In this document: piece by piece, positions 1-64,000 of the stretch
Layout of the letters: each line of letters opens with the position of its first letter
Position numbering within the stretch: the first letter of the stretch is position 1
Assembly: GCA_019310535.1 (NCBI GenBank)
Contig: JAFDED010000012.1
Span: 1-64,000 of the forward strand
Source of the DNA: Deltaproteobacteria bacterium
Lineage (GTDB): Bacteria; Desulfobacterota; JAFDED01
Direction: 5' to 3'
DNA length: 64,000 bases
Made by a program: the position numbers and the translations under genes
Notes under the pieces: generated by a model
Seen by the model: only the letters and a program-made list of their open reading frames with translations
Told to the model about the DNA's origin: nothing
The model's database searches: none

Positions 1-2
1 CG

Positions 3-1451
3 GTTGCTCCCCACCCCGCCTCACAGCGACGCAGTTACCTTCGGCTACCGGGAGCGGGCATCTCCCGGAGGAGGACTTTCACCTCCCAGATCGCGCCTGC
101 TGACAGGCGCACTATGGGGGTGCGGTTCAACCGCACCCGGGAGGGGCGCATGATCCAGGTACGCATGCTTGGCCACAGCCGTGCCCGTTCCTGCGAATCC
201 ATAGGAGGCGGTAGAGCTGTTGTGGAGGTGCTTCGCGGGGAGGCGCTGAGACGGGACGTGCGGTTCATAGAACGGACTGCCATGGTTGCAATTCTTGCTG
301 AAGACGGCTCCGTGACAGGCGCGCTTGCCTTCCCGGTGCAGAGAGGAACTCCCATGGTGGTCTGCGCGCCGGCCTTGGTTGTTGCCGCGGGCGGGGCTAC
401 CGGCTTGTTCTCTGCCCGCAGTGCCAGTTTCCCCACCACATCCGTTGGTCCTATGGCAGCTCTGGATGCCGGGGCGTCCCTGGCCAATTTGGAGTTCATC
501 GAGTTCTCCCTGGTTCCTGCGCCTGGGGGAAAACCTCTTGCCGCTGGTGGGATCAATCCGTTCCTTGGCCGCGGCGGTCGCCTGTTCAACGCTCTTGGTG
601 AAAGGATCATGGAGCGGGTTGACCCTGAACGGCTGGAACTTGCGGATCGGTCTTTACTGGTTGAGACGGTTGCTCGTGAGTATCGGGCAGGCCGGGGCCC
701 TGTAGTGGTGGATCCTGCATATATAACCCGGTATGAACTCTGTCGATGGGAGTCAATGAAGCCCCATTTTTTTACTCGATTGCGCAATGCTGGCGTAGAT
801 CCCACCAAAGACCGCATGCCCTGGGTTGTGGCGATCCACAGCTCTCTGGGCGGTATCGTGGCGGGTGAACAGGGGGCCACAGGTGTGCACGGCCTTTATG
901 CCGCCGGGGAGAGCATCACGGGCTTTCACGGATGCAATCGCCTGGGAAGTAATGCTCTGACAGCGTGCGTTGTGATGGGTACAGAGGCGGGAAGGAATGC
1001 AGCGTTGTCCGCCATGAAGCGAAGCCCCGTCGCGCTACGTAAGGGAGCAAAGGAGGCGGCGGAACGATTCGTCTCGAGACGGCACGGGGGAAATCTTCCG
1101 GCAAGAGAGTATTTGAGGCGCGTCAGGGAAACAGCGGACCTACATCTCAACGTCCCCAGGAACAAGGAAGGGCTCGTAAGAGCACGCGCCGTTTTTGCGG
1201 ATCTTGCAACCGCGCCTCCGCCGCTTGATGGCCCGGAAGGAGCGGTGCCGGCCGTCGAGTGCGCTGTCCTTGCCAGGCTTGGTTGTCTGACCGCCGAAGC
1301 GGCCCTTATGCGAACCGAAAGCCGGGGACAGCACGTGAGAGAGGACTGCCCCCACCAGGATCCGTCCCTGGAAAGATGGTTCGTCGCCGTCCGGAAGGGC
1401 GAAGAGGTGCAATGGTCCGATATCCCGGTTCCGGGCATCGAGCATACGTGA
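3..1451 (+). CDS. FAD-dependent fumarate reductase/succinate dehydrogenase-type flavoprotein, 5'-truncated by window edge
   Basis: The frame is open from base 3 to the stop at 1449-1451, so the N-terminus, including the expected GxGxxG FAD motif, lies outside the window. The first in-frame ATG (114) falls inside the conserved region GVRFNRTREG...GHS and is probably not the start. The C-terminal part has the family's FAD-binding end: GGIVAGEQGATGVHGLYAAGE, then GCNRLGSNALTACVV. The family (SdhA/FrdA/NadB-like) oxidises or reduces succinate/fumarate-like substrates or aspartate; the substrate here cannot be told. The first ~35 codons match the family poorly, so an edge artefact or small frameshift there is possible. 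A 334-bp gap with its own promoter separates it from the next gene. Confidence 0.75.
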   Translation, partial: VAPHPASQRRSYLRLPGAGISRRRTFTSQIAPADRRTMGVRFNRTREGRMIQVRMLGHSRARSCESIGGGRAVVEVLRGEALRRDVRFIERTAMVAILAEDGSVTGALAFPVQRGTPMVVCAPALVVAAGGATGLFSARSASFPTTSVGPMAALDAGASLANLEFIEFSLVPAPGGKPLAAGGINPFLGRGGRLFNALGERIMERVDPERLELADRSLLVETVAREYRAGRGPVVVDPAYITRYELCRWESMKPHFFTRLRNAGVDPTKDRMPWVVAIHSSLGGIVAGEQGATGVHGLYAAGESITGFHGCNRLGSNALTACVVMGTEAGRNAALSAMKRSPVALRKGAKEAAERFVSRRHGGNLPAREYLRRVRETADLHLNVPRNKEGLVRARAVFADLATAPPPLDGPEGAVPAVECAVLARLGCLTAEAALMRTESRGQHVREDCPHQDPSLERWFVAVRKGEEVQWSDIPVPGIEHT

Positions 1452-1665
1452 TTAGGGAACGGACAATGTCCTCTGTTCACTGTAAGTGCGCACATGAATT
1501 ATTAAAATTCATCATCATTGTGAAACAAATTCATGCGTCAGCCAAAAAACCCTTCTGCAGATTTAGAATACGTTTAAAGGTTTTAAAGAAATTCCGAATT
1601 GAATTCCCAAAACGCCAAAGGGCTTTTGTTAACAAGCTTTTAAACACGTCTCTCGGTTTTTTTCT

Positions 1666-1694
1666 TTGCAGTGCCGTTTTCTTTGTGATATAAG
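1666..1694 (+). promoter_or_regulatory. Predicted sigma70-type promoter for the TAXI-TRAP cluster
   Basis: TTGCAG (1666-1671), a 17-nt spacer, then TATAAG (1689-1694), about 90 nt upstream of the first gene of the cluster (ATG 1786). The rest of 1452-1785 holds no supported gene. Confidence 0.45.
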
Positions 1695-1785
1695 AAGCAA
1701 CATCGAACAGATGCCTGCCGATTTAATCCGATGGGTGTTAACCGCATTTTGAGCCGATTTTAAGTAATAACCGAGGAGTTGTGAA

Positions 1786-2805
1786 ATGGAGATCAGCAAG
1801 GACCTCATGCTTCGCGCAGCGCTGAAGTATCTTGAACGGATTTCGCTCAAAAAAGACGAAAACCTGCTTATTATAACTGAACCACCAACGGATAAGCGCG
1901 TGGCGGAAGCGCTCTTCGAGGCCGCCTGGCAAAAGGGCGCCCGTCCCATCATCACCATGACGCCGTTCCGCGGTGAGCAAAATATCGAGCCCCCGCCAAC
2001 TCTGGCCGTGGCCATGAAAACCGCAGATGCGGCCATCACACTCGTCCCGTATGATAGCGCGGATTTTTACACCAGAGCTTTTCTCGATATGCTGCAAGGC
2101 GGCACCCGAATGCTGGGATTTCTCAGCGCCACAGCGGAGGGGCTCATCGAGCTTATTTATCATCATGATTTCACCATAACGGACCGTATATGTGAAGTGC
2201 TGAACAAGACCATTTCGCGCGCAAAGAAAATCCACATCACGTCCCCGGGGGGAACGGACATTAGCGCCGAACTTGGCGGCCGACCGGTCCAGTTGAACCC
2301 GGGTCGAGTCGCTCACCCGGGCGACGAAGGCTATTTGCCGCCGGGCGTTGTGGGACAGGCCCCCATCGAGGAGAGCTGGAATGGAAAGGCGGTCTTTGAT
2401 GCATTTGTCTATCCTGTAGGAGTGCTCTCGGAGCCTGTGGAGGTTGAAATTAACAACGGCCGTATAACCTCCATTTCAGGAGGACCTGAGGCGCAAGCCT
2501 TTAAAGAATGGTTTGCAAGTAGAAACGATGAAAACATCTATTGGGTGGCGCACTATGGATTCGGCGTTAATCCGAGGCTCAAGCGGTTGAGTGGGCTCAA
2601 GGTTCTCGATGAGCGCATATGCGGATTGTTTGATATTGGATTCGGGACGAACGACCTGCCGTGCTTTCAGGGTAAAATACGCGCCAACGGCCATACCGAC
2701 GGGCTTATGACCCGCGCATCAGTCTTTTACGATGGAAATTGCGCGTTTGAGGACGGCTCGTTTGTCGATCCGGAAATTAAAGCCTGCATAGCATCGATCA
2801 AATAG
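1786..2805 (+). CDS. M29 aminopeptidase / NicX-like metalloenzyme family protein
   Basis: 339 aa. It resembles the family that joins thermophilic M29 leucyl aminopeptidases and 2,5-dihydroxypyridine 5,6-dioxygenase (NicX). Visible signs are an N-terminal alpha/beta half (residues about 1-150) and a C-terminal part with GxGVNPRL (near residues 258-265), a DIGFGTN stretch, and NGHTDGLM near residue 300, where the family binds metal with His/Asp/Glu. No signal peptide, so cytoplasmic. GAGG SD-like sequence precedes ATG 1786. First gene of a run with a Rossmann protein, a racemase-family enzyme and a TAXI-TRAP transporter, which suggests that it processes an imported organic acid or amide. Peptidase versus ring-cleavage or amidase activity cannot be decided from sequence; an oxygenase role would be odd in an anaerobe. 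Confidence 0.7.
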   Translation: MEISKDLMLRAALKYLERISLKKDENLLIITEPPTDKRVAEALFEAAWQKGARPIITMTPFRGEQNIEPPPTLAVAMKTADAAITLVPYDSADFYTRAFLDMLQGGTRMLGFLSATAEGLIELIYHHDFTITDRICEVLNKTISRAKKIHITSPGGTDISAELGGRPVQLNPGRVAHPGDEGYLPPGVVGQAPIEESWNGKAVFDAFVYPVGVLSEPVEVEINNGRITSISGGPEAQAFKEWFASRNDENIYWVAHYGFGVNPRLKRLSGLKVLDERICGLFDIGFGTNDLPCFQGKIRANGHTDGLMTRASVFYDGNCAFEDGSFVDPEIKACIASIK

Positions 2806-2832
2806 CACATTCAGGTTGAAGGGAATGCCTTA

Positions 2833-3966
2833 ATGCCAGAGCGCGTGGTACTGATAACCGGAAGCAGTGGAAATGTAGGGATGTATCTCTCTTTGTTTTT
2901 GGCACGTCTTGGCATCGCCGATATCATCTACCTTGGATCGAGCAATATTCAAACGGCTTCTACGGTGCTTTACAATGCACGGTGTGTCGCTCTTATGGGG
3001 GGATTCAACGTGAGAGTTGAGCATGCCCGATGCGATCTTGCAGTCCCGGAAGCCACCGCGGATATGCTTTTACGTATTAAACCAACGCTCATTATCCACA
3101 GCGCAGCCCTCTTGTCTCTCTATCCCTTTTTTTCAGCGCTGCGCAGACGCCAAAATCGAATGAATTTTGTGGCGGGCTTTGCACATACGCTCCCAAAGGA
3201 TCTCGCCCTTCTCTGGCCTCTTATGGTGGCCGTCAAAGACGCTTGCCCTGATACTCCTGTCGTCAATCTCGCCGCCCCTGATACCGCCCATGCCATTCTC
3301 AGCAAGAGAAATCTCTCTCCGACCGTTGGAGCCGGGACCATCGACTCCACGGCTCATGGCATCAGACTCGCGGTTGCGAACAGGATAAACGTCGATCCAC
3401 TTCGTGTAGACGTGCGACTCGTATGCCATCATGCGATTCGACGGTTTTCTCCGGATGACGTGCCGTTTTTCCTTCGAATCCATCTTGATCGGACAGACGT
3501 GACGGAGAAATTCGATCAGAAAGAGTTGATTTCAGAAGCCGTGGATGTCTCGGGCGTGGAAACAATGACGACCCCTGTCTCAACAAATGCGCCCACCACC
3601 GCGGCATCAGCCGCGGAAACGGCCCGCGCCATGCTTCTTGAATCAGAGATGATTCGCCACGGTGCGGGAGCGCAAGGCATACCAGGCGCAACGCCGGTTC
3701 GCCTGAGCATGAGGGGCGCCCAGATAATTTTGCCGGACGGAATCCATATGAAAGAGGCTCTCCGGATGAATGAAGCAGGAATGAGGATGACCGGAGTGGA
3801 GCGAATAGAGGAGGATGGGACCGTTGTTTTTACCGATCGGGAGTGTTACTGGCTACGGGAAGGGATGGGTTTGTCATGGGGAAAGATGCCCCTGGAAGAT
3901 GCACGCCTCATGTCAGGAGAACTGGAAAAGGCTTACAATCGTCTGAAGAAAGAAGAGACGGTATAA
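2833..3966 (+). CDS. NAD(P)-binding Rossmann-fold protein of unknown substrate
   Basis: 377 aa. The N-terminus has a dinucleotide-binding fold: VVLITGSSGNVGMYLS (GxxGxxG near residues 10-16), followed by alternating strands and helices to about residue 200 and the segment IHSAALLSLYPF. It looks like an SDR/malate-dehydrogenase-type Rossmann domain with a novel C-terminal half (residues about 220-377) that I do not recognise. It starts 27 nt after the upstream gene and ends 25 nt before the next one, so it is surely co-transcribed with them. The likely job is an NAD(P)-dependent redox step in the same pathway; the substrate is unknown. Confidence 0.6.
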   Translation: MPERVVLITGSSGNVGMYLSLFLARLGIADIIYLGSSNIQTASTVLYNARCVALMGGFNVRVEHARCDLAVPEATADMLLRIKPTLIIHSAALLSLYPFFSALRRRQNRMNFVAGFAHTLPKDLALLWPLMVAVKDACPDTPVVNLAAPDTAHAILSKRNLSPTVGAGTIDSTAHGIRLAVANRINVDPLRVDVRLVCHHAIRRFSPDDVPFFLRIHLDRTDVTEKFDQKELISEAVDVSGVETMTTPVSTNAPTTAASAAETARAMLLESEMIRHGAGAQGIPGATPVRLSMRGAQIILPDGIHMKEALRMNEAGMRMTGVERIEEDGTVVFTDRECYWLREGMGLSWGKMPLEDARLMSGELEKAYNRLKKEETV

Positions 3967-3991
3967 ACGAACAGGCTTGAGGAGAAGCATT

Positions 3992-4726
3992 ATGGTCGTC
4001 CTGAAGGGCGGTTATCCATTTTACGGAAAGCATGTGGGTGTCATAATGCTGGATTGCTCATTTCCCAGGCCCCCCGGCGACATCGGTAATGCGCGAACAT
4101 TTCCTTTTCCCGTCCATTATGAGGTTCTAGAAGGAGTGCCGGCAGCGAGCCTGACCCGTGATGGAGATAAGGCCGCGGTGAATTTGCTTATTGATGCGGC
4201 AAAGAGACTGGAACGAAGGGGAGTGCCCGCCATAGTAACCAGTTGCGGATTGTTGATTCGTTACCAAAACCAGCTTTCACAGGCTGTACGAGTTTCTGTT
4301 GCCACCTCTTCGCTTCTCTTGTTGCCCTTTCTGGGGGCAATGCTCCCCAAAGAACGCAAAATCGGTATTATTACGGCCGATGCCAGTGCTATTGATCCAC
4401 ATGTATTGCTGCATGCGGGATGGGAGCAGCCTGGTCGAGCTGTTATACGGGGGATGGAGGGATCCGAGATTTTCAGAAAGGCCATCCTGGAACCCCAACC
4501 GCCTTTCGACCTGGACATAAAACAACTCTGCAACGAGATTCTTTCGGTAGGAAGGCAGCTTCTTTTTGAAGAACCAGAGATTGGGGTCCTGCTATTGGAA
4601 TGCACAAATCTCGCCCCTTATAGCAGCCAGATGAGAAAAACTCTGTCCATTCCGGTTTATGACGTGACACACCTTGTTTATCTGCTTCATGCAAGTATGA
4701 ATGACGAAATCGCCGGAATGCCATGA
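3992..4726 (+). CDS. Asp/Glu racemase superfamily protein (maleate isomerase/racemase-like)
   Basis: 244 aa from ATG 3992, chosen over an in-frame TTG at 3977 because GAGGAG (3979-3984) sits at good SD distance from the ATG. The two catalytic-type cysteines of the superfamily are present, in VTSCGLL (about residue 80) and LLLECTNLAP (about residue 200), and the fold length matches aspartate/glutamate/hydantoin racemases and maleate isomerases. Enzymes of this class use a Cys pair for proton transfer or cis-trans isomerisation. Together with the NicX-like protein at 1786 this recalls the maleamate/maleate end of N-heterocycle breakdown, but that is only an analogy. Cytoplasmic, third gene of the cluster. 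Confidence 0.7.
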   Translation: MVVLKGGYPFYGKHVGVIMLDCSFPRPPGDIGNARTFPFPVHYEVLEGVPAASLTRDGDKAAVNLLIDAAKRLERRGVPAIVTSCGLLIRYQNQLSQAVRVSVATSSLLLLPFLGAMLPKERKIGIITADASAIDPHVLLHAGWEQPGRAVIRGMEGSEIFRKAILEPQPPFDLDIKQLCNEILSVGRQLLFEEPEIGVLLLECTNLAPYSSQMRKTLSIPVYDVTHLVYLLHASMNDEIAGMP

Positions 4727-4895
4727 GCGTTGGAAGGATTGCATCACCACAGGTTCATTCACATGAAACACAGAGGAGACACGGAAGGGAATGATCACCG
4801 AGATTATCCTTGCATCTGCTGCGAGAAAATGATATTGAAGAATACGGTTTTTTAAGGCCGATCTCATTTTTAAAGAAAAGGAGGAGCATGGAATT

Positions 4896-5885
4896 ATGAA
4901 ACTTAAACCAATTTTAATGGTTGCTTGTTTGGGAATGGTGTCCTTTGCGCTGCTCATGGTCCCTTTTGGGAGTGCAATGGCCGAATCGGAAGTTAAGAAG
5001 CTCGTGTTTACAGCGGGTCCGGCCGGCGGTGGGTGGTATGGCCTGGCGGGAGCCATAAGTGAATTGATCAAAGCGAAGTTTCCCGGAATGCTGGTCACAG
5101 TTACTCCGGGAGGCGGGGTCGGCAACATCACCGTTGTGGATAAAGGAAAAGCCCAATTGGGACTGAGTATTGCACACCTTTACAAGTCGGCAATGATGGG
5201 AACAGATCCATATAAGAGCGTGCATAAAAATCTTAAGGCGTTGATAAAGTTTGGCGTCAGCGACATGGGCATCTTCTTGGTTAAAAAAGATGTTCCCCTA
5301 ACTTCTATTGAAGATTTAAAGAAAAAGAAATATCCTCTTCGTTTGACGACAACGGGAAAGGCGAGCACCCCCGCCCTGGCGGCCAAACGCCTGCTCCAGG
5401 AGTATGGCGTAACCTTCGATGACCTGAAGTCCTGGGGCGGAAGCGTGACGTTCACCAGCTATGCGGATGCGGCCTCCCTCATTGCCGATGGGCATGCGGA
5501 TGCCACAATCACTGTGACCGTGCCGGCGATTCGGGAGCTTGTTAGACGTGTCAAGATGAGATGGCTGGATCCCGATGAGGCGGTTGTGGAAAGCATGGTT
5601 GGAAAGTATGGATATGCAAAGAATTTTATTAATAAGGGCAAATATCCCTGGGCCGTCAAAAAAGGCTGGACCATAGGAGAACCGAATGTCATCATCATCC
5701 GCGCGGATATTCCGGACAAGGTGGCTTATACAATTGCCAAGGCGATATGCGAAAAACCCGATACGATTCGCAACTTCGGAGCTCACTATAAAGGCTTCGA
5801 TCCCAAGACAGCATGGAAGGATGTGGGGGGGCCGCTGCACCCTGGAGCGGAAAAATTTTACCGAGATGCGGGTTATATGAAATAG
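4896..5885 (+). CDS. TAXI-family TRAP transporter solute-binding protein
   Basis: 329 aa periplasmic binding protein. The Sec signal peptide spans residues 1-29 (hydrophobic core LMVACLGMVSFALLMV, cleavage after SAMA). The mature start VKKLVFTAGPAGGGWYGLAGAI and the following PGGGVGNI are the hallmark of TAXI (TRAP-associated extracytoplasmic immunogenic) proteins; the body to the C-terminus is the usual NMT1/TAXI length. It captures an organic acid or amino-acid-like ligand and delivers it to the fused permease encoded next. A strong AAAGGAGG lies just upstream of ATG 4896. A terminator-like hairpin follows at 5970, which fits the usual higher expression of binding protein over permease. Confidence 0.92.
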   Translation: MKLKPILMVACLGMVSFALLMVPFGSAMAESEVKKLVFTAGPAGGGWYGLAGAISELIKAKFPGMLVTVTPGGGVGNITVVDKGKAQLGLSIAHLYKSAMMGTDPYKSVHKNLKALIKFGVSDMGIFLVKKDVPLTSIEDLKKKKYPLRLTTTGKASTPALAAKRLLQEYGVTFDDLKSWGGSVTFTSYADAASLIADGHADATITVTVPAIRELVRRVKMRWLDPDEAVVESMVGKYGYAKNFINKGKYPWAVKKGWTIGEPNVIIIRADIPDKVAYTIAKAICEKPDTIRNFGAHYKGFDPKTAWKDVGGPLHPGAEKFYRDAGYMK

Positions 5886-5969
5886 TGTTATTTTGCACGT
5901 AACATAAAGTAATTGTCATGCAACGGCTGCACCCTCGGAGCATGAAAAACGATTATGTATTATGTCGAT

Positions 5970-5995
5970 AGGGGCGGGGCATAATCCCCGCCCTT
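5970..5995 (+). terminator. GC-rich hairpin between binding-protein and permease genes
   Basis: Stem GGGCGGGG (5972-5979) with CCCCGCCC (5986-5993), extended by a G-U and an A-U pair, loop of 6 nt, then a short TTTA. Likely a partial terminator that lowers permease expression relative to the binding protein. Confidence 0.5.
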
Positions 5996-6017
5996 TATCC
6001 ATTCTGAAAAAAATCCC

Positions 6018-6061
6018 CATAGTACACCTTCTCTTTCCTTGGAAAGAGAAGGTGTACTATG
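6018..6061. repeat. Perfect 21-bp inverted repeat with 2-nt spacer
   Basis: Left arm 6018-6038 and right arm 6041-6061 are exact reverse complements, separated by TT. It follows the terminator-like hairpin and lies about 30 nt before the chosen permease start. It could be an mRNA-stabilising hairpin, an operator or a small insertion. It is not followed by a T-run, so it is not a classic terminator. Confidence 0.75.
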
Positions 6062-6090
6062 TCTGGAGTGTCGATTTAACCCAAAAGATC

Positions 6091-7977
6091 ATGCTTAAGG
6101 AAAATAAAAGACAACGTGATTCGTTGCTTATAAGCACTATCGCTGTCGCCTTTGCGCTCTTCCACCTTTACACCGGTATATTCGGGGTTTTGGTGCCAAC
6201 CCTCCAGAGGACAATTCATTTTACCTTCTCAGTCATTCTCGCTTTCTTACTCCATAGACCCTGGAAAGGAGCGAAAGCGCATCACTGGAAAGTGCTGGAT
6301 TCTGTCCTGGCGGGCGTGTCCCTGTTTTTTTGCGGCTATTTCATCTGGCAGAATGAGGTTATTTCGGAATGGATAAAGTTCGTCAGTCCTTTCGGATCTT
6401 TTGAATTTTTTATAGGCATAGCATCCACTTTCCTTCTTTTGGAAGTAACACGCCGATCCGCCGGCCTTCCTCTGATGATCGTGGGGACGTTGTTCCTGCT
6501 GTACGGAAAATTTGGGGTCTATCTTCCCGGCGCCCTCAGGCACACCGGCTTTTCCTGGAGAGATATCGCGGAAAGCCTGTATTTCGGGCTGGATGGTGTA
6601 TTCGGGATACCGATAGGGGTATCAGCAACTTATATTGTTGTTTTTATTATATTTGGAAGTTTTTTTGAGAAAGCCGGCGGAGGAAAGGCAATCATCGATG
6701 CCGGAAAATTTGTTGCCGGCCACACCAGAGGAGGACCGGCTAAGATAGCAGTTATTACAAGTGCCTTTTTCGGTACCATCTCGGGAAGCGGGGTTGCTAA
6801 TGTTTATGCTACAGGGACGTTTACCATTCCCATGATGAAAAAAATGGGCTACAAACCGAGCTTTGCCGGTGCAGTTGAAGCCTGTGCCAGTACAGGCGGA
6901 CAAATCATGCCCCCGGTAATGGGCGCAGCGGCATTTGTGATGTCTGAACTTACGGGAATCCCCTATGTAAAGATCATGGCGGCCGCTCTGATCCCTGCGC
7001 TCCTTTATTTTATCTCGATCTTTTTGATGGTCGATTTTGAGGCGGCGCGAACCGGAATCAAGGGTATTCCCAGAAAAGAGTTGCCCTCTTTTCGAGAAGT
7101 TCTGCTCCAAATGCACCTCTTCATTCCGTTAGGGGTTCTGATGTGGGCGCTTATCACGGGGTACAGCCCAATGCGGGCTGGAATTTATGCAATTGCAAGC
7201 ACGGTGGTGGTGAGTTGGGGAAGGCGCGAAAATCGGCTCACCCCCAGGAAAATTATAGGAGCTCTGGAGGCAGCCGGGCAAAGGACCGTGATGATCGGCG
7301 TCGGGACTGCCTTATGCGGCGTGGTGATCGGCATCGTCACCCTTACGGGCGTGGGATTGAATTTTGTTGGATTAGTGATTAGTCTTTCCGGCGGCATCCC
7401 ATTTATTAGCCTCCTTCTGGTGATGGTTGCAACCATTATACTCGGAATGGGGGTCCCCACTACTGTTGCTTACATCATCGTGGTTGCTGTGGTCATTCCC
7501 GCTTTACGTGCATTGGGATTTGATATTTTACCGTCTCACATGTTTGCATTCTACTTTGCTGTCATTTCTCTTATCACTCCGCCGGTGGCCGTATCATCCC
7601 TGGCGGCCTCAGAAATTGCAGAGGCGGAGTTCTTTCAGACTGGCATGACCGCCTGTAAGATAGGAATCGTCTCATTCATTGTTCCCTTTATGTTCATATA
7701 CTCACCCGAGCTTCTCATGTATGGAGCATTATCAAAGGTCATTTTGGCTGCTGTTACATCCATTATGGGTGTGATCTCGCTGAGTGCCGGAGTATTTGGG
7801 TGGCTCTGGGTTAATCTCGCTTTGATTGATCGGGTGTTGTTTGTCCTGGGTGGATTGATGATGATTAAACCCGGAGTAAACACCGACGCGATAGGGTTGA
7901 TTCCAATATCTGTTGCGCTCCTGCTGGCGCTCAAACGACGTTCTTCTCTCCAGCGCCGCTTAGTTCCCGAAGGATGA
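6091..7977 (+). CDS. TRAP transporter fused permease (small plus large subunits)
   Basis: 628 aa from ATG 6091. Many hydrophobic segments: an N-terminal DctQ-like 4-helix part (residues about 10-170), then the DctM-like large domain with SGSGVANVYATGTFTIPMMK and ASTGGQIMPPVMGAAAF, typical of the 4TM/12TM fused TRAP permeases that pair with TAXI binding proteins. It imports the ligand with Na+ or H+ symport across the inner membrane. The start is uncertain: the frame is open back to an ATG at 5962, but a terminator-like hairpin and a perfect inverted repeat lie in that stretch and no start has a clear SD. Last gene of the cluster. Confidence 0.9.
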   Translation: MLKENKRQRDSLLISTIAVAFALFHLYTGIFGVLVPTLQRTIHFTFSVILAFLLHRPWKGAKAHHWKVLDSVLAGVSLFFCGYFIWQNEVISEWIKFVSPFGSFEFFIGIASTFLLLEVTRRSAGLPLMIVGTLFLLYGKFGVYLPGALRHTGFSWRDIAESLYFGLDGVFGIPIGVSATYIVVFIIFGSFFEKAGGGKAIIDAGKFVAGHTRGGPAKIAVITSAFFGTISGSGVANVYATGTFTIPMMKKMGYKPSFAGAVEACASTGGQIMPPVMGAAAFVMSELTGIPYVKIMAAALIPALLYFISIFLMVDFEAARTGIKGIPRKELPSFREVLLQMHLFIPLGVLMWALITGYSPMRAGIYAIASTVVVSWGRRENRLTPRKIIGALEAAGQRTVMIGVGTALCGVVIGIVTLTGVGLNFVGLVISLSGGIPFISLLLVMVATIILGMGVPTTVAYIIVVAVVIPALRALGFDILPSHMFAFYFAVISLITPPVAVSSLAASEIAEAEFFQTGMTACKIGIVSFIVPFMFIYSPELLMYGALSKVILAAVTSIMGVISLSAGVFGWLWVNLALIDRVLFVLGGLMMIKPGVNTDAIGLIPISVALLLALKRRSSLQRRLVPEG

Positions 7978-8139
7978 AAACAATACCTGCGGGCGTTCAT
8001 ATCCCCTCGAAATCCCAATTTTTCCTTTGAAAATTTTGGGGTAACTCCTTTTATTTCTTCCTGTTGAAATTTACTAATTTTAATGATACCCTCCTATCAG
8101 GAATTTGGATTCTGGTAATGCGTAACATAAAGCAAATCA

Positions 8140-8316
8140 ATGACATCTCAAGAGCGGTTGCTTAAGTCCTTGGCGCATCAGGAGCCTGATCGATTATCTC
8201 TGGATTTAGGCGGCTTCACCACTACAATGGAGCAAGAAGTCATACGACAGCCTGAAGAAGCACCTGTGAATATACACCTTTACCGTGCGGTCTCAGCACT
8301 ACATGCCGATATTTAA
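8140..8316 (+). pseudogene. Relic of a URO-D / corrinoid methyltransferase-family gene
   Basis: A 58-codon reading frame starting MTSQERLLKSLAHQEPDRL and continuing LDLGG matches the very typical N-terminus of uroporphyrinogen-decarboxylase-family proteins (M-T-S/R-x-E-R-x-L-x-A-L-x-x-x-x-P-D-R-x-P-x-D). It then turns into unrelated sequence and stops at 8314; the remaining ~300 residues of the family are absent. No good SD. The other sequence between 7978 and 8449 shows only weak AT-rich hairpins. Its position at the edge of the glycosyltransferase island suggests a deletion or insertion boundary. Confidence 0.5.
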
Positions 8317-8449
8317 GAACTTATATTTCGATATTGTGTTCCGGACCTTCCAAGAGATCGGGGAATATTCAGTCATTCTTCATTCTTCTTGAAGAAGGTT
8401 TAATTGTATATACTCTACGAAAAGAATCAACTGCCAGTTGAATTCCTCC

Positions 8450-9472
8450 ATGAGACAGTCACGCATTGGAGAGACAGATCCGGTTCTTTTGTCAGTTGTC
8501 ATCCCTACATTTAACCGACAGGGTTTGCTCCAAGAGTGCCTGAATTCGCTGTTCTCCTGCGATGACCCCGGGTATAACTGGGAGCTAATCGTAGTTGACG
8601 ACGCCTCTACGGACAATACTGTATCCTGGTTTATGAGCAAGTACGCGGACGAGCACTTATTGAGGCAGAATAAGAATCGAGGTTTTGCCGCTGCCGTCAA
8701 TCGGGGCATACGGAAAGCGCGGGGAGCCTGGATTGCCCTGATTAATAATGACATAACGCTGGATCCGGAGTGGTTTCTTCAGGTCTCCACCAAGTTCGCT
8801 CCCGACGTCGGCTCTATCGCCACCAGAGTGTTGGTCTATTCGGAACCCACAAAGGTGGATACGGAAGGGGATTATTACACAGTCGTGGGAGGAGCGCTCA
8901 AGTCCAGTTATTTTCAGGACGTAATGAAATCGGAATGGAAAGGTCATAAGCCTTTCTCTGCCTCAGCAAGCGCAGTGGTTTACAACCGTCAGGCACTTGA
9001 AGATGCAGGCGGGTTCGATGAGACCCTCGAGGCCTATTACGAGGATGTTGACCTGGGCTTCCGGCTTCTTCTTATGGGGTGGAAATGCGTTTTTGCATCA
9101 AAGGCGATCTCTTACCATCGCGTCAGCTCCTCGTATGACTCGCGTAGCTATCGCTATCATTTCTACGGATCCAGGAACCAAGAAGTGGTTTTTTGGGCCA
9201 ATATGCCCACCCCTTTGCTGGCTCGATATGCCTTCTCGCACCTGGTGTTCGTCCTCTTTCAACTTGTATCTCATGTTTTCAAAGGTCAATTTTTTCCTTT
9301 TCTGCTCGGGAAGATTGACTTTCTGGGACAACTGCCAGCAGTATGGAGAAAGCGCCGATTAGTTCAAGCCCGGCGAAAGATTTCCTGTAAGGAACTACAG
9401 TCGCTGATGATCAGCGAATGGGTTCAGGTTTACATTCTCAAACGGCTGCAGGGGAAACTCCACCACCTATGA
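8450..9472 (+). CDS. Family 2 glycosyltransferase (rhamnosyltransferase-like)
   Basis: 340 aa from ATG 8450; a TTG at 8438 is also in frame, and neither has a clear SD. A GT-A fold GT2 domain fills residues about 15-240: LSVVIPTFNRQGLLQECLNS, VVDDASTDNT, then ALINNDITLDPEW (the DxD-like metal site) and YYEDVDLGFRLLLMGWK (the ED motif with the catalytic Asp). The C-terminal 80 residues are hydrophobic and basic, suggesting membrane association. The fold is like WbbL-type enzymes that add sugars to O-antigen or other envelope polysaccharide. First gene of a lower-GC island with two further glycosyltransferases. Confidence 0.88.
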   Translation: MRQSRIGETDPVLLSVVIPTFNRQGLLQECLNSLFSCDDPGYNWELIVVDDASTDNTVSWFMSKYADEHLLRQNKNRGFAAAVNRGIRKARGAWIALINNDITLDPEWFLQVSTKFAPDVGSIATRVLVYSEPTKVDTEGDYYTVVGGALKSSYFQDVMKSEWKGHKPFSASASAVVYNRQALEDAGGFDETLEAYYEDVDLGFRLLLMGWKCVFASKAISYHRVSSSYDSRSYRYHFYGSRNQEVVFWANMPTPLLARYAFSHLVFVLFQLVSHVFKGQFFPFLLGKIDFLGQLPAVWRKRRLVQARRKISCKELQSLMISEWVQVYILKRLQGKLHHL

Positions 9473-9549
9473 GCAGGCTGTGCGTTTCCAAGTGCTTGGA
9501 GCGCATGAGTAAATTTTTCTAATGCCCGCTCAACGGTCTCTCCAGAAGA

Positions 9550-9690
9550 ATGATTGATACTATTTGGCTCAATAAGGTTACCTAGATCGAACATCTGGAG
9601 GGAGTGCTCAAAAAGAAGGAAACTTATATCGCTCAGATGGAGTAGGCGCTGGAGGAGGAGAGACAGCCTCTCCACCGGAGTCAGGAGGAA
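9550..9690 (+). pseudogene. Degenerate coiled-coil 5' extension of the next gene, with two in-frame TAG codons
   Basis: In the frame of the downstream glycosyltransferase, the sequence upstream of ATG 9691 reads as a helical Glu/Lys-rich segment (IEHLEGVLKKKETYIAQME, then ALEEERQ) interrupted by TAG at 9583-9585 and 9643-9645, both where a Gln codon (CAG) would fit. Many large GT2 proteins have such an N-terminal coiled coil, so this looks like a decayed N-terminus. Pyrrolysine read-through is unlikely, since TAG ends normal genes here (for example 2805, 5885, 16825). Confidence 0.35.
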
Positions 9691-12009
9691 ATGGGCTTGC
9701 GACTGTGGGAAAAATTTCGACAAGGCGGGGCGGGGTTCTTCCCTTCAGGAAGCAGGGGGCGAATATTGCTTGATAGAGCCCTCATGGCCTTGATCTTTAT
9801 TCAAAAGAGAGGCCTGAAGGAATTTTTAATCAAACTAGCAGATCGGGGCTACTTGCCAAAGCAGTTCATTACGAGATCTATAATCATTTTTCAGATGGAC
9901 ATGCTGTCCCAAGAGACCCATATTCCCCTCTCTCTGGACGCGGAGGAAGGTATAAAGGGAGAATTCATTTGCCCAATGGATAACCTTGCAGAGTTGCAAG
10001 TATTTACTTCCACCTATCGGCGGCGCAACGCCGACCTGTTGTTGTTTGTCTATGCGAATTCTATGAATGATAAGAATAAGATGCATCTGAGAAAAGTGCG
10101 GGTGAACGGGAGAAAAATAAAGGACAATGGATACACCAGCTTTGCCTTCAAACCCATACCGTCAAGCGGTAAGAAATTGATTTCCTTTGAGCTTAAAAGC
10201 ACAGGCACTCCTGCCGCGGCCGTGTTGTATAATCCTGAATTACATTTCAATGAACTGAAAATACAGGTCAATAACAGAATTGGAGGAAGTATCAAAGTTA
10301 AGGCTCTTGCCAAACTGAGGGATCAGAGTCTTTATGGATTATGGATTATTAAGAACGAGCCCTCAAGGGAGGAGATGCCGAAACTGAGGCAAGAAAGCCT
10401 TGCCTGGTCTTACAGGCCGAGGATCAGCATTATTACACCCGTTTTTAATACCGACCCAAAATGGTTGGATCTGGCGATAAAGTCAGTTATAAACCAAACA
10501 TATGACAATTGGGATCTTTGCATAGCGGACGGCTGCTCCACTCGTAAAGGGGTGAAAAATATTTTGGAGAGCTACGCCAGGAAAGACGGGCGGATTAAGG
10601 TAAAATTCCTTTCTGAAAACAAGGGAATTGGGGGGAACTCAAACGAAGCCCTCTCCCTTGCCACGGGGGATTTCGTCCTCTTTTTGGACCATGATGACGA
10701 GCTTGCCTTTTTTGCCCTACACGAATTGGTGAAGCTTCTTAACCAGTATCCTGACACTGACTTGATCTATTCGGATGAAGACAAAATCACTGCCAATGGT
10801 CACAGAACATCCCCTACATTCAAGCCCGATTGGTCCCCCGATTTTTTTCTCTCGGTCAATTACATTATCCACATAACCGCAATTAGAAAAATGCTTATGG
10901 ATAAGGTCGGGGGATTTCCATCGGGGTATGATGGAGCTCAGGACTATGCCCTTTTCCTTAAAATAACGGAGCACACCGGGAAAATTCGCCACATCCCCAG
11001 AATCCTTTATCATTGGAGAACAATCCGGGAATCTTCGGCCAGCTTTTTTGAAGCCAAGCCGTATGCTTATGATGCAGGACGTCGATCTCTGCTTGATGCC
11101 ATGTCGCGTCGCGGGATCGAAGTAGAAGATATATCAATGGGACCGTTCAAATACTCCTACCGCATCACGTACTCTCTAAAAGGAACGCCCGATATCGGCA
11201 TCATCATTCCAACCAAAGACAGAATTGGCTTATTGCGTAATTGCCTGGAGTCAATATTTACAAAGACCACCTATCCCCATTATCATATTATCCTGGTAGA
11301 TAACCGGAGCGAACGTCCGGAGACGTTGAAATATTACGAATTACTGAAAAATAATCCCAGAGTCAAAATACTCAATTATGCAAAGCCTTTTAACTTCTCG
11401 GCGATAAACAATTATGCGGCAAAACATGCGGATTCGGAGTACCTTCTGTTTCTGAATAACGATATCGAAGTCATTTCAAAGGAGTGGCTGGCGACAATGC
11501 TTTCCTTTGCCCAGAGGCGGGATGTTGGGGCCGTTGGGGCGAAACTCTGCTATCCGGACGACACGATTCAACATGCAGGCGTTATTTTAGGCATTGATGG
11601 TGTCGCAGGTCATTCACACAAGAGGTATTCGCGAAAGAGTTTGGGCTATTTGGGCCGTATCCAGTTAGTCCAAAATGTCTCAGCCGTAACTGCGGCGTGT
11701 ATGATGATGCGAAAAGATGTTTTCGATGAAGTGCGAGGATTCAGCGAAGATTTTGAGATCGCCTGTGGCGATGTGGACTTGTGCCTGAAGATTCGGCAAA
11801 AAGGGTATCTCATCGTGTATAATCCTTATGCTGAACTTTACCACCACGAATCAGCTTCACGCGGTTTTGAAGATGCCCCGGAGAAACGGGATCGGTTTGC
11901 AAGGGAAAAAATGTACATGAAGGAAAAGTGGGGAGATATCCTGACGGCCGACCCATACTACAACCCCAATCTTACACTCCATAAGGAGGATTTTTCTATT
12001 CGAGTATGA
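9691..12009 (+). CDS. Large glycosyltransferase with two GT2 domains
   Basis: 772 aa from ATG 9691, which has a good SD (CAGGAGGAA). Residues 1-240 are a non-GT N-terminal region. A first GT2 domain starts near residue 243 (RISIITPVFNTD, LFLDHDDELAFFALHEL, YDGAQDYALFLKI). A second starts near residue 500 (IGIIIPTKDRIGLLRNCLES, LFLNNDIEVISKEWL, CGDVDLCLKIRQKGYL). Both keep a DxD-type metal site and an acidic base, so both may be active and the enzyme could add two sugars in turn. It probably builds an envelope polysaccharide together with the flanking GT genes. A decayed coiled-coil extension precedes the start. Confidence 0.88.
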   Translation: MGLRLWEKFRQGGAGFFPSGSRGRILLDRALMALIFIQKRGLKEFLIKLADRGYLPKQFITRSIIIFQMDMLSQETHIPLSLDAEEGIKGEFICPMDNLAELQVFTSTYRRRNADLLLFVYANSMNDKNKMHLRKVRVNGRKIKDNGYTSFAFKPIPSSGKKLISFELKSTGTPAAAVLYNPELHFNELKIQVNNRIGGSIKVKALAKLRDQSLYGLWIIKNEPSREEMPKLRQESLAWSYRPRISIITPVFNTDPKWLDLAIKSVINQTYDNWDLCIADGCSTRKGVKNILESYARKDGRIKVKFLSENKGIGGNSNEALSLATGDFVLFLDHDDELAFFALHELVKLLNQYPDTDLIYSDEDKITANGHRTSPTFKPDWSPDFFLSVNYIIHITAIRKMLMDKVGGFPSGYDGAQDYALFLKITEHTGKIRHIPRILYHWRTIRESSASFFEAKPYAYDAGRRSLLDAMSRRGIEVEDISMGPFKYSYRITYSLKGTPDIGIIIPTKDRIGLLRNCLESIFTKTTYPHYHIILVDNRSERPETLKYYELLKNNPRVKILNYAKPFNFSAINNYAAKHADSEYLLFLNNDIEVISKEWLATMLSFAQRRDVGAVGAKLCYPDDTIQHAGVILGIDGVAGHSHKRYSRKSLGYLGRIQLVQNVSAVTAACMMMRKDVFDEVRGFSEDFEIACGDVDLCLKIRQKGYLIVYNPYAELYHHESASRGFEDAPEKRDRFAREKMYMKEKWGDILTADPYYNPNLTLHKEDFSIRV

Positions 12010-12204
12010 ATCATTGAACACACTGTCAACCGATCAAGATGTATGTCATCAAGGTATTTCAAGATCGCTGTGGGTGTATCCATTGAAAGCAAGCCACCTG
12101 TTTTATTTTGGTATTCAATTCTTTACTTATGAATATGCATGGCGCGGGTACATCCCCTTTGCCTTTTTGAGCATCGATGCTTGCCGGCCACAGATTTTTG
12201 TTGA

Positions 12205-15200
12205 ATGAGGCTGCCCATGCGGTACCTAAAGAAAATTAATATTTTTCGGCTGAGATTTCGACTGATTCTCAAAATTTTAAAATGGACGGCTTACTGGATT
12301 TTGACTTTCCAGATGCGCAAGCAACTCAGATTTCTCTACAACTATATTTTGATCGATCAATCGGGTGTATTTGACAGCGCGTTTTATCTTCAAAACAACC
12401 CGGATGTACAAGCGGCCGGGGCCGACCCGCTGGCGCATTATTTGCGTGCTGGTGCCGAAGAGGGTCGTAATCCAAATCCCCTGTTTGACACTTCATACTA
12501 CTTAGCCCAGAACCCCGATGTAGCCGCGGCGGGTGAGAACCCTCTGGTGCATTACCTGTCCTGTGGTGCCGGCGAGGGCCGAAACCCAAGTCCTTTTATT
12601 GACAGGTACATTGCGCTCAACCCGGATGCGGCCGCCAAAAGCACAAATCCGCTTTTGCAATACCTGTCGCCAGGCATGGCTGAAGACAGCAAATCTAAGT
12701 TTATCGCTTTCTTACCGCAAGGCGTCCCTGTCTTACCTGACCGCATCGAGCCAAAACAAAACATTGTGGATATTATTATTCCTGTCTATCGGGGATTAAA
12801 AGAGACGCAGGCGTGCATAGAAAGCGTTTTTGCCGCCAAACAATCAACTCAATGCGAAATTATCGTGATTAATGATAAGAGTCCTGAACCACCGCTTTTA
12901 GAATATTTAGAAAATGCCGCCGTGCGCCACGGCTTCAAGCTGTTGCACAATGAAATTAATCTTGGCTTCGTCCGCAGTGTAAATCGTGCTATGGAGCTTA
13001 ATCCGAATCATGATGTCATTCTGTTAAATAGCGATACTATCGTTGCACATGACTGGGTGGATCGCCTTGTTCGGTGTGCTTATGCCAACCCCAAGATCGG
13101 CACAGTTACGCCATTTTCTAATAATGCAACCATTGCCGGTTACCCGCGATTCTGCAAAAATAATCTATTACCTGACGGTGTTACGGTTCAATCCCTTGAT
13201 GCCGTGTTTAAAGAGGTAAACGCCGATACATTTGTGGAGATACCGACTGCTGTGGGCTTTTGTATGTATATCCGGCGTGATTGTCTTAATGAAATAGGGT
13301 TATTCGATGCAGAAACGTTTGGCAAAGGCTACGGCGAGGAGAATGATTTTTGCATGAAAGCTTTACGTCTTGGGTGGCGACACGTTTTGGCCGCGGATAC
13401 GTTTGTTTTTCATGCCGGAGAGGTGAGTTTCTTAGATAGCAGTGATCCAAAGCAGCACCATGCGTTGGAGATTATCCGTCGCCTCTATCCACACTATATT
13501 CCAATGATCCAGGCTTTTTGCGGGTATGATCCTGCCAAGCAATATCGTCTTGCCGCAACCGCTCGTTTGATAAAAGAGGAAGGTAACCCTGTTATCCTGT
13601 TTATTACGCACGTATTGGGCGGAGGCATTGAAAAACATATCAAAGACTTAATCTCATTGTGGCGTGAAAGAGCTCATGTTCTGATTTTACGTCCGAACAT
13701 CGGCAATAAATGGTTACTGGAAAGCAGTTCTAATAAATACCCGTTTGATTTCTTATTTGACTGCGAAGCAGAACGTGATAAAGCGGTGAACATTCTAAAG
13801 GCTTGCGGGCTTAGCCGTGTTCATATACACCACATCCTTGGGTATAATGCAGAAATACAGCATTTTACTTATGCTCTCAATGTGCCCTATGATTTCACGC
13901 TACATGACTATTTTACCCTTTGTCCAAAGATTCAAATGACCGGGGAAAATCATCAATATTGCGGAGAGCCTGATACCGCAGGCTGCAATGCATGTATTAG
14001 CAAAGCACCGTCCTCTAACATGCAAGATATCGAATCATGGCGTTCGACGCATGCTTGGCTGATCAATGGAGCTGATCGCATCTTTGCGCCAAGTGCAGAT
14101 GTTGCAAACCGACTGCGCCGGTATTACCCAAATAAAAATTTCATTGTTGTTTCGCACCCTGATTCCCTTGCCAACACCCTATGGTCTGAAATTCGGGTCA
14201 AGCCGGTTTTGGGTAGTGAACCGTTAAAGATATTGATTTTAGGAACCCTTGCCCCGCACAAAGGCGCCGACAGGGTAGAGGATGCCGCTGTTTTAGCGAA
14301 AAAAATGGATCTCCCTTTGGAGTTTCATGTCCTGGGGCAGACATACCGGCGGCTAAAGGTGTTTCCGCAGAGTTCGCTTCATGTATATGGTTCTTATGAT
14401 GACTCGGAACTTCTGAAACTTATTAGCGATGTGGACCCTCACGTCGTTTGGTTTCCCGCGGTATGGCCGGAGACATACAGTTATACCCTGAGTGCTTGTT
14501 TTGCAACCCGGCTTCCGGTTGTCGCTCCAAACCTGGGTGCTTTTTCCGAGAGACTGAAGGGACGTCCGTGGAGCTGGATTGTTGATTGGGATTTGCCTAT
14601 TGAACAGTTGCTTCAGTTTTTTATCCATATTCGGCAGGAATATTTTTCAAAGAATTTCGCGCCGGAAGTTAATGATGAGTCGCTGATTTTACCAAAACCC
14701 TTTTATGACACGGAATATCTGACACCAACTAAAATATCGGCGAAACCAAATCTGACCGATCTCCGCCAGCCAGGCAAAATATCCGTTATCGCAATAATGC
14801 CAAGGTTTACCAATGGGCAGCTTCAGGCCTGTTCATATATTCGACTTATATCGCCTTTAACACACCCAAGCCTGGCGAATACTGTAGACTTCAAAGCTGT
14901 CCTTCCCCGTGAAGCATTGCGATATCGCGCGGATGTCCTGATCGTTCAGCGAGATGCCGTCTCTGACGAAGATATGGCTTATAATTTACTCGAACACTGC
15001 CACGCAACAGGGATGAAGGCGGTGTATGAGTCGGACGATGATTTGTTTCATTTGTCCCCTACCCATTTGGACGCAGACCACTATGAACACACAGCACGGG
15101 CAGCGTATATTTACTCAGCCCATGCTGACAGATGTATCGTCTCGACTGCTTATTTAAGAGACAGAATGCTTGACATAAATAAGAACATCTCTCTTATACA

Positions 15201-15861
15201 AAATCTGCTTGATGAACGGATTTGGATAAAATCATCTGAACCACGGTCTTCACCTCTCGAACCCAGTTCGATAATTCGAATTCTCTATATGGGAACTGTG
15301 ACACATGACGAAGACCTGTCGATTGTAGAGGAAGCGATAAGACAGCTATTGAATGAATATGGAGAACGGTTATGTTTTGATGTTATCGGTGTCGTTCCAA
15401 GCAATAAACGCTCAAAATGGTTTAATCATATTCAATTGCCTGCGGCAATATCTAATTCCTACCCACGATTCGTCGGATGGCTCCTGAGCCAAAGGCGCTG
15501 GAATATTGGAATCGCTCCTCTGGTTGATACAGAGTTTAACCGGTGCAAAAGTTATATCAAATACTTAGACTATGCTGCCCTTGGGTTGGCCTCGGTTTTT
15601 TCAGAAACCGGGCCGTACCTAGAGGTTGTGAAACAAAATAAGACAGGACTTATTTGTAAAAATACAACCGAAGAATGGTACGCCGCATTGAAAAAGCTTA
15701 TTAATGACCATGAATTGAGGGTGAATATTCAAAGGACAAGTTACCGCGATTTGATTAGCCGCTATACGTTAGCGAGCCGGGCTGTATCCCGGAAAACTGC
15801 ATGGGTAAGTGTTTTCTCCGGTGTGTCAGAAACAGCCCACGACAAAGCCGTACTGCCTTAA
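12205..15861 (+). CDS. Multidomain glycosyltransferase: NPDV repeats, GT2 domain and two GT-B-type domains
   Basis: 1218 aa. Residues 1-50 are hydrophobic/basic. Residues 55-160 hold three copies of a ~38-residue unit (FDxxxYLxxNPDVxAAGxNPLxHYLxxGAxEGRNP), the last one degenerate; this unit is known at the N-terminus of bacterial glycosyltransferases. A GT2 domain covers about 188-460 (VDIIIPVYRG, DVILLNSDTIVAHDW, GYGEENDFCMKAL). A GT4-like domain covers about 475-830 (ITHVLGGGIEKH, ILILGTLAPHKGADRVEDAA, FPAVWPETYSYTLSACFA). A second GT-B-like domain runs from about 850 to 1200 (ESDDDLFHL, ILYMGTVTHDEDL, YIKYLDYAALGLASVFSE). Codon use is visibly more AT-rich than in the housekeeping genes after it. 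Acceptor unknown; one polypeptide may make several linkages. Confidence 0.88.
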   Translation: MRLPMRYLKKINIFRLRFRLILKILKWTAYWILTFQMRKQLRFLYNYILIDQSGVFDSAFYLQNNPDVQAAGADPLAHYLRAGAEEGRNPNPLFDTSYYLAQNPDVAAAGENPLVHYLSCGAGEGRNPSPFIDRYIALNPDAAAKSTNPLLQYLSPGMAEDSKSKFIAFLPQGVPVLPDRIEPKQNIVDIIIPVYRGLKETQACIESVFAAKQSTQCEIIVINDKSPEPPLLEYLENAAVRHGFKLLHNEINLGFVRSVNRAMELNPNHDVILLNSDTIVAHDWVDRLVRCAYANPKIGTVTPFSNNATIAGYPRFCKNNLLPDGVTVQSLDAVFKEVNADTFVEIPTAVGFCMYIRRDCLNEIGLFDAETFGKGYGEENDFCMKALRLGWRHVLAADTFVFHAGEVSFLDSSDPKQHHALEIIRRLYPHYIPMIQAFCGYDPAKQYRLAATARLIKEEGNPVILFITHVLGGGIEKHIKDLISLWRERAHVLILRPNIGNKWLLESSSNKYPFDFLFDCEAERDKAVNILKACGLSRVHIHHILGYNAEIQHFTYALNVPYDFTLHDYFTLCPKIQMTGENHQYCGEPDTAGCNACISKAPSSNMQDIESWRSTHAWLINGADRIFAPSADVANRLRRYYPNKNFIVVSHPDSLANTLWSEIRVKPVLGSEPLKILILGTLAPHKGADRVEDAAVLAKKMDLPLEFHVLGQTYRRLKVFPQSSLHVYGSYDDSELLKLISDVDPHVVWFPAVWPETYSYTLSACFATRLPVVAPNLGAFSERLKGRPWSWIVDWDLPIEQLLQFFIHIRQEYFSKNFAPEVNDESLILPKPFYDTEYLTPTKISAKPNLTDLRQPGKISVIAIMPRFTNGQLQACSYIRLISPLTHPSLANTVDFKAVLPREALRYRADVLIVQRDAVSDEDMAYNLLEHCHATGMKAVYESDDDLFHLSPTHLDADHYEHTARAAYIYSAHADRCIVSTAYLRDRMLDINKNISLIQNLLDERIWIKSSEPRSSPLEPSSIIRILYMGTVTHDEDLSIVEEAIRQLLNEYGERLCFDVIGVVPSNKRSKWFNHIQLPAAISNSYPRFVGWLLSQRRWNIGIAPLVDTEFNRCKSYIKYLDYAALGLASVFSETGPYLEVVKQNKTGLICKNTTEEWYAALKKLINDHELRVNIQRTSYRDLISRYTLASRAVSRKTAWVSVFSGVSETAHDKAVLP

Positions 15862-15982
15862 CTGAGATTCTGGTCAGATTTACGAGAACTCGGAAATTCG
15901 GAAGATTGTCCTAGAGTCAAATGCAAACAAATTCATGCTCCCCTTAATAATTCCAAATCCCATTCCACCAAGAAATCTTTGC

Positions 15983-16011
15983 TTGAAACCTTGTTATATG
16001 TATGCTATGAT
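15983..16011 (+). promoter_or_regulatory. Predicted sigma70-type promoter for the uppS-cdsA-dxr-rseP-tsaB run
   Basis: TTGAAA (15983-15988), 17-nt spacer, TATGAT (16006-16011), about 40 nt upstream of the uppS GTG start. Confidence 0.6.
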
Positions 16012-16051
16012 TTAAACAATAACAATATGTGTTAAAAAAGGGGGTTGGAGC

Positions 16052-16825
16052 GTGAGCGAATTTGAGAGCCAGGCCTTGGAGAAGCTGAATCCCCATAAGC
16101 TTCCGTGGCACGTCGCTATTATTATGGATGGCAATGGCCGATGGGCCATGCAGCGCTCTTTGGACAGAGTGGAAGGACATAAAGCAGGGGCCGAATCCGT
16201 TCGGGTCGTCGTTAAGGCCTGTCGGGAATTAGGGATCAAAATACTTACTCTCTATGCGTTTTCTTATGAGAACTGGCAGCGCCCGGCGAATGAAGTGCGC
16301 TCACTGATGAATTTGCTGGTGCATTATCTTTATCGGGAGTTCCGAGCCATTCGAGATAATGGTATAAACGTTCGCACTATCGGCCGATCCTTTGATTTGC
16401 CGGTTCGCGTACAAAAAGCATTGAACCGCATAATCACCGGAACCGCTCATAATAAAGCGATGATCATGAATGTGGCACTAAGCTATGGCGGGCGAGACGA
16501 GATTGTACGAACTACGCGGCATTTGCTGAAAGAGGCTATGGAAGGGCGTATCAAGCCAGAACAGATCGATGAAAAACTATTTGCGAGATACCTGGATACG
16601 GGAGACCTTGAGGACCCGGATCTTTTGATCCGTACCGGTGCCGAGTTCCGCATCAGCAATTTTCTGCTCTGGCAATCTGCCTATACCGAGCTTTATTTCA
16701 CGGACGTGCTCTGGCCGGATTTTCGCAAAGAGCAATTGCTGTCCGCCATCTTGGACTACCAGAGGCGAGAGCGCCGCTTTGGGATGACCAGCGAGCAGCT
16801 CTCCAAAATCGCCACGATATCATAG
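16052..16825 (+). CDS. uppS: Isoprenyl transferase (undecaprenyl diphosphate synthase)
   Basis: 257 aa, GTG start at 16052. It condenses IPP onto farnesyl diphosphate to give the C55 lipid carrier for peptidoglycan and O-antigen. The cis-prenyltransferase signature is intact: IIMDGNGRWAMQR with the catalytic Asp near residue 26, VEGHKAGAESV, LYAFSYENW, NVALSYGGRDEIV, and the C-terminal DPDLLIRTGAEFRISNFLLWQ...YTELYFTDVLWPDF. The usual RTGGE is RTGAE here. The first gene of a run ordered uppS-cdsA-dxr-rseP-tsaB, a classic proteobacterial order, with a promoter about 40 nt upstream. Confidence 0.96.
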   Translation: MSEFESQALEKLNPHKLPWHVAIIMDGNGRWAMQRSLDRVEGHKAGAESVRVVVKACRELGIKILTLYAFSYENWQRPANEVRSLMNLLVHYLYREFRAIRDNGINVRTIGRSFDLPVRVQKALNRIITGTAHNKAMIMNVALSYGGRDEIVRTTRHLLKEAMEGRIKPEQIDEKLFARYLDTGDLEDPDLLIRTGAEFRISNFLLWQSAYTELYFTDVLWPDFRKEQLLSAILDYQRRERRFGMTSEQLSKIATIS

Positions 16826-16863
16826 CAATCCAAGCCCGTGACAAAGGAAAGTTCGGGAGAATC

Positions 16864-17667
16864 ATGCTGCTAAGACGTTGGCTCACGGCGCTGGCTCTGC
16901 TGGGTTTTGTCATCCCCCTGCTCCTTATCGCCTCTCCTTTCTGGGTATTGCTTGTGGTTCAGGCCTTTGCCGCTCTCGCCCTTTATGAATTTTTTGCGCA
17001 CGCCCTGCAAAAAGAGCCATATGTTTTTCGGATTATTGGCATGGGCATGGGAGTTGGCCTTTCCGCCGCGGTGTGCTTTGGAGGTCCCGGGCAACTCGGA
17101 TGGGCTCTGGTACTGATTGTTCTTATGACACTGGGGCTGGGGGTATTATGTTTTCCCCGGACCCTCAACTCCTTGGATTTGGCGGGCAGACTCCTGCTGG
17201 GCACGATTTATATCGGATTTTTGTTCTCTCATATGGGCCTGATACTCACCCTTCCAAAGGGACAACAGTGGATTGGGCTCGCGGTGATAAGCACCTTGCT
17301 GGTGGATACCGGCGCATTTTATGGGGGCTATTTTTTCGGACGAAAAAAACTCTGCCCTTCCATCAGCCCCAACAAGACTGTGGAAGGCGCTGTGGGAGGG
17401 ATGCTAGGGGGTCTCTTGGGTGTTTCAGCATGCAAGCTTGTCCTTTTCCCCCAGATATCCCCGGCCAAGGTTCTGTTGCTTGCAACAGGCATCGGCCTGA
17501 TGAGTCAAATTGGCGACCTGTGTGAATCGATGCTCAAGAGGAGCTTGAATATAAAGGATTTTGGATCATCTTTACCCGGCCATGGCGGGTTTTTGGATCG
17601 CATTGACAGTTTTCTCTTCACCGCCCCCTTTGTTTTCTATGTTGCTGTCTGGCTCCCTTTTTATTAA
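16864..17667 (+). CDS. cdsA: Phosphatidate cytidylyltransferase
   Basis: 267 aa integral membrane protein with about seven to eight hydrophobic segments. It makes CDP-diacylglycerol from phosphatidate and CTP. The C-terminal signature is complete (SMLKRSLNIKDFGSSLPGHG, then GFLDRIDS), with the acidic and Lys residues that hold Mg-CTP. SPNKTVEGAVGG precedes it. The start ATG 16864 follows the uppS stop by 38 nt, so the genes are co-transcribed. Its product feeds pssA and psd, found further on at 24439 and 23792. Confidence 0.95.
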   Translation: MLLRRWLTALALLGFVIPLLLIASPFWVLLVVQAFAALALYEFFAHALQKEPYVFRIIGMGMGVGLSAAVCFGGPGQLGWALVLIVLMTLGLGVLCFPRTLNSLDLAGRLLLGTIYIGFLFSHMGLILTLPKGQQWIGLAVISTLLVDTGAFYGGYFFGRKKLCPSISPNKTVEGAVGGMLGGLLGVSACKLVLFPQISPAKVLLLATGIGLMSQIGDLCESMLKRSLNIKDFGSSLPGHGGFLDRIDSFLFTAPFVFYVAVWLPFY

Positions 17668-17709
17668 GAAAATCGCCGTACCCGCCCTCAGGCTCTTTAG
17701 GAGGCAAGG

Positions 17710-18867
17710 TTGAAAAGCCTGGCCATCTTGGGATCGACAGGATCCATTGGCTCTAACGCGCTTGATGTTGTCCGTCAACATCGTGACCGCTTCGAGGTTG
17801 TTGCCCTAGCTGCAGGGAACAACATAGACGCTCTTTTAAAGCAGATGAGAGAATTTCGCCCACGATTGGTCTCAGTGGCCGATCAAGGGCTGGCGGAGAA
17901 GCTGGAGGCCCGTTGGGCGGATCAGGACAGAGTGGAAATTTTTTGGGGACCGGAAGGACTGGAGCGCATAGCAACAGCGGAGGGCGCCGACCTGGTTGTA
18001 TCGGCCCTGACGGGGTCGGTTGGCTTGATTCCCACAATGCGGGCAATTGACATGGGAAAGGACGTGGCACTGGCCAATAAAGAAGTGCTGGTGATGGCCG
18101 GTGAGCTGGTCCTGCAGCAAGCCAGAGATACGGGGAGCAAGTTGCTACCTGTGGATAGCGAACTGAGCGCGATATTCCAGGCCATGAGGGGCCACCATTA
18201 TGAAGAGGTGCGCCGAATCCTCCTGACCGCTTCGGGTGGGCCTTTCCTGGGTTGGTCACGAGAACAGCTCAGTGGCGTCTCGCCAGAGAAAGCGATGGGC
18301 CATCCCAACTGGAACATGGGCAAAAAGGTGACGCTGGATTCGGCTACTCTCATGAATAAGGGATTGGAAGTGATTGAGACCCGGTGGTTTTTTGACATTC
18401 CACCGGGAAATATCGAGGTGTACATCCACCCCCAGAGTATCGTTCATTCCATGGTGGAATACCATGACGGATCGGTGATCGCCCAGATGGGAATCCCGGA
18501 TATGCGCATCCCCATTGCATACGCCATGTCTTATCCCCAGCGGATACAGAACACATTACCATCGCTGGATCTTTTGCACCTAAGAACGCTCACGTTCTTG
18601 CCACCCGATCGGGAGACTTTCCCCTGTTTGGGGCTTGCATACAGGGCCCTGGATCAAGGCGGAACGTATCCTACGGTGCTGAATGCCGCAAACGAGGTGG
18701 CAGGCCAGGCTTTTCTCAATAGGCGGATCCGGTTTCAGCAGATCAGCGGCGTGGTGGAGCGGGCTCTGGAGAGTCACATCGGGCATCCGGTACGCTCTCT
18801 GGAGGATGTGATAGAAGCCGATGCGTGGACGCGAAAAGAATGCAGCCGGTGGGTCGATGGAGGATAA
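17710..18867 (+). CDS. dxr: 1-deoxy-D-xylulose 5-phosphate reductoisomerase
   Basis: 385 aa from TTG 17710, supported by TAGGAGGCAAGG directly upstream and by family length. It carries out the NADPH-dependent second step of the MEP isoprenoid pathway. The NADPH fold is ILGSTGSIGSNALDVV; the substrate/metal region has ANKEVLVMAGELV, PVDSELSAIFQ, TASGGPF, and WNMGKKVTLDSATLMNKGLE, where the metal-binding Asp and Glu lie. Its products feed UppS upstream in the same operon. Cytoplasmic. Confidence 0.96.
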   Translation: MKSLAILGSTGSIGSNALDVVRQHRDRFEVVALAAGNNIDALLKQMREFRPRLVSVADQGLAEKLEARWADQDRVEIFWGPEGLERIATAEGADLVVSALTGSVGLIPTMRAIDMGKDVALANKEVLVMAGELVLQQARDTGSKLLPVDSELSAIFQAMRGHHYEEVRRILLTASGGPFLGWSREQLSGVSPEKAMGHPNWNMGKKVTLDSATLMNKGLEVIETRWFFDIPPGNIEVYIHPQSIVHSMVEYHDGSVIAQMGIPDMRIPIAYAMSYPQRIQNTLPSLDLLHLRTLTFLPPDRETFPCLGLAYRALDQGGTYPTVLNAANEVAGQAFLNRRIRFQQISGVVERALESHIGHPVRSLEDVIEADAWTRKECSRWVDGG

Positions 18868-19036
18868 GAAAGGCTTTGCAGAAATAGTCCTTCAAAATGG
18901 CCGTTTATGCGATAAAAACCGAAAGCATTCATCGCCGGATGCATTTTCATATAAGTAATGTGCACAGTTACACGTATGAGGTCAGTCGACCTGTCCATTG
19001 GAGAAAGTAATCACAAGAAATGGAGTGTAGAAACCC

Positions 19037-20122
19037 ATGTTTGAACAAATTCTGCAATTACTCTGGACGCTCCTGTCGGCGGGAATCGTCCTGGGTGTCC
19101 TGATTTTCGTCCACGAACTGGGCCACTTTTTACTGGCCAAGCGGCTGGGAGTAAAGGTGCTGAAATTTTCTCTGGGCTTTGGCTCGCGCCTGGTTAGCAA
19201 AAAAATCGGGGAAACCGAATATCAGATCTCCGCATTTCCGCTGGGCGGGTATGTCAAAATGGTTGGAGAGAACCCCGAAGACCAGGTAAGTCCTGAAGAA
19301 GAGACACGCTCGTTTTCCGGACAAAGACTGTGGAAGCGGATCGCAATCGTTGTGGCGGGACCGGGATTTAACTTTCTTTTTGCCATGGTGATTTTTTCAA
19401 TGTTGTTCTTTGTGGGTATTCCATCTCTTACCACTGAGATTGGAGATATCCGCAAAGGGTTCCCTTCTGAAAAGGCGGGCCTGCAGCCCGGCGATGTGAT
19501 TGCAGCCGTCAACGGAAGGAAGATTCAATTCTGGGAAGAACTATCCGAATCTATCCGTAACAGTCAGGGGCGGCCTTTGACGTTCACTGTGTTGCGCGGT
19601 GAAAAAACCTTTGATATCTCTATATCACCGGTCAATTCATCGGGGCAAAACCTCTTTGGCGAGGAGGTTTCCAACTGGATTATCGGGATTAGTGGCTCAA
19701 GCAATTATATCAACCGCCGTTTTGGCCCGTTGACATCCATCTGGAGAGGTGTGGAACAGACTTGGAAAATCAGTCAATTGACGATTTTGAGCGTGGTAAA
19801 GCTCATTCAGCGAATCATACCCATGGACACGCTGGGGGGACCCATTCTGATTGCGCAACTGGCGGGAAAGCAGGCCAGGGAGGGGATATTGAACTTTTTC
19901 TTTTTTATGGCCCTGATCAGCGTGAACCTGGGCATCCTTAATCTGCTTCCCATACCCATACTGGATGGCGGCCATCTTTTGTTTTTCATGATCGAGGCCG
20001 TGGTGGGCGTTCCCGTTAAGGCCCGATTTAGAGAGGTAGCGCAACAGGTTGGAATATTCTTGCTGATAGTTCTCATGGCCTTTGTCTTTTATAATGACAT
20101 TATGCGTAATTGGAAACCCTGA
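19037..20122 (+). CDS. rseP: RIP zinc metalloprotease RseP
   Basis: 361 aa inner-membrane site-2 protease. The zinc site HELGH is in the first transmembrane segment (about residues 29-33), and the second zinc/structural motif NLLPIPILDGGHLLFF is near residue 305. One PDZ domain sits between them (FPSEKAGLQPGDVIAAVNGR, about residues 140-200); E. coli RseP has two, and the shorter one-PDZ form is common outside gammaproteobacteria. It cleaves anti-sigma factors and signal-peptide remnants in the membrane. Separated from dxr by 169 nt; its stop is directly followed by tsaB. Confidence 0.95.
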   Translation: MFEQILQLLWTLLSAGIVLGVLIFVHELGHFLLAKRLGVKVLKFSLGFGSRLVSKKIGETEYQISAFPLGGYVKMVGENPEDQVSPEEETRSFSGQRLWKRIAIVVAGPGFNFLFAMVIFSMLFFVGIPSLTTEIGDIRKGFPSEKAGLQPGDVIAAVNGRKIQFWEELSESIRNSQGRPLTFTVLRGEKTFDISISPVNSSGQNLFGEEVSNWIIGISGSSNYINRRFGPLTSIWRGVEQTWKISQLTILSVVKLIQRIIPMDTLGGPILIAQLAGKQAREGILNFFFFMALISVNLGILNLLPIPILDGGHLLFFMIEAVVGVPVKARFREVAQQVGIFLLIVLMAFVFYNDIMRNWKP

Positions 20123-20123
20123 T

Positions 20124-20816
20124 ATGCGAGTGCTGGCTGTGGATACCGCTACACCATGGGAAGCCCTCGCCATCCTGGAAGATGATCATATATGTGCAGA
20201 GATCGCGGTGAAGGCTGAGACAACGCATTCAGTTCGTCTTTTGCCCGCTCTGGCACAAATGCTAAAGGAATGCGGCCTGTCTCCTGAAGATGTAGATGTG
20301 TATGCCGCAGGTATCGGCCCGGGGTCATTTACCGGCCTGCGTATCGGGCTGGCTTTGATCAAAGGAATGTCCATGGCTTGCGCTCAACCGGCCATTGGGA
20401 TTCCCACCCTGGATGCAATGGCGCAGTCGTTATCCTATACCTCGCTAACGGTTTGCCCGCTGATAAATGCCCGAAGGAATGAGGTTTTCGCGGCTGTTTA
20501 CCGACCCAATACCCATGGAATCCTGGCCAGAAGCTCACCGTTCCTGGTTATAGCGCCCGAGGGGCTGCATTCCATCCTGGGAGACGAAACCGTGGTTTTT
20601 ATGGGCGACGGTGTACCGCCCAACCGGGAGAGACTCCGACAATCCCTGGGCGAACGGGCCGTCTTTGCACCACCGGAAACGTGGCACCCTCGCGCCTCCG
20701 TCATCGGGAGAATGGCCCTAGAGGCACTCAAAGCGAGTCAGTCAAAAAAAATGCCTCCACTGGTTCCGATTTACGTGCGCTTATCTGATGCAGAGATTCA
20801 TTGGAAAGAAAGGTAG
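20124..20816 (+). CDS. tsaB: tRNA threonylcarbamoyladenosine biosynthesis protein TsaB
   Basis: 230 aa from ATG 20124, one base after the rseP stop; an upstream in-frame ATG (20082) would lie inside rseP and is rejected. The actin/ASKHA-like fold begins MRVLAVDTATPWEALAI and includes the TsaB hallmark GIGPGSFTGLRIGLALIKG. TsaB works with TsaD and TsaE to make t6A37 in ANN-decoding tRNAs. The N-terminal domain is well kept; the C-terminal part is variable, as is normal. Confidence 0.93.
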   Translation: MRVLAVDTATPWEALAILEDDHICAEIAVKAETTHSVRLLPALAQMLKECGLSPEDVDVYAAGIGPGSFTGLRIGLALIKGMSMACAQPAIGIPTLDAMAQSLSYTSLTVCPLINARRNEVFAAVYRPNTHGILARSSPFLVIAPEGLHSILGDETVVFMGDGVPPNRERLRQSLGERAVFAPPETWHPRASVIGRMALEALKASQSKKMPPLVPIYVRLSDAEIHWKER

Positions 20817-20864
20817 TCCAATCCGTTCCGATATTCCGCCGTACCTCCGGTAGGTAGAGAAAAG

Positions 20865-20894
20865 TTGACAAAATTACTTTAAATCGGCTACAGT
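20865..20894 (+). promoter_or_regulatory. Strong sigma70-like promoter upstream of the DUF465/ilv genes
   Basis: TTGACA (20865-20870), 18-nt spacer, TACAGT (20889-20894). About 200 nt without an ORF follow before the DUF465 gene, ending in several T-rich stretches (20995-21020), so a leader or small RNA is possible. Confidence 0.55.
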
Positions 20895-21104
20895 AATGCT
20901 CATAGTGTGATCTTCTGCCCGAGTCTCCAGGTTTAAGATTGAAGAGGCGCTCAGGATTTATAAAAGGTCTCTTCGCGACCGGTTCTCAGAGGCAGTTTTA
21001 GTTTTATTTCTTATGACGTAATTAGTTGCACGAAGGCGATTAACCACGCCTCTATACTGCATGGATTAAGGATAAATCGTGATATTAGCAAGAAAGGGGG
21101 CAAG

Positions 21105-21332
21105 ATGGAGGAGTGCGATAGACGGTTGATTCAGCAGTGGCTCGATAAAGACCAACAACTACGTCAGTGTGTTGAAGAACACCAGAAACTGGAAAAAAAA
21201 CTCGAACAAATGCAAGCTCGCCCCTACTTGTCCACCGAGGATGAAATAGAGATCAAGAAAATTAAGAAGCTGAAGCTGGCCGAAAAAGACCGGATCGAAA
21301 AAATTCTTGCCCGGTATCGAGCCATGGCGTGA
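21105..21332 (+). CDS. Small coiled-coil protein of the DUF465 (YdcH-like) family
   Basis: 75 aa, almost wholly helical and charged: RRLIQQWLDKDQQLRQCVEE in the first half and EIEIKKIKKLKLAEKDRIEK in the second, with the central PYLSTEDE turn. The second half (LKKxKLxxKDxI) is the DUF465 hallmark. Good SD (AAAGGGGG) before ATG 21105. The function of the family is not established. Located alone between tsaB and ilvB, with a promoter about 210 nt upstream. Confidence 0.8.
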   Translation: MEECDRRLIQQWLDKDQQLRQCVEEHQKLEKKLEQMQARPYLSTEDEIEIKKIKKLKLAEKDRIEKILARYRAMA

Positions 21333-21487
21333 GACATTGAGGACAAAAAGGTGTTGCCTTGTTTTGAATGGAGCAAAACGGTGAAATTTATGGGTGCAAG
21401 GCTGTGTAAAGCTCCATTTTTAAGAAGATGTAGCACACACGCCTCGGCTTTTCCGGAACTTCTTGTGGAAAAGGCAGGTTACCGGCT

Positions 21488-23185
21488 GTGAGCGAAAAGA
21501 AGACAGGGGCCAGGATATTATTAGAATGCCTGGTTGAAGAGGGAGTTGATGCAATATTCGGATTTCCCGGTGGGGCGGTGCTGGATATCTTTGATTGCCT
21601 GGGCGAATCCCGGTTCAAATTTATTCTGACACGCCACGAGCAAGGAGCTGTACACGCGGCGGATGGATATGCGCGCGTATCCGGCAAAACGGGGGTATGT
21701 ATCGTCACGTCCGGGCCGGGAGCAACGAACACAGTAACGGGCATCGCCACCGCCTGCATGGATTCGATACCCCTGGTGATAATTACAGGGCAGGTACCTA
21801 CTCTGCTCATCGGAAATGACGCGTTTCAGGAAGCGGACATCGTTGGGATAACCCGTCCCTGTACCAAGCACAACTATCTTGTCAAAAACATCGAGGATCT
21901 GCACAGCACCGTCAAGGAGGCATTTTACGTGGCACGCACCGGACGTCCGGGTCCGATTCTGGTAGATGTTCCAAAAGATGTGCAGCGTGTCACCTTGTCC
22001 ACTGACAGCCATGGGAAGGCAAGAGCGCGCAAGTACCGCCTTCAAGTGCGCCCCCATGCGGGCCAGATCCGCAGAGCCATGGAAGCTATCCGTAAATCCA
22101 ACCGTCCAGTGGTTTATGCGGGAGGAGGAATCATTACCTCGGGTGCGTCGAGGGATCTGATCCAGTTTTGCGAGAGCCTCTCTTTGCCCATAACCCTCAC
22201 TCTCATGGGCCTTGGCGGGTTTCCGGGTACGCATCCACTGTTTTTGGGAATGTTGGGCATGCATGGCACGTTCCCGGCCAACATGGCAGTGACGGAATGT
22301 GATTGTCTCATCGCACTGGGCGCGCGTTTTGATGACCGGGTCACTGGGAATGTAGCAGAATTCGCACCCAAAGCCAAAATCATCCAGGTGGACATTGATC
22401 CCTCTTCCATCAGCAAGAACGTACCGGTGGATATTCCTATTGTAGGAGATGTGGGCGACGTCCTCCGTCGATGGAACAGGATGCTGGATGAGAAAGATCG
22501 ACAAAAAACAGCGAGCCTGTGCAAGGAATGGACGGAGCAGATCGATGCGTGGAAGCGTTCCCACCAGCTTTCCTATAAAGTTAACAACAAAGGAACAATC
22601 AAACCCCAATTCGTCGTGGAGAAACTCTACGAGCTGACCCGTGGTAATGCAATCATCAGTACCGAGGTAGGACAGAACCAGATGTGGACCGCACAATTTT
22701 ATCGGTTTGACCATCCGCGGACCATCCTCACATCCGGAGGTCTTGGAACAATGGGCTATGGATTCCCCGCCGCTATCGGCGCGCAGGTTGCCGCCCCCGA
22801 CCGGACGGTCATCGATATTGCCGGAGACGGCTCCATACAGATGAATATTCAGGAACTGGCCACCGCCGTCCAGCACCAACTCCCCGTGAAAGTGGCCATT
22901 TTGAACAACGGTTTCCTGGGCATGGTGCGGCAATGGCAGGAGTTGTTCTACGGAAAGCGTTATAGTCACACGGAAATGCCGCAATTGCCTGATTACGTCA
23001 AGCTGGCCGAAGCATACAATGCGGTGGGCCTGCGTGCCACAACAGTCAAGGAGGTAGAGCCAGTCATTCGCAAGGCTCTGGCAGAGCCCGGGCCGGTTAT
23101 TATGGACTTTTTGGTGGAGCAGGAAGAAGGCGTCTACCCCATGGTGCCTGCGGGCGCTTCCATCCGTGAGATGCTCCTGCTTTGA
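21488..23185 (+). CDS. ilvB: Acetolactate synthase large (catalytic) subunit
   Basis: 565 aa, GTG start 21488. A ThDP enzyme making 2-acetolactate or 2-aceto-2-hydroxybutyrate for Val/Leu/Ile. Three domains are visible: N-terminal PYR (GFPGGAVLDIFDCL, HEQGAVHAADGYARVSGKTG with the catalytic Glu), a central FAD-type domain (residues about 190-330), and C-terminal PP with GDGSIQMNIQELATA and NNGFLGMVRQWQELFY for Mg-ThDP. Followed after 95 nt by the regulatory subunit gene. Confidence 0.96.
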   Translation: MSEKKTGARILLECLVEEGVDAIFGFPGGAVLDIFDCLGESRFKFILTRHEQGAVHAADGYARVSGKTGVCIVTSGPGATNTVTGIATACMDSIPLVIITGQVPTLLIGNDAFQEADIVGITRPCTKHNYLVKNIEDLHSTVKEAFYVARTGRPGPILVDVPKDVQRVTLSTDSHGKARARKYRLQVRPHAGQIRRAMEAIRKSNRPVVYAGGGIITSGASRDLIQFCESLSLPITLTLMGLGGFPGTHPLFLGMLGMHGTFPANMAVTECDCLIALGARFDDRVTGNVAEFAPKAKIIQVDIDPSSISKNVPVDIPIVGDVGDVLRRWNRMLDEKDRQKTASLCKEWTEQIDAWKRSHQLSYKVNNKGTIKPQFVVEKLYELTRGNAIISTEVGQNQMWTAQFYRFDHPRTILTSGGLGTMGYGFPAAIGAQVAAPDRTVIDIAGDGSIQMNIQELATAVQHQLPVKVAILNNGFLGMVRQWQELFYGKRYSHTEMPQLPDYVKLAEAYNAVGLRATTVKEVEPVIRKALAEPGPVIMDFLVEQEEGVYPMVPAGASIREMLLL

Positions 23186-23280
23186 GCGCCCGTCTCCGAT
23201 GCGGCCTGAAATGGCGGGAAGCTTAACGCCGTTTTTGCTCTGTTTATTGATACTTCAATGCTGATCTGAAGGTAGGATGA

Positions 23281-23763
23281 ATGAGACACGTCATCTCCGT
23301 CCTCGTTGACAATGTGCCCGGAGTTGTTTCCCGCATATCCGGACTTTTTAGCGGTCGGGGATTTAATATCGAGAGTTTTGTCGGCGCTCCATCTCTTGAT
23401 CCTAATTTTTCGCGCATAATTATCGTCACAGAGGGAAACGACCAGATAATAGAGCAGATCATAAAGCAGCTCAACAAGCTCATCGACGTGATCAAGGTGA
23501 CAGACCTGACAGGAAGCCAGTTTGTGGATCGCGAGATGATCCTCATCCGGGTGAAGGCCGAAGAAAGCAACCGGGCTGAGGTGCTGCGCATTGTGGATAT
23601 ATTCCGCGGAAAGATTGTGGATGTAAGTCCCAACTTTTATACCATTGAGATCACAGGCGACCAGGGCAAATTGGAGGCGATCCTGGATCTGTTGAAACCA
23701 CTTGGTATTCAAGAGATCGTCCGCAGCGGCTGCATTGCATTGCCCCGCGCCAAGAAAAAATGA
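23281..23763 (+). CDS. ilvN: Acetolactate synthase small (regulatory) subunit
   Basis: 160 aa with an N-terminal ACT domain (RHVISVLVDNVPGVVSRIS, GRGFNIESFVG) that binds valine, and the C-terminal ALS small-subunit domain (about residues 85-160). It gives feedback inhibition to IlvB encoded upstream. The length fits the IlvH/IlvN family of ~160 residues. Good SD-like GGTAGG upstream of ATG 23281. Confidence 0.95.
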   Translation: MRHVISVLVDNVPGVVSRISGLFSGRGFNIESFVGAPSLDPNFSRIIIVTEGNDQIIEQIIKQLNKLIDVIKVTDLTGSQFVDREMILIRVKAEESNRAEVLRIVDIFRGKIVDVSPNFYTIEITGDQGKLEAILDLLKPLGIQEIVRSGCIALPRAKKK

Positions 23764-23791
23764 GAATGTTCCGAAGGAATGAGCGAGCCCC

Positions 23792-24442
23792 ATGACGAAA
23801 GTTGATGAAGGCCGAGTCGTTCGAGAGGGATATCCCTTCTGTATTATCCCCGCCGTTGCTGGTTTTATCCTGTTAGCGCTGCAATGGTTTATCGCCGGAG
23901 CCCTCTTGATGGTTATCGCCCTGTTTTGCCTGTATTTCTTTCGCAATCCGCAACGCCGGACACCACAAGAGACCGGGGCCGTAATCGCCCCGGCGGACGG
24001 CAAGGTTATTCAAGTTGATCCATCATTTTATGAAGCCCGATTCCTTGGCACCTCGATGAAAAAAGTCAGCATTTTCATGAGCCTTTTTGATGTGCATGTC
24101 AACCGGTTTCCCGTGTCGGGTGTTGTCAGGCGCATATCATATCATCCGGGGCGGTTTTTTTCTGCCAACCGGAACAAAGCTTCCAGGGAAAATGAACAGA
24201 ATGCGCTCTTTCTGGAAACCCCCAGTGGACAGAACATACTCATGATCCAGATTGCCGGCGTGGTGGCACGTCGGATAGTCTGCTGGGCTGAGGAGGGCGA
24301 CCGTGTGGTGGCTGGAAATCGTTTCGGCCTCATCCGATTCGGCAGCCGAGTGGATATCTTTCTTTCGCCCCAATCTCGTCTGGTCGTTCGGCCGGGCGAT
24401 AGGGTTCGCGCCGGGGAGACGGTTGTGGGGTACTTGCCATGA
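23792..24442 (+). CDS. psd: Phosphatidylserine decarboxylase, short proenzyme type
   Basis: 216 aa, the small archaeal/deltaproteobacterial type of Psd. Two N-terminal membrane segments (residues about 12-50), then APADGKVIQVD, SIFMSLFDVHVNRFPVSG, and the self-cleavage site GLIRFGSRVDIF near the C-terminus, where Gly-Ser is cut and Ser becomes the pyruvoyl cofactor. It makes phosphatidylethanolamine. Its last codons overlap the pssA start (ATGA at 24439), so the two consecutive PE-pathway enzymes are translationally coupled. Confidence 0.94.
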   Translation: MTKVDEGRVVREGYPFCIIPAVAGFILLALQWFIAGALLMVIALFCLYFFRNPQRRTPQETGAVIAPADGKVIQVDPSFYEARFLGTSMKKVSIFMSLFDVHVNRFPVSGVVRRISYHPGRFFSANRNKASRENEQNALFLETPSGQNILMIQIAGVVARRIVCWAEEGDRVVAGNRFGLIRFGSRVDIFLSPQSRLVVRPGDRVRAGETVVGYLP

Positions 24443-25278
24443 GAGCGAAAAAAAGACGGGTAACCCTGACTGAAGGCCGCATGAGCAGGGTTCGCAGGGG
24501 CATTTTTATACTACCCAGTGTCTTGACGACCGCCAGTCTGTTCTGCGGCTTTTACTCAATTATATCCTCCATCAAGGGTGATTACAATGCCGCGGCCATA
24601 TCCATCCTGATCGCTGTTTTTTTCGATGCCATGGACGGCAAGGTAGCCCGCGTTACTCGGACCGTGTCGTCTTTCGGCGTGGAATACGACTCTCTTTCCG
24701 ACCTTGTCGCCTTTGGCGTGGCACCGGGGGTCCTGGCATTCAATTGGGTCCTTTCCCCCTTCGGGCGTATGGGGTGGCTGGCGTCTTTTCTGTTTGTGGC
24801 CTGCGGGGCCCTGCGGTTGGCAAGGTTCAATGTTCAGATAGGGCTGATGGACAGCCGCTTTTTTAACGGCCTTCCAATACCCGGAGCAGCCGGTATGGTG
24901 GCCGCAACAGCACTTTTATTCGGCGGGATGGGAATCCATATAGGAAACTTTCCCATGCCTTATTATATAGGATTACTGATCATGATATATGTCCTCTCTT
25001 TTTTAATGGTCAGCAACATCAAGTTTACAAGCTTTAAGGATATGGAGCCCATTAAGCTCAAACCTTTCCGCGCCCTCGTGGTGGCCGTCTTATTTTTAGT
25101 GGTGGTGGCCAGCGAGCCCCATTTGATCATTTTCATCCTGTTTGCTTCGTACGTTATATCGGGCCCTTCCTTTGCAGCCCTGCGTTTTATCCGCAAGCGC
25201 AAAAAGACAATACTGGAACCCGACGCATCAGTTGCCAGAGGGACACTCAGCGAAAGCCCGAAGAAAAATAAAATATAA
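24439..25278 (+). CDS. pssA: CDP-diacylglycerol-serine O-phosphatidyltransferase
   Basis: 279 aa membrane enzyme. The CDP-alcohol phosphatidyltransferase signature DxxDGxxARxxxxxxxxGxxxDxxxD is exact (DAMDGKVAR followed by FGVEYDSLSD), near residues 55-80. About eight hydrophobic segments. It forms phosphatidylserine from CDP-DAG (CdsA, encoded at 16864), which Psd decarboxylates. The start overlaps the psd stop by 4 nt; a second ATG at 24481 is possible. A highly AT-rich spacer separates it from asd. Confidence 0.94.
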   Translation: MRAKKRRVTLTEGRMSRVRRGIFILPSVLTTASLFCGFYSIISSIKGDYNAAAISILIAVFFDAMDGKVARVTRTVSSFGVEYDSLSDLVAFGVAPGVLAFNWVLSPFGRMGWLASFLFVACGALRLARFNVQIGLMDSRFFNGLPIPGAAGMVAATALLFGGMGIHIGNFPMPYYIGLLIMIYVLSFLMVSNIKFTSFKDMEPIKLKPFRALVVAVLFLVVVASEPHLIIFILFASYVISGPSFAALRFIRKRKKTILEPDASVARGTLSESPKKNKI

Positions 25279-25332
25279 AATAAAATAAAAAGTGAAAGGA
25301 TTTCGATACAATTGAAGGAGGATTAATCGAGC

Positions 25333-26352
25333 ATGAGAAAAGGGCTGCACGTGGCAGTCGCGGGGGCTACCGGGGCCGTGGGAAAGGAAATGGTCAAAGT
25401 TCTGGAAGAACGTAACTTTCCGGTTAATGAGCTCAAGCTTCTGGCCTCACAGCGATCCATCGGTCTCACTATGCCGTTTCGTGGTGAGGAATTGCCCATA
25501 GAGCTGTTGACTGAAAAAGCCTTCAGCGGAATTGACCTTGGCCTTTTTTCTCCGGGAGCCGCTGTGAGCAAGGAGTTCGCCCCCATTGCTGCTCAACAGG
25601 GATGCGTTGTGGTAGATAATACCTCCGCTTTTCGGATGAACCCGGATGTTCCTCTCGTGGTGCCGGAGGTCAATGCCCATGCCATTGCCCACTACACGAA
25701 CAAGGGAATAATCGCCAACCCAAACTGTTCCACCATACAGATGGCGGTGGTTCTTAAGCCCATCCATGATGCCGCCCGGGTGCTACGGGTGGTTGTATCC
25801 ACTTACCAGTCCGTATCCGGAACGGGTAAAGAGGCCATTGACGAACTGGAAGCGCAAACCATCAGCATCATGAACTGCAGGCCGGTGACGAAAAAGGTTT
25901 ACCCGCATCAGATCGCCTTCAATTGCCTTCCGCACATTGATGTATTCCTGGATAACGGCTATACCAAGGAAGAAATGAAGATGGTCAACGAAACGAAAAA
26001 AATCATGGAGGACCCCTCTATTCGCATCACTGCCACCACTGTGCGCGTGCCGGTTTTCTATTCCCATTCGGAATCCGTCAATATCGAGACCGAAAGGAAA
26101 TTGACCGTCGATCAGGTTCGCGACATACTCTCAAAGTCGCCGGGGGTGCGCGTAGTGGACGACCCTTCCACCAACACATATCCATTGGCCATCGACGCCG
26201 CGGGGCAGGACGAAACACTGGTGGGGAGGATACGGGATGACGAGAGCATCACATGCGGGATCAACCTCTGGATTGTCGCCGACAACCTTCGAAAGGGCGC
26301 GGCCCTTAACGCCGTCCAGATTGCTGAAATTCTTGCTGAGAAGTATCTTTGA
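25333..26352 (+). CDS. asd: Aspartate-semialdehyde dehydrogenase
   Basis: 339 aa, the common length for the family. It reduces aspartyl phosphate to aspartate semialdehyde for Lys, diaminopimelate, Thr, Met and Ile. Motifs: NADP fold AVAGATGAVGKEMVKVLEER, catalytic Cys in ANPNCSTIQM (about residue 136), the active-site His region RVPVFYSHSESVNIET, and C-terminal NLWIVADNLRKGAALN. SD GAAGGAGG upstream of ATG 25333. Confidence 0.96.
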   Translation: MRKGLHVAVAGATGAVGKEMVKVLEERNFPVNELKLLASQRSIGLTMPFRGEELPIELLTEKAFSGIDLGLFSPGAAVSKEFAPIAAQQGCVVVDNTSAFRMNPDVPLVVPEVNAHAIAHYTNKGIIANPNCSTIQMAVVLKPIHDAARVLRVVVSTYQSVSGTGKEAIDELEAQTISIMNCRPVTKKVYPHQIAFNCLPHIDVFLDNGYTKEEMKMVNETKKIMEDPSIRITATTVRVPVFYSHSESVNIETERKLTVDQVRDILSKSPGVRVVDDPSTNTYPLAIDAAGQDETLVGRIRDDESITCGINLWIVADNLRKGAALNAVQIAEILAEKYL

Positions 26353-26487
26353 AAACTGAGGGCTCTTCATTTGTACATTAATATACGTGGGGCAGGTGAA
26401 ATAGGCGGTAATACCATGAACCTTACCCCCGATGTTGAATAACTGCTTCTCTGCAGGCTGGCAGGGAAGCAATCCCGTGAAGACGAC

Positions 26488-27486
26488 ATGAACGGAAGCG
26501 ACTCCATTGATGCCGTAGTAATGGCCGGAGACAAAGGCCGGGCCAGCAGGATGGTGCTTGGAACCAACAAGGCTTTGTTGGAAGCTGAAGGAGTTCCCTT
26601 TATCAATTGGGTTCTATCGGCACTTGAAGATACTCACGGCATTCAACGGATCATAGTCTTGGGCCCTCGACGCCGGTTGGAGGAGGCCATTGCAAGAGCA
26701 AAAAACCCTTTTCGAGGGATCAAAGAGGTGGTGGTTCTGGAGCAGGAGGAGAATTTTTTGGCCAATGCATGGAAAGGGTTTATATATAGCGTGCCCTGTC
26801 CCGAATCAGAAATACAATTCCTTCCCCCCGACTCTCCCGTTCGAGAACATGGTGTTTTATATTGCTCTTGCGATATTCCTCTATTGATCGCCGCGGAATT
26901 GGAGGAATTTTTATCAAACCTGGATATTGTTCACTATGACTACTTTCTCGGTTTAACCGCCGAGGCCGATCTGGAACCCTTTTATCCCACCCCCGACCGT
27001 CCCGGCATTAAAATGGCTTGCTTTCATTTCCGGGATGGAAGCTTCCGACAAAACAACATCCACTTCGTAAAGCCCCTCAAAATTAAGCACCGCTCATACA
27101 TACAGGATATGTATAACTATCGCTATCAGCGTCAATGGGGAAAAATCATTGGGCTGGGATGGGAGGCTATAAAGCTGGGGGGCAGAAACACCCGCTTTTT
27201 ACGTCACTTCTTTTCACTGCACTTAGCCAGAGCAATGGTGAAGCTCGGCCTGAGAAATGTCCGCTTTTTACGGCATCTCTTCTTGAATCGCAGGGACGTT
27301 GAGAGCAGCATATCCCCAATCCTGGGCACCCGTTTTACATCAGTGCTGACAAGCTTTGGGGGCGCTGCGCTGGATGTGGACTCGGAGGAACATTACGCCG
27401 TCATGAAGTTTAATTTCTCGCGCTGGCGGGACTTCCTGGCCCAGAAAGCTCGCGCCCATCAACTTTCGCAGCAAAAGGCCGTATAG
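26488..27486 (+). CDS. MobA-like NTP transferase domain protein
   Basis: 332 aa. The N-terminus resembles nucleotidyltransferases: DAVVMAGDKGRASRM...GTNKALLEAEGVPFINWVLSAL is a variant of the AGGxGxRM...K binding motif, and a CDIPLL motif near residue 130 matches the metal-binding CD of this class. The C-terminal third carries an internal repeat: KLGGRNTRFLRHFF (near residue 229) and KLGLRNVRFLRHLF (near 252), 23 residues apart. Substrate unknown; it could make an NDP-sugar or a cofactor precursor. It stands alone between asd and convergent murA. Confidence 0.65.
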   Translation: MNGSDSIDAVVMAGDKGRASRMVLGTNKALLEAEGVPFINWVLSALEDTHGIQRIIVLGPRRRLEEAIARAKNPFRGIKEVVVLEQEENFLANAWKGFIYSVPCPESEIQFLPPDSPVREHGVLYCSCDIPLLIAAELEEFLSNLDIVHYDYFLGLTAEADLEPFYPTPDRPGIKMACFHFRDGSFRQNNIHFVKPLKIKHRSYIQDMYNYRYQRQWGKIIGLGWEAIKLGGRNTRFLRHFFSLHLARAMVKLGLRNVRFLRHLFLNRRDVESSISPILGTRFTSVLTSFGGAALDVDSEEHYAVMKFNFSRWRDFLAQKARAHQLSQQKAV

Positions 27487-27502
27487 AATAAGTGGGCAGA
27501 AT

Positions 27503-27543
27503 AACAGGATAAAAAGGATTAACACAAGCTCGTTCATCCTGTT
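27503..27543. repeat. Inverted repeat between convergent genes
   Basis: AACAGGAT (27503-27510) pairs with ATCCTGTT (27536-27543) around a 25-nt loop, between the ends of the NTP-transferase gene and murA. The AACAGGAT core recurs in the inverted repeat near 61612, suggesting a dispersed intergenic element; it may also act as a bidirectional terminator. Confidence 0.35.
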
Positions 27544-27607
27544 GTCCCATCAAAAACCCTTCCTCTTTTTATGTTTCGTTGTGACCGGAGGTCATGGTCG
27601 TGCAAAT

Positions 27608-28867
27608 TTAATCCTCCCATACCCGCTGAATATTCGCCCCCAGCCCGTTGAGTTTTTCTTCGATCCTCTCGTAACCGCGATCCAGGTGATACACACGGTC
27701 GATCACAGTAGTTCCACGTGCCACCAGTCCCGCCAGGACAAGAGAAGCGCTTGCACGCAAATCCGTGGCCATGACAGGTGCACCCTTCAAGTAGGGAACA
27801 CCGGTGACAATGGCCGTGTTGCCCCTGATCCGGATGTCGGCACCCATGCGCTGCAGTTCCAACACATGCATGAAACGGTTTTCGAATATCTTCTCCCGAA
27901 TGACGCTTGTCCCTTCAGCGACGCTGAGCAGCGCCATCATCTGAGCCTGCATGTCGGTAGGAAATCCGGGATACGGAAAAGTTTCGATATCCACAGGGCG
28001 AATAGGTCCTTCGCGCGTAACGCGCACCCCATCATCCGCGCGGATTATCCGGATCCCGCACGCCTCCATCTTGTCCGCAACCGCCTCCAGCATGTCCATA
28101 GGGCACTTTCGGATTTGCACGTCCCCGCCGGCAATGGCTGCAGCAGCCATAAAGGTGCCTGCCACGATTCGATCCGGGATGACCTCATGCCGGATGGGTT
28201 CCAGTCGCCTCACGCCATGGATGACCAGGGTTTCTGTCCCGATGCCCTCGATACGCGCACCCATTCGGTTGAGTACACGGGCCAGTTCGGCCACCTCGGG
28301 CTCGCAGGCCGCGTTCTGGAGCACGGTGGTGCCCTCAGCGCAGACGGCGGCCATCAACATGGTTTCTGTGCCGCCTACGGTTGACACATCGAAGCAGAAC
28401 CGGACTCCCCTCATCCTATCCACCCTGGCATCGATATATCCGCCGTCAAGCTCTATATGAACACCGAGGGCCCCAAGGCCCTTCAGGTGCTGATCCACCG
28501 GTCGGGCTCCGATGGCGCATCCACCGGGCAATGAGACTCTGGCCCTCCCCAGACGTGCCAGCAGGGGACCGAGCACCAGTACAGAGGCGCGCATGGTTCT
28601 TACCAGCTCGTAAGGCGCCTCGTGACCGGTTATGCGAGATGCATCGATACGAATTTCATCCTTTCCTACCCGCTCAACGGAGGCCCCCAGGTGTGTGAGC
28701 AGCTTGCACGCGGTGGCAACATCATTGACCCTGGGCACATTGGTGAATGTACTGCATCCACCGGCCATTAGAGAAGCGGCCATGAGGGGGAGAGTGGCGT
28801 TTTTGGCACCGCTGACCTCGATCTCGCCTTCCAGGCGCTGTCCACCCTGAATGATCATTTTGTACAT
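27608..28867 (-). CDS. murA: UDP-N-acetylglucosamine 1-carboxyvinyltransferase
   Basis: 419 aa. First committed step of peptidoglycan synthesis: transfers enolpyruvate from PEP to UDP-GlcNAc. The N-terminus [20 protein letters not shown] is typical, and the fosfomycin-target Cys is in [16 protein letters not shown]. Later motifs: [24 protein letters not shown] and a C-terminal [16 protein letters not shown]. The full length is normal. It lies 4 nt downstream of prmC as the last gene of the DUF1385-prfA-prmC-murA run. Confidence 0.97.
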
Positions 28868-28871
28868 CGCT

Positions 28872-29753
28872 TCAGCCCCCTTTCACTTCAGCGCTGACCA
28901 CGCGAGCACGACCCGAAAGGTCATGGAAAAAAACCGGGTCCTTAAAGGCCTGAGTTTCTTTGATTACGGTTCGGATCGGCTCTTGCTGTTCGTCGCCGAA
29001 TTCCAGAAAAAAACATCCACCGTCCATCAATCGATACGGAGCCTCCCGAATGATACTGCGGATGAAAGCTAATCCATTGACTCCGCCATCCAGGGCCTGG
29101 ACCGGTTCATACCGCTGCACCTCCGGCATCAAGTAGGGAATTGCGGCAGAGGGCACATAAGGCGGGTTGGAGATAATGAAATGAAAGCGAAGATCGGGAT
29201 TGATCGGATCAAATAAATTTCCGCAAATGAACCTTACATGCTCACTCACACAGTGCCGAATGGCATTGCTCCGGGCGACGGCCAGAGCCATGGGAGAGAT
29301 ATCCGTTGCGGCGATGCTCGCCCTGTGGGCCAGCGACCGCGCCAGAGCGACCGCCACGGCGCCGCACCCAGTCCCCAACTCCAGAATGCTGATTATACAG
29401 CCCGGTTCCCGACATTTTGATTCCGATGCTCTCAGCGTCTGCTCGACCAACAGCTCGGTTTCGGGCCTTGGTATGAGTACGCTTGGATTGACGGCGAAAT
29501 CCAGCGACCAGAATTCTTTGACACCGGTGATATATGCCACAGGCTCTCGCTCGGCGCGCCGTCGAACTAGATGTCGGAAGCTGCGCAGCTCATCATCATG
29601 AACGGGACGGTCGTAGTTCAAGTAGAGATCGATGCGACGGACCCCCAGTGCATGGGCCAGAAGCAACTCGGCATCCAGCCGCGGACTCCCGATTTCTTTT
29701 TCCCGAAAGAATGAGGTGGTGAGGCGGATCAGCTCTATTGTATTTCTCATCAC
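28872..29753 (-). CDS. prmC: Peptide chain release factor N5-glutamine methyltransferase
   Basis: 293 aa. Methylates the Gln of the GGQ motif in release factors, here RF1, encoded immediately upstream. SAM-binding region [16 protein letters not shown] (about residues 120-135) and the Gln-binding NPPYVPS (about 190). The start overlaps the prfA stop by 4 nt (ATGA type), so enzyme and substrate are translationally coupled, the usual prfA-prmC arrangement. Confidence 0.96.
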
Positions 29754-30847
29754 CTTTCGCGCTCAGTGGGAGACCCCTCATGAGTTGCATCGGCCAGCAA
29801 GGACTCGGACTCGAAATGCGAGGCCAGTGCATCGATGATCTCGTCCATGTCCCCCTCAAGCACCTGTTCCAGGCGGTAAAGGGTCAGGCCGATGCGATGG
29901 TCTGTAATGCGCCCCTGAGGAAAGTTATAGGTCCGTATACGCTCGCTTCGATCCCCGGAACCTACCTGATATTTGCGGGTTTTGGATATCCGCTCGGTTT
30001 GATCTTCCTGGAGCCTGTCCAAAAGCCTTGCGCGAAGGACACGCATGGCCTTGTTCTTGTTCTTGTGCTGGGATTTTTCGTCCTGACACGTCACAACAAT
30101 GCCTGAGGGGACATGGGTAATTCGAACGGCAGAATCTGTGGTGTTCACGCTTTGCCCTCCAGGGCCCGATGAGCGGTAGACATCGATTTTTAAATCTTTA
30201 GGATCGGTGTTTACCTCGATCTCCTCCGCCTCGGGCAGTATGGCCACGGTAACGGCAGAAGTGTGGATACGGCCCTGGGATTCGGTAAGGGGTACCCGCT
30301 GCACCCGGTGAACTCCGCTTTCGTATTTCAACCTGCTGAAGGCTCCTTCACCCTCAATCAGGGCGATGATCTCCTTATACCCGCCCACCGGGCTTGCGTG
30401 CTCGCTCATTACCTCAACGCGCCATTTATTGCGCTCAGCGTATCGGGTATACATCCGGAAAATGTCCATGGCGAAAAGCGCTGCCTCCTCGCCCCCCGTA
30501 CCCGCCCGGACCTCAAGAAAGATGTTTCTGCGATCATTGGGGTCACTGTGGAGCAAAAGACGCTTGAGCTGATCCTCAATGGCGGCAATGTGCTTTTTTA
30601 ATGCGCGGACTTCTTCCAGGGCCAATTCCCTTAGTTCCTCATCCCCCTCAAGGGTGATCTGATGGGCCTCTTCCAGTTGCCGGGATAGCTTTTTATACTG
30701 CTGGTAAGTTTTTACCAAATCATCCAACTCGGCATGCTCCCGGGCGAGGAGCAGAAACTCATTGCGATTCCGGATAATCTCCGGCTTGCTCAGTAGCCCA
30801 TTTATCTCCTCATGGCGCGCTTCGATCTCTTGCAGTTTATCTAACAT
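29750..30847 (-). CDS. prfA: Peptide chain release factor 1
   Basis: 365 aa from ATG 30847, chosen because GGGAGGG sits just upstream; a longer frame starting at 30874 would overlap the upstream gene more and lacks an SD. RF1 recognises UAA and UAG. The GGQ loop is in SSGPGGQSVNTTDSAVRITH, followed by DEKSQHKNKNKA. The coding start overlaps the end of the DUF1385 gene by about 11 nt. Confidence 0.97.
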   Translation of the reverse strand: MLDKLQEIEARHEEINGLLSKPEIIRNRNEFLLLAREHAELDDLVKTYQQYKKLSRQLEEAHQITLEGDEELRELALEEVRALKKHIAAIEDQLKRLLLHSDPNDRRNIFLEVRAGTGGEEAALFAMDIFRMYTRYAERNKWRVEVMSEHASPVGGYKEIIALIEGEGAFSRLKYESGVHRVQRVPLTESQGRIHTSAVTVAILPEAEEIEVNTDPKDLKIDVYRSSGPGGQSVNTTDSAVRITHVPSGIVVTCQDEKSQHKNKNKAMRVLRARLLDRLQEDQTERISKTRKYQVGSGDRSERIRTYNFPQGRITDHRIGLTLYRLEQVLEGDMDEIIDALASHFESESLLADATHEGSPTERER

Positions 30848-31820
30848 CTTTTCCCTCCCTGAATGGGAGATCACACCTGTTTTGCTCCATTTCCAGGGTG
30901 CTCTTCAAGGCTGTCAGGGCGACCTCAAGTTGCTCAGCCGTGGGCTCGCGTGTGGTCATACTCTGCAGCCATAGACCAGGCCTGGTGAGAGCCTGAAGAA
31001 TGAGGTTCCGAGGACGGCGATCAGCCAGTTTGATGATTTCATACGATATCCCTGCAATGGGGACAAAAAGCAAGATTTTGATCACCATGATTGCCAGATG
31101 GATTTCGTATCTTCCCAGAGTTCGAAACAACGGTACCATGGGGAAGAGAGCGGAAAAGACTATAATGCTGAGAGTCAGCACCAGCAGGATAAAAGCGGTC
31201 CCGCAATGCGGGTGAATTGTGGGAAAGGGCATGGCTCCCTCCAGGGTAAGCGGTTGGCCGGCTTCGTATGCATGAATCGACTTGTGCTCTGCGCCGTGAT
31301 ATTGAAATACCCGCCGTATGTCCTTCATCAGGGATATGGTCCGAATATAAAGGATGAAAAATGCGAGTTTCAATACTCCATCCACAACATGGAATCGGAC
31401 GGTCTCCACCCCCATGTCCGTGTTTCCAACCCTTCCCATTATCAAGGTGAGCACATGGGGAATGACTACAAAAAACAGAATCCCCACGCCTGCCCCAATG
31501 GCTACGAAAATACCCATTGCCCATCGGTCTTTTGCTTTATCCGGGCTGTTTGCCGCCTCACCGGCCTCATCCTCCATATTCTGTTGCGCGGAGTACATAA
31601 GAGCCTGGATCCCTTTAATCAGTGCTTCCACCAGGACGACCACGCCTCTAAAGAAGGGCTTACCCAAGAATGGCATCCGTTCAACCACAGATACCAATCG
31701 CTCCCGCTTGATCTTCATTTCGCCGTTGCGTTTCCGGATCACGACGCTCAGCGACCCCTGGGTGCGCATCATGACGCCTTCAATAACCGCCTGGCCTCCA
31801 ACCTGGATTTTCTCGCTCAT
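30837..31820 (-). CDS. DUF1385 (YqhQ-like) integral membrane protein
   Basis: 327 aa. N-terminus GGQAVIEGVMMRTQGSLSVV is the DUF1385 hallmark, followed by several membrane segments (about residues 105-130, 150-170, 210-240, 245-270) and the conserved YHGAEHKSIHAYEAGQPLT and HPHCGTAFILLVL with several His. Function unknown, but members are widely found next to rpmE and prfA, as here (rpmE 317 bp upstream, prfA overlapping). Confidence 0.9.
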   Translation of the reverse strand: MSEKIQVGGQAVIEGVMMRTQGSLSVVIRKRNGEMKIKRERLVSVVERMPFLGKPFFRGVVVLVEALIKGIQALMYSAQQNMEDEAGEAANSPDKAKDRWAMGIFVAIGAGVGILFFVVIPHVLTLIMGRVGNTDMGVETVRFHVVDGVLKLAFFILYIRTISLMKDIRRVFQYHGAEHKSIHAYEAGQPLTLEGAMPFPTIHPHCGTAFILLVLTLSIIVFSALFPMVPLFRTLGRYEIHLAIMVIKILLFVPIAGISYEIIKLADRRPRNLILQALTRPGLWLQSMTTREPTAEQLEVALTALKSTLEMEQNRCDLPFREGKDVR

Positions 31821-32136
31821 TACACGAACTCCGGAATGTTAGCATCGCTCCAATCCTCATGAACGGTACCCCGCTGTTTGGAGCAGTATTTCAGCCAATT
31901 CGGATCGCGCGGAAAGGATCAAAATATTCCCCGCAGCATGGCCTATCTTAACGATCTCTAAGAGAAAGAGTCCAAAGGAAAACAAGACGGAAAAAATTGG
32001 AGGGATGGGATCGGGCGCAAAAGGAGACTTCGGGAACTTTTTCGCTTAAGCTCTCTGAGCGCCATCCGTCGCAAAAGAATCATCGTGTTGAAACCGCAAC
32101 CACACACTTTTTAAAATCCATCGGGTACGAATCGTT

Positions 32137-32349
32137 TCATGCTTGGGAATCTTTAATATTGTACTTCTTCAGGAAACGTTCAATGCGCCCGGCTGAGTCT
32201 ACAAGCTTCTGCTTGCCAGTGAAAAACGGATGACACTGGGAGCAGATTTCCACCCGGATGTCCTTTTGCGTGGAGCGTGTGTGGATGACATTTCCGCATG
32301 CGCAGGTAATGGTTGTCTCCATGTATTTTGGATGAATATCCTTTTTCAT
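32137..32349 (-). CDS. rpmE: 50S ribosomal protein L31 (zinc form)
   Basis: 70 aa. MKKDIHPKY start, CACGN and [12 protein letters not shown] provide the four Cys that bind zinc, and [14 protein letters not shown] closes the protein. SD GAGGAG precedes ATG 32349. It sits 100 nt downstream of rho on the same strand, a common rho-rpmE pairing. The 317 bp between it and DUF1385 show no gene. Confidence 0.97.
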
Positions 32350-32450
32350 GGCATACTCCTCGATGTTCAGGGGCGACGTTTATTCAACTTACTGCCATTA
32401 GCTCGTTCTTGCAAGGGAAAAATAAATGCCGTCAGTATAAAATGTGTGTA

Positions 32451-33698
32451 TCACTGATTCATGGAGCTAAGAAACTCTGCATTAGTGTCGGTTTTGGTCA
32501 GTTTGTCCAGGAGGAACTCCATACTTTCCACAGTGCCCATAGGCGCCAACAGCTTTCGCAGCAGCCAGATGCGGTTAAGATCCCGTTCGGGGAGGAGGAG
32601 CTCGTCCTTACGCGTTCCTGAGCGGTTTATGTCCAATGCAGGGAACGTCCTTCGGTCCACCAGCTTGCGGTCAAGCAAGAGCTCCATGTTTCCAGTGCCC
32701 TTGAATTCTTCGAAAATGACCTCGTCCATGCGGCTCCCGGTGTCGATCAATGCGGTGGCGATAATGGTGAGCGATCCGCCTTCCTCGATGTTTCGTGCAG
32801 CGCCAAAGAACCGTTTGGGGCGATGGAGGGCATTGGAGTCCACACCGCCGGAGAGGATTTTCCCGCTGGGCGGAACCACAGTATTGTGGGCTCTGGCGAG
32901 CCGCGTGATGCTGTCCAGCAGAATTACGACGTCGCGTTGATGCTCCACCAGGCGTTTGGCTTTTTCGATAACCATGTCCGCCACCTGGACATGGCGTTGG
33001 GCCGGCTCGTCAAACGTGGAGGAGATGACCTCGCCATTTACGTTGCGTATCATATCGGTGACCTCTTCGGGCCGCTCGTCGATGAGCAGGACGATCAGGA
33101 TCACCTCCTCTTGGTTCGATGTGATACTGTTGGCGATGCTCTGCAAAAGCATAGTTTTACCGGTTCGGGGCGGCGCAACGATTAGGCCGCGCTGGCCTTT
33201 GCCAATGGGGGTCAGAAGGTCCATAACACGGCCACTGATATTATCGGGAACCGTCTCCAGTTTGAGCCGTTCATTGGGATAAATCGGGGTCAGGTTATCG
33301 AAGAGAATCTTGTCTCGCGCGGCTTCAGGGTCGCTGAAGTTAACATTCTCTACCTTGAGCAAGGCGAAGTATCGTTCAGAGTCCTTTGGAGGGCGTATCT
33401 GGCCCGATACCGTATCGCCCGTGCGCAGATTAAATCGCCGTATTTGGGATGGTGATACATAGATGTCATCCGGTCCGGGCAGATAGTTGTAATCCGGTGC
33501 CCTGAGGAATCCAAACCCATCGGGCAGGATCTCCAGCACGCCCTCGCCGTAAATTTGTCCGTTTTTCTCGCTTGCAGCCTGAAGGATGGCAAAGATCAAC
33601 TCCTGCTTGCGCAACATGCCGGCATCTTCCACATTGAGTTCTTTAGCGATACCGAGCAGATCACCAATCTTTCTATCCTTGAGTTCCGCCAGATTCAT
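32451..33698 (-). CDS. rho: Transcription termination factor Rho
   Basis: 415 aa from ATG 33698, which has AAGGAG at the right distance. Domains in order: N-terminal helical domain ([21 protein letters not shown]), the cold-shock RNA-binding domain ([21 protein letters not shown]), Walker [18 protein letters not shown], Walker [18 protein letters not shown]-loop/R-loop region [21 protein letters not shown] hexameric RNA helicase that ends unprotected transcripts. Complete. Confidence 0.98.
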
Positions 33699-34350
33699 CT
33701 CTTCTCCTTGTAACGGTTTCGTGAAAATGATAAGCAAAATAGCCTGTCAATAAAGGCCATAAATGAATGTCTGCCCGCCGTTTCCATTATTCTCTTCTTT
33801 CTGCAGGCCCCGGGGTATTCTGGTCTATTAAGGATGCAGTTACACAATGGATCACCAACACTAGGGTGTCCATAATGTCCTTGCCAATAAAACAGAAGTT
33901 AAATTGCATAGAAATGTTGTGTCCAGATACCTCTACTCGTTATCGGCGGATATCGGCATGATCATGGGCTACCATGGATATTTGAAGTGTTGCCCAGGCA
34001 GGACATTCTCGATAATTATTAATAATAATACCAGCAGAAGCAAAAGTCAATACTTTTTGGCAGCTTATTACAATTTATGAAAACAACAATTATGAAACCT
34101 GTTTTGAGATGACCCGCAATAATCGTCCCGGGAACGGTTTCTGAGTAATGAATAGCAATGTTTATTTACTGGTATTTGGAAGATCCATCAAAGGCTGGGT
34201 CATTGTCAAGGTCAAGGTGTGTCTTGAACCGCTCGGCCTTATAAGGAACAATCCTATGACTCGCTTGTTGCTCTATTCAACAAGGATGGCCTGTCGCTAA
34301 CCGTGATCCGAACGCTCTTTGATGGCAGGAAAATCCCTTGTGTCGATACT

Positions 34351-34384
34351 AAAAAATGGGGCGCGTCTTTTGATGCGCGCCCCA
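34351..34384 (-). terminator. Strong Rho-independent terminator of the porin gene
   Basis: Read on the minus strand: 9-bp GC-rich stem (34376-34384 with 34357-34365), loop of about 10 nt, then a run of six T (34351-34356). It ends about 25 nt after the porin stop. Confidence 0.85.
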
Positions 34385-34407
34385 CGTACATTTACGCCAC
34401 AATGGCA

Positions 34408-35751
34408 TTAGAAGAATACACGGAACTCGGCCTTGAGCAGGTAGGAATCGTCGTCTCCTGTAACTCCTCCTCTGGGAGCCGAGAAGACCGCGCTCTCAGC
34501 CAGGTCGTCGAAATAGTCGCCCGAGAAGAAGTAGCCGCCCGTAAGGTTGATCTGGAAGTTATCCACTAGCGAATAGCTCACCCATCCGTCTATCTCAAAC
34601 CCCATTGCGTGGTCGACGTCTCTTGGGGCCTGATCCCTGAACGAGTAGATACCCTGAGCCACGAGTTTCAGCTTCTTGGTGGCCTGCCACGTACCTTCCA
34701 CCCTGACAAAGCCGCCGTTGTTGACCTGACCCTCTATCTTTTCCCAGAGAATCACGTCCACGTCGCGGTCGGAGTGCCAGTCGTTCCTGTAAGCTTCATC
34801 CGGGTCAAGAATGAAGGGTTCGCCGGTGTCCATGTCGATCCGCTCGCCCTTGGACCAGCCACCCTCGGCGATGATGATGAAGGGCTTTGCGTTGTACTGC
34901 AGCTTCAAGATGCCGGCAGCGTTACTGAATGCCTCGTTGTCCCGATCCTCCCCGTTCGGGTTCTCGCTGGAGGTTCCGAAGCGGAACATCCACTCCGTGC
35001 TGGCGATAAAGGGCCCGAAAGCGAGCTTCACGTATGGTCCCACGTTGAACTCCTGGGCACTGCTGCGTTGAATACCGGAAGCCGGCCAACCGGGACCCTG
35101 TGGTCTTCTATCCCTGCTTCCGTGAAAGTACGCGGGTGCAGTGGAGGTGTAACCCTGGATGTACTTGGTCAAAATGCCGGCCTGGAGCCATTCCATTTTG
35201 TACAGCAAGCCCACACCGAATTCATCCATGTCATCAAGTATATCCCTGCTATCCTCTAACGCCTTGAAATAGAATGGGAAGACGGTCAGGGGACCGAACT
35301 TCATATCAAGTCGAAATCCATCGTTTTCCGACCCGTTATCAATGATTTTCTCTCCCCAGCTAAAGGGCATACGGCCGAAGGAGAACTTCCCGAAGGGGAG
35401 CTTGATCTCCGCCCAGGCCCGGTTGATATCCAGCTCCTGGCGGTCAAAGTCGCCGCTGCCGGTGCCGCGGTCAACAATAGGTCCCTCGAAGTTCCCCAGG
35501 TCCAACTCCCACCGCTGTTTCAGAGTGACATTGTCGTTGATCTTCCATGTAGGCTCAATACGCAGACGCCCATCAATGTGGGTGGTGTTGTTGGGGTCCG
35601 CGTCATCGTTGAGGTCTCGTTCCGCCCACCACCAGGCTCTCGTTCGGAAGTATCCTTTGAGTGTTGCGGCTCCGAAATCCAGTGCAAGAGCAGGGGCAGT
35701 CATTGCGAGAACGACCACCACAGCACACGCTAAAATCAATAATCTTTTCAT
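34408..35751 (-). CDS. Outer-membrane beta-barrel porin
   Basis: 447 aa from ATG 35751 with a strong AGGAGGAG SD; the longer in-frame ATG at 35793 lacks one. Sec signal peptide at residues 1-22 (KRLLILACAVVVVLAMTAPALA). The mature protein is rich in alternating aromatic/polar strands and short Asp/Asn-rich turns (DDADPNNTTHIDG, DRDNEAFSN), with a final AEFRVFF: a C-terminal Phe is the BAM-recognition signal. Similar deltaproteobacterial proteins are major porins. Monocistronic, with its own terminator. Confidence 0.88.
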   Translation of the reverse strand: MKRLLILACAVVVVLAMTAPALALDFGAATLKGYFRTRAWWWAERDLNDDADPNNTTHIDGRLRIEPTWKINDNVTLKQRWELDLGNFEGPIVDRGTGSGDFDRQELDINRAWAEIKLPFGKFSFGRMPFSWGEKIIDNGSENDGFRLDMKFGPLTVFPFYFKALEDSRDILDDMDEFGVGLLYKMEWLQAGILTKYIQGYTSTAPAYFHGSRDRRPQGPGWPASGIQRSSAQEFNVGPYVKLAFGPFIASTEWMFRFGTSSENPNGEDRDNEAFSNAAGILKLQYNAKPFIIIAEGGWSKGERIDMDTGEPFILDPDEAYRNDWHSDRDVDVILWEKIEGQVNNGGFVRVEGTWQATKKLKLVAQGIYSFRDQAPRDVDHAMGFEIDGWVSYSLVDNFQINLTGGYFFSGDYFDDLAESAVFSAPRGGVTGDDDSYLLKAEFRVFF

Positions 35752-36698
35752 TCTTCTCCTCCTGATTATCCAGATTGAATCCCTATTCGGCAATCCATTG
35801 CCACTTTTTTATCTTTATCTATTGACAGACATCACCTCCCTTGAAAAAAATTCCTTTCCGCATCAATGATAATGATATAATTGCCATTTCAACGGTACTT
35901 GCTGCGAATAGAGTCGGTAAGACTGACGTACCACCTCCTTTCTGTTCTCGCAGTCAATTTCAAATGCTATGGCATGGTAGGCATGGTAAACGCTGAAAAT
36001 TATAACAATATTGGTTTGACCTCAAATTATAAATCTTTAAATACGTCTAATTCTAAACCAAACTCTTCTTTGGAGGTACGAGATATACTTTGTTACGGAT
36101 ACTTCTACCCCTTGGTTTGTAGGAACTTAGCACTTTAATTTGACCTTGTCAAGTATTTTTTTTGATATTGTGGACGGCAATATAAAAATATCAGGGCATG
36201 ATGGCAATGGCATGCTATGACACGGAAAAAGCAGCAAGGAAGAAAAAACAAATCAAGATATAAAACGTCTAATAGAGGCCTTCTGGTGGTTTGTTTGATT
36301 TTTACGCCCATCATATGGTAAATAATTAAAAAAAGCTGAATCCTATGGAAGGGGCGGCACGTGGTGAAAATTCAAAATTCATCCGAGAAAAATTACCAGA
36401 GATGAAGTCCCTCTGGACGGCGAAAGGTGCGGGGCATTTCGCTTGGCGATTTTTCATGTGCGCTGGGTTACAGTACTGCCCGGTCAATATTATTCAAGCG
36501 CGGGACAGCCGTGCCGCCTCCTTTCTGCCAACATTGCCTGCTTATTTATTGCTTATTTATTTACAGGGGAGGCCGGTCACCTTTTCTTTTACACGCGACG
36601 GCGACATCCCGGCAAAGAGCGGATCAGCTGTTTGATGCTGTTAGCGGTAATCAACAACATTTCTTCAGTATAAGGTCAACCCAGGCGGGAGGGAATAC

Positions 36699-37562
36699 AT
36701 GACTGAGAATAAATGGATGGTCTTGGAGCAAGCGGTCCGTCTCATCAACGATGGCGACAAAGTTGCTGTTGGTGGGCATATGGAAATGGCTCCCCTGGCT
36801 CTGAAAAGAGAAATGATTCGCCAGGGCAGGAAAAATTTGCGGCTGGTGACGGTACCCCGCGGAGCAATCGGCGTGGATATGCTCATCGGGGCGGGCATGG
36901 TACATTCCATAGAGACAGCACAGGTGGTGATGGATGAGTACGGCTCGGCCCCCAACTTCCGCAAATCCGTGGAACAGGGGAGAATCCAGGTGCTGGATCA
37001 TTCCTGACCCGCCTTGCTCTCAGGGTTCCGGGCCGGAGCCATGGGCATCCCTTTCATCCCTGTGCGGGGAATTATCGGGTCCGATTACATGCGGGTTCGA
37101 GAGGACTTTAAGGTCATCCCAAACCCTTACGGGGGCGATGACGTCCTGGTGGTTCCCGCTATAGTGCCTGACGTGGCCATTCTCCATGGCTTTCAGGCAG
37201 ACAGCCGCGGCAATGTCCTTGTTGAGCGCAAATCGGACATAGATCTGGCTGTCTTCGCCAGCAGGAAGGTGATCGCAACGGTTGAAGAGATGGTTCCAAA
37301 TGGAAAACTTCATCCCACCGCGCGGCGCGAGCTCATATCGTGGATCCATTTCGACGCGGTGGTTGAAGTCCCTTACGGCGCACATCCCACCGCATGCCCG
37401 GAGGTATACGGGGTGGACGAGACTCACGTCCGGGAATATCTCCACTCGGCCAGGGACGGGGAAAGTTTTTCCCGATACCTGGAGCGGTACGTCTTTACGG
37501 TAGGAAACCATGCGGAATACCTTTCGCGTATCGGCATCCGGTGTAAGAGCAAGGCTGTTTGA
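36699..37562 (+). CDS. CoA-transferase alpha subunit (glutaconate CoA-transferase A-like) interrupted by an in-frame TGA
   Basis: 288 codons with a good SD (GGGAGGGAA). The frame is broken only by TGA at 37005-37007 (codon 103); both halves are well-formed and in the same frame. First half: AVRLINDGDKVAVGGHMEM, MIRQGRKNLRLVTVPRGAIG. Second half: FRAGAMGIPFIPVRGIIGSD, VVPAIVPDVAILHGFQADSR, LISWIHFDAVVEVPYGAHPT. The break lies in a VLDHS-TGA-PALLS context where a Cys would fit. Either a nonsense mutation (or sequencing error) or selenocysteine insertion; a weak stem-loop follows, but no convincing SECIS could be drawn. The intact beta subunit gene starts 15 nt after the stop. Confidence 0.75.
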
Positions 37563-37577
37563 GAGGAAAGTATTATA

Positions 37578-38339
37578 ATGAACGACGGTACTCTCACTTT
37601 AGGCGAAGAGATGATGATCGCGGCAATTGCGCGCGAGGTCCGAGACGAAAAAATAGCGGCGGTGGGGACTCTATCGCCCATTCCTGCGGCGGCATGCCTG
37701 CTGGCCAGTCATACCACCGCACCCGGGAGTATCATCCTCATCCTGGGAGACCCCATGTGGCCTATTGATCGCGGCACATCACAGCTTTTTGATTTGGCCC
37801 AGCGCGGCTTGATGGATCTGTTTTTCCTCTCCGGGGCACAGATCGATCGCCGGGGTAACATTAACCTCCACGTCATCGGCGATTATCACCGCCCGAAAAT
37901 CCGCCTGCCAGGCGGGGCCGGCAGCGCCGTGCTCTATTACACGGCCCACCGGGTTATCCTTTTCAAGACGAGCCACACGCGCAGGGACTTCGTACAACAG
38001 GTGGACTTCATCACCAGCCCGGGTCATACACCCCAGCTATCCCGCTCCTATAGGCCGGGAGGGCCATACAAAGTTATAACTCCTCTGGCGGTTATGGCTT
38101 TTAACCGGAAAGAAGGAATCCTGGAACTGGAGTCGGTGCACCCCGGCGTTACCGTTGAGCAAGTGCTGGAAAACACGGGCTTTGACCTGCCGATGCCCGA
38201 CACGGTGGCGGAGACAGCGCCCCTTAGCGAAGAACAACGCCATGTTTTGAAGACAACCGTGCGAGCCGAGATTCAGCGGGTCTACCCTGCTTTCGCCCTG
38301 AGGTTGGGCGCACCGGAGAAGACCATGGATTCCGCATGA
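37578..38339 (+). CDS. CoA-transferase beta subunit (class I family), catalytic Glu not conserved
   Basis: 253 aa. Opening TLGEEMMIAAIAREVRDEKIAAVGTLSPIPAAACLLA matches CoA-transferase B subunits, as do GGAGSAVLYYTAHRVIL and VITPLAVMAFNRKEGILELESVHPGVT. Where glutaconate or 3-oxoacid CoA-transferases have the catalytic Glu (ESG/ENG), this protein has ILGDPMWP (residues 56-62), so the usual gamma-glutamyl-CoA chemistry looks impossible without a substitute. Some relatives (IpdAB) act as CoA-dependent ring hydrolases without that Glu. It partners the interrupted alpha subunit just upstream. Confidence 0.8.
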   Translation: MNDGTLTLGEEMMIAAIAREVRDEKIAAVGTLSPIPAAACLLASHTTAPGSIILILGDPMWPIDRGTSQLFDLAQRGLMDLFFLSGAQIDRRGNINLHVIGDYHRPKIRLPGGAGSAVLYYTAHRVILFKTSHTRRDFVQQVDFITSPGHTPQLSRSYRPGGPYKVITPLAVMAFNRKEGILELESVHPGVTVEQVLENTGFDLPMPDTVAETAPLSEEQRHVLKTTVRAEIQRVYPAFALRLGAPEKTMDSA

Positions 38340-38633
38340 GCGGCCATGAGGCTTTCATGACCGCATTCGCTGTTCTGCTGCAATCCCCTGTGTATGCTCA
38401 CATTTGCTCATACCCGCGGTATCCCGGTTTTATGTGATTGAATGGTTCAATCTTTCGTCGTGTTGAATTATACATGCCGTTCAGCGATAACAAAGGGGGG
38501 AAACACGTTTATCTATCATCATATCGTAGAGGCAAAGAATCTCAGCCCGATGAGCATGCTGTGCTATTCAGATATCGTTATCTTTCGCGTTTTGTTTATG
38601 GCGGGAACAGCCAGCAGCCACAACCCAAAATGC

Positions 38634-38658
38634 AAAAAAAGGGGCACTTCGTGCCCCT
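38634..38658 (-). terminator. Rho-independent terminator of the 42-aa secreted-peptide gene
   Basis: Minus strand: AGGGGCAC/GTGCCCCT stem (38640-38658) with a 3-nt loop followed by a T-run (38634-38640). Homologous in sequence to the terminator at 39079-39101. Confidence 0.8.
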
Positions 38659-38734
38659 CAGTCATGAATTCATATGTCATTTTCGGGGAAGAGAAATAGT
38701 AATTCCCCTCACCCTTCCCGGCGTAATCGGGTGA

Positions 38735-38863
38735 TCATGGTCTGTAATCTCTTGGAAAGCCCCAAAACTGTCTTCCCCTTTCTTCCGCCAACACAGATGT
38801 GGAGAGAGAAAGCAGGAACGCGACTGCGATCAGAAACCCCAAAAGTTGTTTTTTCGTGTCCAT
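38735..38863 (-). CDS. 42-aa secreted peptide with one RQxWGFP unit
   Basis: Too short for ordinary ORF calling. MDTKKQLLGFLIAVAFLLSL, then STSVLA, gives a clear Sec signal peptide of 26 residues; the predicted mature product is only 16 residues, EERGRQFWGFPRDYRP. It is a paralogue of the 126-aa protein at 39163-39543: same MDTxKQ start, same signal peptide, same RQ-W-GFP-RDY-P unit. The promoter-like region (38976-39003) and terminator are shared too. Unlike the longer gene, no AGGAGG precedes the start, so it may be weakly translated or decaying. Confidence 0.6.
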   Translation of the reverse strand: MDTKKQLLGFLIAVAFLLSLSTSVLAEERGRQFWGFPRDYRP

Positions 38864-38975
38864 TATTGTATTTTCTTATTAGATGTTTATTCACCACAAT
38901 TTAGTCCACAAATTTGTTACACATGATCATTTCCCTGTCTGATCTTTTCTTCTATTGCCTATTATCTTACTCAAG

Positions 38976-39003
38976 GATGTAATCACTAAAATTTTCCCGT
39001 CAA
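38976..39003 (-). promoter_or_regulatory. Promoter-like region of the short RQNWGFP gene
   Basis: Minus strand: TTGACG (39003-38998), 16-nt spacer, TACATC (38981-38976). The spacer is almost identical to that of the longer paralogue (39656-39683), including GAAAATTTTAGTGAT. Confidence 0.5.
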
Positions 39004-39078
39004 GTGGTGCGGTTATACACCAATTTTGTTTATGGCAGGTCAGGTATAGCCAACAGACATCCCGCAAAATTCAACGAG

Positions 39079-39101
39079 AAAGGGGCATATAGTGCCCCTT
39101 T
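39079..39101 (-). terminator. Rho-independent terminator of the 126-aa RQNWGFP gene
   Basis: AAAGGGGCA (39079-39087) pairs with TGCCCCTTT (39093-39101) around a 5-nt loop; A and T runs flank both sides. About 60 nt after the gene's stop. Confidence 0.75.
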
Positions 39102-39162
39102 CCGTGATATAACACTGTTTCACGTTGCATTCCAAGAAGAACCCTTTTTCTGCAGTGACTTA

Positions 39163-39543
39163 TTACCTGAAATAATCCAACAGGTCGTATTCTGGACTGT
39201 AATCTTTTGGAAAGCCCCAATTCTGTCTGGATTCCAATCCTAACCGATCAACATTATCGATGGTGATGGTTCTCTTGACCTCTTTCTCCTCCACGGCGCC
39301 CGTTAATTTAGATTTGAACTGCCCCGGATGGTAGTCTCTTGGAAAGCCCCAATTCTGTCTGGATGGTGCACCTGTCTCGTCGCTCTCCATCATTTGCCCG
39401 TGCGTATATCCGCCTGGCGTGAAATCACTCGGAAAACCCCAGTTCTGCCTGGATTTTCTTTCTTCCGCCAAAACTGATGCGGAGAGAGAAAGCAGGAACG
39501 CGACCGCTATCAGAGATGCAAAAATTTGTTTTCTCGTGTCCAT
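39163..39543 (-). CDS. 126-aa secreted protein with three SRQNWGFP repeats
   Basis: Start ATG 39543 is fixed by AGGAGG seven bases upstream. Signal peptide residues 1-26 (FASLIAVAFLLSLSASVLA). The mature part has three near-identical units: SRQNWGFPSDFTP (31-43), SRQNWGFPRDYHP (61-73) and SRQNWGFPKDYSP (105-117), with unrelated spacers of 17 and 31 residues and an acidic-aromatic tail DLLDYFR. No Cys, no membrane segment after the signal. I do not recognise the family. A one-unit paralogue lies downstream with matching promoter and terminator, so this is a duplicated mini-locus. A role as exported binding, signalling or matrix peptide is only a guess. Confidence 0.75.
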   Translation of the reverse strand: MDTRKQIFASLIAVAFLLSLSASVLAEERKSRQNWGFPSDFTPGGYTHGQMMESDETGAPSRQNWGFPRDYHPGQFKSKLTGAVEEKEVKRTITIDNVDRLGLESRQNWGFPKDYSPEYDLLDYFR

Positions 39544-39655
39544 AATCATACCTCCTATTAAAAGATACTCACTTGCATTTAATCTGCCAAAATTCATCTC
39601 GCAGGGTCATTTGCCTGTTCAATCCCTGCTTCTATTTCCTATTAACATAGTCAAG

Positions 39656-39683
39656 AATGTAATCACTAAAATTTTCCTGTCAA
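39656..39683 (-). promoter_or_regulatory. Promoter-like region of the 126-aa RQNWGFP gene
   Basis: Minus strand: TTGACA (39683-39678), 16-nt spacer, TACATT (39661-39656), about 110 nt upstream of ATG 39543; conserved in the paralogue. A second TTGACT follows directly, so the exact box is uncertain. Confidence 0.5.
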
Positions 39684-40141
39684 GGGATACGGAAATGCGA
39701 AATCAATTTTCGCTCTGCGCTCCCTTTTGAGGGAAATTCCAAGAGTTCTACTGTAACCGGACTTGCTGTTTTCTGCGAAGTCCTTCAGCCTATTGCCCGC
39801 CCACTGGCCGTCACACGTTTTGTCCATGCCAGTGAAAACTTAGCCGGAGAGATCTGGAATATTTCTGGATCATGCGGTGGTATTAATTGAACGGGTGAAT
39901 CGGGAAGAGTAATAATCAGTCCGTTGGAATGAAATTGAAGAAGACGGATATAATGACCTGCTGTGCAGCGGCGGACACCATCCCTTCGCACGCTCTGGCA
40001 TGGTGTGTTACCCGATTTTTTCAGTCAATGAAATCGTATCGATATTTCACGCATACGGAACCGGAAACCGCCCTTCAATGCTAAAATAAATGCTTTCTAC
40101 AGGTTAAGACCTTTTCTCAGCGCAATTGCCGCTGGTAAAAG

Positions 40142-40831
40142 TCAGTCTCTGGAAGACGTGCCATGAAAGATCGAAGGCGGTGATTTAAAAGATGGCTGCG
40201 TCAACAGCTTCTTTAACTGCATCGGGCTATTCTTATACATTTTTATGACCTCTTTGTAGCCCATGGTTTTTACTACTTCTATACCTTTTTCTAAGTAGCA
40301 ATATCTTTCGAGTTCGCACTTTGATTTTATATCCTCTTCAATCAGGGAATAGGGTAAATTATTCACATGGTTTTTTACAAAATGAGGCAACAAAGCGTGA
40401 ACCAGACCCCCAACCACTGCCTCTTCCACTGCCATCCAATCTTTTACAATTTTCTCCATCTTTCCTTTGCTCGTTACGGAGTTCAGAACTATTTGCTCTT
40501 CGATCTCCCTATGGGATTGCTCCCTCAGAGCAATGTGTAACGTCTCTTCAATAGGAACCATAAGAACGGTATAGGGATTTTTTGTGCAATTTTGCCAGAT
40601 GGTATAGTTATCCTCTACAAATTTAAAGGTGCCGTTTTCTCGTATATAGATGTTCGTCGTATAAGAACCGACAATGCCCGTAAAGACCTTGCCGCTTAAT
40701 TTAATCGTTGTAATCGGTGCTGCTTTTTTCGGGTTAAAAAAGGAAAATGTGGCATTGAATTCTCTTGCAAGATTATGGACCAAAAACACTGTCATACCTC
40801 TATCCGGGATATCAGGTCTTTCCAGAAGCAA
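40142..40831 (-). CDS. Unknown protein, probable 3' half of the preceding Tat-lipoprotein gene
   Basis: 229 codons from a TTG at 40831; the first ATG is 40795. I do not recognise the family. The sequence is alpha/beta in character (FKFVEDNYTIWQNC, YTVLMVPIEETLHIALREQS) with a long helical part (VEEAVVGGLVHALLPHFVKN). The frame is open upstream beyond the TTG (LNEKIQTLLLERPDIPD) into the end of the upstream ORF, in the +1 frame relative to it. With no SD and no good start, it may be the C-terminal half of one ~390-residue protein split by a frameshift. Confidence 0.45.
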   Translation of the reverse strand: MLLERPDIPDRGMTVFLVHNLAREFNATFSFFNPKKAAPITTIKLSGKVFTGIVGSYTTNIYIRENGTFKFVEDNYTIWQNCTKNPYTVLMVPIEETLHIALREQSHREIEEQIVLNSVTSKGKMEKIVKDWMAVEEAVVGGLVHALLPHFVKNHVNNLPYSLIEEDIKSKCELERYCYLEKGIEVVKTMGYKEVIKMYKNSPMQLKKLLTQPSFKSPPSIFHGTSSRD

Positions 40832-40847
40832 GGTTTGTATCTTTTCA

Positions 40848-41309
40848 TTAAGGGTTATCGACTTTCGTCTTATCCAAAGTATAATCTATCACTTCGTTGC
40901 AATAGTTCTGAAATAGAGTTGCATATTCCGCCCTCTGTTCCGGGACAAACAACAACCTATGCTTAAAGGAATCTATTCTCCACCGAAGCTCTCCCCCACC
41001 AAGGTCTTTTTGCATTTTTCTTATCAGGTCTGCATGATCATTAAAATAATCAAGACTTATTCTATAACACTCTCCATCAATATCCTCCTCAAAATCGTTA
41101 AAAACAAACAGGGGCTCTTCCCTCTCTGCGAGCTTGATTAATTCTACTAGGCGGGAATAGCCCTTTGAAGATTGAGGGATATGAGACATACAAGATGTTG
41201 CCATCAGGAATGTGCAGCTTAATGCCGTCTTTTTCAAGAAATCCCTTCTTGTAATCTCCGCACCTCTTTTGCTGCCGCTAATTCTCTCATGATTTTCTGA
41301 TCGGTTCAT
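40848..41309 (-). CDS. Tat-exported lipoprotein, unknown function (possible 5' half of a split gene)
   Basis: About 153 aa from ATG 41309 (a longer start at 41333 is possible). The N-terminus has a twin-arginine signal, ITRRDFLKKTALSCTFLMAT, ending in a lipobox-like cysteine (MATSC). After it come about 120 residues of unrecognised sequence (LVELIKLAEREEPLFVFNDF, DYFNDHADLIRKMQKDLGGG). It stops at TAA 40848 in the context CCT-TAA-TGA, while the +1 frame stays open into the next ORF. Probably anchored on the outside of the inner membrane or in the periplasm, perhaps folded with a cofactor given the Tat route. Confidence 0.55.
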   Translation of the reverse strand: MNRSENHERISGSKRGAEITRRDFLKKTALSCTFLMATSCMSHIPQSSKGYSRLVELIKLAEREEPLFVFNDFEEDIDGECYRISLDYFNDHADLIRKMQKDLGGGELRWRIDSFKHRLLFVPEQRAEYATLFQNYCNEVIDYTLDKTKVDNP

Positions 41310-41524
41310 CACGAATTCCCGTTCGTGCAGCAACTGAATGTCCCGAAAATCCGCCGTCTGATCCTCTGGACCGAATTAATCGAATTACATCTCATGAGGG
41401 ATGGGGCAACTTGAGCAGTTTGAAGCCGGCTTCGGTGTCTTTCCCTCATCTTTTGCTTATTACCCTGCATCGTCCGCTCCCTCTTCCCTTTTGCGCGCGT
41501 TGATCAGGACTCTATAAAAAACTT

Positions 41525-41553
41525 ATCATATTTATAGACAATCTACCATTCAA
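41525..41553 (-). promoter_or_regulatory. Predicted promoter of the Tat-lipoprotein gene
   Basis: Minus strand: TTGAAT (41553-41548), 17-nt spacer, TATGAT (41530-41525). About 215 nt of untranslated leader follow. The rest of 41310-41739 shows no gene. Confidence 0.5.
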
Positions 41554-41739
41554 ATGTATTACGGAGTGTCTCAAGCCTAAACGAAGGCAAAATCATGATG
41601 GAAGTAATCCGTTCTGCTCCCGTACGCATTTGTCATGCAAAAGCTGAAACCTTAAGGCATGAAAATGGTTTTCTATTATGCACGCTGGGATTTTTCCCAT
41701 GTAACAAGGGAAGATGTGTTGGCGTGCTGAGCATAATAC

Positions 41740-43344
41740 TCATCTGCCCACCTGTATTCCCAACTCCTTGATCTCCGGAAAGCGGGCGACGATCGCCATC
41801 ATCAGATACCCGGCCAGGCCTGCCACCATGGCTCCAGCCAGCACCAGGAAATTATTCGTATTCAGACCTTGTTCCCAATGCCCCAGAGAAGCTATTCTTG
41901 ACACAAATATTCCCATCAAGATGGAAGCCATGAGGAACCGGGTCATAGATCGGGCACATTTCTTGATAAGGGGCTGGTGGAGCTTGCGGACGACGGGTCC
42001 AAGCAAGGCCGAAAAATAAAGTACGGCCGCCAGGGAATTTGCCAGCGCGAGACCTCCGTGTCCCATAGGCGACATTAGGACGAGGCTCAGCACCAGGTTC
42101 GCCCCTAATGCCAGGATACCGCTCTTGAACGGCGACCATAAGTCGCCTGCGGCGTAGAGTGCCCGGGGAAGAATCTGAAGTCCGGCAAAAGCCCAGAGTC
42201 CCCACGAATAGTTCAATAGGGCATCGGCACAGAGCAGGGTCTCCCGGTGTCCAAACGCGCCTCGCTGAAAAAGAAGGCTGAAGATGGGAATCCGCAAAAT
42301 GATCAACCCCGTCAGTGCGGGAAAGATCAGGAAGAACATGAATCGCAGGCTTTGCTCCAGCGTCTCACCAATTCCAGTTGCCGCCTCTCCCCGGACCTGA
42401 TGAGCCATAAATGGAAAAGCAACAATGGCCAGGGGCATAGCAATGAATCCAATGGGCATCTGCACCAGCCTGTCAGCGTAGTAGAGGCAGGAGATGCTTC
42501 CATCGGTCAGCATCGAGGCCAGCAGAAATCCCACAACAGTGTTGATCTGGCAGATAGAGGACGCCAGAAGGGTGGGGATGAGCCCCTTTGCAATGCGCCT
42601 AAGGGCGGAGTTTCCCAGGGATAACCGGAATCGAATACGTATCCCCACATACCACAACGAGGGAACTTGGAGGGCAAACTGCGCGACCCCTCCCACCAGC
42701 ATACCCATTGCCAGCGCTATGACAGGCCTCTGAAGGTGCGGCGCCATAAGGAATGCGGCCAGGATCAGGCAGATATTCAACAGCGCGGGGGCCAGGGCCG
42801 GTGCAGTGAATCGCTGAAAAGAATGAAGAATCCCCCGTGCCAGGGCCACCAAGCCTATGAAAAAAATATACGGTAACATGATCCGGAGCATATCCGTGGT
42901 GAGTATGTACTGTTCAGTATGTGCCATAAATCCTGGTGCAATGGCTCGAGCAATCAACGGAGCCAATGCCGAGCCCAGGGCGGAAATTCCCAGCAGCAGT
43001 ATTACCAGCACGCTGAATGCCTTGTGCGCAATATCCAGAGCCTCTCCATGTTTCCCTTCGGCCAGCATTCCTGAATAGACCGGAATGAATGAATCGGTCA
43101 GTGAGCCTTCTGCATACAGCTTGCGGACCAGGTTGGGGATGGCCGCCGCGGCATAGAAGGCATCGGCGGCCATGGAGGCTCCGAAGAAATGGGCCACCAC
43201 CACGTCCCGGGCATATCCCAGCAATCTGCTCAACAGGGTTAAGAAAGAAACCGTTCCCGCGGGCCGGAAGAAACATCTGCCGGAGACTTCATGGAAAAGG
43301 TTCGAATCCGAATTGGATGACAAAACGCCCCTCTCATTGACCAC
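41740..43344 (-). CDS. murJ: Lipid II flippase MurJ (MviN)
   Basis: 534 aa from GTG 43344, chosen because AGGGAGA lies 8 nt upstream and because the extra N-terminal residues of the longer frame are not MurJ-like. About 14 transmembrane segments. Hallmarks: TVSFLTLLSRLLGYARDVVVAHFFGAS at the start of the fold, AADAFYAAAAIPNLVRKLYAEGSLTDSFIPVYSG, and LFQRGAFGHRETLL. It flips undecaprenyl-linked peptidoglycan precursor to the periplasm. Divergent from rpsT, whose promoter lies in the shared intergenic region. Confidence 0.95.
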   Translation of the reverse strand: MVNERGVLSSNSDSNLFHEVSGRCFFRPAGTVSFLTLLSRLLGYARDVVVAHFFGASMAADAFYAAAAIPNLVRKLYAEGSLTDSFIPVYSGMLAEGKHGEALDIAHKAFSVLVILLLGISALGSALAPLIARAIAPGFMAHTEQYILTTDMLRIMLPYIFFIGLVALARGILHSFQRFTAPALAPALLNICLILAAFLMAPHLQRPVIALAMGMLVGGVAQFALQVPSLWYVGIRIRFRLSLGNSALRRIAKGLIPTLLASSICQINTVVGFLLASMLTDGSISCLYYADRLVQMPIGFIAMPLAIVAFPFMAHQVRGEAATGIGETLEQSLRFMFFLIFPALTGLIILRIPIFSLLFQRGAFGHRETLLCADALLNYSWGLWAFAGLQILPRALYAAGDLWSPFKSGILALGANLVLSLVLMSPMGHGGLALANSLAAVLYFSALLGPVVRKLHQPLIKKCARSMTRFLMASILMGIFVSRIASLGHWEQGLNTNNFLVLAGAMVAGLAGYLMMAIVARFPEIKELGIQVGR

Positions 43345-43368
43345 CTTATTGTATCTCCCTAAAAAACC

Positions 43369-43398
43369 TTGACAAAGGGAACCAACGGGTGGTAAATA
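43369..43398 (+). promoter_or_regulatory. Predicted rpsT promoter
   Basis: TTGACA (43369-43374), 18-nt spacer, TAAATA (43393-43398). About 190 nt of leader separate it from the rpsT start. Confidence 0.45.
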
Positions 43399-43460
43399 AT
43401 TGAAAAATTCGGGAAAAGCCCTGAAAAACCATTGAGAGGCAACCATTGCAGGGCAGGCAG

Positions 43461-43490
43461 AGCCCGCCGATATCTTGCGGGTTTGTTCTT
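43461..43490 (+). promoter_or_regulatory. Attenuator-like hairpin in the rpsT leader
   Basis: CCCGC (43463-43467) pairs with GCGGG (43477-43481), extended by G-U and A-U pairs, and is followed by TTTGTTCTTT. It could end transcription early; S20 synthesis is autoregulated in E. coli, though by translation. Confidence 0.35.
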
Positions 43491-43596
43491 TCCCAACGGG
43501 TTTTTATGCCGGGCAGAGCCCATCCACCGGGGCTATCCGTGGGTATGCCTTCATAAGAATTCTTAATGACATCAAGCAAAACCAGGAGGTCTGAAA

Positions 43597-43875
43597 TTGG
43601 CAAACCATCCATCGGCGTTAAAGAGAGCACGTCAAAACCGAAAAAGGCAACTGAGAAACAGTGCGATCGCATCCTCGGTTAAAACACAGGTGAAGAAGGT
43701 CCTTTCAGCCGTTGAGAACAAAAACGCTCAAGAGGCGACAGAGCAATTTCAAAAGGCAGTTTCCGCCCTCCATAAGGGAGCATCCAAGGGAGTGATCCAC
43801 CGGAATAAAGCTTCCCGCAAAATATCGCGCCTTTCTCGGAGAATCCAGCGACTGACTTCAACTCCTGCATCTTGA
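43597..43875 (+). CDS. rpsT: 30S ribosomal protein S20
   Basis: 92 aa from TTG 43597 with a strong CAGGAGG SD. Opening ANHPSALKRARQNRKRQLRN and the closing KGVIHRNKASRKISRLSRRI are typical of S20; very basic and helical, binds 16S rRNA. TTG or other weak starts are common for S20 and fit translational autocontrol. The 218 bp to the end of holA hold no gene. Confidence 0.96.
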   Translation: MANHPSALKRARQNRKRQLRNSAIASSVKTQVKKVLSAVENKNAQEATEQFQKAVSALHKGASKGVIHRNKASRKISRLSRRIQRLTSTPAS

Positions 43876-44093
43876 ACAGGGAGAGACATCCCGTTTTCCG
43901 CACATTCATAATGAGATCAATTCCGTTCTCAATCGGATGAACTCGCAGGCGCAAGCGGCTTGTGGCTGCACTTAGCGAGCCCTCGGAAGGCAAAGTCAAT
44001 CAAAAAAGCGGACTCCCGCCCTGTGAATTCAACCCTGGATGAAACGGAGGGCTTAACAGTTGCAGTGGCAGAAAGTCAAGGGCGGCACTGTGT

Positions 44094-45119
44094 TCACCCA
44101 CCCTTCTTGCACAAGCTCAAGATCAGGCCTTCCATGATCGGCCGGGAGCTCAGGCGGCTGGATTTAAGTTCCAGGTCCGTGTGGGCCAGCATTCGAACGG
44201 CGCATAAGAGATCTTCTTCGGAAAAGTGTCGGCCGAATCGATGAAACTTTTCCACCAACCATGATGCCAGGCCCAAATCCTTCTGTATAACGGCTTTGGA
44301 TTTGCCTTTGGTCTTTAGCTGTTTCACTTGCCAGATGAGCCGTATTTGCCGAGCGATCATACCAAGTACTTTCAGGTGCTCATCAGGACCTCCTGTCTCA
44401 AGAAGCTTACCCAGGATGCGGAGGGATTTCTCAACATCCTTATTTCCCAGTGCGTCAACCAGTTCGAAAACCGAGAATGATCGAGAGTCGATGGCCACTT
44501 TTCGAATATCCGCTGCGCTGATGACTTCGCGGTCCTCTGCATACAAGAGCAATTTTTCGAGCTCTCCCTTGAGGGTTTCCATCTGGGTTCCCGCCAGTTC
44601 CACCAGCGCGAAGGCCGCATCCCTGCTCAGTTCCTTTCCCACCAGCCGGGCCTGGTCTTGCACCCACCGCGGCAGTTCCTTCTCGGGCAAAGGCCGGAAT
44701 GCAACCAGAGCATTATGTCGCTCCAGCGCATTGAAAAAATCGCTCTTTCTGTCGACTGTATCGGCGGTGAAGACAAGGCAGGTAAAGTCGGCCGGCGCGT
44801 CCAAGTACGGCACAAGGCGCCTCACCTCCCGCCGGGACATCTCGTGGGCTGCCTTTATCGTAATCATCTGTCGCCTGGCCATCATGGGAAGGGTTTGGGC
44901 GGCCATCAGCAATTCATCGGCCAGAACTTCCTTGCCGTATAAAATGATTTCGCTGCGCGGGCGGGAGGTCTCCCGGCCGAACAAGACTCTCCGGATCGCC
45001 TCCAGGGCGTTATTCAATCCTAGTTTCTCTTCCCCGTAAAAGTAATAAAAAGGGCGCACAATGTCTTTTTGAAGCTCCTTTTCGAGCTCCCGCGGCGTCA
45101 AAGAAGAACTATTCGGCAT
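44094..45119 (-). CDS. holA: DNA polymerase III delta subunit
   Basis: 341 aa from ATG 45119; the TTG at 45131 is an alternative. Clamp-loader subunit that opens the beta ring. An AAA+-like N-terminal domain without Walker motif (IVRPFYYFYGEEKLGLNNAL, YGKEVLADELLMAAQTLPMM), then helical domains II-III (VFELVDALGNKDVEKSLRIL, EHLKVLGMIARQIRLIWQVK). The order of motifs and the length match HolA. It lies downstream of lptE, as in many proteobacteria, with 275 bp between them holding a repeat. Confidence 0.9.
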   Translation of the reverse strand: MPNSSSLTPRELEKELQKDIVRPFYYFYGEEKLGLNNALEAIRRVLFGRETSRPRSEIILYGKEVLADELLMAAQTLPMMARRQMITIKAAHEMSRREVRRLVPYLDAPADFTCLVFTADTVDRKSDFFNALERHNALVAFRPLPEKELPRWVQDQARLVGKELSRDAAFALVELAGTQMETLKGELEKLLLYAEDREVISAADIRKVAIDSRSFSVFELVDALGNKDVEKSLRILGKLLETGGPDEHLKVLGMIARQIRLIWQVKQLKTKGKSKAVIQKDLGLASWLVEKFHRFGRHFSEEDLLCAVRMLAHTDLELKSSRLSSRPIMEGLILSLCKKGG

Positions 45120-45179
45120 TCCTCGCACCAAAATGCATTCAATGGTGGTTGAACTTTAATAATCTGCGTTAATTCATAA

Positions 45180-45375
45180 TACAAAACAAAAAATACGCAA
45201 TACGAAATATGTGCAAAAGACCGCAATTCAAAACTATATGAGTCGGAATATCTGAGAGTTTTTGGAATTGTTATATTCAAATCTTGAATGTGTTTCGGAT
45301 TCCGAAATTCGAATTTCGGATTTATTTCCAATTCGCATTGCGGCCCGACGCTCTTTGCTTCTCCCTCAGCGATAT
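45180..45375. repeat. AT-rich intergenic repeat with a perfect 20-bp palindrome
   Basis: The stretch between holA and lptE is rich in TTCGGATT/AATTCGAA-type words and includes a perfect palindrome at 45301-45320 (TCCGAAATTC and its complement). It resembles the dispersed intergenic repeats of deltaproteobacterial genomes whose translation gives false NSKFEFRNPK-like peptides; no gene is believed here. Confidence 0.5.
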
Positions 45376-45393
45376 CCAATGAGCAATATCGAC

Positions 45394-45924
45394 TCAGAAT
45401 CCACGGAGTATTCCATCGGCGATAATCAGGGCAGCATCAAAGCCGATGGCCTCCAGGGCGGCTTTTTTCTCCCGCTCTGTGGCCACAATGGTACTTTGAA
45501 CCCGGTATGTCCGGGTCAGAATGATTCCCTTGGCGCTCCACGGGTTCGGGCTCTCTCTCCGCCCTTCCAGAGCCGCATCGAGTATCATGGTGATCCTGTA
45601 TTCACGGGCGGTGAGGTTGCGACGGAATGAGATGGGTTTGATATCCAGTGAGCGTATGGAACACCGGATGTGCGCTTCTGTTTCTCCGGTGGGTTTCAAG
45701 AGGGGCAGGCCTTCAAGGATGAAGCGGTGGTTAATGGCCTCGGCTAGGATAAGGTCCAGCCCTGGATGTCGGGTGTGATTTTCGATAATGGGACCGGCCA
45801 GCACATATTGACCTACCTCTCTGGAAGGGCGTCCACCGGCGAAGTGATACCCGCACCCTCCCAGGGATGCGATCATTATGGCGACCGAGACGAAATATGC
45901 TCCTCTTAAATTTTTTCGCATCAT
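45394..45924 (-). CDS. lptE: LPS-assembly lipoprotein LptE
   Basis: 176 aa. Lipoprotein signal peptide with lipobox SLGGC near residue 24, followed by GYHFAGG, the LptE opening. The mature domain alternates strands and helices (GLDLILAEAINHRFILEGLP, YRITMILDAALEGR). It plugs the LptD barrel that inserts LPS into the outer membrane. Sequence conservation in this family is low, so the call rests on the lipobox-GYHF motif, size and position between leuS and holA, the usual leuS-lptE-holA order. Confidence 0.85.
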   Translation of the reverse strand: MMRKNLRGAYFVSVAIMIASLGGCGYHFAGGRPSREVGQYVLAGPIIENHTRHPGLDLILAEAINHRFILEGLPLLKPTGETEAHIRCSIRSLDIKPISFRRNLTAREYRITMILDAALEGRRESPNPWSAKGIILTRTYRVQSTIVATEREKKAALEAIGFDAALIIADGILRGF

Positions 45925-45988
45925 GCCGCAACAAAGCCCGGGTTATGGTGCCGTCCTCTCTATCACCTTTTTACTGTCCCTTGCCGAC

Positions 45989-48499
<2,511 letters not shown>

Positions 48500-48523
48500 G
48501 GTCGCAAAGTCTCCTTTAAAGAT

Positions 48524-49408
48524 TCACCGCGTGGAGGTTTCTTCAGATTCTTGTGCATACCTTTGGTCCAAGATCTTTACTGAGACATTTTTCATAATTC
48601 GCTTCCGGAGAGTTCTTACAGCGTCATCCTGGAGGGATTTTATCAGGTCTGCATAAATTGTGTTCTTCACCTTTTCAAAAGGCTGGGCATAGGCGGGCTT
48701 TCGGTCTTCCAGTTTGACGATATGATATCCGTATCTTGTCCAGACCACATCGCTGATCTCGCCTTTTTTCAACTGAAAAACGGCCTTCTCGAAACTGGGG
48801 AGCATCTTTCCGCGGGAAAACCAGGTCAGCAATCCCCCATTACCGGCATCGGGGGCAATGGATCGGTCCCGCGCCAACCGGGAAAAATCTCCCCCGTCTT
48901 TCAGAAGCACGAGAATCTCCTCGGCCTCTTTCTTGGTCCTGACCAGGATGTGTCGGGCCAGCACCTCCTCCGGCCGCGTGTAATCACTGATGTGTTCATG
49001 ATAATATGCCCTGAGGTCATCCTCGGAAGGCGGCCTGCGCTCTTCCCGAATGAAGTATAAAACCAGTTGCTTAGATAAAAAATTGCGTTCCAAGGTCTCC
49101 AGCCGCGTACGGATTGCATTATCTTTGTCCAGGCCTATCTTGCGGGCTTCCATCTCGAATAGATGCAGATCGATCAGCTTTTGCAGAAGATCTTTTCGCC
49201 CTTCGGGCGTTGAATACTCCTTCCTGAATTCCGAAGGGATGGTCATCAAGGCCTGCTCCAGATCGAACAGAGTGATCAGCCGATCCCCCACTTTCGCCAG
49301 CACTGTGGATGGATCTTCCTTGTTGTAGGCCGTGTCTCCAGCATGGAGGTATCCTCCCAATATCATGATTGCAGCCAGAAGGGCGATCGAAAAATTCGAA
49401 AGTTTCAT
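48524..49408 (-). CDS. Periplasmic PpiC-type peptidyl-prolyl cis-trans isomerase
   Basis: 294 aa from ATG 49408 with GGGAGGGA upstream; the longer open frame to 49726 has no fitting start. Signal peptide in residues 1-24 (NFSIALLAAIMILGGYLHAG). SurA-like N-terminal helical region (about 30-150), then a parvulin domain, residues about 160-255: EVLARHILVRTKKEAEEIL, GGDFSRLARDRS, GGLLTWFSRGKMLPSFEKAV, GYHIVKLED. It folds outer-membrane proteins in the periplasm. Just upstream of leuS (25 nt). Confidence 0.92.
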   Translation of the reverse strand: MKLSNFSIALLAAIMILGGYLHAGDTAYNKEDPSTVLAKVGDRLITLFDLEQALMTIPSEFRKEYSTPEGRKDLLQKLIDLHLFEMEARKIGLDKDNAIRTRLETLERNFLSKQLVLYFIREERRPPSEDDLRAYYHEHISDYTRPEEVLARHILVRTKKEAEEILVLLKDGGDFSRLARDRSIAPDAGNGGLLTWFSRGKMLPSFEKAVFQLKKGEISDVVWTRYGYHIVKLEDRKPAYAQPFEKVKNTIYADLIKSLQDDAVRTLRKRIMKNVSVKILDQRYAQESEETSTR

Positions 49409-49602
49409 TCTTTTCTGTCCCTCCCTGATGATGATGAATCCTCGCGCTGTATAGCTGTATATATGGATTATGAAAGTCTCCGGGGATTTTCCCCGGAGAA
49501 AGTTTTTCCTTCCGGAACTAGTGAATGAGGGAAAGAAAATAGACCGCCCGCATCTTTTAGTAATGCATATCACACACCCCCCTGCAATGCAACGGGGTTT
49601 GC

Positions 49603-50148
49603 TTATTTCTCTGCTTGCCTGCCTGATTTTCCCTCTAAAGGTCCATCCAGTATATGGTGGAACCTTGTGCGCCCGTAAAAATACACAACCAGAACGGCTG
49701 TCCCGATTACTTCGGGTACAAACCATTCAGGACCATACACGTACTTAAGCCACAGGGCATAAAAATATCCAATGCTATCATGGGTGGGCAGTCCACGGTC
49801 AAATTGAAAGCCCAGCAATGGGAAAAACATCGTTGTTGGGTGGCTCCAATTTGAGTCGAGATAATGGTGCCCCAGCATGATCCAGGCGTAAGGGATCCAA
49901 TCACGCCGCCACAGGTAAGCAAACAGGATCGCCAGCCCGGAAAACAGTAAGGTATGGGCAAACAGCCTGGATGTGTGATACCCTTTCAGAACTATTAAGG
50001 CCAGGAATTTATCCACGATGTCCGGAAGCAGGGCGGCCAGGCACAAAGGCCAGAAAGTTACACTCCAGCGGGCAAAGCGGTGCGGAAATAACCATTTCAG
50101 TGAGACTATGGCTCCCAGTGTCAAACCGACGTGTGCAGGGATAAACAT
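49603..50148 (-). CDS. Inner-membrane metal-dependent-hydrolase-like protein (DUF457/YdjM type)
   Basis: 181 aa from ATG 50148 (MFIPAHVGLTLGAIVSL); the longer frame begins at 50205. About four to five membrane segments and conserved His/Asp: PAHVGLT at the start, LLPDIVDK (about residue 45), FAHTLLFS, GHHYLDSNWSHPTT, which match the LexA-regulated/YdjM-like family where such residues are thought to bind metal. Function unknown. It is 150 bp downstream of a thioesterase gene and ends close to the PpiC gene. Confidence 0.75.
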   Translation of the reverse strand: MFIPAHVGLTLGAIVSLKWLFPHRFARWSVTFWPLCLAALLPDIVDKFLALIVLKGYHTSRLFAHTLLFSGLAILFAYLWRRDWIPYAWIMLGHHYLDSNWSHPTTMFFPLLGFQFDRGLPTHDSIGYFYALWLKYVYGPEWFVPEVIGTAVLVVYFYGRTRFHHILDGPLEGKSGRQAEK

Positions 50149-50301
50149 TACTATGCCTACAGGTCTCCGGACAGGGTATTCGCAAGCAGGATGAGCTGCG
50201 CCCAACGATATTTTGCGGGATTGTCATTGACCACCGGATTAGTTGTGTTGAGTACGGCCCGCCTCACCTTTTCGAGCATTATGATGGTGGCCGGGCATCC
50301 C

Positions 50302-50730
50302 TCATGGCTGCTCCAGGAATGAAATTTTGTCATCTTTGCGATACACCAGCGCTTGGCATATGGCGATGAGCCTGCCTTGGTCTTCTCGAACACGGATTTC
50401 GTAAGCGGCGGTGCGCCGCGATCGGCTCTGCTCCCGGGCCTCGGCCTGCAACACGGCCCCCAACGAAGGTGAAGCTATATACGTTATATTCATGTTGAGA
50501 GCAACGGCGACGGTTCCGTGAGAGTTGCCGGCCATCTCGAACGCCTCATCCACCAGCGAGAAAATAGCCCCTCCATGCGGCCTGCCGAATATGTTTGCAT
50601 TGTGGGGTTCCAGTCTCATTTCCACCAGGGCGTAACCCTTACCTACCTCAAGTACACGAATCCCCAGATGCCGTGCAAACGGCTCATCTTCACCCCTCCG
50701 CCGCAGAGTCTGAAATACTTTTTCATTCAA
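50302..50730 (-). CDS. PaaI-type hotdog thioesterase
   Basis: 142 aa hotdog-fold acyl-CoA thioesterase. The active-site region FGRPHGGAIFSLVDEAFEMA holds the HGG motif and the catalytic acidic residue on the following helix; NMNITYIASPSLGAVLQAEA forms the central beta strands. It probably hydrolyses aromatic or medium acyl-CoAs in the cytosol, as PaaI does in phenylacetate-type pathways; substrate unknown. Confidence 0.88.
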   Translation of the reverse strand: MNEKVFQTLRRRGEDEPFARHLGIRVLEVGKGYALVEMRLEPHNANIFGRPHGGAIFSLVDEAFEMAGNSHGTVAVALNMNITYIASPSLGAVLQAEAREQSRSRRTAAYEIRVREDQGRLIAICQALVYRKDDKISFLEQP

Positions 50731-50913
50731 AGCCCACCTCCATGAGCCCTTTGCGTTGTCAGCGAACCTTCAATAGCCTGCCGCAGAGATCGCTGAGAGT
50801 GCAGGGAAAAGATAAATTTAAAAAATCTTTAGAATTATCCACTTTGATCAGCAATATATTGATCAACGATATTACAGTCAAATTGCCGCCAATAAAAGAT
50901 GAAGAATGTTGCT

Positions 50914-51058
50914 GGGGTGGCCCGGACGACTTGTCGTCCGGGTCGCGAAGCGACAAGAGGTTTTGCCCGGTGCATCCCGCGCCCGGGGACTATTAAACGA
51001 GCCATATACTGCCCCTTGCTGCTGCGCGGCCCGGACAATACATTGTCCGGACCACCCC
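50914..51058. repeat. 145-bp structured element with terminal inverted repeats and paired hairpins
   Basis: GGGGTGGCCCGGAC (50914-50927) at the left end and its 13/14 complement (51045-51058) at the right end form terminal inverted repeats. Each end also folds on itself: CCCGGACGAC/GTCGTCCGGG (50921-50942, loop TT) and CCGGACAAT/ATTGTCCGG (51031-51050, loop AC). A third small hairpin (GTCGC-GAA-GCGAC, 50943-50955) lies inside. No ORF. Looks like a REP/BIME- or MITE-like element. Confidence 0.6.
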
Positions 51059-51227
51059 TCATGCAACCTGAATGCTATTAAGGTTTGGCCGGTATTGAAT
51101 CACAGCTTTCGGCCTAATGGTTAAGCAATAATAATTTAATCAAGCAATTAAAGTTTTATTTGCTGACCTGATAGGATAATCATAAAAATCTTTTTTGCAT
51201 TCTGCGGTCTCTGTGGTAAATTCTTGA

Positions 51228-54200
51228 TCAATTTCCAGTGCCGTCCATTGCCGCATCCATGAACAAGGTCTTTGCCTCACCCGTACGGGCGAACAGGATG
51301 ATAGCCTCTTTGACTGGCTTTTCGCTGGCCTTTGCCAGAGACCGCGCATAGAGGAGTAGCTGAGGCCGGTAAACGGATACTCTTTCTTCCACAGCGCTGC
51401 CGTCCACGCGGTCGGTCTTGTAATCCACCACCACCAGGCCGTCGGTTTCTTCGATGACGAGATCCACTGAACCCTCCACGATTTTCCCCTCGATATGCAC
51501 GGAAAGGGGCACCTCCCGGAAGAGGCGTCGGGCCGCCCGAGCCCTGGCCATCAAGGGATTTCGCAGGCAGTTGAGGGCCATCCGAAGCAGCAGGTCTTCT
51601 TCCCCTTTTACGCTATAGATAGTTGCCGCATGCCGAACCCTGCGCTCCAGGTCTGCCCCTTCCCGTAATTCAACTGCCTCCATAATCGCATGAAAGGCCC
51701 GCCCCAGATCGAGGGCGTCCGGTCCTGCCGGGGTTATCGTGGTATCGCCGCCTTCCCTCAGTTTCTCCGCACCCGAGGGCGTGACTAAATTGATGGAGCG
51801 CGGCGTTTGTACAACCAAGCGTTCCCGTTTTTCCTTCCAGCGTCGGTAATGTGCAAGAACGTTATCCGGGTGCTCATCCCCTGCGGCACATTTCCCCGGC
51901 ATTTTCGGAAAGGGAAAAACCTCTCCCTTTCCATCATTGGCATCGTTTTTCGTAAGGGCCGGGGTCACCTCCGTCCGTCTGACGCTGACGGCCATGGGCG
52001 GTAAAGAGTCCAGGGCTTTCTTCATGCATGCACCAAAGCTTTTCTTTTTTGCCGGAGAGTCCGGGATCACCAGCCAGTCACGCGCCCGGGTGGCTGCCAC
52101 GTATAAAAGCCGCAGGTCCTCCGCCTCCTCGCGTACCTTGTTCCATTCGAGCGCTCTGCTGTAACCAGGGGTGCAGAAACCGCTTTTACTGCCCCCCAGG
52201 GAGAGGTCAAGACGGCCCTCAGACCAGTTGGCGATGCAGTTGCTGCCATGGTTCGGGGAACTCATCAGGTTGGCCAGGATCACCACCGGAAACTCCAATC
52301 CCTTGGCCTTGTGGATGGTCAAGAGGTTAACTGCATTCTTTTCCTCGTCTGATGCAGTGAAATCCTCCTCCTGGTACTCCTCACGTCGCATCCGATCCAG
52401 CCAGTGGACGAAGCGACGGAAAGAAATCCCTGCCATCCCAAAGGCCCGGGCCTGGCCCATCAGTTTGTGCAGATTGAAGACTGCCTGACGACCGCCGGTC
52501 TGCAAAGAAAGCCGCTCCAGGGTCCGCGTTCGTTCCAGAAGAAGCCCCATAACCCTGGCGGGTGGCAGCGTGTTTCTGACGGAGTTGAGTTCCCGGAGGA
52601 GGTGAAATGCCTGACCCAATGAAGAACTTTCGTCCGGGCATCCTCGCTGATAGTCCAGGATCCCTCCATTGGCTTTGTAAAGGAAGATCTCCTCGTCCGA
52701 GACGCCGAAATAGGAGGAGCGGAGCGCGCCTACCAGAGCCGGCTCATCGCGAGGGTTATCCACCGCTGACAGTATTGCTGCCAGATGCACGGTCTCATCC
52801 CGGCGGTAGAACCGCCGTCCAGCCTCCAGCCGGTAGGGGATACCTCGGTCTCGAAGAGAGTCCTCATAGGCCTCGATTCCGCTTGAGATCGGAAATAAAA
52901 CGGCAACATCCCCGAATCGAGAGGGCCGCCATTGTCCCGTGTCCTTCTCCCATACCGTCCATTCCAAAGCGGCAATTGCTTCGGCGATCCGGTCCGCCTC
53001 CTTCCGGCGGACCTCATCAATGCCGGAATCACCGGGCTCCAATCCCACCGCCAGGCGCTGCACCGCCGCGGCCTGGCCCTCGTCCGGCCGAAAAGGATGC
53101 AGGTCCTCATAAACCGGCTGGTAGTTGCCATCGTCCGGCGGCTGGATAAGCGGCCGGAAGGTTTCGTTGACCCAGCGAATAACTCCAGGCACTGACCGGA
53201 AGTTCTGGACGATGGGGATAATTTCGCCCTGCTCTGCCAGTATTTCCCGGGCGCGCGCATAAATCTCCAGGTCGGCCCGCCGGAAGCGGTAAATGGACTG
53301 TTTGGGGTCCCCTACCAGAAAGAGTTTACCGGGAGACAGCCGCACATCATCCCATCGGGCGGCGCATGGCGTATCTTCCGCCAGAAAGAAAATAATTTCC
53401 GCCTGTAGGGGGTCAGTGTCCTGGAATTCGTCCACCAGAATGTGCCGGAACCGCTCCTGGAAATGTCCGCGCACCTCGAAATTATGTTGCAGCAGGTCTC
53501 GGGCGCGGACCAGTAAATCATGGAAATCCAACTGGCCGCGCTGCAGCTTTTCCTGCTGCACGTAGTTCACAAATCCTGACAATTCTCGGAAGAGCTCCAT
53601 GGCTATATTACCGCATACATCCTTCCGGAACCCCTCCAGATAATGTTTCAGTTGTTCGCACAGCTGCTTTTGAGTATCACATGCCTCTCCCGACCGCCAG
53701 TTTTTCTTGTTTCCTCTGTCCGCGCTGATGGAAAGTTCATTAAGAATAAGACCCAGGGATCCCTCCTCATCAAGGGACAGGATTTTTTCAAGTTGCAGTT
53801 CCAGGTACTCTATTTGTTTGAATCCTTTATCCGAGGGGTCGAGGCAGGCATGTTTTAATTTATTGAGATTTTCCACAGACTCCTGAAAAAAGTGGATGAA
53901 TTTTACAGAGTCGGGTTTATGGGGAATGTTTTGCATGGACAAAGGGAGCAGTTCGCGGTGGTTATAAAGGTGCGTGGCAATTTTTTTCATTTGCTCCACA
54001 GTAATGCCTGGAAGGAGGGCCTGTCGTATCCCCCAGGCGCCCTCTTCCATCCGGAGGGCCAGCCACCGCTCCCACAGTTCGTCCACCAGGAGATTGTTTC
54101 CCATCTCGTCTAAGATAGAAAAGTAAGGGTCGATGCCGACCTCCACCGGCCGTTCCCGCAGGATGGCGGCGGCAAAGGCATGGATGGTGGATATACATGC

Positions 54201-54509
54201 CCGATCCAGGTTCCAGATGGCGCGTTGGAGGCGCGGGTTTTTCCGGACATTCTTTTCCAGCTCCTGCCGAATCCGCTCCTTCAACTCGGCGGACGCCTTC
54301 TCGGTGAATGTTATGACCACCAGGTTTTCCATGCTCATTTTGGTGTCGGATCGGAGGATATCCAGCACGCGATCAACCAGAAGGCTGGTTTTGCCCGTTC
54401 CGGCCCCGGCCTGCACGCACGGGCATCGATCACGGCACTGCACAGCCCGTTCCCGCTGTTCCTTGTCCACAAGCGCTTCGGGAATTGGTTTGTTTCGATT
54501 CATTTTCAT
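51228..54509 (-). CDS. addA: UvrD/REP-family helicase-nuclease, AddA type
   Basis: 1093 aa from ATG 54509, overlapping the addB stop by 4 nt. Superfamily 1A helicase: Walker A QAGAGTGKTS (residues 33-42), Ia VITFTEKASAEL, II ILVDEFQDTDPLQ, III LVGDPKQSIYRFRRAD, IV NFRSVPGVIRWVNETF, V NLLTIHKAKGLEFPVVILAN, VI LLYVAATRARDWLVI. The C-terminal PD-(D/E)XK nuclease is intact: EGSVDLVIEETDGLVVVDYK followed by TD and YRPQLLLYARSL. With AddB it resects double-strand breaks up to a Chi-like site before RecA loading, and degrades foreign DNA ends. Confidence 0.93.
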   Translation of the reverse strand: MKMNRNKPIPEALVDKEQRERAVQCRDRCPCVQAGAGTGKTSLLVDRVLDILRSDTKMSMENLVVITFTEKASAELKERIRQELEKNVRKNPRLQRAIWNLDRACISTIHAFAAAILRERPVEVGIDPYFSILDEMGNNLLVDELWERWLALRMEEGAWGIRQALLPGITVEQMKKIATHLYNHRELLPLSMQNIPHKPDSVKFIHFFQESVENLNKLKHACLDPSDKGFKQIEYLELQLEKILSLDEEGSLGLILNELSISADRGNKKNWRSGEACDTQKQLCEQLKHYLEGFRKDVCGNIAMELFRELSGFVNYVQQEKLQRGQLDFHDLLVRARDLLQHNFEVRGHFQERFRHILVDEFQDTDPLQAEIIFFLAEDTPCAARWDDVRLSPGKLFLVGDPKQSIYRFRRADLEIYARAREILAEQGEIIPIVQNFRSVPGVIRWVNETFRPLIQPPDDGNYQPVYEDLHPFRPDEGQAAAVQRLAVGLEPGDSGIDEVRRKEADRIAEAIAALEWTVWEKDTGQWRPSRFGDVAVLFPISSGIEAYEDSLRDRGIPYRLEAGRRFYRRDETVHLAAILSAVDNPRDEPALVGALRSSYFGVSDEEIFLYKANGGILDYQRGCPDESSSLGQAFHLLRELNSVRNTLPPARVMGLLLERTRTLERLSLQTGGRQAVFNLHKLMGQARAFGMAGISFRRFVHWLDRMRREEYQEEDFTASDEEKNAVNLLTIHKAKGLEFPVVILANLMSSPNHGSNCIANWSEGRLDLSLGGSKSGFCTPGYSRALEWNKVREEAEDLRLLYVAATRARDWLVIPDSPAKKKSFGACMKKALDSLPPMAVSVRRTEVTPALTKNDANDGKGEVFPFPKMPGKCAAGDEHPDNVLAHYRRWKEKRERLVVQTPRSINLVTPSGAEKLREGGDTTITPAGPDALDLGRAFHAIMEAVELREGADLERRVRHAATIYSVKGEEDLLLRMALNCLRNPLMARARAARRLFREVPLSVHIEGKIVEGSVDLVIEETDGLVVVDYKTDRVDGSAVEERVSVYRPQLLLYARSLAKASEKPVKEAIILFARTGEAKTLFMDAAMDGTGN

Positions 54510-57500
54510 GGTTGTGCCGTCCGGATGTTCCTGAGTCGCTGGAACGGAGCCAGGGCCGGGTCGCCTTGTTTGCGGCGGAGCGTTGACCTTCTCTCGGGCC
54601 CGCAAGCGGGACTGTAATCGCAGCCCCGGCAGATATCTTCCCCCCCGGTCTGTATGAAAATGCCACCCACGATACCCTCCACAATTAAGGCCACAATCTC
54701 CCGCAGTTTGTCTTCCATAGCGTGGATTTCATCCGAAAGTAAGGGCTCCCTCTTAAACCCACCCTGGCGGCTGACATAATAATACTGGGCATCTACCTGC
54801 TTAACACCCATGGAGGCCAGAAAGTGCCGGGCTGCTAGGGCATATACTGGAAGCTGGATCTGGCGGCCGCCGTGGAAATCCTGCGGTTTTAATCCCCGCC
54901 TTCTACTCTTATAATCCACGATCCGGGCGGCTCGGCCATCCTCCGACAGATCGATCCGGTCCACCCGCCCCTGAAGGATTACCAGGGTTTGGGCATCCAG
55001 TTGAAGCTTGAGGGGGCTCAATTCAAGGGCGTGGCTCGCGTGTTTGTGGGGGCTGGGTGGAAAACTTACCTCCACGTGCCTTGGGATAAACTGTCCATCC
55101 TCCGCAAGCTCTTCATATATGAATTCCTCCATCTCCGCACGCAGCCGCCTGCGTTCCAGTTCCCAGGACATCTCATGACCTGTGTGCCCCACAGATTGCT
55201 GCCACCGGCACCATCGATCAACCAGGCTCTGCATGCATCTCCGGTAATTCTCCAACCGCGAGCGCAGGAGGGGAGCTTCACCACTGTCCACGATCTGGCG
55301 GTAAAAATCCCGCAGTATTCGATGAACCAGACGGCCTCGTTCCCTGGCCGGTAAGGTCAACACCGGCTCCGGCTCCTGCAATGGGTTAAGAGACAGCACG
55401 TAACGAAGGTAGTAACGGAAAGGGCACGCGGCATACTCTTCCAGGGCGGTGGGGCTGGGCGTCCCGAGGGCTGGATGAAAACGCCGGCGCAGGAGTTCAC
55501 GCGCCTCCTTGCCCAGCAAAGCGCCATCATAGGAGCTCAGCCGCACCGCCTCGCACCGCCGGGCATGCGCCTCTCGGGCTGAATGAAAAACAGGGGAAAG
55601 CCGCTCAAGGCATCGGATGACTGACTCACCGCCCTTCTTCAGCCTCGCCAAGTGGTATTCCCCTTCGTCCAGCGCGTCGGAGTCTTCCGGGTGACTCAGA
55701 GGAACGGACGAAACCCATCGATACCACGATGAACTCTTGAGATCGTTCAGGTCTGTACGTTTCCCCTCCAGGACTTCGGCCATGTGGAAGAGGAAACCGG
55801 AAAGCGCCAGGGGACGGCCCGTTACTGGTTCCATGCGTGGATGTGTGAGAATCAACCGCTCTCGTGCAGCGCCGACTGTGAGCACAAAAAGCAATTCTTC
55901 CTCCGCGTGTCGCCGATACTGGGGTGTTAAGGCTAGAGGGTCACCCCGATGATGTCCCAATGCCTTCCGCTCGACATCGGAGAGAATGGGATCGGGGTGG
56001 ATGCGCTGAGGAAAAACACCGTCTGCCAGCCCCGGCACGAAAAGCGCTCGGAAGGAAATACCCCTGGACTCCATGAGTCCGCAGACGTGCACCCCGCTGC
56101 GCTGGAATGCACCAATCCTGCGGTTTTTCCGGGCAAGTGTCCTGACGATCGTTTCCCGGAAATCGGCGATCGTCGCCTCCGGAATCATGCTGTCCAGGAT
56201 GCGGAGTTCCTCCACGGCTTTTAGAACCTCTTCCAAACCGTCGGCATCGGAACGGATATATCGCCGGATCAACCGCAGCGTGAGTTCCGCCCACCGGGAC
56301 CATGAAGCTCGAGACGGGAACGATTCCAGATCCTTTATAAGAATATCCACGAAGCGCCGAAAGAGAACAACCTGCTTTCGGTGTTCATCCCTTGCCCCTT
56401 CGTCCCCGCCCTCTTCCTCTTCCATAGGGGAATCGTAGCGCTTTTCCATATTTTCCAATCGCTTTATCCACTGCTCCCGGCCACGGATGACCCCCGCCTC
56501 CATGCTGAGGACGTTCCATTTAGCAATGGCGCATTCATCGTCCGCGCATCCGAGGATGGTCCCAAACGGAACCGGAGCGCTGGCGATGAACTCCATGACG
56601 TCAAATCGCCGAAAAGGGGTATCCACAAGATCCAGCAGCATCCGCACGCCTCTGCCCGCGGAGGTGGTCTCCAGCGGCACGCCGGGGATCAAACAATAGG
56701 GAATTCCCAGAGGTTCGAAGATCTCCTGCACCAGCCGCGCGTATGGCTCCCGACTACGGAGAAGAACACCCATCTCATGGAACGGGATACCGTCTGCCGC
56801 AAGGCGGAGTATCTCCCGGGCAATTTCGCGAATTTCTCCGACCTCCCCGGGCGCCCCCACCACGATGACACATGGATCCACAACGGCCGTGCCCGCGCGT
56901 GGACCGATGGTGAAAAGCCGACGCCGCAGCTTGTCAATGGAATGGTCCGTTTCGGACTCCATAGTGCGGCTCACGCGAAAGCCATGGCTCTTGAGCCATG
57001 ATAAGGTGGGACAGGCAAAGCGAAATGCCCTGGAAGGTTCCCAGGGAAGGAAAACAAGCATGCGAAGGTGGGGCAATAGCGATTCCAACACCTTTCTCTG
57101 CGCGGCGTTGAAATCGTACATGCCATAAACCAGCAACTCATCCGTATCCAGTAGGCGAGGAAACGCGGGAGCCTCTTCCGCAGCCAGTCGGAACAGGTCG
57201 CTCTCATCGTAGGCCTTTTGAGAGAGCCTTTTCTGGTAATGGTCATACAGATGGGCCAGTTCTTGAAGCTTTTCCCGCGCTGAACTGTCGCAGGCACCTG
57301 CTACATGGAGAAGATTTTCGACACCCATGCAGGCCAACCGGAGATCTGAGAAGACATTCCGTAGGAGGCGATGAAATCCTCTCCGATTATGCAAAGGGTA
57401 GAAATATCCATCGCCGGGGATTTTGCTGCAAACCTCCTTTGCGAAGATTTCCTCTGCCGTAACCGGAGCACGGATTTGCCCGAGATCCTCCAGCTTCCCA

Positions 57501-57796
57501 TCGGCAAGAACGCCGGCAAGATCAATGAACGTAACAAATCGAACATTGACATGTCCGCCCATCCATACCGCCATTTTACGGCGCAGATATATCTGGAGGA
57601 GGTTTGATCCCACAAGGACCACCACGGGTCGCAGGGGGTCTTTACCCTTCCGGTCCTGAACGGCCTGGAGAAAAGCGCTCTCCAGTTCAGGATGAAATGG
57701 ACCTGTAATACATTTCCTTTCAATCTCCACCGCGATCCTTGATGAACCTTCCCGTTTGCAAAGCGCTCCTGCGAGCGTCCCGTTTAACAAAACCAC
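54506..57796 (-). CDS. addB: AddB-type nuclease subunit with Fe-S nuclease domain
   Basis: 1096 aa, GTG start at 57796 (start uncertain). The N-terminal half is a helicase-like scaffold without a normal Walker A; later come inactive-helicase-type motifs (SRGISFRALFVPGLADGVFP, LILTHPRMEPVTGRPLALSG). The C-terminal nuclease has YAACPFRYYLRYVL (first cluster Cys, near residue 790), RVDRIDLSEDGRAARIVDYK followed by S (nuclease core, near 960), and CRGCDYSPACG (three more Cys, near 1053), the four-Cys Fe-S staple of AddB. Translationally coupled with addA (4-nt overlap). Partner in double-strand-break repair. Confidence 0.88.
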   Translation of the reverse strand: MVLLNGTLAGALCKREGSSRIAVEIERKCITGPFHPELESAFLQAVQDRKGKDPLRPVVVLVGSNLLQIYLRRKMAVWMGGHVNVRFVTFIDLAGVLADGKLEDLGQIRAPVTAEEIFAKEVCSKIPGDGYFYPLHNRRGFHRLLRNVFSDLRLACMGVENLLHVAGACDSSAREKLQELAHLYDHYQKRLSQKAYDESDLFRLAAEEAPAFPRLLDTDELLVYGMYDFNAAQRKVLESLLPHLRMLVFLPWEPSRAFRFACPTLSWLKSHGFRVSRTMESETDHSIDKLRRRLFTIGPRAGTAVVDPCVIVVGAPGEVGEIREIAREILRLAADGIPFHEMGVLLRSREPYARLVQEIFEPLGIPYCLIPGVPLETTSAGRGVRMLLDLVDTPFRRFDVMEFIASAPVPFGTILGCADDECAIAKWNVLSMEAGVIRGREQWIKRLENMEKRYDSPMEEEEGGDEGARDEHRKQVVLFRRFVDILIKDLESFPSRASWSRWAELTLRLIRRYIRSDADGLEEVLKAVEELRILDSMIPEATIADFRETIVRTLARKNRRIGAFQRSGVHVCGLMESRGISFRALFVPGLADGVFPQRIHPDPILSDVERKALGHHRGDPLALTPQYRRHAEEELLFVLTVGAARERLILTHPRMEPVTGRPLALSGFLFHMAEVLEGKRTDLNDLKSSSWYRWVSSVPLSHPEDSDALDEGEYHLARLKKGGESVIRCLERLSPVFHSAREAHARRCEAVRLSSYDGALLGKEARELLRRRFHPALGTPSPTALEEYAACPFRYYLRYVLSLNPLQEPEPVLTLPARERGRLVHRILRDFYRQIVDSGEAPLLRSRLENYRRCMQSLVDRWCRWQQSVGHTGHEMSWELERRRLRAEMEEFIYEELAEDGQFIPRHVEVSFPPSPHKHASHALELSPLKLQLDAQTLVILQGRVDRIDLSEDGRAARIVDYKSRRRGLKPQDFHGGRQIQLPVYALAARHFLASMGVKQVDAQYYYVSRQGGFKREPLLSDEIHAMEDKLREIVALIVEGIVGGIFIQTGGEDICRGCDYSPACGPERRSTLRRKQGDPALAPFQRLRNIRTAQP

Positions 57797-57868
57797 TTAA
57801 TCACTTATTAAGAGAGGACTTGGTAAAAAGAGGCAGCGATAATTCAATCCTCGGTCATTCCGAAAACT

Positions 57869-58336
57869 CTACATCTCTTTCATGTAGACGTCTTCGTATT
57901 CCTTCTCCAACCACCCGCGGTGGTTGGACTCTTCACCCGCCAGTCGGCGAAAAAGGCTTTCGACATCACTGCCTTGGAACGAACCGGCAAAATCTGTATA
58001 GAATTTCTCTGCCCGGGCTTCTCGTTGAATGGCTATCGTCATTATGTCCTGAGAGGTGGATTTATTGGTTATTTGTTCCTCCGGTATCAGATAGTCGCTG
58101 AGCCGAATGTCCTGGATCTCGACGGGTCGACCAATGGTTTCCACGACGCCGGTTTCCAGGGCCTTTGTGATCAGATCTATATGACCCTGCTCCATCTTGG
58201 CCAGTTCCCTGAGAAGGGCTTTGGTTCCAAGAATTTTGACAAGGTCCACCGCTTGCATATAAAAATCTCGCGCCTCTGTTTCTTTATCGAGGGCGATATG
58301 TAATATTTTTTCCCTATCCAATTGTTCTTCCACCAT
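57869..58336 (-). CDS. Rubrerythrin-like ferritin-fold protein
   Basis: 155 aa four-helix diiron protein. Two ExxH-type sites are visible: DKETEARDFY with MEQGHIDL in the first half, and QREARAEKFY with GEESNHRGWLEKEYED in the second. There is no rubredoxin-like Cys domain, but a separate rubredoxin gene lies directly upstream in the same operon, which can supply electrons. Likely peroxide reductase or iron/oxidative-stress protein of an anaerobe. Strong AGGAGG SD. Confidence 0.88.
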   Translation of the reverse strand: MVEEQLDREKILHIALDKETEARDFYMQAVDLVKILGTKALLRELAKMEQGHIDLITKALETGVVETIGRPVEIQDIRLSDYLIPEEQITNKSTSQDIMTIAIQREARAEKFYTDFAGSFQGSDVESLFRRLAGEESNHRGWLEKEYEDVYMKEM

Positions 58337-58419
58337 TAATAATTTCCTCCTTTCCGATCGCCGGTGTCACCTGCTTAATGTTGGATGGCTTGAGGGTATA
58401 TGCGCGAATACCGCTCCCG

Positions 58420-58581
58420 TCAGGATACCTTCTCGAACATGTCCTTGCCTGCGCCGCAGACGGGACAAAGCCAGTCTTCCGGCACATCGGCCCAACGCGT
58501 GCCGGGAGCCACGTTATTTTCCGGATCCCCATTTTCTTCTTCATAAATATAACCGCACACCGTGCACTCCCACTTCTCCAT
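58420..58581 (-). CDS. Rubredoxin
   Basis: 53 aa, missed by a 60-residue cut-off. [20 protein letters not shown] contains the first CxxC pair, and [18 protein letters not shown] the second; between them PGTRWADVP, the typical rubredoxin spacing. The four Cys bind one Fe. AGGAGG precedes ATG 58581. It is 83 nt upstream of the rubrerythrin gene and probably donates electrons to it for oxygen or peroxide detoxification. Confidence 0.96.
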
Positions 58582-58985
58582 TATTCTACCTCCTTTGTGA
58601 AATAATCGAAATAATCATCGATTAACGCGATAGTAACGGTCGCATCAGAGCAGATAATTCCCCAGCATCTGATGATTCGCAAACGACAAAGCAAAAACCT
58701 GGATCAGTGGCAATAAATGAAATAACAGCCCTGTGGCACCCACCCAAGTGATGGGCGATTCCTGCCTGTAAAGCACTTGTTCCCGTGTATATTGCAAAAA
58801 AACCGGTAATTTTGAAAAAAGTACCTTAATGACAACTTATTTTCAAGCCTTATTGATATCAGGAATTTCTTCTTGACGCAAGTTGAAGATTTCGCTACAT
58901 TTGCAGCAAAGACAAAAATTCCGGCGGTCTGATGGGGCGAACACAATTATTTTGCTTTCGGAAAACGCGGCAAGAGTGATGTGCC

Positions 58986-59537
58986 ATGCGCGTGATCGGG
59001 GGTACTCTTGGGGGCAGAAAGCTGCGGAGCGCCAGGGGCCGGAGGGTCCGGCCAACCTCTTCACGCGCCAGAGAGGCGCTTTTCGATATCCTGGGATCTT
59101 GCCAGGGATTACGAGTGCTGGATCTGTTTGCCGGAAGCGGAGCCCTTGGGATTGAAGCACTGAGCCGGGGCGCTGATTTTGCCGTATTCGTGGACAGGAG
59201 TTCCCGCGCCATTCGGATGATCCGGCTTAATCTGAGCGAGTGCGGACTCGATCAACGCAGCCGGGTGATCCAGGGTGAGGCGAACCGTCTTTTGAGAAAG
59301 CTGGCGGCATCGGGGGAACGTTTTTCATTGATCCTGATCGATCCACCGTATGAAAAGGGCCTTGTGAAGAAAGCTCTCAGGATGATCAGTGAGACGGGCA
59401 TTCTGATGCCCGATTCCATGGTGGTGACCGAGCATCGAGCCTCGGAACCAGTGGAAGACCTTATAGAAAACCTGGAGTGCTTTGATCAACGCCGCTACGG
59501 CGACACAGCCATCACTTTCTGGAGGACTTGCCGATAG
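58986..59537 (+). CDS. rsmD: 16S rRNA (guanine966-N2)-methyltransferase
   Basis: 183 aa. Opening MRVIGGTLGGRKLRS and RPTSSRAREALFDIL are the RsmD signature; SAM site VLDLFAGSGALGIEALSRGA; the N6/N2-methyltransferase catalytic motif IDPPYEKGL near residue 120. It methylates G966 in 16S rRNA. Followed, after a 330-bp spacer, by coaD, its usual neighbour. Confidence 0.95.
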   Translation: MRVIGGTLGGRKLRSARGRRVRPTSSRAREALFDILGSCQGLRVLDLFAGSGALGIEALSRGADFAVFVDRSSRAIRMIRLNLSECGLDQRSRVIQGEANRLLRKLAASGERFSLILIDPPYEKGLVKKALRMISETGILMPDSMVVTEHRASEPVEDLIENLECFDQRRYGDTAITFWRTCR

Positions 59538-59692
59538 GAAAAAGGGGTGTGTGCCGCAGAGGCGGCTGTGAACGCCGTAACCCTTAACCCTCGAACTCTC
59601 GCGGAGCGTTCCAAGAGGAAGTTTTTATACCCATGATGGCCTGCCGGCGTATTCTTTTTTTGCTCAAACGCCATCCTGGGAATTCTCCATAA

Positions 59693-59839
59693 ATGCGCAT
59701 CTATACCTGGCGAAAGCGTGTGGCAAAGGGGGGATACCCGAAGGTTTTGACCGGGATTGTGCACGCAGAGGTTCATGGTAAATATGGTAAGTTTTGCGAG
59801 TGGCGTTCCGCAGATATTCTACAACGCAGTGTGAAATAG
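59693..59839 (+). CDS. Doubtful 48-aa hypothetical ORF
   Basis: A 48-codon frame (MRIYTWRKRVAKGGYPKV...) between rsmD and coaD, basic and with no SD. No family recognised. It may be a random open frame; listed because the 330-bp spacer has nothing else. Confidence 0.2.
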   Translation: MRIYTWRKRVAKGGYPKVLTGIVHAEVHGKYGKFCEWRSADILQRSVK

Positions 59840-59869
59840 AAAACGCGATTACAGAGGAGATTGCTGAAG

Positions 59870-60406
59870 ATGGATGAACATGAAAGAGATCATCGTTTTG
59901 CTGTATATCCTGGCTCATTTGATCCCATAACCAACGGACATCTGGATCTAATCCGCAGGGCGCTGGCTGTTTTTGACAGTCTGACCGTCGCCGTTGCTCA
60001 AAATCCCAATAAAAAGCCGCTGTTCACCGTGGAGGAGCGTGTGGATATGATACGCCGCTGCGTGGGAGAAGACCCGCGGGTGAAGGTAGATCAGTTTTCA
60101 GGGCTCCTGGTGGACTACTGCCGGAAGACAAACGCCAGAACCATCATTCGCGGCCTCAGGGCTTTATCAGACTTTGAATATGAATTTCAACTGGCGTTGA
60201 TCAACCGGAAACTGGACCGCACGATAGATACTATTTTCATGATGACCGGTTTCCAGTGGTTTTACGTCAATTCCAGCATTGTGAAAGAGGCCGCCAGTCT
60301 TGGCGGATCCATTAAAGGTATGGTGCCCGTATACGTGGCGGAGAAGCTCAGAGCAAAATTTGAGAGAAAGCTTGAGGAGGGAGGCGCTGAACATGAGGGT
60401 CGCTGA
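59870..60406 (+). CDS. coaD: Pantetheine-phosphate adenylyltransferase
   Basis: 178 aa from ATG 59870, preferred to TTG 59861. Nucleotidyltransferase of the coenzyme A pathway. AVYPGSFDPITNGHLDLIRR carries the T/HxGH motif, and GGLRALSDFEYEFQLALINRK-like region (RGLRALSDFEYEFQLA) plus WFYVNSSIVKEAASLGG are the conserved C-terminal parts. The end overlaps the next start by 14 nt, so it is coupled to the aminotransferase. Confidence 0.96.
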   Translation: MDEHERDHRFAVYPGSFDPITNGHLDLIRRALAVFDSLTVAVAQNPNKKPLFTVEERVDMIRRCVGEDPRVKVDQFSGLLVDYCRKTNARTIIRGLRALSDFEYEFQLALINRKLDRTIDTIFMMTGFQWFYVNSSIVKEAASLGGSIKGMVPVYVAEKLRAKFERKLEEGGAEHEGR

Positions 60407-61583
60407 TCGGATGAATAGAATTCCAGCATCTCAGACCATGGCCATCACCATGAAAGCCATGGAGATGAAAGCCCGGGGCATCGACGTCATCGGGTTCGGG
60501 GCGGGAGAGCCCGATTTCGATACCCCGAAAAACATCAAAGATGCGGCAATAAGGGCCATCGAGGAGGGATTCACCAAATACACGCAGGTTGGTGGAATTC
60601 CCGAGCTCAAGAAAGCTGTCTGCGAGAAATTCAGACACGATAACGGTCTGGAGTATACGCCGGATAACATAGTAGTCTCCGCTGGGGGGAAACATTCCCT
60701 GTATAACTTGTTTCATGTCCTGTTCCAGAAAGGGGATGAGGTTATCATTCCGGCTCCCTATTGGGTGTCCTATCCACCCATCGCCATCCTGGCCGAGGCC
60801 ACCCCTGTGATACCTCCGACTAACGAGGAGGGGAGCTTCAAGCTCACCCCGGGAGCACTGGAAGAGGCAATCACGCCCAGGACCCGCGGGCTGGTCATCA
60901 ACAGCCCTTGCAATCCCACAGGCGCCGCCTATACCAGGAGTGAAATGGAAAACCTCATGGAAGCGGTACTGAAACATCCTGACATTTGGGTGATCTCCGA
61001 TGACATTTACGAAAAGATCGTCTACGACGGTTTAGAATTTGTCAATCCCGCCAACATCGGAGAAGAGGCGAAAGCCAGAACCATTGTGCTCAACGGGGTT
61101 TCAAAATCATACGCCATGACGGGCTGGCGCATTGGTTATGCGGCCGCCCCAAAGGAAATCGCCGCGGCCATGTCCAAGCTCCAGGGACAGAACACCGGTA
61201 ACCCCTGCTCCATTGCCCAGAAGGCTGCCGTGGAGGCACTGGCAGGTTCCCAGGATTCTGTAGAGGCCATGCGAAGGGAATTTCAGAAGCGCCGCGACTA
61301 CATCGTAAACGCCTTCAACCAGATACCGGGGGTTTCGTGTTTCAACCCGCAGGGGGCTTTTTATGTCTTTCCCAATATTTCGAGCCTGTTGGGTAGGGAG
61401 ATCAGGGGAAAGACATTGAGTAACTCCACTGCATTTTCAGAGTTTATGCTGGAAGAGGCTCGAGTGGCCCTGGTGGCCGGGGAGGCATTCGGTGCGGAAA
61501 ACTACATCCGTCTCTCCTATGCCACGTCCATGGAGAATATCCAGGAAGGGATGAGACGGATCCGCAAAGCCCTTGAGGCATAA
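60393..61583 (+). CDS. aspC: Aspartate aminotransferase family, PLP-dependent
   Basis: 396 aa from ATG 60393 with GAGGAGGGAGG upstream; a longer frame from 60300 is rejected because it lies in coaD. Class I aminotransferase: [29 protein letters not shown], the PLP-Lys motif [20 protein letters not shown] (Lys near 235), [11 protein letters not shown] and IRLSYATS with the carboxylate-binding Arg. Makes aspartate or oxaloacetate with glutamate. Overlaps coaD by 14 nt. Confidence 0.93.
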
Positions 61584-61611
61584 ATCAGCATTTATACGAA
61601 GAGATTTTCGA

Positions 61612-61688
61612 CAGGATAACCGATGGACTGGAGGATTGAGGATAAAGGAGTTTTCCATATCCTCCATCCTCTTTATCCTGTTATCCTC
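61612..61688. repeat. Long imperfect inverted repeat downstream of aspC
   Basis: AGGATAAC near 61615 pairs with GTTATCCT near 61680, and TGGAGGAT with ATCCTCCA inside, giving a long imperfect hairpin in the aspC-nudix spacer. Similar AACAGGATAA words occur at 27503. Probably a dispersed intergenic element that may also serve as a terminator. Confidence 0.45.
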
Positions 61689-61716
61689 TCATTATTTCGT
61701 AAAGCCTGGCGGAGCC

Positions 61717-62193
61717 ATGAAGTCCTCCATACGATGTCCTGCCTGCGGGGCGGATATTCCGGTCTACAAGAACCCCACTCCCGCCGTTGATATCATAATC
61801 CAGTGCGATGCCGGAGATGAGAAAGGGATTGTTCTCATTGAACGCCTGAACCCGCCTTACGGATGGGCACTTCCCGGAGGATTCGTCGAATACGGGGAAA
61901 GCGCCGAGGCGGCCGCAATCCGGGAGGCACGCGAGGAGACCTCCCTCCAGGTGGAGCTGATCCGACAACTGGGCGCTTACTCCGACCCTGATCGCGATCC
62001 GCGGTTCCACACCATAAGTATCGTCTTCATCGGTCGGGCGCGGGGAGCACCCCGGGCCGCCGACGATGCTGGAAGTGTCCGATTGGTCTCAAAGGACACG
62101 CTCCCCACCACGCTCGCCTTCGATCACGCCAAAATATTGAACGATTACTTCACCTCCCTTAACAATTCCGTAGATTTTCATCCCACTGAGTAG
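61717..62193 (+). CDS. Nudix hydrolase with N-terminal Cys pair
   Basis: 158 aa from ATG 61717; the longer frame runs through the preceding repeat and is rejected. The Nudix box is canonical: [20 protein letters not shown] followed by ETSLQV. An N-terminal CPACGADI makes half of a zinc-like site. Nucleoside-diphosphate-X hydrolase of unknown substrate; family members with such N-termini include ADP-ribose pyrophosphatases. No regulator seen nearby. Confidence 0.85.
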
Positions 62194-62575
62194 GATGCGG
62201 TTTGGTTACGCCTGATTTTCATCCCGCACTTATTCACCTGAGTTTGGGATCGGTAAGTCAACGGATCGATGAAAAGGGCCTTGTGACGCGCACACGTAAA
62301 GGGATAGAGAAAAATCGGCGTGTGTCTACACTTTTTGAGGGTGATTTTTAGACTTTTTCCAGCCCTAAAACGAGCCTGGAGACTGGAATATTCAGACTTA
62401 TTTTAAACAGTTTTATCGCGTTTCAACAAAACCGAGCTTAATGATTTCAATCAATCAGGCAAAAATATATCAGATTTTTTTGAAAATGTAGTGCCAACAT
62501 AAGGAATTTGTGCCCGTATCTTATTTTTTTCAAAGAACATTAATTTTTCAACTGTCGGAGATGAGTTTGATCTGA

Positions 62576-62716
62576 GTCCGGTTGAAGCTTTTGAATATAC
62601 CAGACCCGTCAATAGGCCGTTACACCTTCTATTTTGGCGTTGATATGAACATGGATGGCTCAGCGGATGTTGACCGGCTGTATTTCTACAGTGTGGTGCT
62701 AAATGTGACGCAGTAG
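62576..62716 (+). pseudogene. 3' remnant of a secreted-protein gene
   Basis: The frame ending at TAG 62714-62716 reads GRYTFYFGVDMNMDGSADVD then RLYFYSVVLNVTQ, very like the C-terminus of secreted/surface proteins common in deltaproteobacteria (YTFYFGVDxNMDGxLDxDxLYxDSVVVNV). Nothing of the rest of such a gene remains upstream. The remainder of 62194-62785 shows no other gene. Confidence 0.45.
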
Positions 62717-62785
62717 AAAGAAGTTGGCCTTTTCGACGCGAGGCAAGCCTTCCGGAACTGCCCGCACCAAAGCTTGTCGAATCCC

Positions 62786-63910
62786 CTAAAGCACGGCGCC
62801 CCTCGCAGTGATAGGCCAGATGGTCTCGACGCGATTGCTGCGAACGCCCACGTACCAATCGAACAGGTTTACGGTCGGGTCGCAGTGTCCCGGGATGAGC
62901 TTGATTTTGTCGCCGATCCGGATTGGACAGTCGGTTTTGTGAATCTCTAGTTTTCCGTGCTCGTCGGAGGCCCGGATGTATTCCACGCCCTCCATGCCGT
63001 CCACCCAGGGCATGCCGGAATCGATGCTGACCGATTTGTGGCCTGCGTCCACCACGGCCCAGTCTTTGCAAGGTCTGCTCATCACCGTGGTGTAGACGAA
63101 GAGGCTGTGATCAAATGTGCGCACGGGTTTTCCGTCCTCGTCAAGGTTTTTCGCGTAATCCGCGTCCATGAAGATGTAGGATCCGGCCTGCAGCTCGTTA
63201 TACACCCCGCTTTCGGCCTCAAAATGGTAGGTACCGGTTCCCGCGCCCGTCACGATGTGGCAGGGAAGGCCGTGGCGTTTGAGCAGGTCAAGGCTCTGCG
63301 ATACTTTTTCCACGGCTGAGGCGATGGCCGTCCGCCGCTCTTCATAGCCGCGCACGTGCTGAGCGCTGCCGTGGTATGCCTGGAGGCCGGCGAAGCGCAG
63401 GCCCGGAGCGGCGTCAATCTCCCGGGCCAGTGCCAGCACCGGCTGACCGGACTCGACTCCGCAGCGGTCCGCCCCGACGTTGAGCTCCACGTAAACGGGA
63501 ATCTGGACATTGAAGTCCAGGGCAACCTTGTCGATTGCGGCCACATTTTCGGCATCGTCGGCGCAGACCGCCACCTCGGCGAGGCGAACCAAAGAGGCCG
63601 CTCGCCTCAATTTCTGCGTTCCGACGATTTCGTTGGTGATGAGGACATTGGAAACACCGCCGTATACCAAAGCCTCGGCTTCGCTCACTTTCTGGCAGCA
63701 GACTCCCACTGCCCCGAGAGCCATTTGACGCAGGGCGATGACGGGGCACTTGTGCGTCTTGGCGTGAGGACGGAGCCTGACATTGGTATAGGAGAGCGAA
63801 GCGGCAAGTCTTTCCAGATTGCGTTCGAAAGCATCGAGGTCGATGAGCAATGCCGGGGTGTCCACCTCTTCGAGGGACATGCCGATATCTGCAGGGGGAC
63901 AAGTAGTCAT
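62786..63910 (-). CDS. D-threonine aldolase / D-serine dehydratase (DSD1) family PLP enzyme
   Basis: 374 aa with a GGAGAGA SD before ATG 63910. Alanine-racemase-like fold III PLP enzyme: the N-terminal VDTPALLIDLDAFERNLERL and RLRPHAKTHKCPVIALRQM hold the PLP-binding Lys (near residue 53); GLQAYHGSAQHV and GAGTGTYHFE bind phosphate; C-terminal IPGHCDPTVNLFDWY has the His/Cys metal-binding site (Zn or Mn). It splits D-threonine to glycine and acetaldehyde or deaminates D-serine-like 3-hydroxyamino acids. The region upstream of the start reaches the right edge. Confidence 0.9.
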   Translation of the reverse strand: MTTCPPADIGMSLEEVDTPALLIDLDAFERNLERLAASLSYTNVRLRPHAKTHKCPVIALRQMALGAVGVCCQKVSEAEALVYGGVSNVLITNEIVGTQKLRRAASLVRLAEVAVCADDAENVAAIDKVALDFNVQIPVYVELNVGADRCGVESGQPVLALAREIDAAPGLRFAGLQAYHGSAQHVRGYEERRTAIASAVEKVSQSLDLLKRHGLPCHIVTGAGTGTYHFEAESGVYNELQAGSYIFMDADYAKNLDEDGKPVRTFDHSLFVYTTVMSRPCKDWAVVDAGHKSVSIDSGMPWVDGMEGVEYIRASDEHGKLEIHKTDCPIRIGDKIKLIPGHCDPTVNLFDWYVGVRSNRVETIWPITARGAVL

Positions 63911-64000
63911 GCTATCTCTCCTTTCATGGATACGTTACTTCGACGCGTTCCGACGCGTGCTGAAGTGAAACTCTCCGACCAGTGATCGGGAATTTAGTAT

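Follow-up and report, generated by a model that had tools for sequence, protein, structure and literature searches.

The minus strand of the 64,000-nucleotide stretch analysed here (hereafter, the window) carries two complete transcription units between positions 39684 and 38639, the first encoding a protein of 126 residues and the second a protein of 42 residues. In each of them a promoter block containing TTGAC and a leader precede the gene, whose product has a Sec-type signal peptide that ends in VLA immediately before a glutamate and at least one RQ[NF]WGFPxD[YF]xP unit; a hairpin and T-rich sequence come after the gene. In the first unit, the promoter/operator block (39629-39684; CTTGACAGGAAAATTTTAGTGATTACATTCTTGACTATGTTAATAGGAAATAGAAG) includes TTGACA-16-TACATT, a sigma-70-like match (10/12) that is equal best in the region, and is followed by a 5' leader (39544-39628) with a GGAGG ribosome-binding site seven bases before the ATG at 39543. 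A mechanical list of open reading frames gives this gene a 144-aa form from an upstream ATG; because the Shine-Dalgarno sequence fits the ATG at 39543, we assign it 126 aa (39166-39543 without the stop codon), comprising a signal peptide of approximately residues 1-26 and a mature protein of 100 residues. The latter holds three RQNWGFP units, at 39415-39450 (unit 1; RQNWGFPSDFTP), 39325-39360 (unit 2; RQNWGFPRDYHP) and 39193-39228 (unit 3; RQNWGFPKDYSP), and a terminator-like hairpin of 11 pairs lies downstream (39077-39103) in a region that folds at -21.2 kcal/mol. The second unit begins with the conserved counterpart of the promoter/operator block (38949-39004), and its 5' leader (38864-38948) has AAGAAAATACAATAATG where the long gene has its GGAGG, and no Shine-Dalgarno sequence. 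The short gene (38735-38863 with the stop codon, 38738-38863 without) encodes a signal peptide followed by EERGRQFWGFPRDYRP, which contains a single motif, and is succeeded by a terminator-like hairpin of 9 pairs with a T run (38639-38659; region folding at -15.6 kcal/mol). A preliminary description of this locus had reported a duplication of the whole transcription unit, with both open frames, a shared promoter-proximal block, signal peptides and hairpins, three motif copies against one, and a short copy without Shine-Dalgarno sequence; all of these are present in the sequence.

The two genes are tandem copies of one unit, which comprises promoter block, leader, signal peptide, motif, hairpin terminator and some downstream flank. 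Their resemblance far exceeds what chance would give: in a protein search of the genome itself, the long protein found the short one at E=3e-12, and the 5' parts of both copies align over 227 bases (~230 bp) with 77% identity (E=1.5e-42). Similarity between the copies resumes past the hairpin (ATTTTG...GCCATAAACAAAA), and the duplication thus spans everything from the promoter to beyond the terminator. Conservation along this segment is uneven: the promoter block is identical at 50 of 56 bases (89%) and the signal-peptide sequence at 75 of 87 (86%), whereas the 5' leader between them retains 53 of 82 (65%). The first two were each kept better than the leader (P about 0.001 each, with boundaries chosen after viewing the alignment). 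Protein, DNA, promoter and motif searches of the 4.8-Mb genome revealed no third copy; with up to 3 mismatches allowed, the core of the promoter block occurs nowhere else in it, and its sole good profile matches are the four motif units.

By eye, the N-terminus of both proteins reads as a Sec signal peptide, with KQ, the hydrophobic stretch LIAVAFLLSLS and then VLA, suggesting that both products would be exported and cleaved. The -3/-1 rule places the predicted cleavage between the A and E of V-L-A-E, from which the 16-residue product of the short gene (EERGRQFWGFPRDYRP) follows, as the preliminary description had predicted. The mature long protein, at 100 aa, contains no cysteine and is hydrophilic (GRAVY -1.26). 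AlphaFold2, run on the single sequence with no alignment, folded nothing with confidence beyond the signal helix (mean pLDDT 58, pTM 0.23). The mature protein may therefore be largely disordered, low model confidence without an alignment being weak evidence.

The repeats within the long protein allowed us to compare changes at the DNA and protein levels. Between units 1 and 2, 11 of 36 bases but only 3 of 12 residues have changed (P=0.0013, against random placement of as many changes). Furthermore, in the SRQNWGFP core of the same two units all 8 residues are identical and the four base differences are all synonymous (P=0.00075); units 2 and 3 have diverged too little for the comparison to be informative (P=0.16). 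Each value was obtained with a simple test that places changes at random, and on few sites. Within the long copy, selection acts on the motif at the protein level, a constraint that was measured within this one locus. The linkers between units differ in both length and sequence. No common site flanks the units, which are preceded by ERKS, GAPS or GLES and followed by GGY, GQF or EYD, and the flanks of the four units provide no dibasic or other cleavage site that brackets all cores. The long product is of a general kind, a small repeat protein with a repeated unit under protein-level selection, and its export by Sec is predicted from sequence.

We found no relatives of these proteins. Nothing scored above cut-off in Pfam or NCBIfam, in agreement with the earlier statement that no named family is known to have this repeat, and the long protein had no match among PDB sequences. 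In PHROGs, residues 1-33 of both proteins weakly matched phrog_33684, a family of unknown function (E=0.025 and 0.044); the match covers essentially the signal peptide and is not significant evidence of kinship. Profile searches with the two proteins and the four units across 395 genomes of the phylum returned only chance-level matches outside the genome itself. Those inspected were signal-peptide resemblances or lay out of frame or antisense, and none was a protein with signal peptide plus motif; matches inspected in genomes G076 and G001 were likewise unrelated. An exact scan for the degenerate pattern RQxWGFPxD[YF] in 84,980 species genomes and in viral contigs yielded no homologue: it matched once in the genome contigs (L039) and once in the viral contigs (L038), and neither frame encodes a small exported protein. 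We also considered a phage-like or plasmid origin and a structured RNA; there was no match in plasmids, no relative among viral contigs, and no Rfam match in the window. RQNWGFP was found in no paper of the literature searched. The relatives listed for this genome share only its phylum, and records very near it may be missing from the contig collections. With none of the listed relatives closer than phylum, the failure to find the gene in other genomes tells more about how the lineage was sampled than about the gene itself. What had been put forward as a possible new class is, as far as shown, an orphan protein pair in a phylogenetically isolated genome.

On one side the locus is bordered by CoA-transferase genes on the plus strand (36699-38339), and on the other by a gene without known family in two frames, followed by murJ, rpsT (recognised from its sequence), holA and leuS. 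The CoA transferase, MurJ and the split familyless gene give no functional hint. Among the neighbouring genes scanned with NCBIfam and Pfam, which included part of the small ORFs of the window, we found no RiPP maturation enzyme, dedicated transporter, peptidase or sensor. A homologue of the upstream neighbour is present in G076 (L072), and no RQ-W-GFP gene was seen among the ORFs beside that homologue. The split gene itself (40142-41333, minus strand) consists of ORFs of 161 aa and 229 aa in different frames that look like parts of one protein, with a weak Tat-like signal at the N-terminus; its G076 counterpart has 353 aa (L072 9695-10756) and is 40% identical over the first part. By this comparison the split gene reads as frameshifted or as an assembly error. 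In addition, the first CoA-transferase subunit (36699-37562, plus strand) has an in-frame stop at 37005-37007 that divides it into ORFs of 102 and 182 aa. Elsewhere in the window, murA, a prmC-like gene, prfA and a gene for a DUF1385 protein stand in a row as a housekeeping cluster (27611-31820, minus strand).

The unit of the short copy matches unit 3 at 32 of 36 bases, unit 2 at 29 of 36 and unit 1 at 26 of 36, while the signal peptide of the short gene matches that of the long gene. The simplest account of this combination is that repeats recombined and the array contracted, or that gene conversion took place, and the short copy probably arose in one of these ways after the tandem duplication. 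It is quite possible that the short copy is a contracted remnant heading to loss beside a long gene that is functional, a reading compatible with the other interpretations of the long gene. Consistent with such decay, the short copy lacks a Shine-Dalgarno sequence, its unit differs from unit 3 by no synonymous and three nonsynonymous codons, and constraint on the signal-peptide region, taken by itself, is not significant between the copies (P=0.15). Against it, the short copy keeps an open frame, signal peptide, motif, promoter block and terminator, and its promoter and signal-peptide sequences have diverged less than the leader. The preliminary description had named a random pattern of synonymous and nonsynonymous change between the copies among the findings that would refute its reading; the internal repeats of the long copy depart from such a pattern, and the comparison of the short unit with unit 3 gives no sign of protein-level constraint. 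That both genes are open frames by chance alone, in duplicated DNA that codes for nothing, would fit the lack of homologues in anything searched, but the signal peptide, Shine-Dalgarno sequence, terminators and silent substitutions in the units already largely refute this very improbable explanation.

A different possibility is that a protease acting after Sec export frees RQNWGFPxDYxP peptides, which would carry a signal or inhibit competitors; the long protein would yield three such peptides and the short one would give the 16-mer directly, as in fungal pheromone repeat precursors. It has been previously reported that fungal KEPs, such as the yeast alpha-mating factor and ustiloxin-type RiPP precursors, combine a signal peptide with several near-identical cores and spacers (PMC7329392). 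The present proteins resemble these Kex2-processed repeat proteins in architecture (PMC7329392): near-identical short cores with spacers follow a signal peptide, the second gene is just a signal peptide and one core, and many KEPs also lack homologues. However, Kex2 sites bracket the fungal cores, whereas here the residues flanking the units are not conserved and the host is bacterial, so that the analogy is one of architecture alone. Because the units lack bracketing cleavage sites and the neighbours scanned encode neither a RiPP enzyme nor a sensor or dedicated peptidase, the peptide precursor is less supported, and we regard it as unlikely. More doubtful still is the specific proposal, drawn from this analogy, of a bacterial counterpart of the fungal precursors with a single-copy companion gene, whose RQNWGFP-type signalling or inhibitory peptides would be released by a protease as yet unnamed. 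The RiPP-like precursor suggested earlier found no support either: the neighbouring genes scanned included neither a maturation enzyme nor a dedicated transporter, and the units share no flanking cleavage site. Bacterial multi-core precursors such as graspetides (PMC8939145) share with this locus a short peptide gene and repeated cores, but RiPPs carry a leader that is recognised by maturation enzymes, as a rule encoded close by, and we found none among the neighbours scanned; moreover, the N-terminus here is, by eye, an ordinary Sec signal peptide and not a distinct conserved leader. The protein could also be a small part of the cell-surface structure or matrix, with the aromatic motif mediating self-association; this would agree with its predicted export, its repeated aromatic/proline motif and its polar linkers. 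Nevertheless, there are three copies alone, the strong compositional bias and regular spacing expected of matrix proteins are absent, and a 16-residue product could hardly form structure, making this role rather improbable.

Because the motif is constrained, the linkers are variable, the predicted product is exported, hydrophilic and cysteine-free, and the structure model is of low confidence, we tentatively favour a lineage-restricted, Sec-exported, mostly disordered multivalent motif protein that docks on an envelope or extracellular partner. On this docking interpretation, the tandem duplication copied the complete transcription unit of a lineage-restricted gene, whose small, cysteine-free product would be exported by Sec and mostly disordered. 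The long copy would display RQ[NF]WGFPxD[YF]xP three times, joined by flexible linkers that are not alike in sequence, and the short copy once. Repetition of the motif suggests a binding role, in which it may act as a short linear docking element for one repeated site on a protein or glycan partner in the envelope or outside the cell. The long form could gain avidity from its three copies, and the short form would be monovalent under a near-identical promoter.

At this locus the internal repeats serve as their own comparison, so that protein-level constraint can be read without any homologue, and the pair offers a neat example, on a small scale, of a taxon-restricted gene for an exported protein in which the part under selection can be seen directly. 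Should the motif turn out to dock on a partner or to be released as a peptide, a new interaction at the envelope or a new signal would be added for a lineage with few relatives available for comparison.
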